A DNA stretch of 64,000 nucleotides from positions 930,001 to 994,000 of the forward strand of contig BPGK01000001.1 of assembly GCA_026002995.1 (NCBI GenBank), read 5' to 3'. This document shows, in pieces, positions 1-64,000 of this stretch. Within the stretch, counting starts at the first letter, position 1. Every line of letters starts with the position of its first letter. The notes below the pieces were generated by a model. The model had not been told where the DNA came from, ran no database searches, and was given only the letters and a program-made list of their open reading frames with translations. The stretch comes from Gaiellaceae bacterium (GTDB lineage Bacteria > Actinomycetota > Thermoleophilia > Gaiellales > Gaiellaceae). The position numbers were made by a program, and so were the translations under genes.

Positions 1-42
1 CCCGGGCGACGCTACACGAGCCGTGTGAGAGAACTGTGAGAG

Positions 43-159
43 TCAGCCGCGGCGGCCGACCACGAACCGGAGCGGCGGGTTCCACGTGCGCTCGATCTCG
101 TGGACGTTTGTGAAGCCGGCTCGGTCGACACGTTCGAGGATGAGGCCGCTCGACCCGAG
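43..159 (-). pseudogene. Possible C-terminal remnant of a SAM-dependent methyltransferase
   Basis: A 38-codon stretch ending in TGA at 43-45 reads like a methyltransferase C-terminus, with GFTNV followed by LRFVVGRRG. No upstream catalytic part is visible: in the same frame the sequence runs into the antisense of the neighbouring small membrane protein gene. It could be a leftover fragment or a chance resemblance. The resemblance is judged by eye from the typical end of this family. Confidence 0.25.
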
Positions 160-172
160 CGGGTGACGTCTG

Positions 173-616
173 TTACTTGGCCGGGTCGCGGCCGGCGAGC
201 TGGCCGAGCGCGAGCCCGAAGAGCGCATGGCGCCACGTCGCCTGCGCGAAGGCGCGCGGGCTCGTCAGCAGCGGCGGCACGCCGGCCTCGCCACGGGCGG
301 GGTGGAAGCGGTCGACGACGTAGCAGAGAGGGTAGAGCCCGACGTGCTCGACGAGCGCCATCCCGAGTGCGAGCTTCCGTTCGCTCACCGGCACGCGCTG
401 CCGTGCCTCGTGGAAGGCGAGGCCGAAGAGCGCGCCGTTCGCCAGATGCAGCGCGAGGCCGACCGGTCGCCAGGCGGGGCCGCGCGTGACGCCCTTGCCG
501 AGCACGGCAACGTCGGAGTAGTCGTAGCGGAGCACACGCTGGTCGAGCGGCTCCTGCAGCGCCCAGATCGCCGCGGCTGCGGCTCCGGCAGCGGCTGCCC
601 GCAGTCTTCCGGCCAT
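173..616 (-). CDS. Conserved hypothetical small membrane protein
   Basis: The predicted protein has 147 residues and starts at an ATG whose complement is at 614-616. The N-terminus is alanine-rich and hydrophobic (residues 7-20). Further hydrophobic stretches occur around residues 52-68, 82-100 and 130-142, so it is probably an integral membrane protein with three or four helices. I do not recognise a characterised family. The next gene upstream on the same strand is the bestrophin-like gene, whose stop lies 34 bp away, so the two could be cotranscribed. Its function is unknown. Confidence 0.6.
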   Translation of the reverse strand: MAGRLRAAAAGAAAAAIWALQEPLDQRVLRYDYSDVAVLGKGVTRGPAWRPVGLALHLANGALFGLAFHEARQRVPVSERKLALGMALVEHVGLYPLCYVVDRFHPARGEAGVPPLLTSPRAFAQATWRHALFGLALGQLAGRDPAK

Positions 617-650
617 GCGGCCAGTCTGCCCGAACGGGCCGGGCTCCCCG

Positions 651-1583
651 TCACCAGAGGTACCCGTCGACCGGCTGAGGGACCGGCGGGAGATCGCGTT
701 CGCCGACGAGCGCGCGCAGGTCGCGCTCCAACTCGGCGCAGATCGTCGCGAGCGGGACGTCGGTGACGCGGTTCTCGAACGGGTCGTCGTTCGCCGCGCC
801 GGTGACCGCCAGGACGACGAAGACGCCCGAGAGGACGACCGCGAGCGGGACCGTCCACCAGATCGCCTCGGGCACGAGGCTGAGGATCCCGAACGGCGCG
901 AGGACGGCGAAGACCTCCAGGATCCGGCGCGTGAAGTAGTCGTACTGGCGCGGCGTCGGCGTGTGCTTGATCCGCTCCACGACTCCCTGGGCGCTTCCGA
1001 GGGCGACGAGCTGCGGCTCGAGCGAGATCGGGTCGAACTGCCCCAGCGCTCCCTCGCGGATGGCGTCCTTGATCCGCACGGACTGGCGGGCGAGGCAGGC
1101 GGTCGCCGGATTCGCGGCGCTGCGCAGCCGCTCGAGCTCCTGGCTCTCGACGAGGGAGGCGACGTGGCCCCAGTCGACCGGCGGGCGCACGCTCCCGGAC
1201 AAGACATGGGCGAAGGCGGCGAGCCGCAGCGCGCTTTCGCGCATGAAACCGTCCGCGGCCTCGCGCTCGACCGCGCCGCTCGTGGCCGCGTTCTCCGTCG
1301 CCGCGCCGATCTGCCGCATGAGCGCGCGGCAGGCCACGACGATCGACTGCCATGCGGAGCGCGCTTCGTTCCAGCGGCTGAACGCCGTGTTGTTGCGGAA
1401 CGCGATGAGGATCGCGAGCGCGGCCGCGAGCGCGCCGACCGGGGCGAACGGCAGGACGAGCCGCTCGTCGTCGGTGAGCTCGTAGAGCAGTGGCGCCGCG
1501 ACCCCCCACGCGAGCACCCACGCCATCGGGCGCGCGGTGTACTCGACGACGCGGCGCGGGCTGAGGTTGCGCTTGACGATCAT
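651..1583 (-). CDS. Bestrophin-like (YneE family) anion channel protein
   Basis: The 310-residue protein matches the bacterial bestrophin family. It begins with a basic segment, followed by a first hydrophobic hairpin (residues about 20-62) and then FRNNTAFSRWNEAR, which resembles the conserved RNN/RWWEAR motif of the family. A long helical cytoplasmic section follows, and a second hydrophobic pair lies near residues 235-275. Family members form pentameric anion channels in the membrane; the substrate here is unknown. The ATG at 1581-1583 overlaps the stop of the upstream F420 oxidoreductase gene (ATGA), so the two are translationally coupled. The length is normal for the family. Confidence 0.8.
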   Translation of the reverse strand: MIVKRNLSPRRVVEYTARPMAWVLAWGVAAPLLYELTDDERLVLPFAPVGALAAALAILIAFRNNTAFSRWNEARSAWQSIVVACRALMRQIGAATENAATSGAVEREAADGFMRESALRLAAFAHVLSGSVRPPVDWGHVASLVESQELERLRSAANPATACLARQSVRIKDAIREGALGQFDPISLEPQLVALGSAQGVVERIKHTPTPRQYDYFTRRILEVFAVLAPFGILSLVPEAIWWTVPLAVVLSGVFVVLAVTGAANDDPFENRVTDVPLATICAELERDLRALVGERDLPPVPQPVDGYLW

Positions 1584-2170
1584 CGCCGCAGGAGCGCGAA
1601 CGCGATGTCGCGCCCGAGGGCGCCTCGCGCGAGCCGGATCCAGAGCGCGGCGAGGCGCTCGAGGTCGCGCGCCGCCTCGAGCGGGCCCGCATCGACCGCC
1701 TCGAAGCCGAGGCTCGAGGCGAGGCCGAGCACGGTCTCCTTCGCGCCGGCGTCGTCGCCGGCCACGGGCATCAGGGGCGTTCCACCCGGGTACGCCGTGT
1801 CGGCCATCGTCTCGAAGCCGACCGTGTTGAACGCCTTCACGACGTGCGCTCCGGGCGCGAGCTCCGCCACGCGCTCGGCGCCCGAGCGGCCCTCCGGGTC
1901 CGGCGAGCCGAGCGGGTTCGTCGCGTCCATGACGATCTTGCCGTCGGTCTCCACCTCGGCCAGGACCTCGCGAACGGCGGACCAGGGCAGCGCCAGCACG
2001 AGCAGGTCGGCGTCCCGTGCGGCACTGCCGGGAACCTCGACCGAGCCCAGTCCCGCGTAGCGGGGGTCGGACGGGTCGCGGACGCCGAAGACGACGTCGT
2101 GCCCGCGCGCCGCCCAGCCTGCTCCGAGCGCCCGCCCGACGCGGCCGGCGCCGAGGATCGCAATGCGCAC
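1580..2170 (-). CDS. NADPH:F420 oxidoreductase-like protein (NpdG family)
   Basis: The 196-residue protein opens with a Rossmann nucleotide-binding motif, ILGAGRVGRALGAGWAARGH. It continues with features of the NADP-binding F420 reductase family: DADLLVLALPW, then DATNPLG, then the VKAFNT segment followed by a TPLMPVAGDD-type strand. Relatives transfer hydride between NADPH and the deazaflavin F420. Some shorter relatives only bind NADP, so the exact substrate is not certain. The start is GTG at 2168-2170, 3 bp after the DJ-1 gene stop, and the stop overlaps the bestrophin start. The three genes look like one transcript. Confidence 0.75.
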   Translation of the reverse strand: MRIAILGAGRVGRALGAGWAARGHDVVFGVRDPSDPRYAGLGSVEVPGSAARDADLLVLALPWSAVREVLAEVETDGKIVMDATNPLGSPDPEGRSGAERVAELAPGAHVVKAFNTVGFETMADTAYPGGTPLMPVAGDDAGAKETVLGLASSLGFEAVDAGPLEAARDLERLAALWIRLARGALGRDIAFALLRR

Positions 2171-2173
2171 GCC

Positions 2174-2920
2174 TCAGACTCCGAGCGCCTCGATCACGAG
2201 GCGCGCCGCGGCCGCTCCCGAGTACTGCTGCTGGCCGGTGATGAGGTTCCCGTCGCGGATCGCGAACGGCTTGAAGCGGTTCGCCACGACGAAGTTCGTC
2301 CCCTCGAGCTTGCGGGCCTCGTCCTCGATCCGGAACGGCTGGATCTGCATCCCGACGAAGTCGTCGGCGAACTGCTCCTCGCTCGAGGCGAACCCCGTCC
2401 ACGTCTTGCCGTCGACGATGAGCTTCCCGTCCGAGGTCGTCGCCTTGAGGAGCACGCACGTCGCGTGGCAGACGATCGCCGTCGGCTTGCCGGCCTCGTA
2501 GAACGCCGCCACGACGCGGTGGACCTCCTCGTTGTCGACGAACGTGTACATGGGGGCTTGCCCGCCGACGAGGAAGAGCGCGTCGAACTCGTCCGGCGAG
2601 AGGTCGGCGAGCTTCGCGGTGCTCTCCACGAGCGCTCGATGCCGCGGGCTCTTCTTGAAGCCGAGGCTGATCAGGTCGTGCGCCGAGTACCCGGACTCGT
2701 CCTCGGGGTCGCTGAAGGCGTCGGGCACGAGCGCGCCGCCTTCCGGGCTTGCGATGGTGACCTCGTAGCCCCGCTCAGTGAACTCCCAGTAGGGATGGGT
2801 GAGCTCGGCCCACCAGAAGCCGATCGGCCAGCCGGTCCGCTCGGAGATGGAGGGGTTGGACGCGACGACGAGGACTCTCTTCGGCCGCTCGGGGTGCAGG
2901 ACATCGATGGTTGCGGTCAC
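2174..2920 (-). CDS. DJ-1/PfpI family protein (class I glutamine amidotransferase-like)
   Basis: The 248-residue protein has the DJ-1/PfpI fold. It carries a nucleophile-elbow segment with cysteine 151 followed by histidine 152 (IVCHATC), an acidic region near ELTHPYWE, and the family length of the larger Hsp31/glyoxalase III type. Members act as methylglyoxal hydratases, deglycases, chaperones or proteases; which applies here cannot be told. The GTG at 2918-2920 is chosen because a strong AGGAGG site sits five to six bases upstream; an in-frame ATG at 2959 would read through that site. It is divergent from a TetR regulator, with a palindrome between them, so it is probably the regulator's target. 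Confidence 0.8.
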   Translation of the reverse strand: MTATIDVLHPERPKRVLVVASNPSISERTGWPIGFWWAELTHPYWEFTERGYEVTIASPEGGALVPDAFSDPEDESGYSAHDLISLGFKKSPRHRALVESTAKLADLSPDEFDALFLVGGQAPMYTFVDNEEVHRVVAAFYEAGKPTAIVCHATCVLLKATTSDGKLIVDGKTWTGFASSEEQFADDFVGMQIQPFRIEDEARKLEGTNFVVANRFKPFAIRDGNLITGQQQYSGAAAARLVIEALGV

Positions 2921-2948
2921 AGTCTCCTCCTGAAATCGGGTGCGAACG

Positions 2949-2995
2949 AAGCATAACAATACACAACCGTCGCGTATTTATACCGCGGTATGCTT
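2949..2995. promoter_or_regulatory. Probable TetR operator/promoter region between divergent genes
   Basis: The 80-bp gap between the DJ-1 gene and the TetR gene holds the perfect 12-bp palindrome ATACCGCGGTAT (2980-2991). A wider inverted repeat has AAGCATA at 2949-2955 and TATGCTT at 2989-2995. The stretch is visibly more A+T-rich than its surroundings. The position and symmetry suit a TetR dimer site controlling both genes. Binding is inferred. Confidence 0.5.
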
Positions 2996-3000
2996 TGGCC

Positions 3001-3579
3001 ATGGAACGAAGCGCCGGCCGTCCGCGCGACACCTCGATCGACGATCGCGTCCTCGAGGTCGCGCGCAGGCATCTCGCCCAGCATGGGTACGAGGCGATGT
3101 CGCTCGCCGCCGTCGCCGAGGAGGCGGGCACGTCGCGGCAGGCGCTCTACCGCCGGTGGCCGGGGAAGGCCGACCTCGCCACGGCGGCCATCGCCGCGAT
3201 GTCGCGAGCCGATGAGCGGGCGCCGACCGATGATCCCTATGCGGACCTGGTGCGCGAGCTCGAGGCCTTCCGGCGCGGGATCTCGCGCCCCGACGGGATC
3301 TCGATGGTCGGGACGATGCTCGTCGAGTCGACCGACCCGCGGCTTCGCGCGCTCTACCGGGAGCGCATCGTCGCTCCGCGGCGCGCGCGCCTGCGGGGAA
3401 TCCTCGAGCGCGCCCGCGACGCGGGGCTGCTCGATCCCGACGCCGACATCGACGTCGCACTCGGCTCGCTCACGGGCAACTGGTACGGCACGGCCCTCGC
3501 CGGCGATGCCCCTCCGGCTCGCTGGGCAGAGCGCGTGGCTGCGCTCGTGTGGCGCGGCCTCGGCGGCGAGCCGCGCTGA
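3001..3579 (+). CDS. TetR/AcrR family transcriptional regulator
   Basis: The 192-residue protein has an N-terminal helix-turn-helix domain (residues about 12-60) with the typical pattern: a helix around VLEVARRHLAQHGYEA, then LAAVAEEAGTSRQALYRRWPGKADL. The C-terminal part is helical and variable, as expected for the ligand-binding domain, and ends in a WAERVAALVWRGL helix. The ATG at 3001 aligns with the domain start. It is divergent from the DJ-1 gene, with a 12-bp palindrome in the shared upstream region, so autorepression and control of the DJ-1 operon are likely. The ligand is unknown. Confidence 0.88.
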   Translation: MERSAGRPRDTSIDDRVLEVARRHLAQHGYEAMSLAAVAEEAGTSRQALYRRWPGKADLATAAIAAMSRADERAPTDDPYADLVRELEAFRRGISRPDGISMVGTMLVESTDPRLRALYRERIVAPRRARLRGILERARDAGLLDPDADIDVALGSLTGNWYGTALAGDAPPARWAERVAALVWRGLGGEPR

Positions 3580-3602
3580 GCCCGTCCGCTTGGCATCGCG
3601 CT

Positions 3603-3916
3603 ATGGCGATGCCGGATCCGCTCGAGCGGGTGCTGCGCATCGGCCTCCGGCCGGACGACCCTGCCGAAGTGCGCGAGCGCAAGGCGCTGCTCGTCGGCGT
3701 CTCGCTGATGGTGCTCCCTGCCGGGATTCCCCGAGACGATCGCGGACCACTTCGACGAGGCGAGCATCCTGTTCGCGGACGTCGTCGACTTCACCCCGCC
3801 TTCCTCTACGACCTCTGGGGCGACACGGTGAACATGTCGAGCCGGATGGAGGCCCACCGGACGCCTGGCGTAAGGGCGAGGTCGAGGCCTGGCACCTCGT
3901 CGGCGCGCGCTCCTGA
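3603..3916 (+). pseudogene. Degenerate class III adenylate/guanylate cyclase remnant
   Basis: Four pieces of a class III cyclase lie in order but in three reading frames. The first is an N-terminal segment with PDPLERVLRIGL and RERKALLVGVSLMVLPAG (3603-3728). The second is the start of the catalytic domain, PETIADHFDEASILFADVVDFT (split here as PETIADHF and DEASILFADVVDFT), which includes a metal-binding aspartate (3729-3798). The third is WGDTVNMSSRMEAHRTPG (about 3822-3873). The last is the C-terminal KGEVEAWHLVG ending at a stop at 3916. About a hundred catalytic-domain residues between the second and third pieces are missing. At least two frameshifts and internal deletions make it non-functional. 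Confidence 0.75.
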
Positions 3917-3928
3917 CCCTCGGACCTC

Positions 3929-5272
3929 TCAGCGGCGGACGCCCAGGGTGATCAGGAGCGCCGCTGCGCCGGCGAAGACCGCCCCGGCCGCGAGCAGCCC
4001 GATCCCGATCCAGAGGAGCGGATCGAGCTCGGCGCCGATCGCGAGCTCGGCCGCGACTCCGCGGCTGCCGTCGGCGTTCATGACGACGATGCGCCAGTCT
4101 CCGTCCTCCGGTGCCCACTCCAGGGTCTGCTCGCCGAGTCCGCTCGTCGATGTTGCCCAGAACTCCTGCTCGCCCGGTGGCGTCGCGGGCGCGCCTCCCG
4201 ACACCTGTGCATAGCGCGGACGGCGCTCCAGGCTCGTGACCACGGAGTGCTCGACGCCGCCGAGGTACCGGGCGACGTCGGCTGCGGGAGCGACTCCGAC
4301 GAAGAGCGCGCGATCGCTCTCGCTCGTGATGCGCACGGTCCCGAGGAACGCGTCGAGCGCGCGCTCGGCCCCACCGGTGTCGATCTCCGCGCGCTCGGAG
4401 GCGATCGCGTAGCCCGCGGTCGCGAACTCCTCGGACGGCGACATGAGGAACCCGTCGTCATCGCGCATCGTCCGATCGACGCCGACCGCTCCGCACCCGC
4501 CCGCGAGCAGGCCGAGCGCGACGATCGCCGCGATGCTCCCGAGGATCACGAGGACGACGCTGCCGGCGCTGCCGCGGCGTGCTCGCGGCGCCGCCTCCAT
4601 AGGCGCCGCCGGCGGGTCCACCGGCTCGGTCGCAGGCTCCGCGCCGCCCTGGTCGAGGCGGAACGGCGGATACGCGTCGGTCATCAGCGCGACGTACGCG
4701 ACGACTCGCGCCACCCAGCGGTCGAGGCCGAGCACGAAGTCGAAGAGCCCGCGCGGATAGCGGGTCGTGAAGAGCAGCGCGACTCCTGCGAAGAGGACGA
4801 GCAGTGCGATCAGGCCGGGCCACGCACGTCCGTCCCGGCCCGGGTCTCCCCACCCCAGCAGCACCGCGAGGACGAGGTAGTGCGGGATCGCGAGCAGCCA
4901 CCACTTGACGAGCACCAGGCCGCGGGAGAGCTGCTCCGGATAGGCGATCTCGAGCTGCGCCGGGTAGTCCGCTGCGTCACCGAGCGTGAAGGGCGGATAG
5001 CGGTCAGTCGCGAGCGCCCCGTAGGAGTAGAACGAGACGCGCCACGTCCAGCGCAGGACGCCGACGTTGAAGTCGAAGATCCCCCGCGGGTAGCGGCCCG
5101 TGAAGAGGATCGCGAAGAACGCGACGAACGTGAGTACGACGAACGCGGCCCACAGGAAGGCCAGCACGATGTAGTGCGGGATCGCGAGCAGCCACTTGAC
5201 GAGCCAGAGCCACCGGCTCAGCCCTTCGTCCAGGCGCCCTTCGATCCGGACCGGGCTCGACGACGCGTCCAT
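3929..5272 (-). CDS. DUF4389 domain-containing membrane protein
   Basis: The 447-residue protein contains two DUF4389-type units. Each has the recurring KW.LAIPHY segment followed by hydrophobic helices and a TGRYPRG.FDF or TTRYPRGLFDF motif (residues about 12-100 and 115-215). A proline- and alanine-rich linker leads to another membrane helix (about 250-275), an extracytoplasmic domain of about 130 residues, and a final helix near the C-terminus. The family is frequent in actinobacteria and has no established function. The ATG at 5270-5272 is preceded by GGAGGTG, supporting this start over a longer frame. No operon partner is evident. Confidence 0.8.
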   Translation of the reverse strand: MDASSSPVRIEGRLDEGLSRWLWLVKWLLAIPHYIVLAFLWAAFVVLTFVAFFAILFTGRYPRGIFDFNVGVLRWTWRVSFYSYGALATDRYPPFTLGDAADYPAQLEIAYPEQLSRGLVLVKWWLLAIPHYLVLAVLLGWGDPGRDGRAWPGLIALLVLFAGVALLFTTRYPRGLFDFVLGLDRWVARVVAYVALMTDAYPPFRLDQGGAEPATEPVDPPAAPMEAAPRARRGSAGSVVLVILGSIAAIVALGLLAGGCGAVGVDRTMRDDDGFLMSPSEEFATAGYAIASERAEIDTGGAERALDAFLGTVRITSESDRALFVGVAPAADVARYLGGVEHSVVTSLERRPRYAQVSGGAPATPPGEQEFWATSTSGLGEQTLEWAPEDGDWRIVVMNADGSRGVAAELAIGAELDPLLWIGIGLLAAGAVFAGAAALLITLGVRR

Positions 5273-5477
5273 CGCACACCTCCTGCTCGCTTGCCGCCCA
5301 CTCTGGCAGACGGCGCGCGCTGCCGCCTCGCGGGACGCCCGCACCGAGCGCGCGCGAACTACGGAGGACGCCACCGGGAGCTCTCGCAGCGGCCGTCAGC
5401 AGGTGGGGCGCGGCGATCACCGCGGCGAGGTCACGCTTGCTTTGGTCCCGTGCGGATGGCTCGTGCACACTCGGGTG

Positions 5478-6011
5478 GTGAAGCCGGCCCTCGCAGGCAT
5501 CGCCGCTCTCCTCGCCCTCGCCGGCTGCGGCGTCGGCGGGCCCGATGTCGAGGCCGCGCGGACGTTCGACGGGTACCCGCTCTACTGGGCGGGCGAGCGC
5601 TTCGAGGGGTGGGATCTCGAGCACGTCGAGGTGCGGCCGGACGGCTTCTCGACGTTCGTCTACGGGACCTGCGACATCCCGCCCTTCTCGGACGGCGGCT
5701 GTGCGCCTCCGCTGAGCATCCAGGTGCAGCCGCTCTGCGCGCACCTCGATGCCGTCGCCGCCGATCCCGTGTGGAAGCGCCGCGAGGTGCGAGGCGCGCC
5801 CGTGGGGAGGATCGACGGCGCGCCCGTGCTCTTCGCGAGTCGCGTGCAGGTGAAGGCGTACTGGGGACAAGGCGCGGATCCTGGCGCGCCCATGCGCGCG
5901 CTCGAGGCGCTCGAGTCGGCGAACGGTGTCGCCCCGGTGATCGGCCCCGGCGACCCGATCCCGCCCGCGTCCCGGGCAGTGCTCGAGGGCACCGCTCCCT
6001 GCGGCGCCTGA
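5478..6011 (+). CDS. Putative lipoprotein
   Basis: The predicted protein has about 177 residues and begins with a short basic start and a hydrophobic signal that ends in LALAGC, a lipobox with the cysteine near residue 19. It is therefore probably exported and lipidated. The mature part has paired cysteines (for example in TCDIPPFSDGGC) but no domain I recognise. Two adjacent GTG codons (5475 and 5478) could start it; 5478 gives a normal signal peptide. It is tail-to-tail with hsdR. The function is unknown. Confidence 0.55.
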   Translation: MKPALAGIAALLALAGCGVGGPDVEAARTFDGYPLYWAGERFEGWDLEHVEVRPDGFSTFVYGTCDIPPFSDGGCAPPLSIQVQPLCAHLDAVAADPVWKRREVRGAPVGRIDGAPVLFASRVQVKAYWGQGADPGAPMRALEALESANGVAPVIGPGDPIPPASRAVLEGTAPCGA

Positions 6012-6015
6012 GCCC

Positions 6016-6041
6016 GGTGCCTGGCGCCAAGGTGCCTGGCA
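6016..6041. repeat. Two tandem GGTGCCTGGC palindromic units
   Basis: GGTGCCTGGCGCC (6016-6028) is nearly self-complementary, and GGTGCCTGGCA follows at 6031-6041. They lie in the 37-bp gap between the converging lipoprotein and hsdR genes. The pattern resembles the GGTGTCTGACACC palindromes around the transposase near 60 kb, with different bases at the variable positions. It may be a REP-type element or serve as a terminator stem. Confidence 0.45.
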
Positions 6042-6048
6042 TCCCGCT

Positions 6049-9000
6049 CTACGCCGGCGCGAGCCCGAGCTGGTCGTCGCCCGCGCGCAGCCGCTCGTAC
6101 AGCTTCGCCGCGTAGAACTCGAGGATCGTCCGCCGGAAGTCGGCGTCATCGAGGATGCGCTTGAAGATCTCCTCGTTCCCCTCCATCCGCTGCACGACCG
6201 TCTCGATGAAGGTACGGTCGAAGACGAGGCGGAAGTTCTCGAACGTGTTCGTCCGCGCCCGCGCCGCGAGTGCTTCGTCGGCGGCCCACGTCTCCTCGAA
6301 CTGGTCGAAGAGGAGCTGATCGGCGTCGCCGAGGTCGAGCCCGTAGCGCTCGTTGATCACCTCGACGATGCGCGACAGGTGCTCCTTCTCGAGCTCGTGC
6401 TCCTTGCCGCGCCCGGAGAAGATCGCGACCACCTCGCCGCCGCCCTTCTCGAGCGACGCCGAGCCCTCGAACGTCTGCGCGATCTTCAGGTGCGTCAGCT
6501 CCACCTCGCTTCCGAGGTCGAGCCTCTCCGCCGCCTGGCCGGGCAGGTACGCGAGCAGCGCCCGCCCATACAGGTAGTCGCGCTCGAGCTCGCGATCGAC
6601 GTACGGCACGATCTGCGAGACGAACGCGTACACGCTCACGTACCGGGCGAGCACGTCGCGAAACGCGTCCCGCACCTCCTCGTCGAGCCCGGCGAACCGC
6701 TCCCGCGCCGGGTCGAGCGCCGCGTACACGGCGCCGTGGCCCTCGGCCTCCGTCACCTGGGCGATCGCCCGCGCGCCCGCCTCGACCTCGTCTGAGCGCA
6801 GCACGTCGAAGTCCCAGAGCGCGCGGTGGAGGTCCCACACGAGGTTCGGGTCGGTCGGCACCGCCTCGGTGCGCTCGTAGTAGGGGCGGAAGTCCTCCTG
6901 CACCGACTCGAGCTCGTTGCGGAAGTCGAGGACGAAGGTGTCCGTCTTCCCGGGGTGGATGCGGTTGAGCCGGCTCAAGGTCTGCACCGTGTTGAGCCCG
7001 GTCAGCACCTTGTCCACGTACATCGTGTGCAGGAGCGGCTGGTCGAAGCCGGTCTGGAACTTCTCCGCCACCACGAGCACCTGGTAGTCGTCCGAGGCGA
7101 AGCGGCGCGCGGTCTCCGACTCGGGGAAGCGGTTCATCCCCGGCTCGGTGAACTCGTCGCCCTCGTCGATCACCTTGCCCGAGAAGGCGACGAGCGCGTG
7201 CACGTCCGAGTAGCCCTTCTCCGCCACGTAGCGGTCGATCGCGAGCTTCATCCGCACCGCGTGCAGCCGCGAGCTCGTCACCACCATCGCCTTCGCCTTG
7301 CCGCCGATCTTCTTCGCCGTGTGCTGCCGGAAGTGCTCGACGACGATTTCCGCCCGCTGGGCGAGGTTGTGCGGGTGGAGCGTCACGAAGCGCGCGATCG
7401 CCCGCTTGGCGCGCGCGGGGTCGTACTCGGGGTCCTCGGTGACCGCCTTCTCGATCCGGAAGAAGGTCTTGTACGTCGTGTAGTTCGCGAGCACGTCGAG
7501 GATGAAGCCCTCCTCGATCGCCTGCCGCATCGAGTAGAGGTGGAAGGGCACGTAGCGGCGCTCCTCGCCCTCGCCCACGGGCGTCCCGAAGAGCTCGAGC
7601 GTCTTCGCCTTCGGCGTCGCCGTGAAGGCGAAGAAGGAGATGTTCCGCGGCCGGCCGCGGCCCTCGAGCGAGCGCGCGAGCGCGTCCTGCGCGTCGCCCT
7701 GGGCCGCCTCCTCGGCCGCGTCCTGCGCCTCCGCGGCCGCGAGCCGCTCCTCCTCGGTCCCGCCCGCGAGCACGCGCTTGAGGTCGGCCGCCGCCTCGCC
7801 CGTCTGCGAGGAGTGCGCCTCGTCCACGATCACCGCGTAGCGGCGCGCCGGCAGCTCGCCCACCTTGTCGAGCACGAACGGGAACTTCTGCAGCGTCGTG
7901 ATGACGATCCGCGCCTGCTCGCCCGCGAGCGCGTCGGCGAGCTGGCCCGAGTGCTTGTCGATCCGCTCGACGACGCCCCGTGCGTGCTCGAACTGGTAGA
8001 TCGTGTCCTGGAGCTGCCGGTCGAGGACGAGCCGGTCGGTGATGACGACGACCTTGTCGAACACCGGCCGGTCGGAGGCGTCGTGCAGGCTCGCGAGGCG
8101 ATGCGCGAGCCAGGCGATCGAGTTCGACTTGCCCGAGCCCGCCGAGTGCTGGACGAGGTAGCTCGACCCCGCTCCGTGCTCGCGCGCGTGCGCCTCGAGC
8201 TTGCGCACCGCGTCCCACTGGTGGAAGCGCGGGAAGATGATCCTCGTCTGCGCGCGCCGCTCGGCCGCCGATCCCTTCTCCGGCCGCTCCACCTGCACGA
8301 AGCGCGCGAGCAGGTCGAGCCAGGCGTCGCGCTGCCAGACCTCTTCCCACAGGTACGCGGTCTTGTGCCCGCCGGGGTTGAAGGGGTTGCCGGCGCCGCC
8401 CTCCTCCGAGCCGCGGTTGAAGGGGAGGAACTGGGTAGAAGGGCCGGCGAGCCGCGTCGTCATCGCCACCGACTCGGGATCGACCGCGAAGTGCACGACC
8501 ACCCGCCGGGCGAGCGTGACGTTCTCCGGGTCGCGGTCGCGGCGGTACTGCGCGATCGCGTGCTCGACCGTCTGGCCGGTGAGCGGGTTCTTCAGCTCGG
8601 CCGTCGCGACCGGGATCCCGTTCGCAAGGAGCGCGAGGTCGATCGTCTTGTCGGAGGCCTCGTAGCGGAACTGGCGCACGAGGCAGAGCCGGTTCGCCTC
8701 GTAGGCCGCCACGAGCTCCGGCGTCAGCCCGTGCGCCGGCTTGAAGAACGCGAGCCGGATCGGAACGCCGAGGTCCTTGACCCCGTGGCGCAGGACGTCC
8801 ACCGTCCCGCGCTCGTCGAGCTCGGAGGCGAGCCGGCGCAGGAAGGCGGTCTCCGCCGCGGCCTCGCCGCCGTGCCGCTCGGCGAGCGCGCGCCAGGCCG
8901 TCTCCTGCGTCGCGCGCACGAACGCGAGCACCTCGCCGGGATCGAGCCCGAGCGCGACGTCGAACGTCTCCGGATCGCCCTTCGCGTACCCGCCGTGCTC

Positions 9001-9054
9001 GAGGAGCCACGCCTCGATCGCGCCCTCGAACTTCAGCTCGCTGACGCCGGTCAC
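6049..9054 (-). CDS. hsdR: Type I restriction enzyme, restriction/translocation subunit HsdR
   Basis: The 1001-residue protein contains the expected HsdR parts. The N-terminal PD-(D/E)xK nuclease has D139 in KTIDLALL and E153-x-K155 in TAELKNPLTG, followed by the QxxxY-like VEHAIAQYRRDR. The superfamily 2 motor has Walker A SAGSGKS (about 304-310), DEAH at 411-414 and FTATPKAKTL. A helical C-terminus follows. It cleaves DNA after ATP-driven translocation when complexed with HsdM and HsdS. The start is GTG at 9052-9054, overlapping the stop of the hsdS fragment upstream (GTGA). The gene is uninterrupted, but no intact hsdS remains in the locus, so the enzyme may lack sequence recognition. Confidence 0.9.
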   Translation of the reverse strand: MTGVSELKFEGAIEAWLLEHGGYAKGDPETFDVALGLDPGEVLAFVRATQETAWRALAERHGGEAAAETAFLRRLASELDERGTVDVLRHGVKDLGVPIRLAFFKPAHGLTPELVAAYEANRLCLVRQFRYEASDKTIDLALLANGIPVATAELKNPLTGQTVEHAIAQYRRDRDPENVTLARRVVVHFAVDPESVAMTTRLAGPSTQFLPFNRGSEEGGAGNPFNPGGHKTAYLWEEVWQRDAWLDLLARFVQVERPEKGSAAERRAQTRIIFPRFHQWDAVRKLEAHAREHGAGSSYLVQHSAGSGKSNSIAWLAHRLASLHDASDRPVFDKVVVITDRLVLDRQLQDTIYQFEHARGVVERIDKHSGQLADALAGEQARIVITTLQKFPFVLDKVGELPARRYAVIVDEAHSSQTGEAAADLKRVLAGGTEEERLAAAEAQDAAEEAAQGDAQDALARSLEGRGRPRNISFFAFTATPKAKTLELFGTPVGEGEERRYVPFHLYSMRQAIEEGFILDVLANYTTYKTFFRIEKAVTEDPEYDPARAKRAIARFVTLHPHNLAQRAEIVVEHFRQHTAKKIGGKAKAMVVTSSRLHAVRMKLAIDRYVAEKGYSDVHALVAFSGKVIDEGDEFTEPGMNRFPESETARRFASDDYQVLVVAEKFQTGFDQPLLHTMYVDKVLTGLNTVQTLSRLNRIHPGKTDTFVLDFRNELESVQEDFRPYYERTEAVPTDPNLVWDLHRALWDFDVLRSDEVEAGARAIAQVTEAEGHGAVYAALDPARERFAGLDEEVRDAFRDVLARYVSVYAFVSQIVPYVDRELERDYLYGRALLAYLPGQAAERLDLGSEVELTHLKIAQTFEGSASLEKGGGEVVAIFSGRGKEHELEKEHLSRIVEVINERYGLDLGDADQLLFDQFEETWAADEALAARARTNTFENFRLVFDRTFIETVVQRMEGNEEIFKRILDDADFRRTILEFYAAKLYERLRAGDDQLGLAPA

Positions 9055-9595
9055 GCCGCGGCCTTGGAGACGTCGAGCTGGCCGGTGACGGCGGCGGTGA
9101 TCAGCGCTTGGCGGCGCTCGCGGAGCAGGGCGATCTGTCGATCGATGCGCATCGACCGCGCGGTCGATCGGGCGAACACGTGCCCACACGTCGCTCACCG
9201 CCCGGTCCTGCTCCTCCAGGGACGGCAGCGGAACGCGCCGATGCTCTCGATGTCGGGCATGTACGATCGTCTTGTGGGTCGATCCCATCGCCAGCCGGCC
9301 GAGCAGCTCCGAGCGCATCGCTCGCAGGCACAGGAGCGAGGAACCGCGGACGTAGGCGCGGGCCGCACGTCCAGGTCGCAAAGTCTTGGCTCGTCGCCAT
9401 CGCGCGCGCCATGATCGCCGAGAAACCGACGGAAGCCGTTCGCGACAGCACGACTGTCTCGGCGGGGTGCGAGCTCGGCGGCGGAGTTCGCGAGGCCGAC
9501 GCCTCGCTGATCGAGAACCTCGTCGACTCGATGTACTCGATCCGGTCGCCCCGCATCTGCGCGATGTCGCCGGTCCTCGGGGGCTTGCTCCGCAC
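9051..9595 (-). pseudogene. hsdS: hsdS fragment: one target-recognition domain and the C-terminal coiled coil, frameshifted
   Basis: This fragment holds one target-recognition domain and the distal helix of a type I specificity subunit, but it changes frame several times. The first piece contains RIEYIESTRFSISEASAS, then VVLSRTASVGFSA, then TSQDFATWTCG. The next contains LCLRAMRSELLGRLAMGSTHKTI, then MPDIESIGAF in another frame, then VPLPSLEEQDRAV, and finally IDRQIALLRERRQALITAA in yet another. The stop at 9051-9053 overlaps the hsdR start. The 3' end (9081-9128) is nearly identical to the 3' end of the larger hsdS copy at 10317-10364. Confidence 0.75.
9081..9128. repeat. Copy 1 of a 48-bp direct repeat from the 3' end of hsdS
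   Basis: This stretch matches 10317-10364 with only a few mismatches by eye. Both encode the conserved ending ERRQALITAAVTG of HsdS on the minus strand. The two copies bracket the gene at 9596-10246, which points to duplication or recombination within hsdS. Confidence 0.75.
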
Positions 9596-10246
9596 TCACG
9601 GCCTCAGGTACTGGGAATAAGGGCTCATTCGCGCGAGCTGAAGGCGCACGTCACGGTTAGCAACTCTCAGCTTCCGACGGGCAATGACGAACTCATGTGC
9701 CTCCAACGGAATATGTCCCTCGGCCTTCTCGTACAGGTCACGACCATCAGCCTGGTCCGGCAGCGCGTACAGAACGCGGACATATCGAACCGGCAGACGA
9801 ACCGGGTCTTCGTCTGGCAGTTCTCCCCCCAAGAGCTCGCGTCGGGCACGCAGCGGACCCCCTTGCCCCGGACCTCTGACGAGCCCATCAAGCCACCTCT
9901 TGTCGAAGTCCACAACGAGCGAGCCCGTCCGAGCTGCATAACGAGCGCGCTTGTCACTGAGATTCTGCCGCGTCATCGATACCTCGATCACTAGACAGTC
10001 AACGAACTCGGCTTTCGCGGTATCGCCCCGTTCAATCCCAAGAGTGACCCAAAGTCCGTCGGGCTGGGTGGTGAACGCCTTAGCTCCGACGGGAACGAGC
10101 CTGGGTGCGCGGCATTTCTCGTGACGAATCGGAGGCTGCGCCCTGAGCCAGTAGAGGCGCCGACGGGTAGCTGACCATATCTTCGTCTGAGTTGGCCAGT
10201 CTCTCAGCCAGTCTTTCGCTTCAGTGTCAAATCGTCGCCGGGGCAT
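9596..10246 (-). CDS. Hypothetical protein inside the R-M locus
   Basis: The 216-residue protein starts at the ATG at 10244-10246, with a GAGGA site about nine bases upstream, and overlaps the end of the larger hsdS remnant by 20 bp. I recognise no family. Visible features are a basic, tryptophan-rich N-terminus (RRRFDTEAKDWLRDW), a central FVDCLVIEVS strand with SDKRARYAARTGSLVVDFD, and a basic C-terminal part. The DNA is visibly less G+C-rich than its surroundings and uses more mixed third positions, which suggests horizontal arrival. Its place between two hsdS pieces hints at a cargo or defence-linked gene, but the role is unknown. Confidence 0.55.
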   Translation of the reverse strand: MPRRRFDTEAKDWLRDWPTQTKIWSATRRRLYWLRAQPPIRHEKCRAPRLVPVGAKAFTTQPDGLWVTLGIERGDTAKAEFVDCLVIEVSMTRQNLSDKRARYAARTGSLVVDFDKRWLDGLVRGPGQGGPLRARRELLGGELPDEDPVRLPVRYVRVLYALPDQADGRDLYEKAEGHIPLEAHEFVIARRKLRVANRDVRLQLARMSPYSQYLRP

Positions 10247-11482
10247 GCCCGGATTCCTCTTCTCTGAGGTGACTCAGCTCAGTTCTCTTCAGTTCTCTCT
10301 TCCTAGACTTTCGGTCGCCGGTGACGGCGGCCGTGATCAGCGCCTGGCGGCGCTCGCGGAGGAGCTCGATCATGCGTCGTTCGGCTTCCGTGACGCGATC
10401 GAGACGCGACTTCTCCGCATCCAAGGTCGCGCGATCTGGCGCTTGCACTTCGATCGGCGGTAGCGGCATCGACAGCTCACGCAGAGCGCCGCCAGCGCTG
10501 AGCGCGATTGCTCCGACCGCGCTGGCTCGGAGCACGCCGGCAACCTCGGAGGACGCATGTGCGTACTGCGCGAAGCGAGGATCCACGCGATCGTCTCGGG
10601 GGTCTACGAGCACGCGTGGTTATTCAGAAGGCCCTCCCCTCGCCAGCACGCGACACCGATGGTCGAACGCCCGTCGGGCCGAACGAATCCTTCGATCGTC
10701 AATGCGAGCTCTCCGGTCCCGCCCTGCCTCCGGAGGCTGCGCGCAGTCGCGTGTCGCTCTTTCGCGAACCCCAGGTCGACGAGGTGTTGCCGCACGGTAG
10801 CGTCCCCGTGCCAGTTGTTCGTCACTCGTCGGCGAATGCCCCCGCTCGACTACCTGCGAAACGACGTGACTGCCGCACTCGCGGTCGCCTGGCTCTCGTC
10901 GCCGCAGGGCAGCGATCGATAGGCCCAGCCTGGAATCGCTCGTCGAGGCAGCGCGATCATCCGCTGCTTCTTCTCGATGAGCGCGTCGATCCGCGCCGTC
11001 TCGGCGTCGAGGAAGTCGGCGATCTCGCGCTGCTCCGCCAGGCTCCGGGCAGCCGGACCTCGAGATCGTCCGGATCCGCCTGCGTTGATGGCGCGGTGCT
11101 GACCCCGACCGACGAGCCACGACCTCTCTCGACGCAGGCACTGACTGGCACCGCAAGGAATCCGGAGCGTCAGCCCGACACGGGCGTGACGGCGAAGTCC
11201 CGTCGAGATCACGTGGTCGATCGCTTCTCAGGTGATCGATAACGGCGCGCCACGATAGGTCCGAACCGCTCGAGTGATCCGTGTCGCCGGTTGCACAGCC
11301 GTCTGCCCGAGGACGCCGCTTCGGTGAGATCTCAAGAGCTGCGGTCGTCGGACGACGAGCCGTACTCCGTGCCGACAATCGGATGTCGCGCAACGGAACC
11401 TCGACGTCCTCCAGGTGTGCTTCAGTACGCGCGCGAGCGTTCCGATTCGAGCAAGAGCCGAGCGTAGCGCTCTCCAGCTCAC
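10227..11482 (-). pseudogene. hsdS: hsdS specificity subunit, multiply frameshifted
   Basis: The start would be GTG at 11480-11482, overlapping the hsdM stop. Recognisable HsdS parts occur in the correct order but in different frames. The first recognition-domain region (about 11400-11050) is badly scrambled. The central coiled coil reads SLAEQREIADFLDAETARID and continues to KKQRMI (10955-11044). The second recognition domain includes GRSTIGVACWRGEGLLNNHA (upstream of about 10610) and then DPRFAQYAHASSEVAGVL in a shifted frame. The distal helix ends ERRMIELLRERRQALITAA. The neighbouring hsdM and hsdR are intact, so general sequencing error is a less likely explanation than real decay or variation. 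Confidence 0.8.
10317..10364. repeat. Copy 2 of the 48-bp direct repeat from the 3' end of hsdS
   Basis: This is the partner of 9081-9128. It lies in the distal helix region of the larger hsdS remnant and encodes the same ending, followed by a different C-terminal tail. Confidence 0.75.
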
Positions 11483-13455
11483 CGCGTCACCTCCCCGAGC
11501 AGCTCCTGGATCTCCTCCTCCAGCGCCTTGATCTCTGCGTCGATCTCCTCGAGCGGGCGCGGCGGCACGTAGCGGTAGAAGTGCCGCGTGAGCGGGATCT
11601 CGTAGCCGATCTTCGTCTTTGCGTGATCGACCCAGGCGTCGGGGACGTAGCGCAGCACCTCGGCCTCCATGTACTCCTCGACCGCCCGCCGGTAGGGCTC
11701 GCTCCGAAGGCGCGCCGAGGGGTCGGGCTCGAAGGTGACCGGCTCGGGCGGGAGCGGCACGTTCTCGTAGTCGCGGAGCTCGGGGTCGGGCTCGTCGAGC
11801 GCAGGCGCCTCCGGGTCGCGCACGGCGAGCGCCTCGAGGAGCGCTTTCTCCTCGGCCTTCGAGAGCTTCCCGTTCGCGGCGAGCGCCTCCTCGCGGTCGG
11901 TCGTCGAAAGCCCCGCGAGCGACGAGACCGCGGCGGCGAGCTTGTCCTGCGAGGCCTCGTCGAGCTTCGCGAACGCCTTCGAAGCCTCGAGCCGTTCGGC
12001 CGCGCCCTCGCCCGAGTAGCGCAGGCGCAGCGGCCGCTCGACGGTGATCCGCTGGTAGCCGAAGGCCTCGTTGGGGAGGATCTTGACCCGCTCCCCCTCC
12101 TGGAAGTCGCCGTAGAGGCGGGTGATCTCGTCGATCTGCTCGTCGGAGATCCGCTTGCGCTTCTCTCCCAGGCTCTTGCGCATCTTCTCCCACAGCTCGC
12201 GGGCGTCGACGAGCTGCACCTTGCCGCGGCGCTCGGCGCTCTTGCGGTTCGTGACGACCCAGAAGTAGGTCGAGATGCCGGTGTTGTAGAAGAGCTGGTC
12301 CGGGAGGGCGACGACGGCCTCGAGCCAGTCGTTCTCGATGATCCAACGTCGGATCTCCGAGGGGCCGGAGCCGGCGGCGCCGGTGAAGAGCGGCGAGCCG
12401 TTGAAGACGATCGCGAGCCGCGAGCCGCCCTGCTCGACCGGCTTCATCTTGGAGAGCATGTGCTGGAGGAAGAGGAAGCTGCCGTCGTTGATCGGTGGGA
12501 GCCCGGCGCCGAAGCGGCCGTCGAAGCCGAGGTTTCGGTGCTCGTCGCGGACGACCTGCTCGACCGACTTCCACTCCACGCCGAAGGGCGGGTTCGCGAG
12601 CATGTAGTCGAAGGTGCGGCCCGCGTGCCCGTCCTGAGAGAAGGAGTTGCCGGAGACGATGTGGGACGCGTCCTGGCCCTTCAGCATCATGTCCGAGCGG
12701 CAGATCGCGTACGTCTCGTCGTTCAGCTCCTGGCCGAAGACCTCGAGGCGCGCGTCGGGGTTCAGGTGGCGGAGGTGGTCCTCGGCGACCGAGAGCATGC
12801 CGCCGGTGCCGCAGGCCGGGTCGTAGAGCGTCTTCACGATCCCGCGGGTGCGCAGGACGTCCTCGTCCTCGACGAAGAGGAGGTTGACCATGAGCTTGAT
12901 CACCTCGCGCGGGGTGAAGTGCTCGCCGGCGGTCTCGTTCGAGAGCTCCGAGAAGCGGCGGACGAGCTCCTCGTACAGGTAGCCCATCTCGATGTTGGAG
13001 ACCGTGTCGGGATGGAGGTCGACGTTCGCGAACTCGCCGAGGACGAGGTAGAGGAGGTCCTTCTCGGCGAGGCGGGAGATCTGCGCGTCGAAGCCGAACT
13101 TCTCGATCACGTCGCGCGCGGCGGGCGAGAAGCCGGCGATGTAGGAGCGGAGGTTGGCGGCGAGGTTCGGCGGGTCGGCGAGCAAGCGCGGGAAGTCGAG
13201 CGGGCTCGTGTTGTAGAACTGCTCGCCCGAGACGGCGCAGAGCACCGGCTCCACGTTCTCGACCCGCCCCTTCAGCGCTTCGTGCCGTGCCAGTACCTCC
13301 GCCTTCGTCGGCTCGAGCACGCAGTCCAGCCGCCGCAGGACGACGAGCGGGAGGATCACGCGCCCGTACTCGGACTGCTTGTAGACGCCGCGCAGCTTGT
13401 CGGCGACCGACCAGATGAGGCCGGCGTGGTTGCGGAGCGCGGGCTCTGTGCTCAT
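11479..13455 (-). CDS. hsdM: Type I restriction-modification system methyltransferase subunit HsdM
   Basis: The 658-residue protein has an N-terminal HsdM helical domain (residues about 5-150), the AdoMet-binding motif I DPACGTGGM (212-220) and the N6-adenine catalytic motif NPPFG (288-292). The C-terminal region of about 150 residues is acidic and helical and probably contacts HsdS and HsdR. It methylates adenine in the sequence chosen by HsdS. The frame is open throughout, and its stop overlaps the GTG of hsdS, the usual hsdM-hsdS-hsdR order. With hsdS broken, activity would need a specificity subunit from elsewhere in the genome. Confidence 0.92.
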   Translation of the reverse strand: MSTEPALRNHAGLIWSVADKLRGVYKQSEYGRVILPLVVLRRLDCVLEPTKAEVLARHEALKGRVENVEPVLCAVSGEQFYNTSPLDFPRLLADPPNLAANLRSYIAGFSPAARDVIEKFGFDAQISRLAEKDLLYLVLGEFANVDLHPDTVSNIEMGYLYEELVRRFSELSNETAGEHFTPREVIKLMVNLLFVEDEDVLRTRGIVKTLYDPACGTGGMLSVAEDHLRHLNPDARLEVFGQELNDETYAICRSDMMLKGQDASHIVSGNSFSQDGHAGRTFDYMLANPPFGVEWKSVEQVVRDEHRNLGFDGRFGAGLPPINDGSFLFLQHMLSKMKPVEQGGSRLAIVFNGSPLFTGAAGSGPSEIRRWIIENDWLEAVVALPDQLFYNTGISTYFWVVTNRKSAERRGKVQLVDARELWEKMRKSLGEKRKRISDEQIDEITRLYGDFQEGERVKILPNEAFGYQRITVERPLRLRYSGEGAAERLEASKAFAKLDEASQDKLAAAVSSLAGLSTTDREEALAANGKLSKAEEKALLEALAVRDPEAPALDEPDPELRDYENVPLPPEPVTFEPDPSARLRSEPYRRAVEEYMEAEVLRYVPDAWVDHAKTKIGYEIPLTRHFYRYVPPRPLEEIDAEIKALEEEIQELLGEVTR

Positions 13456-13728
13456 TCGGACCTGTCCCCCGAGACGGACACAGCCTAATCGGACTCGGCT
13501 CCGGCGAGGTCTTACGCCCAGTGCCCGCCCTCAGGCGGCCGAGGACTGCGCCGGGGGCGCCGAAGAACGACAGCCCCTACGCCGCGAGGAACGAGGCCCG
13601 ACGACCCGGGCGGGCGCTACGGCGGACGAGCGGGCCGCCGAGCCCCTCGCCCAGTGGCGGATGCACGTCGCCGCGAGCGGCCGGACGCGGAGGGTGTCCG
13701 TCCGGCCGCCGCGCTACCGTTGTTGGCG

Positions 13729-15092
13729 ATGAAGGCAACGGCGACGAGCGAGGAGACAGCGGGCGGGCAGGAGCCGTGGGCGAGCCAGGCGCGAGCGCTC
13801 GCGCTCGAGGACGAGCTGGCGACGCTCGCCGCGCACCTGAACGCCGCCGGCTGCCGCTTCCTCGAGCGCTTGGCGGCCTTCCTGGAGACGGGGACGCTAG
13901 TGGAGGGCGAGGCCGCTCGCTGGGTGGCCTTCCGCTTCGGCCTCTCGGCGCGGGAGGCGCGTGAGCAGGTGCGGGTGGCAGAAGCGCTTGGCGAGCTGCC
14001 CGCGATCCGCGCGGCCTTCGCCCGCGGCGAGCTCACCTTCGCGAAGGTGCGCGCGCTGACGCGGGTGGCGACGCCCGCCTCGGAGGAGCGCCTGCTCGAG
14101 CTGGCCTGCGCGCTCAGCGCCTCGCAGCTCGAGCGCGCGCTACGAGCCTTCCGGCGGGTCGCCGCCGAGGAGGCACGGGAGACGCACGAGCTCGAGTACG
14201 TCGACTACCACTTCGCCGAGGACGGCTCGTTGTACCTGCGCGCGCGGCTGGCGGCGGAGGACGGAACGCTCGTCGTGAAGGCGCTCGAGGCCGCACGCGA
14301 GCGCGTGCTCCCGCGCCGACGTCGCCGAGGCGCGGCGCGGCGGCGGCTCCCGGCGCCGGAGACGCCCGTCACCTGCCCTCCGAGCCGCTCGACACGCCCG
14401 CGCCCCCCTTCGAGCCCCCGCGCTCGCCGAGCGTCGAGGCGCTCGTTGAGCTCGCGGAGGCCTCGCTCGCCTCAGCCGCCGAGGGCGGCGAGCGCGCGCG
14501 CCTCGTCGTACACGTCGACGCCGCTGCGCTCGAGGCCGACCGCGCCGGCCGCTGCGAGCTCGCCGACGGACCAGCGCTCTCCCCGGAGACGGCGCGCCGG
14601 CTCGGCTGCGACGCGGAGACCCTGACGAGCATCGAGCGCGCCGGCGTCCCGCTCAGCGTCGGGCGCGCTCGCCACAGCGTCCCGCCCGCCCTGCGCCGCG
14701 CGCTCGAGGCCCGCGACGACGGCACCTGCCGGTTCCCCGGCTGCGAGCGCCGCCGGCACCTGCAGGCCCACCACCGCGTTCACTGGGCCCGTGGCGGCGA
14801 GACGAGCCTCGACAACCTCGTCCTGCTCTGCTTCCACCACCACCGGCTCGTGCACGAGGGCGGCTACACGCTCGAGGACGACGGCGCCGGCGGCCTTCGC
14901 TTCCGCAACCGCCACGGCGTCCTGCACCCGGGCGTCTCGCGGCCGCCGCCGCGCGGAAGCGCGGACGCGCTCCAGGCAGAGAACGCCCGCCTCGGCCTCG
15001 CACTCGACGAGCACACCCTGCGCACCGGCGGCGGCGACCCGCTCGACCTCGGCCTCGCGGTTGGCGCGGTCGCGGACGCGGTTGCGGCCTGA
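13729..15092 (+). pseudogene. DUF222/HNH endonuclease (13E12-type) gene with a frameshift
   Basis: The ATG at 13729 opens a DUF222 domain (ALEDELATLAAHLNAAGCRF, then REAREQVRVAEALGELP and FARGELTFAKVRALTRVA). The frame is lost near 14300-14340. The rest continues in another frame with PSEPLDTPAPPFEPP and a C-terminal HNH domain: TCRFPGCERRRHLQAHHRV, GGETSLDNLVLLC and HHHRLVHEGGY, ending at 15092. Joined, the product would be about 454 residues, normal for this actinobacterial family, which is often multicopy and linked to mobile DNA. A short intermediate stretch in the third frame (ADVAEARR, 14315-14338) suggests two small indels. Confidence 0.75.
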
Positions 15093-15516
15093 GCGCGCGC
15101 TGTCCGATCTGGCCCGCACCTGCCGCGTGCGCTATCGCCTCGGCGCGCGTCTCGGCGCGACCGTGCTCGCGATCGCTCGCGCTGGGCTTCGTGCAGGAGC
15201 GAGCTCTCAGGGCACGCCGGCCGGCACGATGACCCCCGCGCGCTGCGCGACTGGTCGTTCACCGTTGGACGAGGGTGTCGAGTCGAAGGTGTCTCGGGCA
15301 TCCTGCGGCGAGACCCGGCCGCGCAGGGCCCGGCGCGGAACGTCGTCGGCCGCCACGTCGTCGACACGACGGAAGTCGGTTGACGTGCGTGCCGCGGGCC
15401 TGACCGACGAGGTGCGCGGGGATGTCGTGTCCGTCGTGCTCGGGCTGGCGCGGCCGGGTGCGGCGCCTGTGCTATCGCGTGCGCCGCCGACCGCGTGCCT
15501 TCAGGGACCCTGCGAG
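15093..15516. other. Intergenic region without a recognisable gene
   Basis: About 420 bp lie between the HNH gene and the tRNA. No frame shows a convincing protein, ribosome-binding site or RNA structure. The tRNA 3' end faces this stretch, but no repeated tRNA fragment was noticed. Confidence 0.5.
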
Positions 15517-15589
15517 TGGAGCTAGGCGGACTCGAACCGCCGACCTCCTGGGTGCGATCCAGGCGCTCTCCCAACTGAGCTATAGCCCC
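15517..15589 (-). tRNA. tRNA-Ala (anticodon CGC)
   Basis: Read on the minus strand, the 73-nt sequence folds as a cloverleaf. The acceptor stem pairs GGGGCTA with TAGCTCC with one G-T pair, and a D arm TAGCTCAGTTGGGAGAGCGC follows. The anticodon stem is CCTGG/CCAGG with the seven-base loop ATCGCAC, giving anticodon CGC. The T arm GGCGGTTCGAGTCCGCC completes it. The discriminator base is A and CCA is not encoded. It reads the alanine codon GCG, which is common in this genome. Confidence 0.95.
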
Positions 15590-15612
15590 GCGGAGGGCGA
15601 TTGTAGCGAGCC

Positions 15613-15990
15613 TCAGCGCGCCTCTCGGGGGTCGCGCGGGCTTGTGGGAAGCACCGATGGCTGCGCGTGCCCGGGAGGCTGCGCGGGAACCTCGCAGATG
15701 ACGGCGGGCGCCTCCTCGCTCGGTTCGACGACCCGTGGGCGATCCTGGGCGTGGGGGATGGCGGCCCCGCCGACGAGGACGCCGATGACGAAGAGCCAGA
15801 GGGCGCCGGTGACGCGGGCCCAGAACGGGTACCCGTGACGGCGCTCGGAGGAGCGACCGATGGGCGCGGCGACGGGCACGTGTCGTCGCGTCGAGCGCTC
15901 GTACGGGTGCTCCGGGAGGGCGGCGCGCGCCCGCGCCGCGAGTTCGGGGTCGACGAGGGCGAGCTCGGGGCTGAGTGGCTCGTGAGCCAT
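15613..15990 (-). CDS. Small single-pass membrane protein
   Basis: The 125-residue protein has a hydrophilic, arginine-rich N-terminal half and one transmembrane helix (residues about 60-78, VTGALWLFVIGVLVGGAA). A proline-rich tail containing one cysteine follows. I do not recognise a family. Its frame is clean between the tRNA and the start at 15988-15990. It may be an anchored regulator or envelope protein, but nothing shown here decides this. Confidence 0.5.
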   Translation of the reverse strand: MAHEPLSPELALVDPELAARARAALPEHPYERSTRRHVPVAAPIGRSSERRHGYPFWARVTGALWLFVIGVLVGGAAIPHAQDRPRVVEPSEEAPAVICEVPAQPPGHAQPSVLPTSPRDPREAR

Positions 15991-16182
15991 GCGTCAGTGA
16001 TTCTCGTCGAGGGGCGCGTTCCCTCGCGTCGCCGTTCGCCTGAAGAGTGACGAACGAGCGCCAAGCTATCCACAGTTCCGCTCAACCATGCGGGTTGCGG
16101 GCCATCGTGTCCGGTCGGGACAGCTGGCGCCGAGCGGCGGGCGCGCGTACCACGGGCGGGTCAGCGAACGAAAGGAGGATCC

Positions 16183-17202
16183 GTGCGCGTACGCACGACT
16201 GCCATCGGCGCACTCGCCGTCGCCGCTCTCACCGCGATGTCGGCGCTGGCGGGGGCCGCCCCGCCTCGGAGCGCCGACGACGACGTCATCGTCGCCTGCC
16301 AGAAGCGTGGCAAGGGCTTCCTGCGCGTCGTCGCGAGCCCGAGTGACTGCCGGGCGAACGAGCGCATCGTCACTTGGAACGCTCACGGGGAGCAGGGCCC
16401 GCCCGGCCCGCCCGGCCCGCCCGGCCCGATGGGACCGCCCGGCCCCGCCGGTCCCGCCGGCGAGCCGGGCGCGGTGGGTCCCGTCGGCCCCGCAGGCCCG
16501 CCAGGGCCGCAGGGACCGCCAGGGCCGCAGGGCCCCGCGGGCGCGGGCATCGCCTCCGTCGCCGATCTGGGAGGGATCGCGTGCACGCGGTCGGACGGGT
16601 CAGCCGGGACGATAGTCGTCTCGACGACGGCGACGAACGTGGTCGAGCTTCGTTGCGAAGGAGGCGGTTCGCCCCCGCCGCCTCCACCGCCTCCACCCCC
16701 GCCGAGCGGTCGTACCGGGCTCGTGATCAACGAGATCGACTACGACCAGGTCGGGACGGACACTGGTGGCTTCGTCGAGATCGCGAACACCGCGAGTTCG
16801 GCGGTCAGCCTCGACGGCCTTGCGATCGTCCTCGTGAACGGCGGCGACGGAAGCGAGTACCGCCGGCTCGCGCTCACGGGCACGCTCGCCGCGGGCGGCT
16901 ACCTCGTCTGGGAGACCGACGCGCAGAACGGCGCTCCCGACGGCGTTGCGCTGCTCGAAACCGGCACCGGCGCGCTCCTCGACGCGCTCTCGTACGAGGG
17001 AGAGATCCGTACCGCCAGCATCGGCGGACAGACCTACGATCTCGTCGAGGGGAGCGCGCTGCCGGCGAGCGTCGCCGACTCGAACACGGTCGACGGCTCG
17101 CTCGCGCGCATCCCGGACGGACGAGACACGAACGACGCGGCCTCGGACTGGGCCTTCACGGCGGTGGCGACCCCGGGCGCCGCGAACGTCGCGGCTCCGT
17201 AG
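16183..17202 (+). CDS. Secreted protein with collagen-like (Gly-X-Y) region and lamin-tail domain
   Basis: The 339-residue protein starts at GTG 16183, with AAAGGAGGA just upstream. Residues 1-25 form a signal peptide with an AGA-A type cleavage site. Residues 72-121 are uninterrupted Gly-X-Y triplets rich in GPP and GPQ, the sequence pattern that forms a collagen triple helix. A short globular part with two cysteines follows, then eleven prolines in a row (164-174). A C-terminal lamin-tail domain starts with [10 protein letters not shown] and includes GGFVEIAN and SLDGLAIVL. It is probably an exported, trimeric surface or matrix protein. A strong stem-loop follows the stop. Confidence 0.85.
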
Positions 17203-17210
17203 GTGCCGGA

Positions 17211-17250
17211 GCGGTGGCTCCTGCCCGTGGTCGGGGGCGGGAGCCACCGC
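17211..17250. terminator. Bidirectional stem-loop terminator
   Basis: GCGGTGGCTCC at 17211-17221 is perfectly complementary to GGAGCCACCGC at 17240-17250, and the stem extends inward by about four more pairs after one wobble. It fills the gap between the converging collagen-like and rsgA genes. No T tract is present, as is usual in such G+C-rich genomes. Confidence 0.7.
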
Positions 17251-17273
17251 CATGGCCCGCCGGCGCCTGTCGA

Positions 17274-18317
17274 TCAACGCCTGCGGCGCCGGCTGCGTGC
17301 GCGGAGTCGCTCGCGGCGAGCGAGCCGCTCCTCCAGGTCGGCAAGCTCTCGCTCGAGCTCTCGGTAGCTCGCCCAGCGCTCGGGCTCGAGCGCGCCGGAC
17401 GCGAGCGCCTCCTGGACGGCGCAGCCCGGCTCCCGCTCGTGTCGGCAGTCTCGGAAGCGGCACTGGGCGACGAGCTCGGTGACATCGGCGAACACCTCGC
17501 GCAGGCCTTCGTCAGCGAGCCAGAGGTGCACCTCGCGCATGCCCGGGTTGTCCACGATCAGGCCTCCGCCGGGGAGGAGGACGAGCTCGCGCCGCGTTGT
17601 CGTATGGCGTCCCGCTCCATCCTTGCGCGTCTCGCCGGTGGCGAGGAGCTCGTCTCCGACGAGCGCGTTGACGAGCGACGACTTGCCGACGCCGGAGGGG
17701 CCGATGAGCGCTCCCGTCACGCCGGGCGCGAGGTAGGCGCGCACCTCGTCCAGGCCTAGCCCGCTCCGAGTCGAGACGAGGTGGACGGGGACGTCACTGC
17801 CCACGGCGGCGATCTCGTGGGCGCTGGAGCGCGGGTCGTCCTCGAGATCGGCCTTCGTCAGGAGGACGACGGGGCGCGCGCCGCTCGCCCAGGCGAGGGT
17901 CAGGTACCGCTCGAGGAGACGGGGGACGAGGGGGTCGACGACAGCGAACGCGCAGAAGACGACGTCGACGTTGGCGGCCACCACCTGCTCGCGCCCCGTG
18001 TCGGCCGTCGGATCCGGAGAGACGCGTCGGGAGATCCGCGTGCGTCGCGGGAGCACGGCTCCGACGAGCGGCGGCTCCGTGGCTCTCTCGACGGCGACCC
18101 AGTCGCCCACAACTGGGAGGTCGGCCTCTCTCGCGTCGCGTCGGGCTCGACCGGGAAGCCGGGCGCGAGCCTCGCCGTCGGCGAGCCAGACGTCGTATGC
18201 CCCGCGATGCTGCACTGCGACGCGTCCCGGCTCGAGCCCGAGCGCACGGTACTCGGCGAACGCGGCCTCCCAGCCTGCGTCCCAGCCGAGGTCCTCGAGC
18301 GCGGGCACCGACTCCAT
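17274..18317 (-). CDS. rsgA: Ribosome small subunit-dependent GTPase A
   Basis: The 347-residue protein is a circularly permuted GTPase with motifs in the order TKAD (G4), GPSGVGKSS (G1) and DNPGM (G3). An N-terminal OB-fold region with VVGDWVAV precedes them. A C-terminal zinc site has C, C, H and C in CRFRDCRHEREPGC. RsgA acts late in 30S ribosome maturation and hydrolyses GTP when bound to the subunit. The ATG at 18315-18317 gives the normal start. The C-terminus is very arginine-rich. The upstream TIGR01777 gene ends 29 bp before it on the same strand. Confidence 0.93.
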   Translation of the reverse strand: MESVPALEDLGWDAGWEAAFAEYRALGLEPGRVAVQHRGAYDVWLADGEARARLPGRARRDAREADLPVVGDWVAVERATEPPLVGAVLPRRTRISRRVSPDPTADTGREQVVAANVDVVFCAFAVVDPLVPRLLERYLTLAWASGARPVVLLTKADLEDDPRSSAHEIAAVGSDVPVHLVSTRSGLGLDEVRAYLAPGVTGALIGPSGVGKSSLVNALVGDELLATGETRKDGAGRHTTTRRELVLLPGGGLIVDNPGMREVHLWLADEGLREVFADVTELVAQCRFRDCRHEREPGCAVQEALASGALEPERWASYRELERELADLEERLARRERLRARSRRRRR

Positions 18318-18346
18318 TCTCCCGGAGCCGGGCTCCCGCGGGGGCG

Positions 18347-19234
18347 CTACAACTCGAGCGCGCGCCGCAGGGCGGGCTCGAGGGCGGGGAACGAGAACGC
18401 GAACCCTGCTTCGAGGAGTCGCGCCGGGAGGGCGCGCTGGCCCTCGAGTAGCGTCGCCTCGCCCATCTCGCCGAAGAGCGCTTTCACTGCGAGTCCGGGG
18501 AGGGGGAAGATGGTCGGCCGTCCGAGCACGCGTCCCAGCGTCTTCGTCAGGTGCGCGCTCGTGACGGGATTCGGCGAGACGAGGTTCGTCGCTCCGGAGA
18601 GATCGTGCTCCAGCGCGAAGAGGTACGCGGCGACGGTGTCGTCGAGCGAGATCCAGCTCCACCACTGCCTGCCCGAGCCGACTCGCCCGCCGAGCCCGAG
18701 CTTGAACGGAGTGAGCATCTTCGCGAGAGCTCCGCCGCGGCGGCTGAGCACGATGCCTTGGCGGAACGTCACGACGCGGGCGCCGGCCTCCCGCGCCGGA
18801 TCGGCTGCGGCCTCCCACTCCTTTCCGACCTCGGCGAGGAAGCCGGACCCGAGCTCCGACTCCTCGGTCAGGATCTCGTCGCCGCGGTTGCCGTAGATAC
18901 CCACCCCGCCGGCGGAGATCAACGCCGGCCTGCCCTCGAGAGCGGCGACAGTGCGGGCGAGCAGCGCTGTGGGCAGGACGCGTGAGTCGCGGATCTCGCG
19001 CTTTCGCGCCTCCGTCCACCGCCGGCCGATCGTCGCTCCGCTGAGGTTGACGAAGGCGTCGACGTCGGCCACCGCGTAGGGGTCGAGCGCCCCGGAGGCT
19101 GGATCCCACGCCACCTCGTCGGAGGCCCGCGCCTCGCGTCGGACGAGGCGCACAACCTCGTGGCCCCTCTCGCGGAGGGCGGGAACGAGCGCCGAGCCGA
19201 TGAGGCCGGACGCGCCCGAGACAGCGACCTTCAT
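18347..19234 (-). CDS. TIGR01777 family (YfcH/SDR39U1) NAD-dependent epimerase-like protein
   Basis: The 295-residue protein begins with the Rossmann motif VAVSGASGLIGSAL. It carries the family signatures VDAFVNLSGATIGRRWT (with the NLSGA segment), ISAGGVGIYGNRGDE and WWSWISLDDTVAAYLFALE. The C-terminal DUF1731-like part contains GRVLGRPTIFPLPGLAVK. The family has an SDR fold, binds NADP and has no agreed substrate; it appears in cell-division and envelope contexts in several bacteria. The start at 19232-19234 lies 39 bp from the divergent azlC start. It probably shares a transcript with rsgA. Confidence 0.88.
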   Translation of the reverse strand: MKVAVSGASGLIGSALVPALRERGHEVVRLVRREARASDEVAWDPASGALDPYAVADVDAFVNLSGATIGRRWTEARKREIRDSRVLPTALLARTVAALEGRPALISAGGVGIYGNRGDEILTEESELGSGFLAEVGKEWEAAADPAREAGARVVTFRQGIVLSRRGGALAKMLTPFKLGLGGRVGSGRQWWSWISLDDTVAAYLFALEHDLSGATNLVSPNPVTSAHLTKTLGRVLGRPTIFPLPGLAVKALFGEMGEATLLEGQRALPARLLEAGFAFSFPALEPALRRALEL

Positions 19235-19273
19235 AGGCGTCGATTCTCGCATGCTGCTGGTACGTTCGGCCGC

Positions 19274-19933
19274 GTGGACACGGATCATCGCCCCCGGCTC
19301 CGGGACGGCGTTCGGGCGGCGCTCCCGCTCGCTCCAGGCCCGCTCTTCTTCGGCGCCGCCTTCGGCGTCTTCGCGGATGCCGCGGGGATGGGCGCGGTCG
19401 CGGCAACCGCGATGTCGGCGACGACGTTCGCAGGATCGGCGCAGTTCGCCGCCGTCTCCGTGCTCCATGCCGGCGGCACCCTCGCCGCCGCAATCGCGGC
19501 CGCGGTCTTCCTCAACGCGCGCTACGCCGCCATGAGCATCACGGTCGCCTCCATCGTTCCCGGGGGCAGGCTGCAGCGGCTCGTGCGCTCGCAGCTCATC
19601 GTGGACGAGTCCTGGGCGCTTTCGGGGCGGAGCGGGCGCTTCGAATGGCCGATCCTCGCCGGCGCCGGGCTCTTCCTCTACGTGCTCTGGGTAGCGAGCA
19701 CGGCCGCCGGAAGCCTGCTCGGTGACCTCCTCGGCGATCCTGCCTCGCTCGGTCTCGACGCCGCCTTCGCCGCCCTCTTCCTCGCGCTCGCCGCGCCGTA
19801 CCTCCGATCCCGTCCGGCGGCGCGGGCGGCGGTCGTGGCCGGTGCCGTCACGCTCCTCCTCACGCCCGTCGCGCCTGCGGGCGTCCCGATCGTCGCGGCT
19901 GCGGGGGCGTGTCTCGTGGGGCTTCGCCGGTGA
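19274..19933 (+). CDS. azlC: Branched-chain amino acid exporter, large subunit AzlC
   Basis: The 219-residue membrane protein has AzlC signatures: GPLFFGAAFGVFADAAGMG, SATTFAGSAQFAAVSVLHAGG and FLNARYAAMSITVA. Several transmembrane helices follow. With AzlD it exports branched-chain amino acids or analogues. The GTG at 19274 is chosen because the upstream open frame overlaps the divergent TIGR01777 gene. Its stop overlaps the azlD start (GTGA), so the two subunits are translationally coupled. Confidence 0.88.
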   Translation: MDTDHRPRLRDGVRAALPLAPGPLFFGAAFGVFADAAGMGAVAATAMSATTFAGSAQFAAVSVLHAGGTLAAAIAAAVFLNARYAAMSITVASIVPGGRLQRLVRSQLIVDESWALSGRSGRFEWPILAGAGLFLYVLWVASTAAGSLLGDLLGDPASLGLDAAFAALFLALAAPYLRSRPAARAAVVAGAVTLLLTPVAPAGVPIVAAAGACLVGLRR

Positions 19934-20241
19934 GCGAGGTGTGGATCGTCGTGCTCGCGGTCGGCGCAGCGACGGCTCTCCTGAAGGCCGCGGGGCCGGT
20001 CTTCCTCGGCAGGCGCCCCCTGCCCACGCGGGCGCAGCCCGTCGTGCAGCTCCTCGCTCCCGTGATGCTCACGGCGCTCGTCGTCACGCAGACGTTCGCG
20101 GGTGACAGAGAGGTCACGATCGACGCGCGCGCCCCGGGCGTCGCCGCAGCGGCGCTCGCGATCTGGGTCCGCGCGCCCGTCGTCGTAGCCATGGGGGTCG
20201 CGGCCGTCGTGACGGCGCTCTCGCGTGCCGTCGAGCTCTAA
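19930..20241 (+). CDS. azlD: Branched-chain amino acid exporter, small subunit AzlD
   Basis: The 103-residue protein has four hydrophobic segments and the AzlD pattern KAAGPVFLGRRPLP followed by LLAPVMLTALVVTQTF. It is the small partner of AzlC. The GTG at 19930 overlaps the azlC stop. Its last bases overlap those of a possible small gene on the opposite strand (20238-20366). Confidence 0.87.
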   Translation: MSEVWIVVLAVGAATALLKAAGPVFLGRRPLPTRAQPVVQLLAPVMLTALVVTQTFAGDREVTIDARAPGVAAAALAIWVRAPVVVAMGVAAVVTALSRAVEL

Positions 20242-20366
20242 CGTCCGAAGGGCGCGGAGAGCCGCCGGGCGCTCGCCGGTCTCCCGAAGAACGCGAGAGC
20301 GGCGATCGCCTCTGCGGCGACGCTGAGCGCGCCGATCGCGAGGAGCAGGAGGTGGAAGTGCCGCAT
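20238..20366 (-). CDS. Possible 42-residue membrane protein
   Basis: An ATG at 20364-20366 opens a 42-codon frame encoding one hydrophobic helix (HLLLLAIGALSVAAEAIAAL) and a short basic tail, ending at TAG 20238-20240. Read along the minus strand, CAGGAGGTGG would lie inside the coding part, and no clear ribosome-binding site precedes the start. It could be a small membrane protein or a chance frame downstream of azlD. Confidence 0.35.
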   Translation of the reverse strand: MRHFHLLLLAIGALSVAAEAIAALAFFGRPASARRLSAPFGR

Positions 20367-20489
20367 GCCACGAAGATCGGGTGCGAACCGCAGAGGCTTG
20401 AGCGGTGGCCGGCAAGCTCGTCGCTCCGAGTCCCGAGGCGGTCGAGCTCGACGCCTGCCGCGGGAGCCGGCGGCGAGCGTCGCGGCTGC

Positions 20490-21176
20490 TCAGTGCGGGG
20501 GTCGGAAGACGGCGAACGGGTCGGTGACCTCGAGGCGGCGCGTCCTGAAGCGGAACACCTCCGCCGGCCGCCCGCCGGCGGGCCCGTGCGCCCGTCTCTC
20601 GCCGGTGGCCTCGATCGCTCCCCGGCGAAGGAGTACGCGCTTCAAGTTCGTCGCGGAGACCTCGTACCCGAGCGCAGCCCCGTAGACCGCGGTCAGCTCG
20701 GCGAGCGTGAAGGTCTCGGGAGCGAGGGCGAAGCCGATGTTGGAGTACGAGAGCTTGCCACGGAGGCGCTCGCGCCCCGCCTCGACGATCTCGCGGTGGT
20801 CGAACGCCAGCGGTGGCAGCTCGTCCACAGGGTGCCAGCACGTGTCCGCGGGCACGTCGGGGTCGATGCCGAGCGGCACGAGACCGAGGTAGGCGGTTGC
20901 GAGCTCCCAGCGGCCCGGATGACGCTCGGGGTCGCTCCAGGTAGCGAGCTGCTCGAGGTGCGCGACCTCGCGCACGTCGACCTTCGTCGCCAAGTGACGC
21001 AGGATCGAAGCCTCGAGCGTCTCGCCCGGCTCGAGAGCGCCCCCCGGGAGCGACCAGGCGCCGCGGAACGGCTCGCGGGCGCGTTCCCAGAGGAGCACCT
21101 GGAGGACGCGCTTGCGCACCTGGAAGACGACCGCGAGCACGGCCTGCGCTGGACGAGAGGTGGTAGACTCTGCCAC
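20490..21176 (-). CDS. nrtR: NrtR-type regulator of NAD biosynthesis (Nudix-like domain plus winged helix)
   Basis: The 228-residue protein pairs a Nudix-like domain (residues about 10-140) with a C-terminal winged-helix region (about 145-228). The latter contains SNIGFALAPETFTLAELTAVY, split by eye as SNIGFALAPETF and TLAELTAVY, then SATNLKRVLLRRGAIEATGE. The Nudix box keeps GGALEPGE but the catalytic REXXEE part reads RHLATK, so hydrolase activity is probably lost, as in known NrtR repressors that sense ADP-ribose or related compounds. The start is GTG at 21174-21176. It is divergent from nadBCA across only 30 bp containing a perfect palindrome. The context makes NrtR more likely than a housekeeping Nudix enzyme. 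Confidence 0.85.
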   Translation of the reverse strand: MAESTTSRPAQAVLAVVFQVRKRVLQVLLWERAREPFRGAWSLPGGALEPGETLEASILRHLATKVDVREVAHLEQLATWSDPERHPGRWELATAYLGLVPLGIDPDVPADTCWHPVDELPPLAFDHREIVEAGRERLRGKLSYSNIGFALAPETFTLAELTAVYGAALGYEVSATNLKRVLLRRGAIEATGERRAHGPAGGRPAEVFRFRTRRLEVTDPFAVFRPPH

Positions 21177-21183
21177 GAGGTTA

Positions 21184-21198
21184 TCGACTCAGAGTCGA
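21184..21198. promoter_or_regulatory. Probable NrtR operator between nrtR and nadB
   Basis: TCGACTCAGAGTCGA is a perfect 15-bp palindrome around a central A. It occupies the middle of the 30-bp gap between the divergent nrtR (start 21176) and nadB (start 21207) genes. The short leaders suggest leaderless or nearly leaderless mRNAs, so a bound dimer would block both promoters. A half-site-like TAGACTC lies at 21164-21170. Confidence 0.6.
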
Positions 21199-21206
21199 AA
21201 ACTAGC

Positions 21207-22661
21207 ATGAGCGAGCGCGCCGGACGAGCCCCCGACTTCCGCCCCGACCTGATCGTCGTCGGCGGCGGCGTCGCCGGCCTCTTCGCGGCCCTGTGCGCCG
21301 CGCAGGAGGGCCGGGTGCTCGTCCTCTCGAAGGCGCCGCTCAGCGTGACGACGAGCACCCTCGCGCAGGGCGGCATCGCGGCCGCGATCGGCGAGGACGA
21401 CACGCCCTCGCTCCATGCCGCGGACACTGCACGCGCGGGACGAGGGCTCGTGCGACCGAGCGCCGTCGCCGTGCTCACCGAGGAGGCACCCGCGCGGATC
21501 CGCGATCTCGAAGAGCTCGGCGTCGAGTTCGACGAGGGGCTCTCGCTCGAGGGAGGCCACTCGAGGCGGCGAGTCGTCCACGCAGGCGGCGCCGCGACCG
21601 GTGACCGGGTCGCGCGGGTGCTCGCCGGGCGCGTGCTCGCGCATCCCCGCATTCGTGTGCTCGAAGGGGTCTGCCTGCGCGAGCTCCGAGTGGATCGCGG
21701 GCGCTGCGTCGGCGTCGTCACCGACCGAGGCACGATCTCCGCGCGGGCGACGCTCCTCGCCACGGGAGGCGCCGCCGCGCTCTGGTGGCGAACGACGAAC
21801 CCTCCCGGCTCGACTGGGGACGGGATCGCTGCCGCCTACCGCGCGGGAGCGGCGATCGCAGATCTCGAGTTCACGCAGTTCCATCCGACGGCTCTCGTCG
21901 ACTCGTCGCTCCTCCTCTCGGAGGCGCTCCGCGGCGAGGGCGCCTTGCTCCTCGACGAGAGCGGCCGTCGCTTCACGGACGAGCTGGCTCCACGAGACGT
22001 GGTCGCGCGGGAGATCGCGGCTCGGGGGACGGCGCTCCTCGACCTGCGCGAGATCGATCGCGAGCGCTTCCCCGAGCTCATGTCGAGCCTTCGGGAACGC
22101 GGCTACGACGCGTCGGCGGCTCCGATCCCGGTGGCACCGGCGGCGCACTACTTCGTGGGAGGGATCGTGACCGACCTGGACGGGCGCAGCGAGCTCCCCG
22201 GCCTGTACGCGGCGGGCGAGTGCGCCGCGACTGGGGTGCACGGGGCGAACCGGCTCGCGTCGAACTCGCTGCTCGAGTGTCTCGTCTTCGGACGAAGGGC
22301 CGCGCTCGCGGCGCTCGGCGATTCGGCGGGGTCTACGGCGGGGTCAGGTCCCGATCGTTGCGCACGATGGGGGCGCAACGATCGGGACCTGACCCCGGGG
22401 CGTTGCGCTGTCGAGCGGGTCACCGCCGAGCTGCGGCAGGCGCTCTGGCGCGACTGCGGCCTCGTCCGCGATGCCGCCGGGCTCGAGCGGCTGCGCCGCA
22501 CGCCGCACCTGCTCGCGTCGCTGATCGCGCAGAGCGCGCTCGTGCGCGAGGAGAGCCGCGGCTCGCACTTCCGCGCCGACTTCCCCGCCGAAGACCCCGC
22601 CTTCGAGCGCCACGTCGTCCTCCGTCGTGGATGCGAGCCGACGCTGGAGAGGTGGTTGTGA
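21207..22661 (+). CDS. nadB: L-aspartate oxidase, with an inserted palindromic element
   Basis: The 484-residue flavoprotein oxidises L-aspartate to iminoaspartate, the first step of de novo NAD synthesis. It has the FAD motif [36 protein letters not shown], and [20 protein letters not shown] followed by [15 protein letters not shown]. The C-terminal helical domain contains [21 protein letters not shown] (written here as [10 protein letters not shown] and [11 protein letters not shown]). Residues about 378-397, in the variable linker before that domain, are encoded by a 59-bp perfect hairpin (22339-22397) that keeps the frame. The ATG at 21207 follows the operator. The stop overlaps nadC. Confidence 0.93.
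22339..22397. repeat. GGGGTCAGGTC palindromic element A, in frame within nadB
   Basis: Two 25-nt arms (22339-22363 and 22373-22397) are perfect reverse complements around a nine-base loop. From the outside inward each arm reads GGGGTCAGGTC, then CCGATC, then GTTGCGC. It shares the layout GGGGTCAGGTC-N6-GTT(G/C)C with elements B and C, but its six variable bases are its own. It adds about 20 residues to NadB without shifting the frame. Confidence 0.9.
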
Positions 22662-23521
22662 GCGTCGTCCCTGGCCTCTCGCGCACGCGACCGCTTCCAC
22701 CTCCGGAGACGCTCGAGCAGCTCGTCGAGAGAGCGCTCGCCGAGGACGTGGGCGCAGGCGACGTGACGACCGAGGCGATCGTACCCCCAGGTCAGACGGC
22801 GACCGCGGAGCTCGTCGTGAAGGAGCCCGGGGTCGTGTTCGGGCTCGAGGTCGCGGAAGCCGTGTTCCGCTCGCTCGCCGAGGGAATCGCGTTCGAGGCG
22901 CTCGCTGCGGAGGGAACGCGCGTCGGCGCTCCGAGCGTCGTCGGGCGCGTGACCGGGCCGCTCGGCGCGATCCTCACGGGCGAGCGCGTCGCGCTGAACT
23001 TCCTCGGTCGGCTCTCCGGAATCGCGACGCTCACCCGACGCTACGTCGACGCGGTCGAGGGCACGGGCTGCGTGATCCTCGACACTCGCAAGACGACCCC
23101 CGGCCTGCGATCGCTCGAGAAGCAGGCGGTCGTCGCAGGGGGCGGCCGCAACCACCGCTTCGGGCTCGACGACGGCGTCTTGATCAAGGACAACCACCTG
23201 CGCGCCGCGGGCTCGCTCACCGAAGCGGTTCGTCGAGCGCGCGCCGTCACCGACCTGTCGATCGAGGTCGAGTGCGACACGCTCGAGCAGGTCTCCGAGG
23301 CGCTCGCAGCGGGGGTCGACGCCATCCTCCTGGACAACATGACGCTCGCCGAGCTGCGCCGGGCCGTCGAGCTCGCCGGAGGTCGAGCGCGCCTCGAAGC
23401 CTCCGGCGGCATCACGCTCGAGGACGTGCGCGCCGTCGCCGAGACGGGCGTCGACGAGATCTCGATCGGCGCGCTCACGCACTCCGCTCCGTCCCTCGAC
23501 GTCTCCCTGGAGCTCACATGA
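22658..23521 (+). CDS. nadC: Nicotinate-nucleotide pyrophosphorylase (carboxylating)
   Basis: The 287-residue enzyme converts quinolinate and PRPP to nicotinate mononucleotide, CO2 and pyrophosphate. Recognisable segments include [47 protein letters not shown] and [20 protein letters not shown]. The C-terminal barrel motifs [14 protein letters not shown] and [12 protein letters not shown] also fit. Length and residues are typical. The GTG at 22658 overlaps the nadB stop and its own stop overlaps nadA, so the three genes form a tightly coupled operon. Confidence 0.95.
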
Positions 23522-24453
23522 CCACAACGGAGATCGCGACCATGCAGGAGGAGGTACGGGCGCTCGCGCGCGAGCGTGGCGCCGTCATCCTCGCCCACAA
23601 CTACCAAGTGCCCGAGGTCCAGGACGTCGCTGACTTCGTCGGCGACTCGCTCGGGCTCTCGCAGGAGGCCGCACGGACCGACGCCGAGGCGATCGTGTTC
23701 TGCGGCGTCCACTTCATGGCCGAGACCGCGGCGATCCTCTGCCCGGACAAGACCGTCCTCATCCCCGACCTCGACGCCGGCTGCTCGCTCGCGGCCTCGA
23801 TCACGGCAGAGCAGCTGCGCGCCTGGAAGGCGGAGAACCCGGGTGCGGTCGTCGTCTCGTACGTGAACACGACCGCCGACGTGAAGGCAGAGAGCGACTA
23901 CTGCTGCACGTCCGGCAACGCGAAGGCGGTGATCGAGTCGATCCCGGAGGACACGGAGATCCTGTTCTTGCCGGACATGTACCTCGGGCTCTGGCTCGAG
24001 AAGGTGACGGGTCGCCGGCTGCGGATCTGGATGGGGGAGTGCCACGTGCACGCGGGCATCCGCCCCGCCGACATCGAGCGCTGGCAGGCCGACGCGCCCG
24101 ACGCCGAGCTCCTCGTGCACCCGGAGTGCGGCTGCGCGAGCCAGTGCATGGCCTTCGGCAACGTCCGCACGCACATCCTCTCCACCGAGGGGATGATCCG
24201 CTTCGCGCGGCAGTCGCCGAAGGAGCGATTCCTCGTCGCGACGGAGACCGGTATCCTGCATCGGCTCTCGAAGGAGGCTCCCGAGAAGCGCTTCGAGGCC
24301 GTGTCCGAGAAGGCCATCTGCCGGTACATGAAGATGATCACCCTCGAGAAGCTGCGCGACTCGCTCCGCGACTGGAAGCACGTCGTGACTGTCGAGCCCG
24401 AGATCGCGGCGCGCGCCCGCGGCGCGATCGACCGCATGGTGGCGATCGTATGA
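23518..24453 (+). CDS. nadA: Quinolinate synthase (iron-sulfur)
   Basis: The 311-residue enzyme condenses iminoaspartate with dihydroxyacetone phosphate to quinolinate using a [4Fe-4S] cluster. The three cluster cysteines are visible with family spacing at residues 89 (DAGCSLA), 175 (GECHVHAG) and 268 (EKAICRYM). Substrate-binding parts such as [17 protein letters not shown] and [17 protein letters not shown] are present. The length is that of the short NadA form. The ATG at 23518 overlaps the nadC stop, and the stop overlaps the downstream PPOX gene. Confidence 0.96.
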
Positions 24454-24845
24454 AGCGCCTCACCCCCGCGCAGCGAGCGTTCCTCGAGCAGCCGTTCGTC
24501 GGGGTCGTGACCGACCTGCGCGAGGACGGCTCTCCACACTCCACCGTCGTTTGGGTGGACGTCGACGACGAGGGCGTCTCGTTCAACACCGCGCGGCCGC
24601 GCGCAAAGCCGCGGCATCTCGAGAAGGACCCGCGGGTGTCGCTCGTCGTCGTCGACCCCGGCGATCCGTATCGCTGGGTCGCGATCGAAGGGACGGCCCG
24701 GCTCGTCGAGGAGGGCGCGAACGAGCAGATCGACCGCTTGGCGCACAAGTACCTCGGCCGCGACTCGTACCCCTGGCACAAGCCCGAGGAGACGCGTGTG
24801 AGCGTTCGGATCGATCCCTCGCGGATCGAGAGCCACGGGTTGTAG
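24450..24845 (+). CDS. PPOX-class F420-dependent enzyme
   Basis: The 131-residue split-barrel protein resembles the actinobacterial F420-binding branch of the pyridoxamine oxidase fold. It has [26 protein letters not shown] (written in two parts, [12 protein letters not shown] and [14 protein letters not shown]), [20 protein letters not shown] and [12 protein letters not shown]. Such proteins bind F420 or flavin and reduce varied substrates; the natural one here is unknown. The ATG at 24450 overlaps the nadA stop, placing it last in the nad operon. That position may reflect a redox role near NAD synthesis or only convenience. Confidence 0.8.
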
Positions 24846-24846
24846 G

Positions 24847-24880
24847 CACGGGCGAGGGCGAGGCAAGCCTCGCCCCCGTG
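24847..24880. terminator. Stem-loop terminator after the nad operon
   Basis: GGGCGAGGC (24856-24864) pairs perfectly with GCCTCGCCC (24867-24875) around AA. An outer CACGGG/CCCGTG strengthens the stem. It lies between two converging genes and so can serve both. Confidence 0.7.
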
Positions 24881-24932
24881 AGGTGGTTTCCGGGTACGAC
24901 CGTCGGGGCGGTTCCCCGGGGTCGCCCTCCGT

Positions 24933-25994
24933 CTACGCGGCCCTGACGGAGTGCACGGGCGGGAGCTTCGTCGCCACGGTGAACCACGTCGCGCCCGCGT
25001 CGCGCGAGCCGAAGACGTCGCCCGAGGTCGCGCCGAAGTAGAGCTCCATGTCCGCTCCGGCTCCGAGCCCGCAGAAGGCCTGTCGGAGGATCGTGAGGTA
25101 GGCGTTCTCCGACGGGAGACCCTCGCCGCGCTCGATCCACGTCGCGCCGGCGTCGCGCGTCTCGTACACCCGCACGCGCCCATCGGGCGTGACCCGGTCG
25201 AGGTCGGCGACGAGGGGGATGACGTACGCACTCTCGGGGTCGGCCGGGTCGACGACGAGCGGGAAGCCGAAGTCGGACGGCAGCCCATCGGCGATCGGGA
25301 GCCAGCTCTCACCCGCGTCGTCGGAGCGGTAGACGCCGCCGTGGAACTGCATGAAGAGCCGCTCGGGTCGGCGCGGCGCCCGGTGCAAATTGTGGACGCA
25401 GAGCGTGAGCGTGTCCGCGCGCGCCTCTTCGGGTAGGTAGCGGGGGACGAGGCCCGCGTTCCCGTTGCGCCAGGTCTGCCCGCCGTCGTCGGAGAGCCAG
25501 ACGCCCACCGCGGAGATCGCGAGCGCGATGCGCGCCGGGTCGCCGGGCCAGGTGCAGATCGAGTGCAGGCACATCCCTCCGGCGCCCGGGCTCCACTCCG
25601 AGCGCGTCGGCTGCTCCCAGAAGCCGCGGTTCAGCTCCCATGTCTTCCCGCCGTCTCGGCTCTCGAAGAGGACGCCGGGCGCGCCGCCGGCGTACAGGAG
25701 CCCGTCCTCCTCTCCTGGGACGATGGTCCAGAGGCGCTCGAGCGGCTTCTCCGCGTCCTCGGGGAGCGCGAGCCCCTCCGCCTGCTCCCACTCGGCGTCG
25801 AGGTCGTCGCTGAAGAAGAGCTTCGGCCCGTAGAAGGCCGAGGTCACGCAGGCGAACGCGCGACCGCTCCTTGGGTCGCGCACGGCGTACTCGACCGGCT
25901 CGCCGGCGAAGGAGCGCGAGCGGATCCGGAACTCCTCGCCCTCGCCTTCGAGGACGAACAGTCCCTTCTTCGTGCCGACGAGGAGCTCGGTCAT
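24933..25994 (-). CDS. BNR/sialidase-like beta-propeller protein
   Basis: The 353-residue protein is built of repeated beta-propeller blades with Asp-box (BNR) motifs: SRDGGKTWEL, SDDGGQTWRN, SDDAGESWLP, TRDAGATWIE and SRDAGATWFT. No signal peptide is visible, so it is probably cytoplasmic, unlike true sialidases. It lacks an obvious sialidase RIP motif, and glycosidase activity is not supported. It follows the MoaD/ThiS-like gene by 3 bp, implying a joint function. Its start is ATG at 25992-25994. Confidence 0.8.
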   Translation of the reverse strand: MTELLVGTKKGLFVLEGEGEEFRIRSRSFAGEPVEYAVRDPRSGRAFACVTSAFYGPKLFFSDDLDAEWEQAEGLALPEDAEKPLERLWTIVPGEEDGLLYAGGAPGVLFESRDGGKTWELNRGFWEQPTRSEWSPGAGGMCLHSICTWPGDPARIALAISAVGVWLSDDGGQTWRNGNAGLVPRYLPEEARADTLTLCVHNLHRAPRRPERLFMQFHGGVYRSDDAGESWLPIADGLPSDFGFPLVVDPADPESAYVIPLVADLDRVTPDGRVRVYETRDAGATWIERGEGLPSENAYLTILRQAFCGLGAGADMELYFGATSGDVFGSRDAGATWFTVATKLPPVHSVRAA

Positions 25995-25997
25995 GGC

Positions 25998-26258
25998 TCA
26001 ACCTCCACTGATCGAGGGGATGACGTGGATGCGGTCTTCCGGCGAGACGGGGGTGCTCTCGCTGCCCCTCGCGCCGTTGACGAAGACGTTCACGTGCTCG
26101 CGGATGCGCTTGTGCTCGTCCATGATCCAACCCGTGAGATCCGGGTGCTCTCGCTCGAGCGCGAGCAGAACCTCGTGCAGCGTCCGCCCCTCGAGCTCGA
26201 GCTCGCGGCGTCCGCCGGCGAGCTCGGCGAGCGGAGCGCGCAGCCTCACGACCGGCAC
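25998..26258 (-). CDS. MoaD/ThiS family ubiquitin-like protein
   Basis: The 86-residue protein has the beta-grasp pattern of sulfur-carrier proteins: VRLRAPLAELAGG, ELELEGRTLHEVLLALE, then HVNVFVNGARGSESTPVSPED (HVNVFVNGARG and SESTPVSPED) and a C-terminal SISGG. The terminal Gly-Gly is the site normally adenylated and thiocarboxylated. The GTG at 26256-26258 is preceded by AGGA at good spacing. It is paired with the BNR propeller gene and has no E1-like or MoaE gene nearby, so a plain molybdopterin role is not supported by context. Confidence 0.75.
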   Translation of the reverse strand: MPVVRLRAPLAELAGGRRELELEGRTLHEVLLALEREHPDLTGWIMDEHKRIREHVNVFVNGARGSESTPVSPEDRIHVIPSISGG

Positions 26259-26277
26259 GGGCTGATCCTCGCGCGCA

Positions 26278-26293
26278 CGTCGTCTAGACGACG
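26278..26293. promoter_or_regulatory. 16-bp perfect palindrome upstream of the MoaD-like gene
   Basis: CGTCGTCTAGACGACG is fully self-complementary and lies 20 bp before the GTG start of the MoaD-like gene. It could be an operator for the two-gene unit. No regulator gene is adjacent. The short gap to 26403 shows nothing else. Confidence 0.35.
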
Positions 26294-26403
26294 GACGGCG
26301 CGCGATCTCATCGCGGAGCACCAGCTCTCGCAGCTCCCGGGCACGGCTCCATCGTCGCCTCTCGACTCGAGCTGCGCAAGTGGCCGGCGCCGTCGGGGGC
26401 GGG

Positions 26404-27618
26404 CTACGGCTCGAGCTCGAGGACGCCGTGCGGCGAGCCGTACTCGGCGAGCTTCGCGAGGAACGGCTGCGCGGGGAAGGCCTCGGGCCCGAGGACGCCG
26501 ACGCCGCTCCAGGTGCCCGAGGCGAGGAGCTCGAGCGCGACCACCGGGTTGATCGCCGTCTGCCAGACGACCGCCTGCGAGCCGTACTCCCGCATCGACC
26601 ACTCGTTGTCGACGACGTGGTAGAGGTAGGTCTTCCGGGGCGCGCCATCGCTGCCGAGGCCGGTGACGAGTGTCCCTGCGCAGGTCTTCCCGGTCATCCG
26701 GTCTCCGAGCGTGGCTGGATCCGGGAGACAGGCGGCGACGACGTCGCGCGGGGCGACCTCGACGTCGCGCACGCGCACGGGCTCCTTCGAGTCGAGGCCC
26801 AGCTTGTGCAGGGTTCTCAGCACCTCGATGAACTCGTCGCCAAGGCCGTACTTGAACGTCACCCGCCGACAGTCGATCCAACGCGGGACGAGGAGCACCT
26901 CCTCGTGCTCGACGTTCACGCACTCGACTGGGCCGATGCCTTCCGGGAAGTCGAAGATCTCGGGCTCGGAGAAGGGCTCCGTCGTGTACCAGCCGCGGTC
27001 CCGCTCCCAGATGACTGGGGGATTGAGACACTCCTCGATCGTCGTCCAGATGGAGAAGGTCGGCGCGAAGTCGTAGCCCTCGATGACGAGGTTCGAGCCG
27101 TCGCGGACACCGACCTCGTGGATCTCGGAGAAGAGCTCGTCGGCGGCGTAGCGGGCGAACACGTCCGAGGCCCCCGGCTCGACGCCGATGCCGACGAGCG
27201 CGAGCAGGCCGGCACGGCGCCAGCTCTCGTCCTGGGCGAACTGGTAGTCCCCGAGCTTCACGTGCGTCTCCGAGTACGGGTGCTCGGGATGCGGCTCGGA
27301 GAGGGTCATCGCCAGGTCCAGGTACGTCACTCGGGCGCGCAGGCAGGCGTCGAAGATCGGCGGGTTGAAGCGCGGATCGGTCGCGTTCAGCACGACGTCG
27401 GCCCGCACGTCGGCGATGAGGTCGACGACCGCGTCCTCGTTCGAGGCGTCGACGCGCGCCGAGCCGAAGCGGTCGGGCTCGCCCAGGCGGTCGACGACGG
27501 CCTGCGGGCGCGAGGGGTCGAGGTCGGCGAGGACGATGCGCTCGAAGAACGACCGGCGCTGCGCGATCGCGGCGAAGGCCGAGCCGACCCCTCCGGTCCC
27601 GACGACGAGGATCCTCAC
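26404..27618 (-). CDS. Saccharopine dehydrogenase family protein
   Basis: The 404-residue protein starts with the nucleotide-binding motif ILVVGTGGVGSAFAAIA and ADLDPSRPQ. It continues with the family's DVVLNATDPRFNPPIFDACL and ALVGIGVEPGASDVFARYA. The family includes saccharopine reductase, carboxynorspermidine dehydrogenase and homospermidine-type enzymes. Its place head-to-head with a polyamine uptake and degradation set suggests an imine-reducing step on polyamine or lysine-derived compounds; this is inference. The ATG at 27616-27618 is 78 bp from the divergent aldehyde dehydrogenase start. Confidence 0.8.
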   Translation of the reverse strand: MRILVVGTGGVGSAFAAIAQRRSFFERIVLADLDPSRPQAVVDRLGEPDRFGSARVDASNEDAVVDLIADVRADVVLNATDPRFNPPIFDACLRARVTYLDLAMTLSEPHPEHPYSETHVKLGDYQFAQDESWRRAGLLALVGIGVEPGASDVFARYAADELFSEIHEVGVRDGSNLVIEGYDFAPTFSIWTTIEECLNPPVIWERDRGWYTTEPFSEPEIFDFPEGIGPVECVNVEHEEVLLVPRWIDCRRVTFKYGLGDEFIEVLRTLHKLGLDSKEPVRVRDVEVAPRDVVAACLPDPATLGDRMTGKTCAGTLVTGLGSDGAPRKTYLYHVVDNEWSMREYGSQAVVWQTAINPVVALELLASGTWSGVGVLGPEAFPAQPFLAKLAEYGSPHGVLELEP

Positions 27619-27696
27619 AGTCGGCGTGTTCTACCTGACACGAGTGCTCCTCGGGCGATACGCTCAGCGGGAGATTTCCGCGGAACGGAGGTGGCT

Positions 27697-29145
27697 GTGA
27701 GCGTTTCGGTGACCCAGCAGAAGATGTTCGTCGGCGGGGAGTTCGTCGACTCGGTGTCGGGGGAGACGATGGAGGTGCTGAACCCGGCGACCGGCGAGGT
27801 GATCGCGGAGGTTCCGCGCGGCACCGCGGAAGACGTCGAGCGGGCGGTCGACGCTGCGAAGAAGGCCTGGGAGGAGTGGCGGTTCAAGACGCCCAAGGAC
27901 CGCATGGAGCTCCTCCTGAAGCTCGCCGACGTGATCGACGAGCACGCCGAGGAGCTCGCTCGGCTCGAGTCGCTCAACGTGGGCAAGCCGTGGTGGGTGG
28001 CGGTGGACGAGCCCGGCGTCATGTCCGACAACCTCCGCTTCTTCGCCGGGGCGGCGCGCAACCTCGAGGGCAAGGCCGCGACCGAGTACGTCGAGGGCTA
28101 CACGTCGATGATCCGGCGGGAGCCGCTCGGCCTCGTCGCCGGCATCTGCCCTTGGAACTACCCGCTCTTCATGGCCGTCTGGAAGATGGGCCCGGCGCTC
28201 GCCGCGGGCAACGTCCAGATCTTGAAGCCGGCCGAGCAGACGCCGTTGACGCTGCTTCGCTTCGTCGAGCTCGCGCAGGAGATCATCCCCCCGGGCGTCC
28301 TCCAGGTCGTCACGGGTGACGGCATTCCCGTGGGCGACGCGCTCGTGCGCCACCCGGATATCGCCCTCGTCTCGCTGACGGGCGACACGGCGACAGGCAA
28401 GATCGTGGCCGCGAACGCCGCGCAGACGGTCAAGCGCGTCCACCTCGAGCTCGGCGGGAAGGCGCCCATGGTCGTGCTGGACGACGCCGATCCGGCGACC
28501 GTCGCCGAGGCGATCAAGATCGGGGGCTACTTCAACTCGGGCCAGGACTGCACCGCGTCCTCGCGGATCCTCGTGAGCGAGCGGATCTACGACGAGGTCC
28601 TCTCCGAGACGGTCAAGGCTGTCGAGTCGATGACCGTCGGCGATCCCGCGACCGACGACGAGATCGGCATGGGGCCGGTCATCTCGGCCGAGCAGCAGGA
28701 GCGCATCCTCGGCTTCCTCGAGCGCGCGAAGGCCGCGAAGGCGACGATCGTCACCGGCGGGGAGGCGCTCGGCGACCGCGGCTTCTTCGTCAAGCCGACG
28801 ATCGTGACGGACGTCGACCAGGACTCCGAGATCGTCCAGAAGGAGGTGTTCGGGCCCGTCGTCACCATGCAGGGCTTCGCCTCGGACGACGCCGCGATCG
28901 AGATGGCGAACGACGTGCGCTACGGGCTCGCGGCCTCGGTCTTCTCCGAGAACGTGCGCCGGGCGATGAAGGTGGCCGCTCGCCTCGACTTCGGCACGGT
29001 GTGGGTGAACGAGCACCTCTTCCCGCTCACCTCCGAGATGCCGCACGGCGGCTTCAAGGAGTCCGGCTACGGGAAGGACATGTCGATCTACTCGATGGAG
29101 GAGTACACCCGGATCAAGCACGTGTGCGTGAAGCTCGCCGAATGA
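27697..29145 (+). CDS. Aldehyde dehydrogenase, probably gamma-aminobutyraldehyde/betaine aldehyde type
   Basis: The 482-residue NAD(P)-dependent enzyme oxidises an aldehyde to its acid. It has ICPWNYPLFMAVWKMGPALAAGN (ICPWNYPLFM and AVWKMGPALAAGN), the glutamate motif LELGGKAP, the catalytic cysteine 285 in GQDCTAS, and EVFGPVV. A GGAGG site supports the GTG at 27697. The genes downstream import spermidine/putrescine and transaminate a diamine, so 4-aminobutanal is the likely substrate, giving GABA. Betaine aldehyde is an alternative. Its stop overlaps potA. Confidence 0.88.
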   Translation: MSVSVTQQKMFVGGEFVDSVSGETMEVLNPATGEVIAEVPRGTAEDVERAVDAAKKAWEEWRFKTPKDRMELLLKLADVIDEHAEELARLESLNVGKPWWVAVDEPGVMSDNLRFFAGAARNLEGKAATEYVEGYTSMIRREPLGLVAGICPWNYPLFMAVWKMGPALAAGNVQILKPAEQTPLTLLRFVELAQEIIPPGVLQVVTGDGIPVGDALVRHPDIALVSLTGDTATGKIVAANAAQTVKRVHLELGGKAPMVVLDDADPATVAEAIKIGGYFNSGQDCTASSRILVSERIYDEVLSETVKAVESMTVGDPATDDEIGMGPVISAEQQERILGFLERAKAAKATIVTGGEALGDRGFFVKPTIVTDVDQDSEIVQKEVFGPVVTMQGFASDDAAIEMANDVRYGLAASVFSENVRRAMKVAARLDFGTVWVNEHLFPLTSEMPHGGFKESGYGKDMSIYSMEEYTRIKHVCVKLAE

Positions 29146-30248
29146 CGAGCGTCGAGCAGCCTGCCGACGTTCGGCTCGAGAGCGTCGTCAAGCGGTTCGA
29201 CGACGTCGTCGCCGTTGACGGCATCTCCGTGGAGATCCCGCGCGGATCCTTCTTCGCCCTGCTCGGGCCGTCGGGGTGCGGGAAGACGACGACCCTGCGG
29301 ATGATCGGCGGCTTCGAGGAGCCGACCGAGGGGCGCATCTTCCTCGGCGACCGGGACGTCGTCGGACTGCCCCCGTACAAGCGGGACGTCAACACGGTGT
29401 TCCAGAGCTACGCGCTCTTCCCCCACATGACGATCGAGGAGAACGTCGCCTTCGGGCTCGAGCGCCGTGGAGTCCCGAAGGGGGAGCGCCACGGCCGAGT
29501 CGCAGAGATGCTCGAGCTCGTCGGGCTCGGGGGGTTCGGGAAGCGGAAGCCGCGGCAGCTCTCGGGCGGCCAACAGCAGCGGGTCGCGCTCGCGCGGGCG
29601 CTCGTCAACCAGCCGCGCGTGCTCCTGCTCGACGAGCCGCTCGGCGCTCTCGATCTCAAGCTGCGCAAGCAGATGCAGCTCGAGCTCAAGCGCATCCAAC
29701 ACGAGGTCGGGCTCACCTTCGTGCACGTGACCCACGACCAAGAGGAGGCGATGACGATGGCCGATCGGATCGCGGTCATGAACCGCGGGCGGATCGAGCA
29801 GCTCGGCCCCCCGCAGGAGCTGTACGAGCGGCCTGCCACCGCCTTCGTGGCGGGGTTCCTCGGCGTCTCGAACTTGCTTCCAGGAACTGTCGAGGGGCCC
29901 GACGCGATCCGGCTCGAGAGCGGGGAGCTCGTGCGGGCCGACGTGGGCGGACGTACCGGTCGCGTCGCCGCGGGGGTGCGGCCGGAGAAGATCACGCTCG
30001 GGCCGGGAGGCGGCGAGAACGAGCTCACGGGGACGGTGAGCGAGAGCGCGTACATCGGCGTCGCCACGCAGATCGTCGTTCGCACGCCGGCCGGCGTCGT
30101 GCAAGTCTTCGCCCAGAACGTCGGCACCGGCGGCCACATGCCCACTCCGGGCACCGCGGTGACGCTCACGTGGGCGCCGGAGGCGACCTTCGTGGTCGAT
30201 CGGAACGGAGCGAGCGCAGGAGACGACAGCGAAGAGGAGGACACGTGA
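29142..30248 (+). CDS. potA: Spermidine/putrescine ABC transporter ATP-binding protein
   Basis: The 368-residue ATPase has Walker A GPSGCGKTT, the Q loop TVFQSYALFPHMT, signature LSGGQQQRVALARAL, Walker B VLLLDEPLGALD and H-loop VTHDQEEAMTMAD. A C-terminal TOBE domain follows (residues about 280-350). It energises polyamine import with PotB, PotC and PotD. The ATG at 29142 overlaps the aldehyde dehydrogenase stop and its stop overlaps the potD start, so the genes form one coupled transcript in the order A-D-B-C. Confidence 0.93.
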   Translation: MTSVEQPADVRLESVVKRFDDVVAVDGISVEIPRGSFFALLGPSGCGKTTTLRMIGGFEEPTEGRIFLGDRDVVGLPPYKRDVNTVFQSYALFPHMTIEENVAFGLERRGVPKGERHGRVAEMLELVGLGGFGKRKPRQLSGGQQQRVALARALVNQPRVLLLDEPLGALDLKLRKQMQLELKRIQHEVGLTFVHVTHDQEEAMTMADRIAVMNRGRIEQLGPPQELYERPATAFVAGFLGVSNLLPGTVEGPDAIRLESGELVRADVGGRTGRVAAGVRPEKITLGPGGGENELTGTVSESAYIGVATQIVVRTPAGVVQVFAQNVGTGGHMPTPGTAVTLTWAPEATFVVDRNGASAGDDSEEEDT

Positions 30249-31390
30249 ACCCGAGGATGACGAGAGACCAGCTGCTTCGAAGGGGCGCGGCAGGCCTGAC
30301 GGTGCTGTCGTTGCCGACGCTCCTCGCGGCGTGCGGAGGAGGGGGCGGCGGGGAGGCGAGCGGCGAGCTCAAAGACGTCCTCAACTTCGCGAACTGGCCG
30401 CTCTACATCGACATTGACGAGGAGACGAAGGAGCGCCCGACGCTGAACAAGTTCACCGAGGAGACGGGCATCAAGGTGAACTACTTCGAGGAGATCAACG
30501 ACAACGCGACGTACTTCGCGAAGATCCAGGGGCCGCTCTCGCAGGGCCGCGGCATCGACCGCGACATCATCGTGCTCACGGACACGGAGCGGCCGCTGAA
30601 CGTGATCCTCGAGAACGGATGGGCGGAGAAGCTCGACAAGAGCCTCATCCCGAACATCGAGAACCTCATCCCCGCGCAGCAGAGCCCGCCCTTCGACCCG
30701 GATCGCGAGTACACGCTCCCCTGGCAGTCGGGGATGACCGGAATCGCCTGGAACCCGAAGCTCACCGAGCCGGTTCGCTCGATCTCCCAGCTCCTCGACG
30801 ACCCCAACCTCAAGGGCAAGGTGACGATGCTGTCCGGCTTCGCCGACAGCGTCGGGCTCGTCATGCTCGACAATGGGGACGATCCGTCGGCGTTCACCGA
30901 CGAGTCGTTCCAGCGCGCCGTCGATCGCGTCCAGGCCGCCGTCGACTCGGGCCAGATCCGGCGCTTCACCGGGAACGACTACGCGGAGCCGCTCTCGCGC
31001 GGGACGATCGCCGCCGCCGTGGCGTGGTCGGGCGACATCGTCCAACTCAAGCTCGACAACCCCGACCTCGAGTTCGCGATCCCCGAGGCGGGCGGGATGA
31101 TCTGGACGGACAACATGATGATTCCCCTGGGAGGCAGCGTCCCCACCGCCTCGACCTTCATGAACTTCGTCTACGACCCGGTGAACATGGCCGCGATCGC
31201 GGCCTACGTGAACTACATCCCGCCGGTGGCCGGGGTGAAGGAGGTCATCCTCGAGACCGACCCTGAGCTCGCGAGCAACCAGCTCATCTTCCCGGACGAG
31301 GAGACGCTCGGCCGGCTCCACCAGATCGACGCGGCCGCGATCGGCAACGAGGAGTACCTCGCGCAGTGGCAGAGCGTCATCGGCGCGTAA
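30245..31390 (+). CDS. potD: Spermidine/putrescine-binding lipoprotein
   Basis: The 381-residue protein has a signal with twin arginines (LLRRGAAG), a hydrophobic core and a lipobox LLAAC, so it is an exported lipoprotein, possibly by the Tat route. The mature part has PotD features: LNFANWPLYIDID, FEEINDNATYFAKI, DRDIIVLTD, LPWQSGMTGIAWNPK and AVAWSGDIVQL. Acidic and aromatic residues of this kind bind the polyamine. The GTG at 30245 overlaps the potA stop. A hairpin directly after the gene may favour its expression over the permeases. Confidence 0.92.
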   Translation: MNPRMTRDQLLRRGAAGLTVLSLPTLLAACGGGGGGEASGELKDVLNFANWPLYIDIDEETKERPTLNKFTEETGIKVNYFEEINDNATYFAKIQGPLSQGRGIDRDIIVLTDTERPLNVILENGWAEKLDKSLIPNIENLIPAQQSPPFDPDREYTLPWQSGMTGIAWNPKLTEPVRSISQLLDDPNLKGKVTMLSGFADSVGLVMLDNGDDPSAFTDESFQRAVDRVQAAVDSGQIRRFTGNDYAEPLSRGTIAAAVAWSGDIVQLKLDNPDLEFAIPEAGGMIWTDNMMIPLGGSVPTASTFMNFVYDPVNMAAIAAYVNYIPPVAGVKEVILETDPELASNQLIFPDEETLGRLHQIDAAAIGNEEYLAQWQSVIGA

Positions 31391-31394
31391 CCGC

Positions 31395-31419
31395 GCGGGG
31401 GAGCCTCCTGCTCCCCCGC
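31395..31419. promoter_or_regulatory. Intercistronic stem-loop between potD and potB
   Basis: GCGGGGGAGC (31395-31404) pairs perfectly with GCTCCCCCGC (31410-31419) across a five-base loop. It sits between the binding-protein gene and the permease genes. Such hairpins often stabilise the upstream message or cut readthrough, giving more binding protein than permease. There is no T tract. Confidence 0.6.
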
Positions 31420-31437
31420 CTCTCTCCTCCACGGTAG

Positions 31438-32295
31438 ATGGGGAGCTTCCTCCACCGGCATCGGGGCGTCGCGCCCTACCTCCTCCTCGCGCCCGGGCTC
31501 GCCTGGCTGACGCTCTTCTTCCTGCTTCCGCTCGCGTTCCTCGGCTACCAGTCGCTCCAGTCGGGCTCGTTCCCGAACTACGCCTTCACCTGGGAGTTCT
31601 CGAACTACGCGAAGGCGTTTACCGACTTCCGCCCGCAGCTCATGCGCTCGCTGACCTACGCCGGGCTCGCGACCGCGCTCGCCCTCCTCCTCGCCTACCC
31701 GCTCGTCTACTGGATCGCGTTTCGAGCGGGGCGCTGGAAGAACCTCTTCCTCCTCTTCATCGTCGCGCCGTTCTTCGTCACCTACCTCATCCGGACGCTC
31801 GCCTGGCTCAACATCCTCGCCGACGAGGGCCCGGTCGTCGGGGTGCTGCGGGACGTGGGGCTGCTCGCCGACGACGGCCGCCTGCTCGCGACCTCGATCG
31901 CCGTCGTGGCGGGCATCACCTACAACTTCTTCGCGCTCATGGCGCTGCCGATCTACGTCTCGCTCGAGCAGATCGACCACCGCCTGCTCGAGGCGGCGAA
32001 GGACCTGTACGCGAGCCCCACGCAGGCGTTCCTCCGCGTCACGCTGCCGCTATCCGCGCCCGGCATCGTGGCCGGCACGCTGCTGACGTTCATCCCGGCG
32101 GCGGGCGACTTCATCAACGCGCAGCTGCTCGGGACGCCGCAGCAGTACATGCTCGGGAACGTCATCCAGTCTCGCTTCCTCGAGCTCATCGACTACCCGA
32201 CGGCCGCCGCCCTCTCGTTCGTCCTCATGGCGACGATCCTCGTCGCGCTCTTGGCGTACGCGCGCGTCGTCGGCTCGGAGAAGCTCACCGGGTGA
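31438..32295 (+). CDS. potB: Spermidine/putrescine ABC transporter permease PotB
   Basis: The 285-residue membrane protein has about six helices and an ABC permease loop near LLEAAKDLYASPTQAFLRVTLPL (EAAKDLYAS, then QAFLRVTLPL), which contacts PotA. Additional family features are FFVTYLIRTLAWLNIL and FIPAAGDFINAQLLG. The ATG at 31438 is the first in the frame after the hairpin. The stop overlaps the potC start. Confidence 0.92.
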   Translation: MGSFLHRHRGVAPYLLLAPGLAWLTLFFLLPLAFLGYQSLQSGSFPNYAFTWEFSNYAKAFTDFRPQLMRSLTYAGLATALALLLAYPLVYWIAFRAGRWKNLFLLFIVAPFFVTYLIRTLAWLNILADEGPVVGVLRDVGLLADDGRLLATSIAVVAGITYNFFALMALPIYVSLEQIDHRLLEAAKDLYASPTQAFLRVTLPLSAPGIVAGTLLTFIPAAGDFINAQLLGTPQQYMLGNVIQSRFLELIDYPTAAALSFVLMATILVALLAYARVVGSEKLTG

Positions 32296-33155
32296 GCGCG
32301 ACGACCGCCGGTCCTGCCGTGGTGACGTCCCGCCTCGGGACGGGCGCGCGCGTGTGGCGCTTCGTCAAGCGCCACACGCTCACCGCGTACGCGGCGCTCG
32401 CCTTCGCGTACCTCATGCTCCCGATCGCGGTCGTCATCCTCTTCTCCTTCAACGATCCGCTCGGGCGCTTCAACTACGTTTGGCAGGGGTTCACGCTCGA
32501 CAACTGGCGGAACTGGGACGGCGTGCTCGGTCTGCGGGAGGCAGTCACGACCTCGCTCGAGATCGCCGCGCTCTCGACCGTCGTCGCCACGGCGCTCGGG
32601 ACGCTGATGGCGATGGCGATCGTGCGCCACCACTTCCGCGGGCGTGGCACGGCGAACGTCCTCGTCTTCCTGCCGCTCGCCACGCCGGAGATCGTGCTCG
32701 GCGCCTCGCTGCTGTCGCTCTTCATCACCGCTCAGGTCGCGACCGGGTTCTGGACGATCTTCGTCGCGCACGTGATGTTCATCGTGAGCTTCGTCGTCGT
32801 GACGGTGAAGGCGCGCCTCGTCGGGTTCGACCGCCACCTCGAGGAGGCGGCGATGGACCTCGGGGCCGACGAGCTCACGACCTTCCGCAAGATCACGCTC
32901 CCCCTCCTCGCGCCGGCGATCCTCGCGGGCGCGCTTCTCGGCTTCGCGATCTCGATCGACGACTTCGTCATCACGTACTTCGTCGCCGGGCCGACGCAGA
33001 CGTTCCCGCTCTTCGTCTGGGGCGCGGCGCGCGTGGCGGTGCCGCCGCAGGTGAACGTGATCGCGAGCGCCATCTTCCTCATCGCCGTGACGATCGCCGT
33101 CGTCAACGTCATCATCGCCAGCCTCCGGGCCGGGCGCCGGCAGCAGGGAGCCTGA
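32292..33155 (+). CDS. potC: Spermidine/putrescine ABC transporter permease PotC
   Basis: The 287-residue membrane protein has an N-terminal extension of about 30 residues, then about six helices. Features include LPIAVVILFSFND, the coupling loop HLEEAAMDLGADELTTFRKI and LPLLAPAILAGALLGFAIS, and the typical SIDDFVITYFVAGP. The GTG at 32292 overlaps the potB stop. With PotB it forms the channel for polyamine import. Confidence 0.92.
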   Translation: MSATTAGPAVVTSRLGTGARVWRFVKRHTLTAYAALAFAYLMLPIAVVILFSFNDPLGRFNYVWQGFTLDNWRNWDGVLGLREAVTTSLEIAALSTVVATALGTLMAMAIVRHHFRGRGTANVLVFLPLATPEIVLGASLLSLFITAQVATGFWTIFVAHVMFIVSFVVVTVKARLVGFDRHLEEAAMDLGADELTTFRKITLPLLAPAILAGALLGFAISIDDFVITYFVAGPTQTFPLFVWGAARVAVPPQVNVIASAIFLIAVTIAVVNVIIASLRAGRRQQGA

Positions 33156-33188
33156 TCGGAGCGGGTCGCCTGCCCGAGGAGCCCCGAG

Positions 33189-33521
33189 ATGACGCGGTAC
33201 CTGATCTCCTTCGACGACGGCGCGATGACCTTCCCGGAGGAGGAGCTGCTCGCCGTGTCCGAGGCCGCCTACGCGGTCGTCCGGGAGGCCGAGGAGGCCG
33301 GGGTATGGGTGTTCGGCGCCGGGCTCCGCTCCCGCGAGGAGGTGAGCGTGGTGGCCACCGACGGGACGATTGCCGACGGTCCCGAGGACAAGGCCTACCT
33401 CGGCGGGTTCTGCGTGATCGACGTCCCGTCGCGCGCAGAGGCGCTGAAGTGGGCCGCCAAGATCGCCGTCGCCTGCCGCTGCGCCCAGGAGGTCCGGGAG
33501 CTCGTACCCGACTCCCGGTGA
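33189..33521 (+). CDS. YciI/DGPF-domain protein
   Basis: The 110-residue protein has the YCII-related fold: an N-terminal YLISFDDG strand, AVVREAEEAGVWVFGAGLR, ATDGTIADGPEDKAYLGGFCVIDV (ATDGTIADGPED and KAYLGGFCVIDV) and a helix EALKWAAKIAVA. The DGP-like motif is present. The biochemical function of the family is unsettled. It lies between potC and the aminotransferase on the same strand, so it may be part of the polyamine operon. Confidence 0.8.
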   Translation: MTRYLISFDDGAMTFPEEELLAVSEAAYAVVREAEEAGVWVFGAGLRSREEVSVVATDGTIADGPEDKAYLGGFCVIDVPSRAEALKWAAKIAVACRCAQEVRELVPDSR

Positions 33522-33568
33522 GCCGATCTGCGCGCCGTCGCCAGGCTACGGGTGTAGCCTACGCTCGC

Positions 33569-35023
33569 ATGGCGACCACCACTCTCGACGTCGGCGTGCT
33601 CCAGCGCGCTGCAAAGGACCACCTCTGGCTGCACTTCACCCGCATGGCCGGGTTCGAGACGCAGGACGTCCCGATCATCGTCCGCGGAGAGGGCTGCTAC
33701 CTCGAGGATGCGAACGGGAAGCGCTACCTCGACGCGCTCGCCGGGCTCTTCTCCGTCAACATCGGCTACTCGTTCGGCGAGGAGATCGGGCAGGCGGCGC
33801 TCGAGCAGATGCGTGAGCTCCCCTTCTACACGAACTGGTCGTATGCGCATCCCCGTGCGATCGAGCTCGCGGCCGAGGTCGCATCGCTCGCGCCGGGAGA
33901 TCTGAACCGCGTCTTCTTCTGCTCGGGCGGCTCGGAGGCGGTCGAGTCCGCCTGGAAGCTCGCTCGCCAGTACTACCGCGCTCGCGGCTCTCGGACGATC
34001 GAGTCGGCGCTCGCCGAGCCGGAGACCCGACACGACGAGCTGCGCGCGGCGCTGGCGGGCTCGCAACCGCGCTACAAGGTGATCGCCCGGCACATCGCCT
34101 ACCACGGGACGACGCTCGGGGCGCTCTCGATCAACGGCATCCCTGCACTGCGCACGCCCTTCGAGCCGCTCGTGCCCGAGGTGCGCCACGTCTCCAATAC
34201 GAACCGCTACCACCGCCCGCCCGAGGAGACCGAGGAGGAGTTCACCCGCTTCCTCCTCGACGAGCTCGAACAGGCCATCCTCGCGCTCGGGCCGGAGACG
34301 GTCTGCATGGTGCACATGGAGCCCGTTCAGAACGCGGGCGGCGCGTTCACACCGCCGGAGGGGTACTGGCGCGGCGTGCGCGAGCTCTGCGACCGCTACG
34401 ACATCCTGCTCTCGGCGGACGAAGTCATCACCGGCTTCGGACGCCTCGGCTACTGGTTCGGCTCCGAGCGCTACGACATTCGGCCGGACCTGATCACGTC
34501 CGCGAAGGGGCTCTCCTCCTCGTACGCCGCCATTGGCGCGGTCATCGCCACGGACCGCGTGATGGAGCCCTTCCTCCACGACACGTCGATGTTCTCGCAC
34601 GGCATCACCTTCGGCGGCCACCCGGTGATGTGCGCGATCGCGCTCAAGAACATCGAGATCATGAAGCGCGAGGGCATCATCGAGCACGTCCGTGCAAACG
34701 AGGATGCCTTCCGACGGACGCTCGCGCAGCTCCTCGACCTCCCGATCGTCGGAGACCTGCGCGGCACCGGGTACTTCTACGCGATCGAGCTCGTCAAGGA
34801 CAAGGACACGCGGGAGACGTTCTCGGACGAGGAGTGCGAGAAGCTCCTGCGCGGCTACCTCTCCAACGCGCTCTACGACGCAGGGCTCATCTGCCGCGCG
34901 GATGACCGCGGCGATCCCGTGATCCAGATCTCGCCGCCGCTCGTCGCCGGCCAGGCGGAGTTCGACGAGATCGCGGGCATTCTCGGGGACGTGCTCGCCG
35001 AGGCGTCCATGCGCATGCGCTGA
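33569..35023 (+). CDS. Class III aminotransferase, probably putrescine/diamine:pyruvate type
   Basis: The 484-residue PLP enzyme has FFCSGGSEAVESAWKLARQYY (FFCSGGSEAVES and AWKLARQYY), HIAYHGTTLGALS, LLSADEVITGFGRLGYWFGS (with the cofactor aspartate) and the Schiff-base lysine 313 in SAKGLSSSYA. It resembles omega-amino acid:pyruvate and putrescine:pyruvate aminotransferases. With the aldehyde dehydrogenase and PotABCD it would turn imported putrescine into 4-aminobutanal and then GABA. The substrate is inferred from context. The ATG is at 33569. Confidence 0.87.
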   Translation: MATTTLDVGVLQRAAKDHLWLHFTRMAGFETQDVPIIVRGEGCYLEDANGKRYLDALAGLFSVNIGYSFGEEIGQAALEQMRELPFYTNWSYAHPRAIELAAEVASLAPGDLNRVFFCSGGSEAVESAWKLARQYYRARGSRTIESALAEPETRHDELRAALAGSQPRYKVIARHIAYHGTTLGALSINGIPALRTPFEPLVPEVRHVSNTNRYHRPPEETEEEFTRFLLDELEQAILALGPETVCMVHMEPVQNAGGAFTPPEGYWRGVRELCDRYDILLSADEVITGFGRLGYWFGSERYDIRPDLITSAKGLSSSYAAIGAVIATDRVMEPFLHDTSMFSHGITFGGHPVMCAIALKNIEIMKREGIIEHVRANEDAFRRTLAQLLDLPIVGDLRGTGYFYAIELVKDKDTRETFSDEECEKLLRGYLSNALYDAGLICRADDRGDPVIQISPPLVAGQAEFDEIAGILGDVLAEASMRMR

Positions 35024-35027
35024 CGCT

Positions 35028-35064
35028 ATGCATCTGATGCGCAGGGTGCTAGCATCAGATGCAT
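35028..35064. promoter_or_regulatory. vapBC operator: 13-bp inverted repeat overlapping the start codon
   Basis: ATGCATCTGATGC (35028-35040) and GCATCAGATGCAT (35052-35064) are perfect reverse complements 11 bp apart. The right arm ends within the vapB start codon (35063). A TAGCAT -10-like box lies at 35050-35055, fitting a leaderless mRNA. A VapB dimer of dimers bound here would occlude the promoter. Confidence 0.7.
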
Positions 35065-35290
35065 GCCACGCACGACGATCGACATCGACGCGGCCATCCT
35101 GAGAGAGCTCGAGGCGCGCAAGCGTCGTGAGGGCAAGACGCTCGGCGCGCTGGTCTCGGAGCTCTTGGCCGCTGCGCTCGACCGGCGCGAGGAGCCGCGG
35201 CGGCCGTTCGAGTGGTACTCGCAGCCGATGCGCGCGCTCGTCGACCTCGAGGACGAGGAGGCGGTGCGAAGGGCGCTCGACGGAGCGTGA
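35063..35290 (+). CDS. vapB: VapB-type ribbon-helix-helix antitoxin
   Basis: The 75-residue protein has an N-terminal strand RTTIDIDAAILRELEARK and helix GKTLGALVSELLAAAL, a typical ribbon-helix-helix DNA-binding unit. A C-terminal tail with FEWYSQPMRALVDLED would bind and inhibit the toxin. The stop overlaps the toxin's GTG start, a usual arrangement for toxin-antitoxin pairs. A perfect inverted repeat over the start supports autoregulation. Confidence 0.85.
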   Translation: MPRTTIDIDAAILRELEARKRREGKTLGALVSELLAAALDRREEPRRPFEWYSQPMRALVDLEDEEAVRRALDGA

Positions 35291-35724
35291 GCGCGACCGT
35301 CGACGCCAACCTCCTGCTCTACGCCTCCGACGAGTCCAGTCGATTCCATGCCGCCGCCCGCGCACGCCTCGAAGCGCTCGCTCGCGGCCCCGAGCTCGTC
35401 TACCTCTTCTGGCCCGTCCTGATGGCGTACCTACGCGTCTCCACGCATCCGGCGATCTTCGATCCGCCGTTGCCACCCGAGCGAGCGCTCGAGAACGTCG
35501 GGCGGTTGCTCGAGCTCCCGCACGTCCAGACGGCTGGCGAGCGCGAGCGGTTCTGGGAGATGTATCGGGACGTGGCGATCGATGCCGGCGTGCGCGGAAA
35601 CCTCGTCACGGACGCGCACGTCGTCGCGCTGATGCGCGAGAACGGCGTCCGCGCGATCTGGACGCACGATCGCGACTTCCGGCGTTTCCCCGGGATCGAG
35701 GTCCGCGACCCGTTCGAGGACTAG
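35287..35724 (+). CDS. vapC: VapC-type PIN-domain toxin
   Basis: The 145-residue PIN protein has the acidic residues expected of a Mg-dependent RNase: D6 in TVDANLLLYASD, an acidic residue in the ERERFWEMYRD region, and TDAHVVALMREN followed by WTHDRDFRRF. VapC toxins cleave RNA, often tRNA, when freed from VapB. It belongs to the TA-system VapC subgroup with a longer central region. The GTG at 35287 overlaps the vapB stop. Confidence 0.87.
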   Translation: MSATVDANLLLYASDESSRFHAAARARLEALARGPELVYLFWPVLMAYLRVSTHPAIFDPPLPPERALENVGRLLELPHVQTAGERERFWEMYRDVAIDAGVRGNLVTDAHVVALMRENGVRAIWTHDRDFRRFPGIEVRDPFED

Positions 35725-35821
35725 CGCTCCGTCAGGACGAGATCTCGCCCTTCCCAGTCCGAGACTGCAAGGCTGCAGGCGGCGGGTAGCCTTCGCGCTC
35801 GGTGACGAGAGGAGCATCGGG

Positions 35822-36583
35822 ATGAACGAGGGAGCGAACGGCGCCGTCGTCGTCGCGCGCGACGTGACGAGGCGCTACGGCGAGGGCGAGACTGCGGTCG
35901 ACGCGCTCCGAGGCGTGTCCGTCGATATCGCGCCGGGCAAGGCGACCGCGGTCATGGGGCCGTCCGGGTCGGGGAAGTCCACCCTCATGCACATTCTCGC
36001 CGGGCTCGACAAGCCGACCTCGGGCGACGTCCGGGTCGCCGGCCGCGAGATCACCTCGCTCGGAGACGAGGAGCTCACGAGGCTCCGGCGCGAGCACATC
36101 GGCTTCGTCTTCCAGTTCTTCAACCTCCTGCCGATGCTCACCGCGCGGGAGAACATCCTCCTGCCGCTCACGATCGCCGGGGAGAAGCCCGACGAGGCGT
36201 GGCTCGCGCAGCTCGTCGCTGACGTGGGCCTCGGCGATCGGCTCGGGCACCGTCCCGCGGAGCTCTCGGGGGGCCAGCAACAGCGGGTCGCGATCGCGCG
36301 CGCCCTCGTTGCGCGGCCGACCGTGCTCTTCGCGGACGAGCCGACCGGGAACCTCGACTCCGCGACGGGGCACGAGATCCTCGAGCTCCTGCGCCGATCG
36401 GTCGACGAGTACGGGCAGACGATCGTCATGGTCACGCACGACCCGCGCGCGGCGGCGATCGCCCATCGCGTCCTCTTCCTCGCGGACGGGCGGATCGTCC
36501 GGGAGTTGGGCGAGGCCGACCAGCACACGATCCTCTCGGTGATGGAAGAGGTGGCCGCCGAGAGCGCGCCTCCGTCCTCGTGA
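35822..36583 (+). CDS. ABC transporter ATP-binding protein, MacB/LolD type
   Basis: The 253-residue ATPase has Walker A GPSGSGKST, a family-typical FVFQFFNLLPMLTARENILLP (FVFQFFNLLPM and LTARENILLP), signature LSGGQQQRVAIARAL, Walker B VLFADEPTGNLD and an H-loop MVTHDPRAAA. Such ATPases drive FtsX-like permeases that work by mechanotransmission on lipids, lipoproteins or peptides. The stop overlaps the GTG of the permease gene, so the two form one exporter. Confidence 0.9.
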   Translation: MNEGANGAVVVARDVTRRYGEGETAVDALRGVSVDIAPGKATAVMGPSGSGKSTLMHILAGLDKPTSGDVRVAGREITSLGDEELTRLRREHIGFVFQFFNLLPMLTARENILLPLTIAGEKPDEAWLAQLVADVGLGDRLGHRPAELSGGQQQRVAIARALVARPTVLFADEPTGNLDSATGHEILELLRRSVDEYGQTIVMVTHDPRAAAIAHRVLFLADGRIVRELGEADQHTILSVMEEVAAESAPPSS

Positions 36584-39525
36584 CGCGCTTCGCGATCCGC
36601 GCCGTCCTCGGTCGCAAGCTGCGCACCGCCCTCACCGCGATCGCGATCGTCCTCGGCGTCGCGATGATCAGCGGCACGTACGTCCTCACGGACTCGATCG
36701 ACCAGGCCTTCGACCGCGTGTTCTCGCAGATCCGCCAGACCTCGAGCGCGGTGATCACCGGCAAGCCCGCGTTCGACCTGAGCGGCGGGAGCGGCGTCGC
36801 CGAGCCGACCTTCGACGAGTCGCTGCTCGAGCGGGTGCGGGAGCTTCCCGGCGTAGCGGTGGCCGAGGGCAGCGTCGACTCCGACGCGACCCAGCTCATC
36901 GGTCGCGACGGCGAGGCGATCGTCTCGGGCGGCGCCCCCAACCTCGGGTTCTCGATCGCGGACGGCGAGTCGCCGTTCAACCCCTTGACGCTCGTCGAGG
37001 GCTCCTGGCCAGGCCCGAACGAGGTCGTGATCGATCGCAAGACGGCCTCCGAGAACGGCTTCCGGGTCGGAGACGTGATCGGCGTCCAGGCCGAGGGCCC
37101 CGTCGAACGGCTCCGGCTCGTCGGCATCTTCGAGTTCAGCTCCGGGCTCTCGCTCGGTGGAGCCACTCTGGCCGGGTTCGACCTGCCGACGGCGCAGCGG
37201 CTCTTCGGCAAGGTCGGAAAGCTCGACGAGATCGCGCTCGCCGCGAAGCCCGGCGTCACGCCTGAGGAGCTCGTCGCCCAGGTGGAGGAGATCCTGCCGC
37301 CCGGCACGCAGGTCAAGACGGGGCAGGAGCAGGCCGCGGCGGACGCCTCGGAGACGAACGAGTTCATCTCCTTCCTGCGGACGTTCCTGCTCGCGTTCGC
37401 CGGAATCGCTCTCTTCGTCGGCTCCTTCGTGATCGCGAACTCGCTCTCGATCACGATCGCTCAGCGGACGCGCGAGTTCGCGACCCTGCGGACGATCGGA
37501 GCGACGAGCCGGCAGGTTCTCGTATCGGTGCTCGTGGAGGCGCTCGTCGTCGGGGCTGCCGCCTCGGTCGTCGGGCTCTTCGCCGGCCTCGCGCTCGCGA
37601 GGGGGCTCTTCGCGCTCTTCGACGCCGTTGGGTTCACCCTCCCGAACACGGGCCTCGTGCTCGAGCCGCGGACGGTCGTGGTCGCTATCGGCGCGGGCGT
37701 CCTGGTCACCGTCCTGGCGAGCGTGTACCCGGGCTTCCGGGCGACGAGCGTGCCGCCGATCGCCGCGGTGCGCGAAGGCGCGACGCTGCCGGGAGAGCCG
37801 CTCGACGTTGTTCGGGGCACGTGGCGCGCCGTGCTCCTCGTGGCCGCCGGAGCGCTGGCCGGGGTCGCCGCCATCGGCACGACGCCCGGCGGGACGATCC
37901 CGAGCATCGTGCTCGCGCTCGTCGCGCTCGCGATCGTGCTGCTCGGCTGCGCGCTCTTCCCCGCGCGCAGCCTCGGCGCGCTGATCGCGGGCGGGCTCGG
38001 GTTCGCGGCGCTCGTCTACGGCCTGTTTGCCCCCGACCTCGGAACGACCCGAGTGCTTCTCTGGATCGGCGTCGGCGTGCTCCTCGTCTTCTTCGGCGTC
38101 GCGCGGGTGACGACGCGGCTGATCCCCGGCCTCGCGGTCGCCGTGTCTCCCGCCGCCCGCTGGGCCGTCGTCATCCTGTCCGCGCTCGTCTGGCCGTTCT
38201 TCACGCTCCCCTTCTGGCTCCTCCGGCGAGGGGCGTGGGGCCCGGGCTCGGGTGCGCAGCGTGTCGGCGCGCTCGTCGTCGGAACGGTGCTCAACCCCGT
38301 CGTTGCGGTCGTCGCCTCGACGATGGCCCTTCGAAGGGCGCTCACCCGCTTCGAGCCCGAGTGGCCGGTCGAGCTTCCGGGAGTCGTGCCGGAGCTCGCG
38401 ACGGTCGCGGTCGGCCGGGAGAACGCGCGCCGGAACCCGCAGCGAACGGCGTCGACTGCGAGCGCGCTCATGATCGGGCTCGCTCTCGTCACGCTCGTGG
38501 CCACGCTCGCGGCCGGGATCGTGCAGACGTTTCGCGGGGCGGTCGACGATCTCTGGAAGGAGTCGGACACGGACTATGCGATCACGGCGCAGAACAACTT
38601 CTCGCCCATCCCGATCGACGCGGCTGCGGCTGCTGCTCGGGCTCCGGGCGTCGTCGCGGTGATGAACGTCCGCACCGGCCAGGTGCGCGTCCTCGGCAAG
38701 ACGATCTTCGCGACGGCCGTCGATCCGACCGCCCGAGAGCTCATCACCCTGTCCTGGAAGGATGGCTCCCAGGAAGTGCTCGCGAGCCTGGGAGCGGACG
38801 GCGCGTTCGTCGACGACGGGTTCGCGGACGAAAACGACCTCAAGGTCGGCTCGCCGCTGAGCGTGACCTTCCCGGACGGCACGACGGCGCTGTTTCGGGT
38901 GAGAGGGATCTTCGAGCCGCCGACGGGAGGGTCGCCGTTCGGAGACGTGACGATCTCGACCACGGCCTGGGACGCGCGGGTCGAGAACCCGCGGAACCTC
39001 TACTCGTTCGTCGCGATGGCAGGGGACGTCACGCCCGAGAACACGGCCGCGCTCGAGGCCGCGCTCGCGGACTTCCCGAACGCGAAGGCGCAGACCCGCG
39101 AGCAGTTCATCGACAACCAGATCGCGGGGCTGAACGCGGTGCTGAACATCCTCTACGTGCTCCTCGCGCTCTCCGTCGTCGTCAGCCTCTTCGGGATCGT
39201 GAACACCCTCGTCCTGACGGTGTTCGAGCGGACGCGGGAGATCGGGATGCTGCGCGCAGTCGGGATGACGCGCCGCCAGGTCAGGCGCATGATTCGCCAC
39301 GAGAGCGTCATCACTGCGCTGATCGGCGCGGTGATCGGCATCGTCCTCGGCGTCGTGCTCGCCGTGATCCTCATCTCCCGCCTCGAGTTCGTCGACTTCG
39401 CCTTCCCGGCCGCGCAGATCGTCGTCTTCGTACTCGCAGGCGTCCTCGTCGGGGTCATCGCCGCGATCTTCCCGGCGCGGCGAGCCGCGCGCCTCGACCC
39501 GCTCGAGGCGATCGCCTACGAGTAG
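36580..39525 (+). CDS. FtsX/MacB-type ABC transporter permease (two FtsX domains)
   Basis: The 981-residue membrane protein starts at GTG 36580 with a first helix near residues 15-30 and an extracytoplasmic domain. The first FtsX permease block follows (about 265-410, RTREFATLRTIGATSRQVL). Four or more hydrophobic helices span about 410-560. A second extracytoplasmic domain and a second FtsX block end the protein (about 860-975, RTREIGMLRAVGMTRRQVRR). This fused, large arrangement is common in actinobacterial exporters of unknown substrate. The partner ATPase is immediately upstream. Confidence 0.88.
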   Translation: MTRFAIRAVLGRKLRTALTAIAIVLGVAMISGTYVLTDSIDQAFDRVFSQIRQTSSAVITGKPAFDLSGGSGVAEPTFDESLLERVRELPGVAVAEGSVDSDATQLIGRDGEAIVSGGAPNLGFSIADGESPFNPLTLVEGSWPGPNEVVIDRKTASENGFRVGDVIGVQAEGPVERLRLVGIFEFSSGLSLGGATLAGFDLPTAQRLFGKVGKLDEIALAAKPGVTPEELVAQVEEILPPGTQVKTGQEQAAADASETNEFISFLRTFLLAFAGIALFVGSFVIANSLSITIAQRTREFATLRTIGATSRQVLVSVLVEALVVGAAASVVGLFAGLALARGLFALFDAVGFTLPNTGLVLEPRTVVVAIGAGVLVTVLASVYPGFRATSVPPIAAVREGATLPGEPLDVVRGTWRAVLLVAAGALAGVAAIGTTPGGTIPSIVLALVALAIVLLGCALFPARSLGALIAGGLGFAALVYGLFAPDLGTTRVLLWIGVGVLLVFFGVARVTTRLIPGLAVAVSPAARWAVVILSALVWPFFTLPFWLLRRGAWGPGSGAQRVGALVVGTVLNPVVAVVASTMALRRALTRFEPEWPVELPGVVPELATVAVGRENARRNPQRTASTASALMIGLALVTLVATLAAGIVQTFRGAVDDLWKESDTDYAITAQNNFSPIPIDAAAAAARAPGVVAVMNVRTGQVRVLGKTIFATAVDPTARELITLSWKDGSQEVLASLGADGAFVDDGFADENDLKVGSPLSVTFPDGTTALFRVRGIFEPPTGGSPFGDVTISTTAWDARVENPRNLYSFVAMAGDVTPENTAALEAALADFPNAKAQTREQFIDNQIAGLNAVLNILYVLLALSVVVSLFGIVNTLVLTVFERTREIGMLRAVGMTRRQVRRMIRHESVITALIGAVIGIVLGVVLAVILISRLEFVDFAFPAAQIVVFVLAGVLVGVIAAIFPARRAARLDPLEAIAYE

Positions 39526-39537
39526 GGAGAGCGACGG

Positions 39538-40953
39538 CTACTCGTGGGAGCGCGGCCGGCGGGCGACGCCCGCCGCCTCCGCCGCCTCGGCGACGGCGTG
39601 CGCCACGCTCGGCGCCACCTCGCGGTTGAACACGCTCGGCACGATGTACTCGGGCCCGAGCTCCTCCTCGGGGATGACGGAGGCGATCGCATGTGCCGCT
39701 GCGACCTCCATCTCCGGCGTGATCGTCGTCGCACGCACGTCGAGCGCGCCGCGGAACACGCCCGGGAAGGCGAGCACGTTATTGATCTGGTTCGGGTAGT
39801 CGGAGCGGCCGGTGGCGACGACGGCAGCGAGCGAGGCGATCTCCTCGGGTGGGACCTCCGGTGTCGGGTTCGCCATCGCGAAGACGATCGCGTCGTTCGC
39901 CATCCGCGCGATCCCCTCGACGGTGACTGCTCCCGGCGCGGAGAGCCCGATGAAGACGTCGGCGCCTGAGAGGAGCTCGTCGGCGCTGCCGTGCAGGTTC
40001 TCGGGGTTCGTGCGCTCCGCGTAGGCAGCCTTGTGCGGCGGGAGCCCCGGCCGGCCGCGGTAGACGGCACCCTCGTGGTCGCAGCCCACGATCCAGCGAG
40101 CGCCTGCGCTGCGGAGGATGTCCGTGGTCGCGATGCCGGCGGCGCCGACGCCGGTGGTCACGATCTTCACGTCCTCGATCCGCTTGCCGACGACGCGGAG
40201 CGCGTTGAGGAGGGCGGCGAGGACGACGATCGCCGTCCCGTGCTGGTCGTCGTGGAAGACGGGGATATCGAGCTCCCCGCGCAGCCGCGCCTCGATCTCG
40301 AGGCAGCGCGGAGCGGAGATGTCCTCGAGGTTGATCCCGCCGAACCCCGGAGCGATCGCCTTGCAGACGGCGACGATCTCGTCCGTATCTTTTGTCGCGA
40401 GGCAGATCGGCCAGGCGTCGACGCCGCCGAACTCCTTGAACAAAAGCGCCTTTCCCTCCATCACCGGCATCGCGGCTTCCGGGCCGACGTCGCCGAGCCC
40501 GAGCACGGCCGTCCCGTCGGAGACGACGGCGACGGTGTTCTTCTTGATCGTGAGGTTCCACGCGGCCGACGGGTCGTCCGCGATCGCCTGCGAGATGCGG
40601 GCCACTCCCGGCGTGTAGGCCATCGAGAGGTCGTCGCGCGTCTTCAGCGGCACCTTGCCGGTCACCTCGATCTTGCCTCCGAGGTGCATGAGGAAGGTGC
40701 GGTCGGAGACGCGGAGGACCTCGACGCCCTCGAGCGCGCGCACGGCCTCGGTGATCGCGTGCAGGTGCTCCTCGTTTGCGGCGGAGACGGTGACGTCGCG
40801 CACCTTCGTCGTCCGCTCGATCCGCACGATGTCGATGGCGCCGAGCGAGCCTCCGGCTCTGCCGATCGCGTCCGCGACGCGCGCGAACGTCCCGGGCGAG
40901 TCGTCCAAGCGGATGCGCAGGGTGGCGCTGAAGGAGGGCGAGAGGTGGGCCAT
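39538..40953 (-). CDS. NAD(P)-dependent malic enzyme with N-terminal ACT domain
   Basis: The 471-residue enzyme decarboxylates malate to pyruvate. Residues about 8-90 form an ACT-type regulatory domain (RIRLDDSPGTFARVADAIG). The malic enzyme core shows MAYTPGVARISQAI, VSDGTAVLGLGDVGPEAAMPVMEGK (VSDGTAVLGLGD and VGPEAAMPVMEGK), the metal region FHDDQHGTAIV and the dinucleotide motif VTTGVGAAGIATTD. The FGGINLEDI segment is present. The ACT domain suggests control by an amino acid. It is tail-to-tail with the FtsX gene, 12 bp apart. Confidence 0.93.
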   Translation of the reverse strand: MAHLSPSFSATLRIRLDDSPGTFARVADAIGRAGGSLGAIDIVRIERTTKVRDVTVSAANEEHLHAITEAVRALEGVEVLRVSDRTFLMHLGGKIEVTGKVPLKTRDDLSMAYTPGVARISQAIADDPSAAWNLTIKKNTVAVVSDGTAVLGLGDVGPEAAMPVMEGKALLFKEFGGVDAWPICLATKDTDEIVAVCKAIAPGFGGINLEDISAPRCLEIEARLRGELDIPVFHDDQHGTAIVVLAALLNALRVVGKRIEDVKIVTTGVGAAGIATTDILRSAGARWIVGCDHEGAVYRGRPGLPPHKAAYAERTNPENLHGSADELLSGADVFIGLSAPGAVTVEGIARMANDAIVFAMANPTPEVPPEEIASLAAVVATGRSDYPNQINNVLAFPGVFRGALDVRATTITPEMEVAAAHAIASVIPEEELGPEYIVPSVFNREVAPSVAHAVAEAAEAAGVARRPRSHE

Positions 40954-40962
40954 GGCCCGAGC

Positions 40963-42171
40963 CTACCCCCGCGCGCCGAGCCGGGCGACGCCATCCGCCT
41001 CGAGTTGCGCGATCTCGTCGTCCGCGTACCCGAGCTCGAAGAGGATCTGCGCCGTGTGCTCGCCGACGGCGGGCGGAGGGGTTTCGTAGCCGGCTCGCTC
41101 GCCGTCGAACGAGAGCGGGAGGGCCGGCACGCGGAGGTCGGGGATGCGTGGGTGGGGGAGAGGCTGGAGGATTCCGAGCGCCTCTGTCTGCGGGGCGTGC
41201 ACGACGTCTGCGACGTCGGCGACCGGGGCTGCGGGGACGCCTGCCTCGCGCAGGCGCTCGAGCCAGTCGGCGCTGTCGCGGTCGCGCAGCCGCGCCGTGA
41301 GGAGCTCGACGAGCTCCTCACGATGCGCGACGCGGTCCGGGTTCGTGCGGAAGCGCTCGTCGGCGAGGAGCTCCGGTAGCTCGAGGGCGTCGCAGAGGGC
41401 GGCGAAGAGTCGGTCGTTGCCCCCGGCCACCATGAGCTCGCCGTCGCGGGTCGGCAGGACCTGGTAGGGCGCGACCATGGGGAACACCGTCCCCTGCCGC
41501 GTCGGGACGGTGCCGTCCGCGAGGTAGCCGACGAGGTGGTAGCCGATGTACGAGAGTGCGGTCTCGTACAGCGACGTGTCGACGACCGACCCCAACCCCG
41601 TCCGCTCGCGCTCGAGGAGCGCCGCGACGATGCCGAGCGCGGCCCACATCCCGGTGCCCATGTCGATGAGCGACGAGCCGATGCGCACGCCCGGCCGGCC
41701 GGGCTCCCCGGTCATCGAGATGAGCCCGCCTGCCGCTTGCATGAGGGCGTCGTACCCGGGCTCCGAGGAGAGTGGGCCGACCCGGCCGTACGCGCCGATC
41801 GAGCAGTAGACGAGACGCTCGTTCCGCGCCCGCACGTCGTCGGGCCCGAGCCCGAGGCGCTCCGCGAGCCCGGGCCGGAGGCTCTGGAGGAAGACGTCGG
41901 CGCGTTCCGCGAGCCGCAGGATGACCTCCCGGCCGCGCGGGTCGGAGAGGGAGATCGCGAGGGAGCGCTTCCCCGCGTTGACAGCGAGGAACATCGCGCT
42001 CTCCCCGTTCCAGAACGGCGGCCCCCAGGCGCGGCCGTCGTCGCCGGTGTCCGGGCGCTCGACCTTCACCACGTCGGCGCCGAGCGCGGCCAGGATCTCC
42101 GCGCAGAGGGGCCCGGCGATCGACGTCGTGAGGTCGACGACACGTGTTCCCGCGAGCGGCGCGTACGGCAT
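40963..42171 (-). CDS. CaiB/BaiF family (class III) CoA-transferase
   Basis: The 402-residue protein has the family opening LAGTRVVDLTTSIAGPLCAEILAALGADVVKVERP, here split as LAGTRVVDLTTSIAGP and LAALGADVVKVERP. NAGKRSLAISLSDPRGRE and the catalytic aspartate region GSSLIDMGTGMWAALGI follow. It moves CoA between carboxylic acids; the substrates cannot be named. The ATG at 42169-42171 fits the domain start. It precedes the malic enzyme gene by 9 bp on the same strand, so the two may be coexpressed. Confidence 0.9.
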   Translation of the reverse strand: MPYAPLAGTRVVDLTTSIAGPLCAEILAALGADVVKVERPDTGDDGRAWGPPFWNGESAMFLAVNAGKRSLAISLSDPRGREVILRLAERADVFLQSLRPGLAERLGLGPDDVRARNERLVYCSIGAYGRVGPLSSEPGYDALMQAAGGLISMTGEPGRPGVRIGSSLIDMGTGMWAALGIVAALLERERTGLGSVVDTSLYETALSYIGYHLVGYLADGTVPTRQGTVFPMVAPYQVLPTRDGELMVAGGNDRLFAALCDALELPELLADERFRTNPDRVAHREELVELLTARLRDRDSADWLERLREAGVPAAPVADVADVVHAPQTEALGILQPLPHPRIPDLRVPALPLSFDGERAGYETPPPAVGEHTAQILFELGYADDEIAQLEADGVARLGARG

Positions 42172-42205
42172 CGCTGCATCATCGCCGACCTGCGAGGATG
42201 CGGCG

Positions 42206-42823
42206 ATGCCCGACTGGCTCAGCTTCGACCAGCTCACCCAGCTCGTCTCCGGGGCGTGGTGGAGCTACCCGCTCATCTTCGCGATCTCCGCGATCGACGC
42301 CTTCTTCCCTCTCGTCCCCAGCGAGACCACGGTCATCACCGCGGGCGTGCTCGCGAGCGCGGGCGACCTCCACCTCGCCCTCGTCATCCTGGCGGGCGCG
42401 ACCGGGGCGATCGTCGGCGACAACATCTCGTACGGCATCGGGACGTGGGTCGGCGAGCACACGGTCAAGCGCTGGTTCCGGAGCGAGAAGTCGCACCGCC
42501 GACTCGAGTGGGCGGAGCGCCAGCTCGACGAGCGCGGCGCCTACATCATCCTCGTCGCCCGCTTCATCCCGGGCGGGCGGACGGCTGTGACCTTCGCTTC
42601 GGGGTACACGCACGCTCTCACCTGGCACCGGTTTCTCCGGTACGACGTCGTCGCCGGCTTCGTGTGGGCGACGTACGCCGCCTGCCTCGGCTACTTCGGC
42701 GGGAAGACCTTCGAGGAGCACCCGTGGGCGGGCCTCCTGCTCGCCTTCGCGGTCGCTTCTGCGATCGCGCTCGTCGTCGAGGCCTTGAGGCACGTCCGCC
42801 GGCGCCGGACGGCGACCGAGTGA
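42206..42823 (+). CDS. DedA family membrane protein
   Basis: The 205-residue protein has the DedA/VTT fold: [23 protein letters not shown] ([11 protein letters not shown] and [11 protein letters not shown]), a [16 protein letters not shown] segment and the conserved [18 protein letters not shown], with four or five helices. Relatives act as lipid scramblases or undecaprenyl-phosphate carriers; the role here is not known. The ATG at 42206 has GAGGA shortly upstream. It is divergent from the CoA-transferase gene by 34 bp. Confidence 0.88.
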
Positions 42824-42863
42824 CCCTCCTCGGTGCCCCTGGCTCGACACGTACGCTGAGCCG

Positions 42864-44783
42864 ATGAACCGCCTGGCCGACGCGACGAGCCCGTACCTCC
42901 TCCAACACGCGGCGAACCCCGTGGACTGGTACCCGTGGGGGGAGGAGGCGTTCGCACGGGCGCGCGCCGAGGACAAGCCGCTCCTCGTCTCCGTCGGCTA
43001 CAGCTCCTGCCACTGGTGCCACGTCATGGCGCACGAGTCGTTCGAGGATGAGGCGACGGCGGAGCTCATGAACGAGCACTTCGTCAACGTGAAGGTCGAT
43101 CGCGAGGAGCGGCCCGACGTGGACGCGGTGACGATGGAGGCGACCGTCGGCCTGACGGGCTCGGGGGGCTGGCCGACGACGGTCTTCATGACGCCCGAGG
43201 GCAAGCCGTTCTACGCAGGCACGTACTTCCCGCCGGAGCCGCGGCACGGGATCCCGAGCTTCCGCGACCTCCTGCGCGCGGTCGCCGCCGCCTGGCGCGA
43301 GCGGCGTGAGGAGATCGAGGCGCAAGCGGCGAGGATCGACCAGGCGCTGCGACGGCAGCCGACGCCCTCGTCCGAGCCGCTCACCGCGTCGCTGCTCGAG
43401 GAGGCGTCCCGCGGGATCGCTCGCACCTTCGAGCCGGCGTACGGCGGCTTCGGCCGCGCGCCGAAGTTCCCGGCCGCCTCGACGATCGAGTTCCTCCTGC
43501 GGCGGGGCGACGAACGGTCACTCGCGATGGCGACGAAGACGCTCGACGGCATGGCGGCAGGAGGCATGTACGACGTCGTGGGAGGCGGCTTCCACCGCTA
43601 CTCGGTCGACGACCGCTGGCTCGTTCCGCACTTCGAGAAGATGCTCTACGACAACGCGGTCCTCGCCTCCGCCTACCTGCACGCCTGGGTCGTGACGAAA
43701 GACGCGCGGTACCGGCGGGTCGTCGAGGAGACGCTCGACTACCTCATCCGCGAGCTGACGGTCGTCGGCGGGGGGTTCGCCTCCGCTCAGGACGCCGACA
43801 CCGACGGCGTGGAAGGCCTGACCTTCACCTGGACGCCGGAGGAGGCGGACGCTGTCGGGCTGTCCCGCGCGCTCCTCGAGCCGTTCGAGCACGGCCGCTT
43901 CGTCGTCCGCGGCGAGCTCGAGCCCGCGCTCCGCGCGCGCATCCTCGCCGAGCGCTCACGGCGCCCTCAACCCTTCCGCGACGACAAGGTCGTCGCCTCG
44001 TGGAACGGCCTCGCGCTCGCTGCGCTCGCGGAGGCCGGGTACCGGCTCGAGCGCGACGACTGGCTGGACGCTGCGAGCGCGCTCGGCGTGTTCCTGCTCG
44101 ACGTCCTCTCGGACAGCGACGGACGCGTGTTTCGCTCCGTCCGCGACGGGCGTGTGAGCGGGCACGGGTTCCTGGACGACTACGCGAACGTCGCGAACGG
44201 CCTTATCGAGCTCCACGTCGCGACGGGCGAGCTGCGCTGGCTGACTGAGGCGCGCCGCCTCGCGCTCCTCGCGGTCGAGCTCTTCGGCGACGACGAGGAC
44301 GGCGGCTTCTTCCTCTCGGAGGCGAACGCCGATGCGGGTGTGCCTCGAACGAAGGATCTCCAGGATACGCCGATGCCCTCGGGGAACTCGATGCTCGCGT
44401 GGGTGCTCCTGCGGCTCTCCCGGATCTACGGAGACGACGAGCTCGAGCGCAGGGCGGTCTCGACGTTCCGGCTCGTCGAGCCGGCGCTCCGCCGTGCGCC
44501 CGGCGCGTTCGCGTGGACGCTCTGCGCGCTCGATCTCTGGCTCGCGCCGCCGCGGGAGATCGCCGTCGTCGGCGATGTTCGCGCTCCGGTCGCGCGCGCC
44601 GCGCTCGCGCCGTTCCAGCCGCGCACCGTCGTCGCAGTCGGGCCGTCGGACGACGTCCCGCTCCTTGCCGGGAAGCGCCTCGTCGATGGCCGCACGGCGG
44701 TCTACGTCTGCGAGCGGTTCGCGTGCCGGGCGCCCGCCACGGACCCGTCCGAGTTGGACGTCTCCGGTGACGTGGAGTCATAG
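42864..44783 (+). CDS. DUF255 thioredoxin-domain protein (YyaL/SSP411 family)
   Basis: The 639-residue protein starts with the family signature [22 protein letters not shown] ([10 protein letters not shown] and [10 protein letters not shown]). A thioredoxin-like CxxC pair lies at residues 49 and 52 ([16 protein letters not shown]). The large C-terminal part is an alpha/alpha barrel like those of sugar epimerases, with [25 protein letters not shown] ([11 protein letters not shown] and [13 protein letters not shown]). The function is not established in bacteria. The length is typical. The ATG at 42864 sits 40 bp after dedA. Confidence 0.9.
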
Positions 44784-44856
44784 CCGCCGCGCATCGTCCC
44801 GCCCGCTCCACGGACACCCCGCCGACCGGCCGCCCACGCTCAGGTAGCGTCCAGGC

Positions 44857-46647
44857 ATGGCGACCGTCGAGCTGACTGGGGCAGAGAACGTCGAGTGGGA
44901 TCTCTCGGACCTCTACGGGTCGATCGACGACCCGCGCCTCGAGGCGGACGTCGCCGAGGCGGAGGCAGCAGCCGGTGCCTTCCACGAGCGCTACTACCGT
45001 CGGGTCGCCGAGCTCGACGCGGCCGCACTCGCCGAGGCGATCTCCGAGCGCGAGCGGATCGAGTCGGTCTTCACCCGTGCGATCACGTTCGCGCACCTCG
45101 CCTTCGCGACGGACACGGCCGATCCGGCGCGTGGCGCGCTCGTCGCGCGGCTGACCGAGAAGGGCGCGGCGCTCGATACGCAGCTCGTCTTCTTCGGGCT
45201 CGAGCTCGCGGCCCTGCCCGACGACGAGATGGAGGCGCTCCTGGCCGATCCGGCGCTCGAGCGCTGGGAGCACTGGCTGCGCACCGTGCGTCGATTCCGG
45301 CCCTACCTCCTGTCCGAGCCCGAGGAGAAGATCCTGACGGAGAAGTCGGTCTCGGGCGTCTCGGCCTGGAGCAGGCTGTACGAGGAGCTCTTGGCCGCGC
45401 TCGAGGTGACGCTCGACGGCGAGACGCTCGGCTTCGAGGAGGCGATGGCGAAGCTCTACTCGCCGGATCGCGAGCTCCGTCGACGCGCTGCCGAGGCCGT
45501 GACGGACGCCCTCGCTCCCGGACTGCGCACGCGGTCGTACATCTTCAACACGACCGTGCTCGACAAGTCGATCGACGACCGCCTCCGCGGTTACGAGACG
45601 TGGCTCACGGCGCGCAACCTCGCGAACGACACGACGGACGAGGCGGTGCAGGCGTTGATCGACGCGACAGTCGCCCGCTACGACGTCCCCCAGCGCTACT
45701 ACCGGCTGAAGGCGAGGCTCCTCGGTCTCGACCGGCTGGCGTTCTACGACCGCATGGCCCCTATCGGCGACGACCCGACGACCGTGTCCTGGGACGACGC
45801 GCGCGAGCTCGTGGTCGCTGCGTACGCCGACTTCTCTCCAACGGCGGGAGACATCGTCGAGCGCTTCTTCGACGAGCGTTGGATCGACGCTCCCGTTCGC
45901 GAGAACAAGCGCACCGGCGCGTTTTGCGCGACGACTGTCCCCGGCGTGCACCCGTACGTGCTCATGAACTACACGGCCGACCGTCGCTCTGTCCTTACGC
46001 TCGCGCACGAGCTCGGTCACGGCCTCCACGGCGTCCTCGCCGGGCCGCTCGGGCTCTTCAACGCGCAGTGCCCGCTCACGACCGCCGAGACGGCATCCGT
46101 CTTCGGCGAAGCCTTGACTTTCAAGCGCCTCCTCGCACGGGAGGACGATCCGCTGCGCCGGCTCAACCTCCTCGCGGGCAGGATCGAGGACGCCATCGCC
46201 ACCGTGTTCCGGCAGATCGCCATGAACCGATTCGAGGATGCGGTGCACACGACCCGGCGCACGCAGGGCGAGCTCTCGGTGCAACGGCTCGAGGAGCTCT
46301 GGCTCGAGACGCAGCGGGCGCTCTTCGGCGACTCCGTGGACATCGCAGGCTACGGGACGTGGTGGAGCTACGTCCCGCACTTCCTCTCCACGCCCGGTTA
46401 CGTGTACGCCTACGCCTACGGCTTCCTCTTCGCCCTCTCGATCTTCCGGCGCTACGAGCGTGAGGGCGAGGCGCTCGTGGAGCCGTACCTCGACCTCTTG
46501 CGGGCCGGGGGCTCGCGTCCGCCGGAGGAGCTCGCACGGATGGTCGGTCTCGACCTGACCGACCCGGCGATCTGGGACGAGGGGATCGACGCTCTGGCCG
46601 CGGAGCTCGACGAGGCGGAAGCGCTCGCCGACGAGCTCTCCCTGTAG
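44857..46647 (+). CDS. Oligoendopeptidase F (M3 family metallopeptidase)
   Basis: The 596-residue enzyme has the zinc motif HELGH at residues 384-388 (LTLAHELGHGLHG) and the third-ligand region TAETASVFGEALTF. The N-terminal helical domain begins with WDLSDLYGSIDDP, as in actinobacterial oligoendopeptidase F. It cleaves short peptides in the cytoplasm. No signal peptide is seen. The ATG at 44857 fits family length. It is followed by 143 bp before the substrate-binding protein gene. Confidence 0.93.
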   Translation: MATVELTGAENVEWDLSDLYGSIDDPRLEADVAEAEAAAGAFHERYYRRVAELDAAALAEAISERERIESVFTRAITFAHLAFATDTADPARGALVARLTEKGAALDTQLVFFGLELAALPDDEMEALLADPALERWEHWLRTVRRFRPYLLSEPEEKILTEKSVSGVSAWSRLYEELLAALEVTLDGETLGFEEAMAKLYSPDRELRRRAAEAVTDALAPGLRTRSYIFNTTVLDKSIDDRLRGYETWLTARNLANDTTDEAVQALIDATVARYDVPQRYYRLKARLLGLDRLAFYDRMAPIGDDPTTVSWDDARELVVAAYADFSPTAGDIVERFFDERWIDAPVRENKRTGAFCATTVPGVHPYVLMNYTADRRSVLTLAHELGHGLHGVLAGPLGLFNAQCPLTTAETASVFGEALTFKRLLAREDDPLRRLNLLAGRIEDAIATVFRQIAMNRFEDAVHTTRRTQGELSVQRLEELWLETQRALFGDSVDIAGYGTWWSYVPHFLSTPGYVYAYAYGFLFALSIFRRYEREGEALVEPYLDLLRAGGSRPPEELARMVGLDLTDPAIWDEGIDALAAELDEAEALADELSL

Positions 46648-46790
46648 CGCCCCTCCTCGCGCCAACTCTTTCGCTGCGCCGGCGTCTAGGACATACGGCA
46701 ATTCCATCTCAACTCTGGCGACGTCCTGTGAAGGGCGGTACGCTCGCGGCTACAAGGCAGGCAGGTCCGCAGGAACAAAGGAGGAAGTCG

Positions 46791-48044
46791 GTGCGAAAGC
46801 TCATCGTGTGCGGCGTCGCTCTCGTCGCGGCGCTCGCGCTCACCGTTCCGGGAGCGCTCGGAAGCGCGGAGCAGGCCGGCATCACGGCGAAGACCATCAC
46901 GATCGGCGGGACCTTCCCGCTGACCGGCCCCGCGGCGGCCTATGCCCCGATCCCGGTTGGCATGAAGGCCTACTTCAGCTACATCAACGCCCGCCGCGGG
47001 CCGGACGGCAAGCGCGGTATCTACGGTCGCCAGATCGTCTGGAAGTACTACGACGACGGCTACAACCCGGCGAACACGGTTCAGCTCACCCGGCGGCTCG
47101 TCGAGCAGGACAAGGTGTTCGCGACAGTCGGCCAGCTCGGCACCGAGCACAACCTGGCCGTGCGGCCGTACATGAACCAGCAGAAGGTGCCGCAGTCGCT
47201 CGTCTCCACGGGCGCGTCCTACTGGGGCCTGCAGTACAACCAGTACCCGTGGACGACCGGCTGGCAGCCCGACTACATCGCCGAGGGGCGCCTGTACGGG
47301 CTCCACATCAAGGCGAACCACAACGGCAAGAAGATCGCCGTGCTCTACCAGAACGACGACTACGGTAAGGACTACCTGTACGGGCTGCGCTCAGCGCTCG
47401 GAAAGCGCTACGCGGACGCGAACATCGTCGCGGAGGTTCCGTTCGAGGTGACCTCGCCGACGGTGCAGGCGCAGATGGTGCGGATCCGGCAGGCGAACGC
47501 CCCGATCTTCGTGATCCTCGCGACGCCGACGCCAACGATCCAGGCGTACGCGTTCGGCAACGCGCTCGGCTACCGGCCCGAGCAGATCTACCTGAACTCC
47601 GTGTCGGCGACGACCGCGTTCCTCAACATCGCGGTCGCGCGCTCGAGCCCGGCGTACGTGAACGGCTCGCTCTCGATGGCGTACACGAAGGATCCGTCGA
47701 GCCCGCGCTGGAACAACGACGCGGCCATGAAGCAGTACCGCGAGATCATGGCCAAGTACGCCCCCGGCGCGAACGCGAACGACGGCCTCTACCTGTATGG
47801 CTTCGCGAAGGCGGAGACGTTCGTGCAGGCGATGTACAAGGCCGGGCGCAACCCGACGCGTGCCTCCTACCAGGCCGCGCTCAACAGCATGAACTCGACG
47901 AACAAGTTCCTGCTGCCGGGCGTCGTGCAGAAGACCGGTCCGAAGGACCACTTCATCATCAGCCAGATGCAGCTCCAGCGCTTCGACGCCTCCTCGCGCG
48001 TCTGGCAGCCCGTCGGGCGCATCGTCGAGGGTCGCCCGCGCTGA
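46791..48044 (+). CDS. Branched-chain amino acid-type ABC transporter substrate-binding protein
   Basis: The 417-residue exported protein has a signal peptide (residues 1-24, ending ALGSAEQA) and the periplasmic-binding fold of the LivK type: ITIGGTFPLTGPAAAYAPIPVG (ITIGGTFPLTG and PAAAYAPIPVG), GRQIVWKYYDDGYNPANTVQ (QIVWKYYDDGY) and VLYQNDDYGKDYL. The GTG at 46791 is preceded by AAAGGAGGA. The mature N-terminus has no lipobox cysteine. The cognate permease and ATPase genes may be livGFHM at 60.5-64 kb; ligands of this family range from amino acids to aromatics, amides and urea. Confidence 0.88.
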   Translation: MRKLIVCGVALVAALALTVPGALGSAEQAGITAKTITIGGTFPLTGPAAAYAPIPVGMKAYFSYINARRGPDGKRGIYGRQIVWKYYDDGYNPANTVQLTRRLVEQDKVFATVGQLGTEHNLAVRPYMNQQKVPQSLVSTGASYWGLQYNQYPWTTGWQPDYIAEGRLYGLHIKANHNGKKIAVLYQNDDYGKDYLYGLRSALGKRYADANIVAEVPFEVTSPTVQAQMVRIRQANAPIFVILATPTPTIQAYAFGNALGYRPEQIYLNSVSATTAFLNIAVARSSPAYVNGSLSMAYTKDPSSPRWNNDAAMKQYREIMAKYAPGANANDGLYLYGFAKAETFVQAMYKAGRNPTRASYQAALNSMNSTNKFLLPGVVQKTGPKDHFIISQMQLQRFDASSRVWQPVGRIVEGRPR

Positions 48045-48055
48045 TCCTCTCGCAG

Positions 48056-48268
48056 GGTGGGGATCCGCAAGGAGCGGATCCCCACCCCGCGGCGATCCTG
48101 AAGCGCGCCCGCGTCCGCGGGCGCTCGTCGCAGCGCTCGTCCGTCCCGGGCGGCGCAGCCCGGGGATCCGCAAGGAGCGGATCCCCACCCCGCGGCGATC
48201 CTGAAGCGCGCCCGCGTCCGCGGGCGCTCGTCGCAGCGCTCGTCCGTCCCCGGGCGGCGCAGCCCGGG
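48056..48268. repeat. Two tandem 103-bp units, each with stem-loops
   Basis: A unit starting at 48059 recurs at 48162 almost unchanged, with one extra base late in the second copy. Each has GGATCCGC and GCGGATCC around a five-base loop; in the first unit the stem is 13 bp (48056-48068 with 48074-48086). Each also has a GCCCGGG-type stem near its end. The array fills the space between the converging substrate-binding and phosphatase genes, so it may end transcription from both sides. Confidence 0.85.
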
Positions 48269-48282
48269 AGCGCCGCGTTCGC

Positions 48283-48957
48283 TCAGCGGTTGCCCGCGGC
48301 GCCGCGGTACTGCTCCCAGTAGCGCTCCATCGTCGTCTGCCGGTGCGCGCGGTGCAGGAGGTCGTACGGTGCGAGCCCGACGGCGCGCACGATCCACTCG
48401 CCGCCCGGCCCGAGGTCGAGCACGTTGATGCATGCGGGTGCCTGCTCGAAGTGACCGAGGAAGATCCGATCGCCGGTGAGCGCGTAAGAGAGGATCGCGC
48501 GGTTGACCCCGCCGTGCAGGACGGCGAGCGCGGTGTCCCAACCGTCGTCTGCGACGAGGCGCTCGAGAGCGGGGAGGACGCGATCGAACAGCTCGCCGAT
48601 CGACTCGCCGCGGAGGAAGCGCGCGTCGTTCGGGATCACGCCTCTGAAGGCGTGCACGAACTCGCGCTCGAGCGCGTCGGGCGGGATCTCGGACAAGCGC
48701 CCGCCACGGATCTCGGCGAGCTCGGGCCAGGACTCCGGCTTCGCTTCCGGGGCGACGATCTCCGCGGTCTCCACCGTGCGACGGAGGCCGCTCGTCAGCA
48801 CGCGATCGAGCCGCACCCCGTCGAGGAGGCGCGCAGCCGCTTCGGCCTGCGCGCGGCCCTCGGCGTTCAGCGCGACCTCCGTCGGGTTCACGGGGGCGCC
48901 AGCAGGATCGAAGTACGACACCTCGGCGTGGCGGAGCAGGTACAGGCGACGGCGCAT
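48283..48957 (-). CDS. Histidine phosphatase family protein
   Basis: The 224-residue protein has the phosphoglycerate mutase-like RHG-type motif LYLLRHAEV at residues 4-12 (with alanine for glycine). TSGLRRTVETAEIVA and a second catalytic-histidine region AVLHGGVNRAILSYAL complete the site. It is a cytosolic phosphatase of unknown substrate. The ATG at 48955-48957 is divergent from the phosphotransferase gene by 19 bp, a pairing that suggests joint control. Its stop is next to the tandem repeat array. Confidence 0.87.
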   Translation of the reverse strand: MRRRLYLLRHAEVSYFDPAGAPVNPTEVALNAEGRAQAEAAARLLDGVRLDRVLTSGLRRTVETAEIVAPEAKPESWPELAEIRGGRLSEIPPDALEREFVHAFRGVIPNDARFLRGESIGELFDRVLPALERLVADDGWDTALAVLHGGVNRAILSYALTGDRIFLGHFEQAPACINVLDLGPGGEWIVRAVGLAPYDLLHRAHRQTTMERYWEQYRGAAGNR

Positions 48958-48976
48958 GGGCGCATAGGATCGCACG

Positions 48977-50056
48977 GTGGCCGTCGTTGACATCGTCGAG
49001 ACCGCCGCCGAAGCAAGCGCGCTCGCGAAGCCGCCGCTCCTCGTGCTCGAGCGCGTGCGGGCGTTCCTCGACGAGCACGGCCTCGGCTCCGGCCCGCTCC
49101 GGGCTCGCCGGATCGGCGAGGGTGGCGGCTCGAACTTCACCTTTCTGCTCGAGCGCGGGGGCGAGCGGTTCGTGCTTCGCCGTCCCCCGCGTCCGCCGCT
49201 CCCGCCGACGGCCCACGATGTCGCCCGCGAGGCGCGGCTCCAGCTCGCGTTGCGCGAGGCGGGATTCACGCGGCTCCCGACGATCCTCGCCGTGTGCGAG
49301 GACGAGCGGGTCCTCGGGGTCGACTTCTACGTCATGGCCTACCTCGAGGGGCACGTGGTGACCGAGGAGCTCCCGTCAGGGCTCGAGCAGGAGCGGGCGC
49401 GCCGTGCGCTCGCATTCGATCTCGTCGACTCCCTCGTCGAGATCCACGCGGCTGACATCTCCACGCCGGGGCTCGCTGCGTTCGCGAGGCCCGGAAGCTA
49501 CAACGAGCGGCAAGTTCGCCGGTTCACGCAGCTCTGGGAGATCAACCGGACGCGCGAGCTGCCTCTCGTCGACGAAGTCGGTGCGCGGCTCGCCGCGCGC
49601 CTCCCCGATCCGTTCCCGCCCACGGTCGTCCACGGGGACTTCCGGCTCGGGAACGCGATGGTCGCCCCCGACGAGCCGACGCGCGTCGCCGCTGTCCTCG
49701 ACTGGGAGATGGGCGCGATCGGCGATCCTCGGGCGGACGTCGGCTACCTGCTCGCGACGTACAGCGAGCCCGGTGGCCCGCCCAACCCGCTCGGGACGTC
49801 GCCGGTGACCGCGCTGCCCGGGTTTCCTTCCCGGGCGGAGCTTGCGGCTCGGTACGCCGAGCGGAGCGGTCGCGACCTCGCGCACCTCGCCTGGTTCGAA
49901 GCACTCGCCCTCTGGAAGGCTGCGGTCTTCTGCGAGGCGATCTACGGCCGCTACCGCCGTGGCGAGCTCGGCGCCGAGGACGAGCGCGCGGCCCGGTTCG
50001 AGGAGGGAGTGCCCTACCTCGTGGAGGCTGCGGCGGAGGCCCTCTCCCGCGCCTGA
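48977..50056 (+). CDS. Phosphotransferase family protein (APH/ACAD10-like kinase)
   Basis: The 359-residue kinase-fold protein has RIGEGGGSNFTFLLERGGERFVLRRPP (GEGGGSNFTFLLE and GERFVLRRPP), the catalytic loop VVHGDFRLGNAMV and the metal-binding VLDWEMGAIGDPRADVGYL (VLDWEMGAIGDP). These are typical of the aminoglycoside phosphotransferase-like proteins that accompany acyl-CoA dehydrogenases. Such proteins may phosphorylate hydroxyacyl-CoA. Antibiotic resistance is not implied. Its start is GTG at 48977. Confidence 0.87.
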   Translation: MAVVDIVETAAEASALAKPPLLVLERVRAFLDEHGLGSGPLRARRIGEGGGSNFTFLLERGGERFVLRRPPRPPLPPTAHDVAREARLQLALREAGFTRLPTILAVCEDERVLGVDFYVMAYLEGHVVTEELPSGLEQERARRALAFDLVDSLVEIHAADISTPGLAAFARPGSYNERQVRRFTQLWEINRTRELPLVDEVGARLAARLPDPFPPTVVHGDFRLGNAMVAPDEPTRVAAVLDWEMGAIGDPRADVGYLLATYSEPGGPPNPLGTSPVTALPGFPSRAELAARYAERSGRDLAHLAWFEALALWKAAVFCEAIYGRYRRGELGAEDERAARFEEGVPYLVEAAAEALSRA

Positions 50057-50325
50057 CGACGTCAGGTGCTTCGCGAGTGAGACTCTGACCGGTTGCACGT
50101 GGCGGAGACCCTTGTTGGTTCCTGACGGCGTGAGAGTGGGGGGTGCCGTCCCGTGATCCGGGTACGGGCGTCCGGACGTAGCTCCGCCTCGTTGTCATCC
50201 TCGGCGGCGATCACCTCCTCTGCCGGCGGCGCCGATCGTGCGCCGGAGCAACACCTTGTGGCTCTGAGCCACGAAGCCTCGGGCTTGTGGGTGAGCTCGG
50301 AAGCCGGACGGCGAGCTCCGTGTGA
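50057..50325. other. Intergenic region with a palindromic element
   Basis: The 269 bp between the converging phosphotransferase and LLM oxidoreductase genes contain no supported gene. The 15-bp palindrome GTGGCTCTGAGCCAC occurs at 50258-50272, inside a context also seen at 55204-55232. Confidence 0.5.
50258..50272. repeat. GTGGCTCTGAGCCAC palindrome, copy 1
   Basis: A perfect 7+1+7 palindrome, identical to the core of the longer palindrome at 55204-55232. The shared part extends to TGTGGCTCTGAGCCACGA on one side with one difference. Both copies are intergenic, about 5 kb apart. Confidence 0.65.
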
Positions 50326-51330
50326 CTACAGGGCGATCTCGGCGAGCGCGCGCAGCGCCTCGGGCTGCTGGGTGGAGACGAGGAGGGTCGTTGCGCCGGA
50401 TTCCTTCCAAGCCGCGATCCGCTCCGCCAGGCGCTCCTTCGGTCCGACGAGCGCGACCTCGTCGACGAATGCGTCCGGGACCGCGGCCGCAGCCTCGCGC
50501 TTCTTTCCCGCGAGGTAGAGGTCCTGCACCCGCGCGGCCGCCTCCTCGTAGCCGTAGCGACACGCGAGCTCGTTGTAGAAGTTCTTCCCCCGCGCGCCCA
50601 TGCCACCGACGTAGAGGGCGTAGTAGGGCTTGAGGAACTCGCGCCCCGCCTCGACGTCGTCGATGAGGACCACCGGTGCGCTCGGGGCGATGTCGAAGCC
50701 TTCCCGCGCAGTCGCGAGCACGTCCCCGAAGGCCTGATGCGCCTTCTCCGGCGACCAGAAGATGGGAAGCCAGCCGTCCGCGATCTCGAAGGCCTGCGCG
50801 ACGGCCTTCGGCCCGATTGCCGCGAGGTAGATCGGGATGTCGGGACGGAGCGGTCGCGCCATGAGCTTCAGCGGCTTGCCGAGCCCGGTGCCGCCGGTGA
50901 GGGGGATGTCGTAGTGCTCGCCGTGGTGCTCGACCACCTCGCGCCGGAGCGCCGCGCGGACGATCTCGACGTACTCGCGCGTCTTCCCGAGCGGCTTCCC
51001 CCACGGTTGCCCGTGCCAGCCCTCCACGACCTGGGGCCCGGAGGTGCCGAGTCCGAGCAGGAAGCGGCCACCCGAGAGGAGGTCGAGCGTGGCCGCGGTC
51101 ATCGCCGTATTCGTCGGCGTCCGTCCGGGGATCTGCATGATCGCCGTGCCGAGCTTGATCCGCTCGGTCGTCGCTCCGAGCCAAGAGAGCACGGTCACGC
51201 AGTCGGTGCCCCACGCCTCGGCCGCCCAGGCCGAGTCGTAGCCGAGACGCTCCGCCTCCTGGGCCAGGGCGATCGGCTCGAGCGGGCTCGTGCCCGGCGG
51301 GGCGTATCCCATGGAGAACCCGAGGCGCAT
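50326..51330 (-). CDS. LLM-class F420-dependent oxidoreductase
   Basis: The 334-residue protein is a luciferase-like TIM-barrel enzyme. Segments include [41 protein letters not shown] ([13 protein letters not shown] and [11 protein letters not shown]), [18 protein letters not shown] and [23 protein letters not shown] ([15 protein letters not shown]). These match F420-dependent members. It would use reduced F420 on an unknown substrate. It is divergent from the acyl-CoA dehydrogenase gene by 20 bp, so a link to acyl-CoA metabolism is plausible. Confidence 0.88.
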
Positions 51331-51350
51331 GGAAGTGCGATGCTACCGCG

Positions 51351-52565
51351 ATGGCGATAGCCGACCTGCGTGCTAGCGACGAGGTGCACGAGCTCCGCGC
51401 GCGCTACCGCGCGTTCATGGAGGAGCACGTCTACCCGAACGAAGAGGCGCTCTTCGCCGAGAACGAGGAGTCGGACGCGCTGATCGATCAGCTCCGCGCG
51501 CTCGCGAAGGCGGAGGGCCTGTGGGCCCCGCACCTCCCTCCGGAGGCGGGTGGCTCGAGCGGCAGCTTCCTCGTCTACGCCCACTTGAACGAGGAGATCG
51601 GCCGCTCCATCTGGGGCCAGCTCGTCTTCAACTGCCAGGCGCCCGACGCCGGGAACGGCGAGATCCTCTGGCACTTCGGCACCGACGAGCAGAGGGAGCG
51701 CTTCTTACGTCCGCTCGTCGAGGGCACCGCGCGCTCGTTCTTCTCGATGACCGAGCCGGAGGTCGCGGGCTCCGATCCGACGACCCTCCGCACGCGCGCG
51801 GTGCGCGAGGGCGACGAGTGGGTGATCGACGGGCACAAGTGGTTCTCCTCGGGCGCCGAGGGGGCCGCGTTCGGGATCGTCATGGCGGTGACCGACCCCG
51901 AGGCCGAGCCACACCGGCGTGCGAGCCAGATCATCGTCCCCGCCGACACGCCGGGTGTGGAGATCGTCCGCGCCGTGCCGACGCTCGGCCACCGTGGGCG
52001 GGGCTGGACGACGCACTGCGAGGTGCGCTACACGGGTGTCCGCGTCCCCGTCTCCAACACTCTCGGCGAGGTCGGCGACGGCTTCCGGATCGCGCAAAAG
52101 CGCCTCGGGCCGGGACGCATCCACCACGTCATGCGCTGGCTCGGGCAGATGCAGCGCGCGTTCGAGCTCATGTGCTCCTACGCGCTCGAGCGCGAGGCGT
52201 TCGGCGGGCCGCTCGCGGAGAAGCAGACGGTCCAGAACTGGATCGCGGACTCGGCGGCCGAGATCCAGGCCTGCCGCCTCCTGACGCTCGACGCTGCGCA
52301 CAAGATCGACCAAGGCGACGAGGCGCGGGTCGAGGTCTCGCTCATCAAGTTCTACGCCGCGCGCGTCCTCCACGACGTGATCGACCGTGCCGTGCAGACC
52401 CATGGCGCGAGAGGGCTCACCGATCTCACGCCGCTCGGCGCGATGTACGCGATGGCGCGCGGAGCGCGGATCTACGACGGACCCGACGAGGTGCACCGCA
52501 TGGTCGTCGCTCGGCGGATCCTGAAGTCGTTCTCCGCAGGCGAGCCGTACCGCTTCTCCCAGTAG
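51351..52565 (+). CDS. Acyl-CoA dehydrogenase family protein
   Basis: The 404-residue flavoprotein has the three-domain acyl-CoA dehydrogenase layout. FFSMTEPEVAGSDPTTLRTRAVREGDEWVIDGHKWF (FFSMTEPEVAGSDP and GDEWVIDGHKWF) lies in the middle domain. ALEREAFGGPLAEKQTVQNWIAD (FGGPLAEKQTVQNW) and QTHGARGLTDLTPL lie in the C-terminal domain, and it ends with IYDGPDEVHRMVVARRIL. It oxidises an acyl-CoA at C2-C3; relatives with this ending are the ACAD10/11 type, which fits the nearby APH-like kinase. Confidence 0.92.
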   Translation: MAIADLRASDEVHELRARYRAFMEEHVYPNEEALFAENEESDALIDQLRALAKAEGLWAPHLPPEAGGSSGSFLVYAHLNEEIGRSIWGQLVFNCQAPDAGNGEILWHFGTDEQRERFLRPLVEGTARSFFSMTEPEVAGSDPTTLRTRAVREGDEWVIDGHKWFSSGAEGAAFGIVMAVTDPEAEPHRRASQIIVPADTPGVEIVRAVPTLGHRGRGWTTHCEVRYTGVRVPVSNTLGEVGDGFRIAQKRLGPGRIHHVMRWLGQMQRAFELMCSYALEREAFGGPLAEKQTVQNWIADSAAEIQACRLLTLDAAHKIDQGDEARVEVSLIKFYAARVLHDVIDRAVQTHGARGLTDLTPLGAMYAMARGARIYDGPDEVHRMVVARRILKSFSAGEPYRFSQ

Positions 52566-52585
52566 GGGCGAGGCTTGGCTCGCCC
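52566..52585. terminator. Stem-loop after the acyl-CoA dehydrogenase gene
   Basis: GGGCGAG (52566-52572) pairs with CTCGCCC (52579-52585) over a six-base loop right after the stop codon. It precedes palindromic element B. Confidence 0.5.
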
Positions 52586-52588
52586 TCG

Positions 52589-52680
52589 ACCGCGCAACAC
52601 CGGGGTCAGGTCTCTCGTGTTGCACGCGAAGCACCGAGCGGGCGCGCAACGAAGCGGACCTGACCCCCGCTGTTGCGCGG
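52589..52680. repeat. GGGGTCAGGTC palindromic element B (intergenic)
   Basis: GGGGTCAGGTC at 52602-52612 faces GACCTGACCCC at 52657-52667. The inner arms read TCTCGT-GTTGC (left) and, on the complement, CGCTTC-GTTGC (right), so the six-base variable part does not match fully in this copy. An outer CCGCGCAACA/TGTTGCGCGG pair (52589-52598 and 52671-52680) encloses it. It lies between two converging genes. Confidence 0.85.
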
Positions 52681-52729
52681 AGGCATGCGTACGGCCGAGG
52701 CCTGCCCCGCCCTCTCCCGTGCCTTGCGT

Positions 52730-53524
52730 CTACGGCGCGCGCTTCTTCGGCGGCAGGGGGATGAAGACGCTCGTCGTGCGCTGGTACTCGGCGTAGTCCT
52801 CGCGGCTGCGAAGCGCCTGGGCCTCCGTTGCGGGGATCCCCGTCACCTTGAAGAGGAGGTAGAGGAGCCCGGCCGGGACCATCCACGCGATCCATCCCCA
52901 AGGCGCAGCTGTTGCGACGAGCGCGGTTCCGCACCAGGTGACGAACTCGAAGAAGTAGTTCGGGTGCCGCGACCAGGACCAGAGGCCCGCGCGTGCCGTC
53001 TTGCCCTTGTTACGAGGATCGGCGCGCCACTGCGCGAGCTGTCGATCGGCCGCGATCGTGCCCACGTTACCGATCGCCCAGACAGCGATCCCGAGCCAGA
53101 CGAGCCAGGAGAGGCTCTCGTCGCCGTTCTGGGCCATGAGCGCAAACGGGAGCGAGAAGAAGACGACGAAGAGCGCCTGGAACTGGAAGAACCAGAAGAA
53201 GTTCCGGGTCGCGTTCGCGCCCCATTTCCGCCGGAGCTCCCGGTAGCGCCCGTCTTCCTCTTTGCCGAGCACACGATTGAAGAGGAGGTAGAAGCCGAGG
53301 CGGAACCCCCAGATCGAGGAGAGCAGCGCAGCGAGCACCCGCATCGCGACGCTGCCGTCGCTGAGAAGCGCGTACGCGATCGCGCAGCAGGCGATGAGCA
53401 TCGCCCACGCGACGTCCACGTGGCTCGCGTCGCCGATTCGCACGGCGAGCGCCCAGAGGAGCGCCATCACGACCGTGGAGAGCGCGAGCCCGATGAGGAG
53501 AAGTCCCCAGATCGACTCGATCAT
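52730..53524 (-). CDS. DUF1295 membrane protein (steroid 5-alpha-reductase-like)
   Basis: The 264-residue protein has about six helices and the DUF1295 pattern ASHVDVAWAM, SIWGFRLGFYLLFNRVLGKEEDGRY (WGFRLGFYLLF), QADRQ-like IAADRQLAQWR, and GLWSWSRHPNYFFEFVTWCGTALV (GLWSWSRHPNYFFEF) near the C-terminus. This is the motif region where related reductases bind NADPH. The substrate is unknown, possibly a lipid or sterol-like ketone. It follows the SDR gene by 69 bp on the same strand. Confidence 0.87.
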   Translation of the reverse strand: MIESIWGLLLIGLALSTVVMALLWALAVRIGDASHVDVAWAMLIACCAIAYALLSDGSVAMRVLAALLSSIWGFRLGFYLLFNRVLGKEEDGRYRELRRKWGANATRNFFWFFQFQALFVVFFSLPFALMAQNGDESLSWLVWLGIAVWAIGNVGTIAADRQLAQWRADPRNKGKTARAGLWSWSRHPNYFFEFVTWCGTALVATAAPWGWIAWMVPAGLLYLLFKVTGIPATEAQALRSREDYAEYQRTTSVFIPLPPKKRAP

Positions 53525-53593
53525 GCGATCCTCACGGTGGAGATACGGGTGAGACGCATGCCCGGATCACGAGGCCGCCTCGCTCGGCCATGC

Positions 53594-54244
53594 TCAGCGC
53601 GGCCCCGGGACGCCCTTGAACTCGTAGCGCAACGGCTCGCGTCCCGGCTGCACGATCCATGCCTCGCCGGTCCCGTCGCTCCGGTAGGCGGCCCACATGC
53701 CCTCCGCCACGTCCTCGGGGCGGAGCAGACGAAAGCCACGCTCCGCGAGGCTGTTCTTGAACTCGTCCGTCATCAGGCCCGTATCGGCCCAGCCGGGGCA
53801 CAGCGCCTGGATGCGGATGCCCCGGGCGGCGAGCGAGGGCGCGACGGAGCGGACGAATCCGACGACGGCATGCTTCGTGAGCCCGTAGATCGCGTCGTCC
53901 GGGATGGCCGTCAGCCCGGCCAACGATGCCGTCACGACGACTGCACTCCCCGGCGGCATGACACGCGCGAGCCTGCGCGTGCCGAAGACGACGCCGTCGA
54001 CGTTCACCGCGACCGCACGACGGTACTGCTCGTCTGTGAGCTCGCCGAGATCGCCGGAGCCCGTGAGGACGCCGGCGTTCAGGCACGCGAGGTCGACCGG
54101 CCCAACCCGTTCCCAGGCGGCCGGGTCGGCGACGTCGAAGCCCGTGACGAGATCGAGCCGCTCGACCTCGAAGCCCTCCTTCTCGAGGCGGGCCGCGAGC
54201 GCGCGTCCGATTCCGCCCTCCGAGCCTGTGACGAGCGCTCTCAT
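53594..54244 (-). CDS. Short-chain dehydrogenase/reductase
   Basis: The 216-residue SDR has an N-terminal ALVTGSEGGIGRALAARL cofactor motif, the CLNAGV segment equivalent to NNAG, and the catalytic serine region VVTASLAGLTAIPDDAIYGLTKHAVVG (VVTASLAGL and YGLTKHAVVG), with the YxxxK pair reading YGLTK. It oxidises or reduces an alcohol or ketone with NAD(P). The ATG at 54242-54244 overlaps the stop of the MDR gene (ATGA). Confidence 0.9.
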   Translation of the reverse strand: MRALVTGSEGGIGRALAARLEKEGFEVERLDLVTGFDVADPAAWERVGPVDLACLNAGVLTGSGDLGELTDEQYRRAVAVNVDGVVFGTRRLARVMPPGSAVVVTASLAGLTAIPDDAIYGLTKHAVVGFVRSVAPSLAARGIRIQALCPGWADTGLMTDEFKNSLAERGFRLLRPEDVAEGMWAAYRSDGTGEAWIVQPGREPLRYEFKGVPGPR

Positions 54245-55161
54245 GGGACGAGCACCACCTTCCCGGTCGAGCGCCGCTCTTCGATCAGGCGGTGCGCTTC
54301 GGCTGCGTCCTCGAGCGAGTACTCGGCTCCGACGACCGGGCGCACGGCGCCGCCTTCCCAGAGGCGGATCACGTCGCCCACGGCTCTGCGCACGAGCTCG
54401 GGATCGCGACCGGCGAGCCGACCGAGGTAGAACCCGTGCACCCCGATGTTCCGCCCCACGAGCCAGGTCGGGCTCACGTCCTGCCAGGGCCCGCCCGCGT
54501 AGCCGACGGCGATCGCCGTCCCCAGAGGCTTCAGGAGCGAGAGACAGGTCCGGAAGACGTCGCCGCCGACGAGATCGAAGGCGACGTCGACCTGCGCGAG
54601 CTCGGCGAGCTCGTCGTACGTCACCGCTTCGGCGGCGCCGAGCGAGCGCGGCAGGTCGCGCTTCTCGGGGCTCCCGACGGCAGCGATCGGGACGCCCCCC
54701 AGTGCCCGGACGACCTGCACGGCGGCGGTGCCGACGGCGCCTGCCGCGGCGGTGACGAGCACCCGCTTGCCGAACGCGATGCGCACGAGCTCGGTGAGCG
54801 GGATCCAGGCGGTGAGGAAGGCCATAGGGAAGGCGGCGCCCTCGACGTAGCTCGCGTTCGCCGGGAGCGGGAAGAGCCAACGCCGGTCGACGGCAACTCG
54901 CTCCGCATAGCCGCCGCCGCCCGAGAGGACGAAGCCGAGGACGCGTTCGCCGTCAGCGTCGCCTGCGATCTCCGAGCCGAGGATCGTGGGGAGCTCCGGC
55001 ATCTGTGGGTAGAGGCCGCGGCGGATCAGCACATCGGCGAAGTTGATCCCGCACGCCCGGACGGCCACGATCGCGGCGCCCTCCTCGGAGACGGGCTCGG
55101 GAACGTCACGGACGGCGAGCTGCTCGGGCCCACCGACGCCCTCGAGCACGGCCGCTCTCAC
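54241..55161 (-). CDS. Zinc-independent quinone oxidoreductase-like MDR protein
   Basis: The 306-residue medium-chain reductase resembles NADPH:quinone oxidoreductases. It has VRACGINFADVLIRRGLYPQMPELPTILGSEIAG (GINFADVLIRRGLYP and PTILGSEIAG), RVLVTAAAGAVGTAAVQVVRALGG (VTAAAGAVGTAAVQ) and VDVAFDLVGGDVF. It lacks the zinc-binding histidine/cysteine set. It likely reduces an enone or enoyl compound with NADPH. The GTG at 55159-55161 has GGAG upstream. It follows the enoyl-CoA hydratase gene, with the long palindrome at 55204-55232 between. Confidence 0.87.
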   Translation of the reverse strand: MRAAVLEGVGGPEQLAVRDVPEPVSEEGAAIVAVRACGINFADVLIRRGLYPQMPELPTILGSEIAGDADGERVLGFVLSGGGGYAERVAVDRRWLFPLPANASYVEGAAFPMAFLTAWIPLTELVRIAFGKRVLVTAAAGAVGTAAVQVVRALGGVPIAAVGSPEKRDLPRSLGAAEAVTYDELAELAQVDVAFDLVGGDVFRTCLSLLKPLGTAIAVGYAGGPWQDVSPTWLVGRNIGVHGFYLGRLAGRDPELVRRAVGDVIRLWEGGAVRPVVGAEYSLEDAAEAHRLIEERRSTGKVVLVP

Positions 55162-55203
55162 CGCTCCATCGGTGCAGCGAGGGTCATCACGAGCCGAGCC
55201 ACG

Positions 55204-55232
55204 CGACCTCGTGGCTCTGAGCCACGAGGTCG
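55204..55232. repeat. 29-bp perfect palindrome containing GTGGCTCTGAGCCAC, copy 2
   Basis: A 14-bp arm beginning CGACCTCGTGG is mirrored perfectly around a single central T. The 15-bp core equals 50258-50272. It lies in the 97-bp gap between the enoyl-CoA hydratase and MDR genes, where transcription would have to pass through it. Confidence 0.75.
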
Positions 55233-55258
55233 GAGGAGCGAGGTGTGCGCCGCGCAGG

Positions 55259-56044
55259 TCACCGGCCGGTGAACCGCGGAGCCCGCTTCTCGAGGAACGC
55301 CGCCACGCCCTCGGCGCCGTCCTCCGACTCGAGGCAGCGGCGAAAGCCGTCCGCTTCGCGACGGAGGCCCTCTTCGAGTGGCAGATCGCGCGTCGTTCGC
55401 GCGAGCTCCCGCAGGACCGCCACCGCGAACGGCGAGCGCTCCGTGATCGTGCGCGCGATGCCGAGCGCGGCGTCGAGGAGCTCTCCCCTCGGAACGACCT
55501 TCTCCACGAGCCCCCAGTCGTACGCCGTCTCGGCATCGATGAAGTCGCCCGTGAGGTTGAGGAGCAGGGCGCGTCCGATCCCGACGAGCCGTGGCAGCCG
55601 CTGCGTGCCGCCTCCGCCGGGGATGAGGCCGAGCTTGATCTCCGGTTGTCCGAGCTGAGCATCGTCCGAGCAGATGCGGATGTCGCAGCACATCGCGAGC
55701 TCGAGGCCGCCGCCCAGGCAGAAGCCGTGGATGGCGGCGATGAACGGCGTCCGCGCGGCGTCCATACGGGCTCCGAGCCTCTGGATCCCGCGCGCCGACC
55801 CCTGCTCCTGGGCCTCACGCGCCGCCTCGCGGAGCGAGGGGAACTCCGAGATGTCGGCGCCGGCGACGAAGGCCTTGTCGCCCGCGCCTCGGAGCACGAT
55901 CGCGCGCACCTCGTCGTCGACGTCGAGGGCGTCGAGCTCCGTCTCGAGCTCGTCGAGGAGGGCGGCTGAGAGCGCGTTGACCGGCGGGTGGTCGATTGTG
56001 ACGATCGCGACCGCGCCGTCACGCTCCGTCGAGATGAAGGCCAC
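55259..56044 (-). CDS. Enoyl-CoA hydratase/isomerase family protein
   Basis: The 261-residue crotonase-fold protein has VTIDHPPVNALSAALLDELE, the oxyanion-hole regions FVAGADISEF and IHGFCLGGGLELAMCCDIRI, and the catalytic-glutamate region QPEIKLGLIPGGGGTQRLPR. It hydrates trans-2-enoyl-CoA in beta-oxidation. The GTG at 56042-56044 overlaps the synthetase stop by one base. The length is normal. Confidence 0.93.
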   Translation of the reverse strand: MAFISTERDGAVAIVTIDHPPVNALSAALLDELETELDALDVDDEVRAIVLRGAGDKAFVAGADISEFPSLREAAREAQEQGSARGIQRLGARMDAARTPFIAAIHGFCLGGGLELAMCCDIRICSDDAQLGQPEIKLGLIPGGGGTQRLPRLVGIGRALLLNLTGDFIDAETAYDWGLVEKVVPRGELLDAALGIARTITERSPFAVAVLRELARTTRDLPLEEGLRREADGFRRCLESEDGAEGVAAFLEKRAPRFTGR

Positions 56045-57657
56045 TACGCCCTCTCCGCGGGTTGCTGGGCGAACTGCTCGCGCAGCGCCGTCTTCCGGAA
56101 CTTCCCGACCGCGGTCTTCGGGATCTCGTCGACGAACTCGAACCGGTCGGGCAACCACCACTTCGCGAAGTTCGGCGCCAGGAACTCTCGGAGCTCCTCG
56201 GGCGACACCTGTGCGCCCTCCTTGAGCACGACCACCGCGAGCGGGCGCTCGGACCAGCGCTCGTCCGGGACGGCGATGACTGCCGCCTCTGCTACTGCCG
56301 GGTGCCCCATGAGCGCGTTCTCGAGCGCCACGGTGGAGATCCACTCGCCGCCCGACTTGACGAGGTCTTTCGCTCGATCCTGCACCTCGACGAAGCCGTC
56401 GGGGTGGATCGTGACGATGTCGCCGGTCTTGAACCAGCCGTCGTCGGTCCAACGGTCGGCTGCTTCGTCGGACGCGTAGTAGGCCGACGCGATCGACGGG
56501 CCACGGACTTCGAGCTCACCCATCGACTGGCCGTCCCAGGGGACGAGGCCCTCGGGGCCCCGGGCGCGGATCTCGACGAAGGGGATCGGCAATCCCTGCA
56601 GCGCGCGCCGGGCGTACGCCTCCTCCTTCGAGAGGCCGATCTCCTGCCCGGGCGCGCCGGAGAGCGTGCCGACTGGGCTCATCTCCGTCATCCCCCATCC
56701 GTGGACGACGTGGAGGCCGTGCCGCTCGCCGAAGGCTTCGATCATGGCGCGCGGAGGAGCGGCGCCACCGACCGTCATCATCCGGATCGAGGAGAGATCC
56801 CAGCGACCCGGGTTCGCGTCGAGCGCCTGCAGGATCCCCATCCAGATCGTGGGGACACCTGCGGTGATCGTGACCCGCTGCGACTCGAGCCCGTCGAGCA
56901 GCGTCTCGGGATCCATGTGCGGGCCGGGGAAGACCTGCTTGCTGCCGACCATCGTCGATGCGAACGGGAAGCACCACGCGTTCGCGTGGAACATCGGGAC
57001 GACGGGCAGCGACACGTCTCCCGCGTGAATCCCGAGGCACGCGTTCACCGTGAGCGCGTGAATGGCGATGGCGCGGTGGGAGTAGAGAACGCCCTTCGGT
57101 CGCCCGGTCGTTCCGCTCGTGTAGCACATCGCTGCAGCGGTACGTTCGGGGAGGTCGCGGTACGCGAAGTCGGACTCGTTCGCGTCGGCCAGGAGCTCCT
57201 CGTAGTCGATCGTTCCCTCCGGGGCATCCCCGGCGCCGACGGCGATGACGTGTTCGAAGTTGCAGCGTGGAATGAACTGCGCCGCGAGCGGCCACAGCGT
57301 CTTGTCGACGAGGAGCACGCGGTCACCGCCGTGGGTCGCGATGTAGACGTTGTCGTCGGGGTGGAGACGGAGATTCAGCGTGTGCGTCACGAAGCCACCC
57401 ACCGGTGCTCCGATGTAGACCTCGAGGTGCTGCGAGTGGTTCCACATGAACGTCCCGACGCGATCGCCGTCCTCGAGCCCGAGCTTGCGCAGCGCGACGA
57501 CGAGCCTCTTCGTGCGGGAGACGAAGTCCGCGTACGTGTAGGTGTGCCAGCTCTTGTCGGGGAGGCGGCTCGCGATCTCGTTGTCCCCGTACAGCTCGTC
57601 GGCGCGCTTGAGGATGGCAGGCACGTTGAGCTGGTAGTCCATCATCAGGCCGTCCAC
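56044..57657 (-). CDS. Long/medium-chain fatty acid-CoA ligase (acyl-CoA synthetase)
   Basis: The 537-residue AMP-binding enzyme activates a carboxylic acid to its CoA ester. It has the phosphate loop CYTSGTTGRPKGVLYSHRA, VVPMFHANAWCFPFA, GWGMTEMSPVGTLS and the hinge region TGDIVTIHPDGFVEVQDRAKDL (GDIVTIHPDG and EVQDRAKDL) with KSGGEWIS. The catalytic lysine region is IPKTAVGKFRKTALR. The GTG at 57655-57657 has AAGGAGG six bases upstream; a later ATG at 57645 is possible. The stop of the preceding dehydrogenase overlaps this start region. Confidence 0.93.
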   Translation of the reverse strand: MDGLMMDYQLNVPAILKRADELYGDNEIASRLPDKSWHTYTYADFVSRTKRLVVALRKLGLEDGDRVGTFMWNHSQHLEVYIGAPVGGFVTHTLNLRLHPDDNVYIATHGGDRVLLVDKTLWPLAAQFIPRCNFEHVIAVGAGDAPEGTIDYEELLADANESDFAYRDLPERTAAAMCYTSGTTGRPKGVLYSHRAIAIHALTVNACLGIHAGDVSLPVVPMFHANAWCFPFASTMVGSKQVFPGPHMDPETLLDGLESQRVTITAGVPTIWMGILQALDANPGRWDLSSIRMMTVGGAAPPRAMIEAFGERHGLHVVHGWGMTEMSPVGTLSGAPGQEIGLSKEEAYARRALQGLPIPFVEIRARGPEGLVPWDGQSMGELEVRGPSIASAYYASDEAADRWTDDGWFKTGDIVTIHPDGFVEVQDRAKDLVKSGGEWISTVALENALMGHPAVAEAAVIAVPDERWSERPLAVVVLKEGAQVSPEELREFLAPNFAKWWLPDRFEFVDEIPKTAVGKFRKTALREQFAQQPAERA

Positions 57658-57658
57658 G

Positions 57659-58660
57659 TCAGCCTCCTTGGGTGGTTGGTGCGAGCGCGGGGTCAGGTCT
57701 TCCATGTTCCGGACGCAGATCCGGAACGTGGAAGACCTGACCCCCTTCGAGCAGCGCGGCCGCGATCTCGGCTCTGAGCCGGGTGGTCGAGGGTCCGAAG
57801 CTCTGGATCCAGAGCGCGCGCTTGTACAGCCGATGGAGCACGTGCTCCCATGTGAAGCCGATCCCGCCGTGCACCTGGATTGACGTCTCGCACACCCGTA
57901 CCGCTGCCTCTGTCGCGTGCGCTCTTGCAGCAGCGGCTGCGATCCGCGCCCGCTCGTCGCCCTCGGCGACGCACCAGGCCGCCCACAGTGCGAGCGAGCG
58001 GGCGAGCTCGAGCTGCGTGTACGCGTCGGCGAGCGGGTGCGCGACCGCCTGGTAGACCCCGATCTTCTTCCCGAACTGCTCGCGGCTCGCGGCATATTCG
58101 ATCGCGAGCTCGAGGGCTCGTCTGGCGACGCCACAGGCTTCGACCGCGAGTGCGGCGTTGCTCCGGGTGGCGATCTCCTCAAGCACGGTCGAGTCAGCGA
58201 GTCGGCGCCCGACGGTGCCGCCTCGTACGACGCCGAGCGGCCGAGTCTCGTCGGTGGTCGTCAGAACCTCGCGCTCGGCACCCTCGAGCTCGTAGATCCC
58301 ATCTCCGCCGACGGTCGCGATGCGATCAGCGGTGTCGAGGTCGGGCACCAGTGGCCCGAGGGCGAGTGTCCAGCTCGTCGTCCCCGCTGCGACCTCCGCC
58401 CGCAGGTCGTCGGGCAGCGCAGGCAGCGCGAGCGCGAACGTCGAGAAGAAGGGGCCGTGGTAGAGCGCACGCCCGAGCTCCTCGTAGAGGACGGCCTCTT
58501 CGACGAAGCCGGCACCGACTCCGCCTGCCTCCTCGGCTATCGAGACGCCCGTCCACCCGAGCTCGGCGAGCTCGGCGAAGCTGGGCTCGGGGTTCGCCTC
58601 GAGGAAGTCACGTGCCTGCTTGCGGAGCGCGTCCTGCTCGGGGGTGAAGGTGAAGTCCAT
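57659..58660 (-). CDS. Acyl-CoA dehydrogenase with a repeat-encoded C-terminal tail
   Basis: The 333-residue protein is a short acyl-CoA dehydrogenase. It starts with MDFTFTPEQDALRKQARDFL (FTFTPEQDALRKQ), has a divergent middle domain, then ASREQFGKKIGVYQAVAHPLAD and VHGGIGFTWEHVLHRLYKRALW. The recognisable domain ends near EIAAALLEG. The last 25 or so residues (GQVFHVPDLRPEHGRP and onward) are encoded by palindromic element C and the bases after it. The low-conservation middle resembles the small subunit of heteromeric dehydrogenases, and the neighbour at 58666 would be its partner. Confidence 0.88.
   Translation of the reverse strand: MDFTFTPEQDALRKQARDFLEANPEPSFAELAELGWTGVSIAEEAGGVGAGFVEEAVLYEELGRALYHGPFFSTFALALPALPDDLRAEVAAGTTSWTLALGPLVPDLDTADRIATVGGDGIYELEGAEREVLTTTDETRPLGVVRGGTVGRRLADSTVLEEIATRSNAALAVEACGVARRALELAIEYAASREQFGKKIGVYQAVAHPLADAYTQLELARSLALWAAWCVAEGDERARIAAAAARAHATEAAVRVCETSIQVHGGIGFTWEHVLHRLYKRALWIQSFGPSTTRLRAEIAAALLEGGQVFHVPDLRPEHGRPDPALAPTTQGG
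57689..57744. repeat. GGGGTCAGGTC palindromic element C, at the 3' end of an acyl-CoA dehydrogenase gene
   Basis: The 25-nt arms (57689-57713 and 57720-57744) are complementary except at one position, around a six-base loop. Each reads GGGGTCAGGTC, six variable bases (TTCCAT on the left, TTCCAC on the complement of the right), then GTTCCGGA. It is translated on the minus strand as the C-terminal tail of the dehydrogenase and lies just before the synthetase gene. Confidence 0.9.
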
Positions 58661-58665
58661 CTCTC

Positions 58666-59826
58666 CTACCGGGACTTGGGGAGGCCGAGCACGCGCTCGG
58701 CGATGATGTTGCGGAGCACCTCCGAGGTCCCTGCCTCGATCGTGTTGCCGCGACTACGGAGCTGCTGGTACTGCCAGTAGCCACCGTAGGGCGCGTTCTC
58801 CTCCGCGAGGGCCGCGTCAGGCCCGAGGATCTCGAGTGCGAGCTTCGTCACGCGCTGGTTCGCCTCCGACCAGACGAGCTTCGAGATCGACCCTTCGGGC
58901 CCGGGGAGGCCGGTCTTCATGAGCTGCGAGAGCGAGCGGTAGTTCGTGTACCGGAGCGCCTGCATCTCGATCCATTCGCGTGCGATCCGGTCCCGTTGAA
59001 GCGGATCCGCACCGCGGTCGCGGGCGAGGGCGACGAGCTTGCGCACCTGCACCTCGAGCGCTGCCTGGAGCGCGAAGCCGAGCGTGCCCCGTTCGTGCAG
59101 GAGCGTCGTCATCGCGACCTGCCAGCCTCCTCCGACCTCGCCGAGGAGGTTCTCGACGGGAACGCGGACGCTGTTGAAGAAGATCTCGTTGAACTCCGAC
59201 TCGCCCGTCATCTGGCGGAGTGGCCGCACCTCGACGCCCGGGGAGTGCATGTCGACGATGAGGTAGGTGAGCCCCGCGTGCCTCGTCGACTCCGGGTCGC
59301 TGCGGGTGAGGAGGATGCAGAAGTCTGCGATGTGCGCGAACGACGACCACACCTTCTGCCCATCAACCACGAAGTGGCCGTCCTCGAGCCGCGCGCTCGT
59401 CCGGACGCCCGCGAGGTCGGAGCCGGCCCCCGGCTCGGAGAAGCCCTGGCACCAGATCTCGTCGGCGGAGAGGATGGGTGCGAGGTAGCGAGCCTTTTGC
59501 TCCTCCGTTCCGTGAGCCATGATCGTCGGCCCGGCCATTCCGATTCCGATCACGCCGATGTGCGGCGGTGCCTCGGCGCGTGCCATCTCCTCGAGGAAGA
59601 TCGCTTGGTGGGTGTAGGGGGCCCCTCCGCCGCCGTACTCCTTCGGCCAGGTCAGGCCCGCGTAGCCCGCCTCGTAGAGCGCCTTGCTCCAAGCTCGGAG
59701 CTCTGGCCCTTCGAAACGCATCGCGCCGCCGCGGTGACCGCGCAGCTCGTCGGGGAGGTTCGTCTCGATCCAGGCGCGGAGCTCGGCGCGGAATGCCGCC
59801 TCCTCGGGCGTGTCGCGCAGATCCAT
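58666..59826 (-). CDS. Acyl-CoA dehydrogenase
   Basis: The 386-residue flavoprotein has FRAELRAWIETNLPDEL, LTWPKEYGGGGAPYTHQAIFLEEMARAEAP (LTWPKEYGGGGAP and FLEEMARAEAP), the FAD-domain motif WCQGFSEPGAGSDLAGVRT and KVWSSFAHIADFCILLTRSD (KVWSSFAHIADF). The C-terminal domain ends with GGYWQYQQLRSRGNTIEAGTSEVLRNIIAERVLGLP (NTIEAGTSEVLRNIIAE). The ATG at 59824-59826 aligns with the family start. The next gene, the shorter dehydrogenase, starts 5 bp after the stop, so the two probably form a heteromer. The RAYT-flanking repeat lies 27 bp upstream. Confidence 0.92.
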   Translation of the reverse strand: MDLRDTPEEAAFRAELRAWIETNLPDELRGHRGGAMRFEGPELRAWSKALYEAGYAGLTWPKEYGGGGAPYTHQAIFLEEMARAEAPPHIGVIGIGMAGPTIMAHGTEEQKARYLAPILSADEIWCQGFSEPGAGSDLAGVRTSARLEDGHFVVDGQKVWSSFAHIADFCILLTRSDPESTRHAGLTYLIVDMHSPGVEVRPLRQMTGESEFNEIFFNSVRVPVENLLGEVGGGWQVAMTTLLHERGTLGFALQAALEVQVRKLVALARDRGADPLQRDRIAREWIEMQALRYTNYRSLSQLMKTGLPGPEGSISKLVWSEANQRVTKLALEILGPDAALAEENAPYGGYWQYQQLRSRGNTIEAGTSEVLRNIIAERVLGLPKSR

Positions 59827-59852
59827 CGCGACGATGCTAACCCCTCTTCGCT

Positions 59853-59869
59853 CGCAGGTGTCTGACACC
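59853..59869. repeat. Left flanking copy of the RAYT palindrome
   Basis: CGCAGGTGTCTGACACC, with core palindrome GGTGTCTGACACC, lies upstream of the transposase gene. It is the exact reverse complement of 60499-60515. A surrounding CTCGC/GCGAG pair adds an outer stem. Confidence 0.85.
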
Positions 59870-59952
59870 CCGTGTTAAGCGAGTGTGCCAAGTCCGCGCC
59901 GATGTCTCCACGGCGAGTGCCCGGCGGATCGGCTCGCCGTACGGTTCGTGAC

Positions 59953-60507
59953 GTGGCCCGACCTCCGCGAACCTTCGTGCCAGGTGGCGTGTACCACGTC
60001 TACTCGAGGGGATCCAGCCAACAACCGATCTTTCTGCACGAGGGCGATCGCACGGACTTCCTGATCTGCCTCGACGGCGTGGTTTCTCGGTCGGGGCTCC
60101 GATGTCTTGCCTACTGCCTCATGGGCAACCACTACCACCTCGTAGTGCAAACCGACGACGGGCAGCTCTCGAGCGCCATGAAGGCGTTGAACGGACGCTA
60201 CTCACTGCGGTTCAATCGTCGGCACGGCCGAGATGCCCACCTCTTCAAGAACCGTTTCGGTGCGGTCGAGCAGAAGTCCACTTCACAGCTGCTCTGGGCG
60301 GTTCGCTATGTGATTAGGAACCCCGTCGAGGAGGGGCTCTGCGCGGCCCCAGAGCAATGGCGCTGGAGCAGCTACCGCGCCTCGATCGGGCTCGAGCAAG
60401 CGCCGCGTTTCCTCGACGTCGCCCGACTGCTCTCGTATCTCGGGAACTCGGCCGATCGCGCCAGGATCGCGCTCGTAGGTCTCGTCTCCGATGTGGTCGG
60501 TGTCTGA
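59953..60507 (+). CDS. REP-associated tyrosine transposase (RAYT, Y1_Tnp family)
   Basis: The 184-residue protein is an IS200/IS605-like HUH enzyme of the REP-associated group. It starts RPPRTFVPGGVYHVYSRGS, has the HUH pair H60 and H62 in CLMGNHYHLVV, and the tyrosine region RYVIRNPVEEG with Y119. FNRRHGRDAHLFKNRF lies between. Such enzymes act on single-stranded hairpins and are thought to move REP/REPIN elements. The GTG at 59953 matches the usual start; an ATG at 59902 is possible. Perfect 17-bp inverted repeats lie on both sides, and the right one contains the stop codon. Confidence 0.9.
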   Translation: MARPPRTFVPGGVYHVYSRGSSQQPIFLHEGDRTDFLICLDGVVSRSGLRCLAYCLMGNHYHLVVQTDDGQLSSAMKALNGRYSLRFNRRHGRDAHLFKNRFGAVEQKSTSQLLWAVRYVIRNPVEEGLCAAPEQWRWSSYRASIGLEQAPRFLDVARLLSYLGNSADRARIALVGLVSDVVGV

Positions 60508-60515
60508 CACCTGCG
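60499..60515. repeat. Right flanking copy of the RAYT palindrome
   Basis: GGTGTCTGACACCTGCG is the inverted copy of 59853-59869. The transposase stop codon (60505-60507) is formed by the TGA in its centre. Confidence 0.85.
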
Positions 60516-60568
60516 GGGTCTCTGCAGCGTTGCCAGGGACGCTGTTGCCGCAGTAGGGTTGTACGTCC

Positions 60569-61348
60569 ATGGCGCTCCTCGAGGTTCGGGACGTCACGCT
60601 GCGCTTCGGCGGCATCGTCGCTCTCGACGGCGTGTCGTTCGAGGTCGAAGAGGGGCACGTCTCGGGCCTCATCGGGCCGAACGGCGCCGGCAAGACGACC
60701 GCGTTCAACGTCATCACGCGCCTGTACCGACCCGATTCGGGCGAGGTTCTGCTCGACGGCAACTCGATCCTCAAGGCCGCTCCGCACACGATCGTGCGCA
60801 GGGGGATCGCGCGAACCTTCCAGAACCTGCAGCTCTTCCGCACGATGACCGTTCTCGAGAACGTGCTCGTCGGGGCTCACTCGCGCGGGAGGCGGGCCGG
60901 AGTGCGAGAAGCGCTCGAGATTCTCGACTTCGTCGGGCTCCGTCGGCTTGCCGACTTCCCGGCAGCCGCGCTCCCGTACGGAACGCAGAAGCGCGTCGAA
61001 CTCGCCCGTGCCCTCGCCGCGCGGCCACGCCTACTCCTGCTCGACGAGCCCGCCGGTGGGCTCAATCACGAGGAGGTCGGCGAGCTCGGATCGTTCATCC
61101 GGAAGATCCGCGACGACTTCGAGCTCACCGTGCTGCTCGTCGAGCATCACATGGGGCTCGTCATGAGCATCTCGGACCACGTGAACGTCCTCAGCTTCGG
61201 ACGTAAGATCGCGGACGGCACGCCGGCCGAGGTGCAGGCCGACCCGGCGGTGATCGAGGCCTACCTGGGGAGCTCGGATCCAGACGAGGACGAGCCGCCG
61301 TCGGACGATGCCGAAGCGAGCCCGGCCGAGGAGGGCGGGGCGCCGTGA
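60569..61348 (+). CDS. livG: Branched-chain amino acid-type ABC transporter ATP-binding protein LivG
   Basis: The 259-residue ATPase has VTLRFGGIVALDGVSFEVEEG (VTLRFGGIVALDGV), Walker A GPNGAGKTT, the LivG-typical GIARTFQNLQLFRTMTVLENVLVG (IARTFQNLQLFRTMT), LPYGTQKRVELARAL in place of the classic signature, and Walker B LLLLDEPAGGLN. A C-terminal acidic tail of about 25 residues is unusual. The ATG is at 60569 and the stop overlaps livF. The ligand of the importer is not determined. Confidence 0.92.
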   Translation: MALLEVRDVTLRFGGIVALDGVSFEVEEGHVSGLIGPNGAGKTTAFNVITRLYRPDSGEVLLDGNSILKAAPHTIVRRGIARTFQNLQLFRTMTVLENVLVGAHSRGRRAGVREALEILDFVGLRRLADFPAAALPYGTQKRVELARALAARPRLLLLDEPAGGLNHEEVGELGSFIRKIRDDFELTVLLVEHHMGLVMSISDHVNVLSFGRKIADGTPAEVQADPAVIEAYLGSSDPDEDEPPSDDAEASPAEEGGAP

Positions 61349-62049
61349 CGCTCCTCGAGCTCGACCGCGTCGCAGCCCACTACGGGCCGGTGCAGGCGCT
61401 TCGCGAGGTCTCTCTCACCGTCTCCGAGGGCGAGATCGTGGCCGTGCTCGGCGCGAACGGGGCCGGGAAGACGACGACGCTGCGCGCGATCTCCGGAACG
61501 GTAAGCCGGAGCGGCACCATCGAGCTCGACGGGAAGCCGCTCAGAGGCGGACCGGAGGCGGCTGCACGCGCCGGCATAGCCCACGTCCCGGAAGGGCGCG
61601 GCACCTTCGTCGACCTGACCGTGACCGAGAACCTCAAGCTCGGCGCGTACACGCGCAGGGACCGCGAGGTGAAGCGCGACCTCGAGCGGATCGCCTCGTA
61701 CTTCCCGTGGATGGCCGAGCGGGGCGGCCAGCGTGCCGGGACGCTCTCGGGCGGCGAGCAGCAGATGCTCGCGCTCGGGCGCGCGCTCATGAGCAGGCCG
61801 CGGCTCCTGCTCCTCGACGAGCCGTCCCTCGGTCTCGCACCCATGGTCGTCCGGGAGTTCTTCCGCACCGTGCGCGAGCTGAACGAGAAGGAAGGGCTCA
61901 CTGTGCTCGTCGTCGAGCAGGACGCGCGGATCGCGCTCTCCGTCTCCTCGCGCGCGTACGTGCTCGAGGTGGGGCGCGTCGCGCTCTCCGGGCCGAGCAG
62001 CGAGCTGCGCGCCAACGAGGCCGTCCGCAGGAGCTACCTGGGGTACTGA
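61345..62049 (+). CDS. livF: Branched-chain amino acid-type ABC transporter ATP-binding protein LivF
   Basis: The 234-residue ATPase has YGPVQALREVSLTV, Walker A GANGAGKTT, AHVPEGRGTFVDLTVTENLKLGAY (VPEGRGTFVDLTV), signature TLSGGEQQMLALGRAL and Walker B LLLLDEPSLGLAP. It is the second ATPase of the importer. The GTG at 61345 overlaps the livG stop; its stop overlaps the livH start by one base. Confidence 0.93.
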   Translation: MTLLELDRVAAHYGPVQALREVSLTVSEGEIVAVLGANGAGKTTTLRAISGTVSRSGTIELDGKPLRGGPEAAARAGIAHVPEGRGTFVDLTVTENLKLGAYTRRDREVKRDLERIASYFPWMAERGGQRAGTLSGGEQQMLALGRALMSRPRLLLLDEPSLGLAPMVVREFFRTVRELNEKEGLTVLVVEQDARIALSVSSRAYVLEVGRVALSGPSSELRANEAVRRSYLGY

Positions 62050-62966
62050 TGCTCGGCGCCTTCGACACCGCCTACTTCGCCCAGCAGGTCGTCTCGGGGC
62101 TCGCCTCGGGGGGCGTCTACGCGCTCCTCGCGCTCGCGCTCGTCATCATCCACCGCTCGACGGGCGTCATCAACTTCGCGCAGGGGGAGATGGCGACCTT
62201 CTCCGCGTACATCTGCTGGGCGCTCGTCACGAGCCACGGTTGGTCGTACTGGCCCGCGCTCGTCGCGACGCTCGTTCTCTCGTTCGTCGGCGGCGTCGGG
62301 ATCCACCGAGTCGTCATCCGGCCCGTCGAGCGCGGGAGCGTCCTGCGCATCGTGATCGTCACGATCGGGCTCCTGATCGCGATCAACGGCTTCATCATCT
62401 GGCAGTGGTCGGGTGAGCCGCAGCAGCTCCAGAGCCCCTTCGGCACCGACATCGTCACGATCGGCGACGTCGCCGTCTCCGAGCACGACATCGGGACGAT
62501 CGCCGTCGCGCTCGGGATCGTCGTCCTGCTCTGGCTCTTCTTCCAGTTCACGAAGGTGGGTCTCGCGCTTCGCGCCACGGCGGTCAACCCGGAGGAGGCC
62601 CGTCTCGTCGGCGTCCGCGTGACCTGGATGCTCGCGCTCGGCTGGGGGCTCGCGGCCACGCTCGGCGCGGTCGCCGGGGTGCTGACCGCGCCCATCGTGG
62701 GGCTCGACCCGAACATGATGGTCGCAGTCCTCATCTACGCGTTCGCGGCGGCGGTCCTCGGCGGTATCGACTCGCCGGCGGGCGCGGTCGTCGGCGGGCT
62801 CCTGCTCGGGCTCATGCTGAACATGCTCACGTTCTTCAGCCAGTACCGCGCGTTCGACTGGTTCTCCGAGGAGCTGCGCCTCCCGATCGCGCTCCTGATC
62901 ATCCTCGTCGTCCTGCTCGTGCGGCCCTCCGGCCTCTTCGGGCACGCCCACGTGAAGCGGGTGTGA
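62049..62966 (+). CDS. livH: Branched-chain amino acid-type ABC transporter permease LivH
   Basis: The 305-residue membrane protein has the LivH pattern: GLASGGVYALLALALVIIHRSTGVINFAQGEM (GLASGGVYALLALAL and TGVINFAQGEM), GLALRATAVNPEEARLVGV (the coupling region), VLTAPIVGLDPNMM and LGGIDSPAGAVVGGLLLG. It has about eight helices. The ATG at 62049 shares a base with the livF stop. Confidence 0.92.
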   Translation: MLGAFDTAYFAQQVVSGLASGGVYALLALALVIIHRSTGVINFAQGEMATFSAYICWALVTSHGWSYWPALVATLVLSFVGGVGIHRVVIRPVERGSVLRIVIVTIGLLIAINGFIIWQWSGEPQQLQSPFGTDIVTIGDVAVSEHDIGTIAVALGIVVLLWLFFQFTKVGLALRATAVNPEEARLVGVRVTWMLALGWGLAATLGAVAGVLTAPIVGLDPNMMVAVLIYAFAAAVLGGIDSPAGAVVGGLLLGLMLNMLTFFSQYRAFDWFSEELRLPIALLIILVVLLVRPSGLFGHAHVKRV

Positions 62967-62970
62967 GCGG

Positions 62971-64000
62971 ATGAGCCCTCGCGCGCAGCGGATCGTCGGC
63001 TTCGTCGCCTTCGGCGCTCTCGTTGTCGTCGTTGTCGTGCTACCGACGCTCGTCTCCGACTTCAAGGCGCAGCAGTACGCGTACGTCGGCATCTACTTGA
63101 TCGCCCTCCTCGGCCTGAACATCCTCACGGGCTACACAGGGCAGATCTCGCTCGGGCACGGCGCCTTCATGGCCATCGGCGGCTACACGACGGCCATCCT
63201 CATGGTCGGAAACGAGCAGTTCGGCGGGCCGATCGCGGGTGGGATGCGGGACGTCTGGACGCTCCCGTTCGCAGCGCTCGTAGCGGGGCTCGTGGGGCTC
63301 CTCTTCGGGCTCCCGGCGCTGCGCCTCTCCGGCCTCTACCTCGCGCTCGCGACCTTCGCCATCGCCGTTGCCTTCCCGTCGGCGGTGAAGCGATTCGCCG
63401 AGTTCTCGGGTGGTGGTCAAGGGATCAACCTGTTCGGCACGGAGCAGCTCACGGGCTCGAGCGCGCAGCGGGTCGAGATCCTCGGCTTCACGCTCAGCTA
63501 CAACGACTGGCTCTACGCCCTCTCCTGGTCGGTCGCGCTGCCCGCCTTCGTCGTGGCCTGGCTGATCGTGCGCGGACGCACGGGGAGGGCGCTGCGGGCG
63601 GTGCGGGACAGCGAGACGGCCGCCGTCTCCTCCGGAGTCAGCCTCGCGCGCTACAAGACGCTCGCCTTCGGGGTGAGCGCGGCCTACGCGGGACTCGCGG
63701 GAGGGCTCTTCGCGATCGCGAACACCTTCGTCAACCCGGACACGTTCCCCATCGCGCTCTCGATCTTCCTCCTCATCGGCATCGTGGTCGGCGGTCTCGG
63801 TGGGCTCTCCGGGCTCGTCTTCGGCGCGATCTTCGTCTACTTCCTGCCGCTGTGGGCGCAGGGGGAGGACCTCGGGTCGATCCTGCCGGACCGAGTCATC
63901 GAGGAGACCACGAAGCCGGGCGGCCCCGCGATCGTCTACGGGGTCGTCCTCATCCTCCTCATGTTCCTGATCCCGAACGGCGTGAGCGGGCTCTTCCGCC
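62971..64000 (+). CDS. livM: Branched-chain amino acid-type ABC transporter permease LivM (partial)
   Basis: The reading frame starts at ATG 62971, 4 bp after livH, and stays open to the end of the window, giving 343 residues so far. It has the LivM signatures LNILTGYTGQISLGHGAFMAIGGYT (NILTGYTGQISLGHGAFM), LPALRLSGLYLALATFA, GRALRAVRDSETAAVSSGVS and GGLGGLSGLVFGAIF. It forms the channel with LivH. The C-terminus lies outside the window. Confidence 0.92.
   Translation, partial: MSPRAQRIVGFVAFGALVVVVVVLPTLVSDFKAQQYAYVGIYLIALLGLNILTGYTGQISLGHGAFMAIGGYTTAILMVGNEQFGGPIAGGMRDVWTLPFAALVAGLVGLLFGLPALRLSGLYLALATFAIAVAFPSAVKRFAEFSGGGQGINLFGTEQLTGSSAQRVEILGFTLSYNDWLYALSWSVALPAFVVAWLIVRGRTGRALRAVRDSETAAVSSGVSLARYKTLAFGVSAAYAGLAGGLFAIANTFVNPDTFPIALSIFLLIGIVVGGLGGLSGLVFGAIFVYFLPLWAQGEDLGSILPDRVIEETTKPGGPAIVYGVVLILLMFLIPNGVSGLFR

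Follow-up and report, generated by a model that had tools for sequence, protein, structure and literature searches.

In a genome of 2,622,036 bases (2.62 Mb), from an uncultured bacterium and assembled as a single contig, the window analysed here covers the 64,000 nucleotides 930001-994000. It holds an acyl-CoA dehydrogenase gene followed on the same strand by an acyl-CoA synthetase gene (Table 1). Judged by the dehydrogenase, the relatives of the genome are metagenome-assembled Actinomycetota. The Pfam Acyl-CoA_dh_1 match of the enzyme covers residues 169-303, and AlphaFold (28 aligned sequences) places the last helix at residues 292-306, with pLDDT below 50 over residues 309-333, which are predicted to be disordered. 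The C-terminal end of the ORF reads ..ALLE-GGQVFHVPDLRPEHGRPDP-ALAPTTQGG; past the last helix lie 28 residues, of which 19 cover a palindrome and the remainder are ALAPTTQGG. As the earlier note had it, the dehydrogenase stop codon (TGA, 57661-57659) falls beside the ribosome-binding region of the synthetase gene, after AAGGAGG. A tRNA was the only Rfam match over the window.

Table 1. Coordinates of the locus and of related features, numbered within the window unless marked as genome positions.
Feature	Position	Strand	Remarks
Acyl-CoA dehydrogenase ORF, 333 aa	57659..58660	-	Fold to ~residue 306; tail 309-333 predicted disordered
56-bp palindromic element, GTTCC subtype of the GGGGTCAGGTC family	57689..57744	-	Read in the GQV..PDP frame
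Non-element tail end ALAPTTQGG	57662..57688	-	Its QGG end recurs in congeners
Shine-Dalgarno AAGGAGG of the synthetase gene	57663..57669	-	Overlaps last dehydrogenase codons
AMP-binding acyl-CoA synthetase gene	56044..57657	-	GTG start at 57657
Element in NadB linker, 57 bp, GTTGC subtype	22340..22396	+	In frame, 19-residue peptide
66-bp intergenic element, same family	52602..52667	.	Between convergent genes
Third RAYT-like Y1 transposase gene	59872..60507	+	Between GGTGTCTGACACC arms (59857-59869, 60499-60511)
Putative element-arm start codons	genome 1007511, 1368400, 2104556		LepA, MtnA, PlsY, respectively

The 56-bp palindrome lies entirely within the dehydrogenase ORF, in frame and 30 nt from its end, and encodes GGQVFHVPDLRPEHGRPDP. 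It matches its own reverse complement at 48 of 56 positions, the rest being six loop bases and one mismatched pair, and the local RNA fold is a hairpin (z = -5.1) that ends 19 nt before AAGGAGG. A strict test for perfect arms found only 8 bp here, with 9 of 300 shuffles as good; this low score reflects the one mismatch that interrupts the 25-bp arms, and the short loops to which the test was confined. Genome-wide, the GGGGTCAGGTC arm occurs in 155 copies (69 forward, 86 reverse; backwards control, 0 + 0), and both exact arms are present at 16 sites, against none for the control. Chance as the source of the palindrome in the dehydrogenase is ruled out by this copy number. When joined at 300 bases the arm copies form 63 clusters, in which two-armed members have the plus arm or arms before the minus arm or arms, inverted and forming a hairpin, and lone arms also occur. 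There are two arm subtypes, continuing as TTCCAYGTTCC or as ..GTTGC. Across the 16 copies in which both arms are exact, 61 of the 96 possible frames can be read through, so that survival in frame should be easy. Copies of the arm number from 0 to 28 across ten congeners, and a BLAST search of the element against plasmids returned no match. Many copies show a partly duplicated arm, which points to slippage at the base of the hairpin. One element has six minus arms beside it (genome 561811-561987), and the last five of these follow each other head to tail every 24 bp. Separately, two direct repeats of ~100 bp at 48051-48253 of the window, each with a GGGATCCGC..GCGGATCCC palindrome, lie just past a gene end.

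A search of 61 genomes yielded eight same-genus orthologues of the dehydrogenase (73-82% protein identity), contig loci that repeat several of these genomes being counted once; G001 and G008, two further congeners with no more than weak matches, are outside the eight. In seven of these orthologues the tail is 17-20 residues long, unrelated in sequence to the element tail and without GGGGTCAGGTC, and ends at the Shine-Dalgarno with the stop directly after (QGG in six, EGG in one). The best perfect arms within these seven tails are 5-7 bp, and for each of them at least 36 of 300 shuffles did as well. The eighth, from G006, carries a different palindrome, GGTGCCTGGCTTGAGCCAGGCACC, at the same place with the frame running on; its arms are 11 bp, and 1 of 300 shuffles gave arms as long. 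At this G006 junction between dehydrogenase and synthetase, where the palindrome reads GGTGCCTGGC..GCCAGGCACC, the synthetase gene is missing its first ~24 codons, through either a deletion or an assembly fault.

The comparison indicates that the dehydrogenase tail was already variable before the element was inserted, and as the stop and QGG end recur in congeners without the element, the latter would have entered this pre-existing tail instead of creating a C-terminus. The proposal that the palindrome had become the C-terminus of the protein fails on that ground, and the element was likewise rejected as the source of the stop codon, since stop and Shine-Dalgarno both recur. What stands of the proposal that the tail derives from the element is the part up to PDP; ALAPTTQGG and the stop do not, given that QGG or EGG with the stop recurs in 7/8 congeners. 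Orthologues with a tail of the same sequence and no palindrome, named in advance as contrary evidence, were sought and found in 0/8 congeners. The element gives 19 residues, yet the tail that bears it exceeds those of the congeners by only 8-11, and part of the ancestral tail must thus have been lost, or the ancestral tail was shorter; this was not a clean insertion. With congeners 73-82% identical in protein, and no empty site in a near-identical strain, the exact borders and any target duplication are unreadable.

The placement of the clusters was examined on genes called with a home-made codon-usage caller, not a standard tool. As many as 49 of the 63 touch no predicted gene (27 in tandem, 20 in convergent and 2 in divergent gaps) and 14 overlap one; random placement on the gene map of the window predicts ~6.7 wholly non-coding clusters (maximum 16 in 2000 trials). 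Wholly within genes lie seven, including two lone arms, where random placement expects 50.7, and the remaining seven overlaps are at the 3' end in three cases (one ArgS, one a RAYT gene) and at the 5' end in four. The five complete in-gene elements, 50-92 bp long, are in the dehydrogenase, CarB, an error-prone DNA polymerase, a Lhr-like helicase and NadB; their peptides have only GQV..PDP in common, in 4/5, and the NadB copy uses another frame. The earlier note held that a member of the repeat family had entered coding sequence, as a second such case, and both points are upheld; the first case in the window lies in NadB. Its suggestion of a possible rule, by which insertion takes place close to the ends of genes or within linkers, is half borne out: the complete in-gene elements are all in loops, linkers or tails, and most clusters of the family touch no predicted gene. 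Among the 49 intergenic clusters, six, every one of the GTTCC subtype, begin within 3 nt of a stop codon, where even placement within the gaps predicts 2.3 (uncorrected P ~0.02); a target preference for stop codons is only suggested. In G008 we sampled 11 stretches that hold 23 of its 28 arm hits, five lone arms being left out: 5/11 overlap a predicted gene and 6/11 are intergenic. In three of the 11 a neighbouring gene relies on the element's outer base to complete its stop codon, and in one stretch each the element gives the last residues plus stop, and a possible start.

Three Y1 transposase genes are present in the genome, all over the cut-off of Pfam Y1_Tnp. In the first, RAYT1 (~495.6 kb), the Y1 domain lies between inverted GTTCC-subtype arms, and the second, RAYT2 (1287 kb), lies between GTTGC-subtype arms; the best NCBIfam match of both is REP_Tyr_transpos. 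Against this curated RAYT model the three proteins score 79.9, 79.0 and 64.9 bits, with a cut-off of 80. The third gene, within the window itself, was considered as cognate to the dehydrogenase element and is not favoured: it lies between GGTGTCTGACACC arms, not GGGGTCAGGTC arms, and is probably not its partner.

Together, we consider it highly probable that a non-autonomous REP/REPIN-like element, spread by a RAYT, landed in the variable tail of the dehydrogenase and persisted there. The short palindrome would make up the tail segment, and most likely owes its spread to the RAYT-type Y1 (HUH) transposase at ~495.6 kb, whose Y1 domain is flanked by arms of the same GTTCC subtype. It would have landed in a variable, unstructured tail, upstream of the overlapping stop and Shine-Dalgarno, and may have persisted because the inserted frame was open, the tail tolerant of almost any sequence, and neither the stop nor the Shine-Dalgarno that serves the synthetase was disrupted. 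We infer from sequence all three of RAYT mobilisation (from the flanking arms alone), translation of the segment, and neutrality.

The palindrome might instead be kept as a regulatory RNA hairpin before the synthetase Shine-Dalgarno, acting in coupling, mRNA stability or termination. Its strong fold and short distance from AAGGAGG are consistent with such a role, as are the different palindrome at the same junction in G006, and the preponderance of tandem and convergent over divergent gaps among intergenic copies. We nevertheless judge this unlikely, as 7/8 congener orthologues have no such element, ribosomes completing the dehydrogenase would melt the hairpin, and an intrinsic terminator is contradicted by the lack of a U-run after it. 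Somewhat less likely again is a palindromic family that the resident RAYTs do not move, whether it was dispersed by another transposase or arose through replication slippage only. The sub-threshold scores of all three Y1 proteins against the curated NCBIfam model, together with the tandem, slippage-like arm duplications, would fit this; against it, arms of matching subtype surround two of the RAYT genes, and copies dispersed among unrelated genes require transposition of some form.

An assembly or sequencing artefact is very improbable. Hairpins can disturb assembly, and both the splitting of ArgS at an element and the G006 locus without its synthetase start could be taken as signs of this, yet five complete elements lie inside long intact ORFs with the frame open, and the family recurs in G008, a separate assembly. 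It is scarcely credible that the segment is an ordinary tail of palindromic look by accident: dehydrogenase tails do vary in all congeners, but this one is among the 16 exact two-armed copies that the control lacks, and nearly the same peptide occurs in CarB.

In CarB the same element is read in the same frame, giving RGQVFHVPGLEHGRPDP. Five congeners (G003, G004, G005 on two contigs, G006 and G010) are free of any insert in the loop that receives it, whereas G008 and G009 carry other inserts there, the G008 one having 13-bp perfect arms (0/300 shuffles). In the solved E. coli CarB chain 1bxr the corresponding part of the loop is shorter and differs in sequence. Six congeners span the polymerase site: G004 and G007 have no insert, and G001, G006, G009 and G010 have other inserts, of which that of G009 has 15-bp perfect arms (0/300 shuffles) and that of G006 contains an 11-mer present 17 times in the G006 genome (control, 0). 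Inserts thus occur in this loop in 5/7 genus members that span the site, our genome included, and are of at least three sequence kinds; since inserts common to several congeners may be inherited, such counts are of species, not events. On the perfect-arm test the CarB insert of G009 and the polymerase inserts of G001, G006 and G010 are not palindromic, and we do not claim that all congener inserts are palindromes; only the G008 CarB, G009 polymerase and G006 dehydrogenase inserts stand out. The linker of the Lhr-like helicase is short and without the element in the eight congeners that span it, and that of NadB is variable, with the element peptide in none of seven aligned congeners.

Palindromic repeats of this general kind are known elsewhere. 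One study (PMC3733652) describes GTAG- and CGTC-tagged REPs as palindromic, often in inverted pairs, and mostly in tandem or convergent intergenic spaces, sometimes wholly inside ORFs to which they add residues, tRNA synthetases, RNA helicases and DnaE2 being among the hosts; stop codons are frequently supplied by the ends of REPs, and recB of two species has different REPs at about the same site. The present family resembles these REPs in its inverted palindromic pairs, tandem and convergent gaps and residue-adding copies within ORFs, but differs in arms that start GGGG(TCAGGTC), thus GGGGTCAGGTC and neither tag, and in its host, a Thermoleophilia/Gaiellaceae-type actinobacterium. REPINs (PMC3116915) consist of two inverted repeat units that form one hairpin, are dispersed, and are tied to a resident RAYT gene. 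The likeness extends to the inverted two-unit hairpin, the dispersal and the resident Y1 RAYT genes flanked by the same repeat; REPINs number ~1000 repeats versus tens of clusters here, where five complete elements are in genes. A short dispersed palindrome with inverted units, a RAYT-type gene flanked by the same repeat and a mainly extragenic location are features that the family has in common with RAYT-moved REP/REPIN elements. Rickettsia palindromic elements (PMC10969869) are ~150 bp, have a conserved peptide, and are in frame in unrelated genes, nearly half of them being in genes. Ours are likewise palindromic and in frame in unrelated genes, but the dehydrogenase copy is 56 bp and in-gene copies 50-92 bp, there is no fully conserved peptide, and most of the family lies between genes. 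In-frame insertion as part of RAYT/REP biology is already in print for other bacteria; new here are the sequence of the arm, the lineage of the host and the comparison among orthologues. Literature searches found no paper on palindromic repeats with a transposase in Gaiellales, and none relevant by title on the arm string, the eight papers that contain this string having titles on other subjects.

More broadly, we put forward tentatively that across the genus a few tolerant loops and tails in housekeeping proteins (the CarB ATP-grasp loop, the error-prone polymerase loop and the dehydrogenase tail) may be hit again and again, in different species, by palindromic mobile elements unrelated to each other, and that elements may also supply starts (LepA, PlsY, MtnA), split ArgS, and steadily write new segments into core genes. 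The present case would show, within one genome, how a mobile palindrome turns into protein sequence without breaking its host. CarB, the polymerase and the dehydrogenase each offer orthologues that have the insert and others that lack it, in which the cost of such segments is measurable, as is that of a possible break in an essential tRNA synthetase. ArgS here takes the form of two ORFs, one base out of frame with each other, with the break at an element (genome 1195250-1195336) between catalytic core and anticodon-binding domain; the two parts are in one frame in all eight congeners with a match covering both, and no second full copy was seen in its own genome. Gene finders should be used with caution here, as start codons and tails in this genome can be element-derived. 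In LepA, PlsY and MtnA an in-arm ATG (M.DLTP) is the only in-frame ATG, GTG or TTG from the upstream stop to the next 28 codons, and the element may supply the only plausible start codon of these genes, before which no clear Shine-Dalgarno was seen. LysC has alternative start codons besides the element ATG.

Follow-up and report, generated by a model that had tools for sequence, protein, structure and literature searches.

A compact RAYT-superfamily transposase unit with inverted palindromic ends in a Gaiellaceae genome, and evidence for its movement between sites

The window, a 64,000-nucleotide stretch of the genome of a soil actinobacterium of the Gaiellaceae (contig BPGK01000001.1), carries between an acyl-CoA dehydrogenase gene and a livG-like gene a transposase gene enclosed by two inverted palindromic repeats. 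The features of the locus are as follows (handles of the form G000 denote genomes, G000 being that of the window).

58669-59826, minus strand: acyl-CoA dehydrogenase gene to the left of the unit (eight congeners have orthologues with 85-91% identity)
59853-59869, plus strand: left inverted repeat CGCAGGTGTCTGACACC, that is CGCA followed by the palindrome GGTGTCTGACACC (core 59857-59869)
59873-59879, plus strand: TGTTAAG, a conserved motif of the left end, immediately inside the palindrome (most other units and short copies read TGTYAAG)
59902-60507, plus strand: RAYT/TnpA-REP-like Y1 HUH transposase gene (from domain and profile matches, conservation and fold)
59907-59913, plus strand: TCCACGG, the window's form of the conserved left-end motif TCCACAG (from comparison of left ends)
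60499-60515, plus strand: right inverted repeat GGTGTCTGACACCTGCG, that is the palindrome GGTGTCTGACACC followed by TGCG (core 60499-60511)
60505-60507, plus strand: TGA stop codon, part of the right palindrome, which also encodes the final Gly-Val
60530-60559, plus strand: probable livG promoter, TTGCCA-N18-TAGGGT, identified by inspection and lying just outside the insertion
60569-61348, plus strand: livG-like branched-chain amino-acid ABC transporter ATPase gene, right neighbour

A preliminary description of this DNA reported perfect 17-bp inverted repeats, one of which supplies the stop codon of the gene. Both 17-mers are real and inverted, and the right copy does provide the TGA, but as reverse complements they are inexact: turned to the other strand, the right 17-mer reads CGCAGGTGTCAGACACC and matches the left at 16 of 17 bases, the central base being T in both copies. 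Most relatives differ in having A at the centre of the left repeat and T at that of the right. Since the right palindrome doubles as the coding end of the gene (GGT GTC TGA, or Gly-Val-stop), the T at its centre is pinned. Within the 64-kb window the 13-bp core occurs at these two sites only (0 expected in shuffles), and an Rfam search returned no match. When 45-nt ends are folded in isolation, the palindrome hairpin is the optimal structure at the left end but not at the right. The outer CGCA and TGCG were considered as a target-site duplication and rejected, because the pair is inverted and there is thus no direct duplication.

The open frame spans 59872-60507, and it is uncertain which of three candidates (GTG at 59872, ATG at 59902 or GTG at 59953) is the start; the closest relatives begin at the position of the third. 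The encoded protein, of 201 aa, belongs to the Y1 HUH transposases of the RAYT/TnpA-REP superfamily: it has the HUH motif, a single tyrosine followed by x3-NP, and the Y1 fold. The HUH pair (H77 and H79, codons from 60130) and the catalytic tyrosine (Y136, codon 60307-60309) are invariant in 27 relatives, as is the motif Y136VIRNP. A single-sequence search of PDB sequences and a search of PHROGs gave no match; the Y1_Tnp domain matches at 1.1e-8, the REP_Tyr_transpos model at 7e-18 (64.9 bits, under its curated cut-off of 80), and a profile finds the E. coli TnpA-REP structure 4er8 at 1.2e-7. The same structure is the best PDB match by Foldseek (1.6e-8) to an AlphaFold model with a mean pLDDT of 92. 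In the profile alignment to 4er8, the residues W94, Q95 and R104, which contact GTAG in the E. coli protein, are replaced by F115, K116 and K125, and neither palindrome in the window carries a GTAG. Only 47 residues follow the WSS motif, with no C-terminal extension of the HTH or DnaA_C-like kind.

A search for further palindromes, as the preliminary description had suggested, found 32 copies of GGTGTCWGACACC in the 2.62 Mb of the genome, against 0.05-0.09 expected from composition and 0 copies of a reversed control pattern, which excludes a chance origin of this abundance. By a rough criterion of codon composition, 25 of the 32 lie outside likely genes, and a GTTAAG-like foot is present at 13. 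A second class of solo palindromes (at 128631, 227341, 516456, 1353991 and 2539579; L034, L036, L005, L022 and L030) has CTGTGGAAANNGTGGAAAA, or a tract like it, ahead of the palindrome in place of the TTAAG foot. The companion search for the whole block found no second copy in this genome. Two other Y1 genes of the genome encode proteins 45-47% identical to that of the window and have different ends.

Across the genus, where the comparison genomes are mostly draft MAGs, the palindrome is abundant in G004 (68 copies) and G010 (56), the only other members with a close RAYT, while the other eight members, several of them incomplete as genomes, have 0-7 copies each. G007 and G006 have RAYTs of only about 36% identity, each with a palindrome of another type, GGGGTCWGACCCC, at either end; this palindrome recurs in the genome (34 and 13 copies respectively; none in G000 or G004). 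These distributions bear on a possible regulatory or terminator role of the palindrome, for example as a transcription-factor dyad, with its place beside the gene a matter of happenstance. Many palindromes do adjoin gene ends, and in short copies in G004 (described below) CCGGTGTCTGACACCGG is followed by TTTTTAT in a terminator-like arrangement. However, copy number among congeners (0-68) follows the presence of the cognate RAYT, palindrome type changes together with the RAYT, and presence is polymorphic at orthologous junctions. We therefore reject this reading, which we regard as very improbable.

Spread of the palindrome across phyla was likewise rejected: among 80 RAYT loci drawn from all GTDB species, it adjoins the gene in the five closest, all from Actinobacteria MAGs, and in 0 of the 75 more distant, and it occurs nowhere else in the 403 kb of those loci. 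In a tree of RAYTs, 11 with GGTGTCWGACACC form one clade (support 99/82). Four more (L071, L231, L253 and L264) fall in a second, separate group, which could reflect convergence or exchange of repeats. Six further members of the family (G087, G091, G093, G094, G096 and G102) carry 33-71 palindromes each; the one RAYT locus inspected in each of G087 and G102 has no palindrome beside the gene.

Is the unit a resident of long standing at its present junction? The gap between the acyl-CoA dehydrogenase gene and livG is filled in the window's genome (742 bp) and empty in G006 and G007 (76 bp each) and in G004 (86 bp). The promoter-like TTGCCA-N18-TAGGGT is common to the window, the empty G006 and G007 sites, G003 and G009. 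The gene is thus not fixed here in all relatives. Fixation at this site and a lack of further palindromes were the two outcomes that the preliminary description had named as counting against mobility, and neither was found; related units lie elsewhere in G004 and G010. That an ancestral unit stood at this site and was later deleted in G004, G006 and G007 is nevertheless conceivable, in that the empty G004 locus contains a palindrome-like sequence, CGGTGTCGGACC, which could be the scar of an older insertion, and that G009 has at the same place an element of about 150 bp, MITE-like, bounded by palindromes (GGTGCCAGACACC and GGTGTCTGACACC) and lacking a RAYT. The possible scar means that loss and gain at this site are not fully separable. 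Against deletion, the 76-bp spacers of G006 and G007 keep the livG promoter intact and hold no remnant, and other loci show the same pattern of presence and absence with different occupants, which repeated gain fits better; we consider ancestral presence improbable. A toxin-antitoxin-like gene pair, recognised by inspection, follows the G009 element, and G003, G005 and G010 have other insertions in this gap. As four congeners (G003, G005, G009 and G010; L094-L097) carry insertions here other than the RAYT unit, the junction looks tolerant of insertion.

The main evidence for movement comes from other loci. G004 has two related RAYTs (C34 and C48) and G010 one (C38), with a mutual protein identity of 57-65%, all in units bounded by palindromes and all ending in a Gly-Val-stop that the palindrome encodes. 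A NuoF-FdhA-like junction is empty in G007 and G002, with 10-25 bp between the flanking genes, and occupied in both G010 and G004; the two units there face opposite ways and are not sisters in the tree, so that a single inherited insertion behind G004C48 and G010C38 can be rejected. The sister of G010C38 is instead G004C34 (100/92), which lies at a different locus, a hydratase/racemase junction. This second junction holds the unit in G004, a 152-bp short copy in G010, one exact and one degenerate palindrome in G000, a solo palindrome in G009 and G001 and a degenerate one in G003; no palindrome or unit was found there in G002, G006 or G008. Units, short copies and solo palindromes thus recur at the same junctions, while the location of the unit differs between species. 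Where empty junctions are 10-25 bp, the boundaries of insertion fall within about 20 nt of the palindromes. This pattern of presence and absence at orthologous sites, with boundaries at the terminal repeats, is the one expected of an autonomous transposon. In one G004 unit (L069, 2494-3165) the outer sequence AGATAAACACC appears to give the neighbouring enoyl-CoA hydratase gene its stop codon, TAA.

These observations have to be weighed against the published view of RAYTs as domesticated, single-copy transposases with no evidence of gene movement (PMC8266576, PMC6006769). A rival reading in keeping with that view is a static REPtron with its flanking palindromes as substrate: the gene would have been acquired horizontally by different species and have stayed put, and only palindromes and short copies would move. 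The single block copy in the window's genome agrees with this, as does the divergence of the RAYTs, which is far greater than that of neighbouring host proteins (85-91% identical). Yet sister RAYTs lie at different loci, one junction holds two non-sister units in opposite orientation, boundaries of insertion coincide with the palindromes, and horizontal acquisition itself requires an insertion step. A static gene thus seems to us unlikely, if slightly less so than ancestral presence at the window junction.

Shorter elements without a RAYT accompany the units. At least 15 inverted palindrome pairs of 151-176 bp are present in G004, and G010 has some of about 130 bp. The G004 copies are on average 56% identical, yet three motifs persist in them: ATAAA on the outer side of the left palindrome, TGTCAAG and TCCACAG on its inner side. 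Because palindromes were the criterion of the search, with orientation set by the GTYA motif, conservation of the palindromes in these copies is not independent evidence, whereas that of TCCACAG and ATAAA is. The same left end, palindrome - TGTYAAG - ... - TCCACRG, lies upstream of RAYT genes, including that of the window. Lying some 45-50 nt inward of the left palindrome (left ends of L072-L086; 59907-59913 in the window), TCCACAG resembles the 3' part of a DnaA box (TTNTCCACA), and a link between the element and the replication initiation protein is possible. At one end of some G004 short copies (L073, L074 and L077), GGTGTCTGACACCGGTTTTTAT resembles an intrinsic terminator; insertions of short copies may end transcription of neighbouring genes.

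Sequence comparison between species, the basis of our case for movement, indicates that the whole unit has moved between sites in the window lineage, and by analogy with its family we infer that it moves itself, rather than having been moved. We accordingly read 59853-60515, with a probability of roughly 0.78, as a compact transposable unit in which inverted palindromic ends enclose a gene for a RAYT-superfamily Y1 HUH transposase. The preliminary description's complete transposable unit gains support from the 32 palindromes, the empty sites and the related units at other loci. The protein would recognise a hairpin formed by the palindrome in single-stranded DNA, along with the neighbouring TGTYAAG and perhaps also TCCACAG; Tyr136, to judge from the family, would do the cutting, and what the transposase moves would be either its own gene or, acting in trans, the short copies and the solo palindromes. 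A fuller version, in which the transposon moves its own gene, has palindromes derived from TIRtron repeats and re-enters junctions where palindromes or short copies serve as landing sites, we offer only tentatively. The single block copy in the window's genome and the mere 57-65% protein identity among copies in the genus give no sign of a recent burst, and the species are too divergent for a target site or a strand-level junction to be defined.

Inverted repeats around RAYTs, stop codons in those repeats and dispersed copies are already known (PMC2817692, PMC3733652); what is unusual here is that sequence comparison points to movement of the unit as a whole. The text of the papers searched does not mention the palindromic ends seen in this lineage, which is weak evidence because a search of text misses figures; the exact palindrome matched only unrelated primers. 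With the unit, short derivatives, solo palindromes and empty sites all at the same junctions in sister species, whether RAYTs transpose, and by what route, becomes testable. The lineage also allows tests of how ordinary inverted repeats give rise to palindromic, REP-like ones, and of how transposase and repeat change type together.

Among described systems the closest is the TIRtron or TIRYT, a RAYT gene with GGGGWSAS inverted repeats (PMC3733652), which is Quentin subclass 2.1 and corresponds to Bertels RAYT group 1 (PMC6006769). The nearest relatives of the window unit by sequence, from many phyla and up to about 50% identical, have the terminal inverted repeat GGGGTCAGGTCTTG, which fits GGGGWSAS, and in many of them the TGA stop likewise lies inside the right repeat, as in AAG ACC TGA CCCC (21 of 79 long forms and 8 of 24 short forms). 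The window unit differs in having a palindrome as its terminal repeat (GGTGTCWGACACC; in sister species GGGGTCWGACCCC), in that its lineage has dispersed these repeats in tens of copies along with short derivatives lacking a RAYT, and in having moved between loci. Its GGTGTCWG does not fit the TIRtron consensus, whereas GGGGTCWG in G006 and G007 does, and the two repeat types are probably homologous. The C-terminal HTH or Bac_DnaA_C-like extension reported for subclass 2.1 is absent from the window clade: after WSS the window protein has 47 residues, most cross-phylum relatives bearing the GGGGTCAGG repeat about 140-190. As to a possible place in subclass 2.1, the closest relatives include long forms flanked by GGGGTCAGG, in a tree whose deep forks are weak and which leaves out the Quentin reference set. 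On the simplest reading, the window palindrome would be a TIRtron repeat that turned self-complementary while its stop-bearing TGAC was kept, and the protein would have lost its HTH extension.

REPtrons, in which a RAYT or TnpA-REP is associated with GTAG-tagged REPs (Nunvar 2010, PMC2817692; E. coli 4er8; Corneloup 2021, PMC8266576), resemble the unit in their Y1 HUH protein, in the two inverted palindromes that flank the gene and are dispersed in the genome, in a palindrome copy number that tracks the cognate gene, and in BIME/REPIN-like pairs. The window unit lacks the GT[AG]G foot and the W94/Q95/R104 contacts, its lineage has a low number of repeats, and in place of gene immobility there are signs of movement of the unit. 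With IS200/IS605 elements (IS608, ISDra2) it shares the Y1 catalytic fold and the organisation of a self-contained mobile gene bounded by hairpins. Its termini are inverted palindromes, in contrast to the subterminal, non-inverted hairpins of those elements; its protein has the class 2 RAYT signature Y-x3-NP, and near-identical multiple copies are absent from its own genome. The inverted palindrome pairs of 129-176 bp in G004 and G010 are similar to REPINs and MITEs, but differ in sharing a left end of about 60 nt with the RAYT units, and for this reason look like internally deleted derivatives of the unit.
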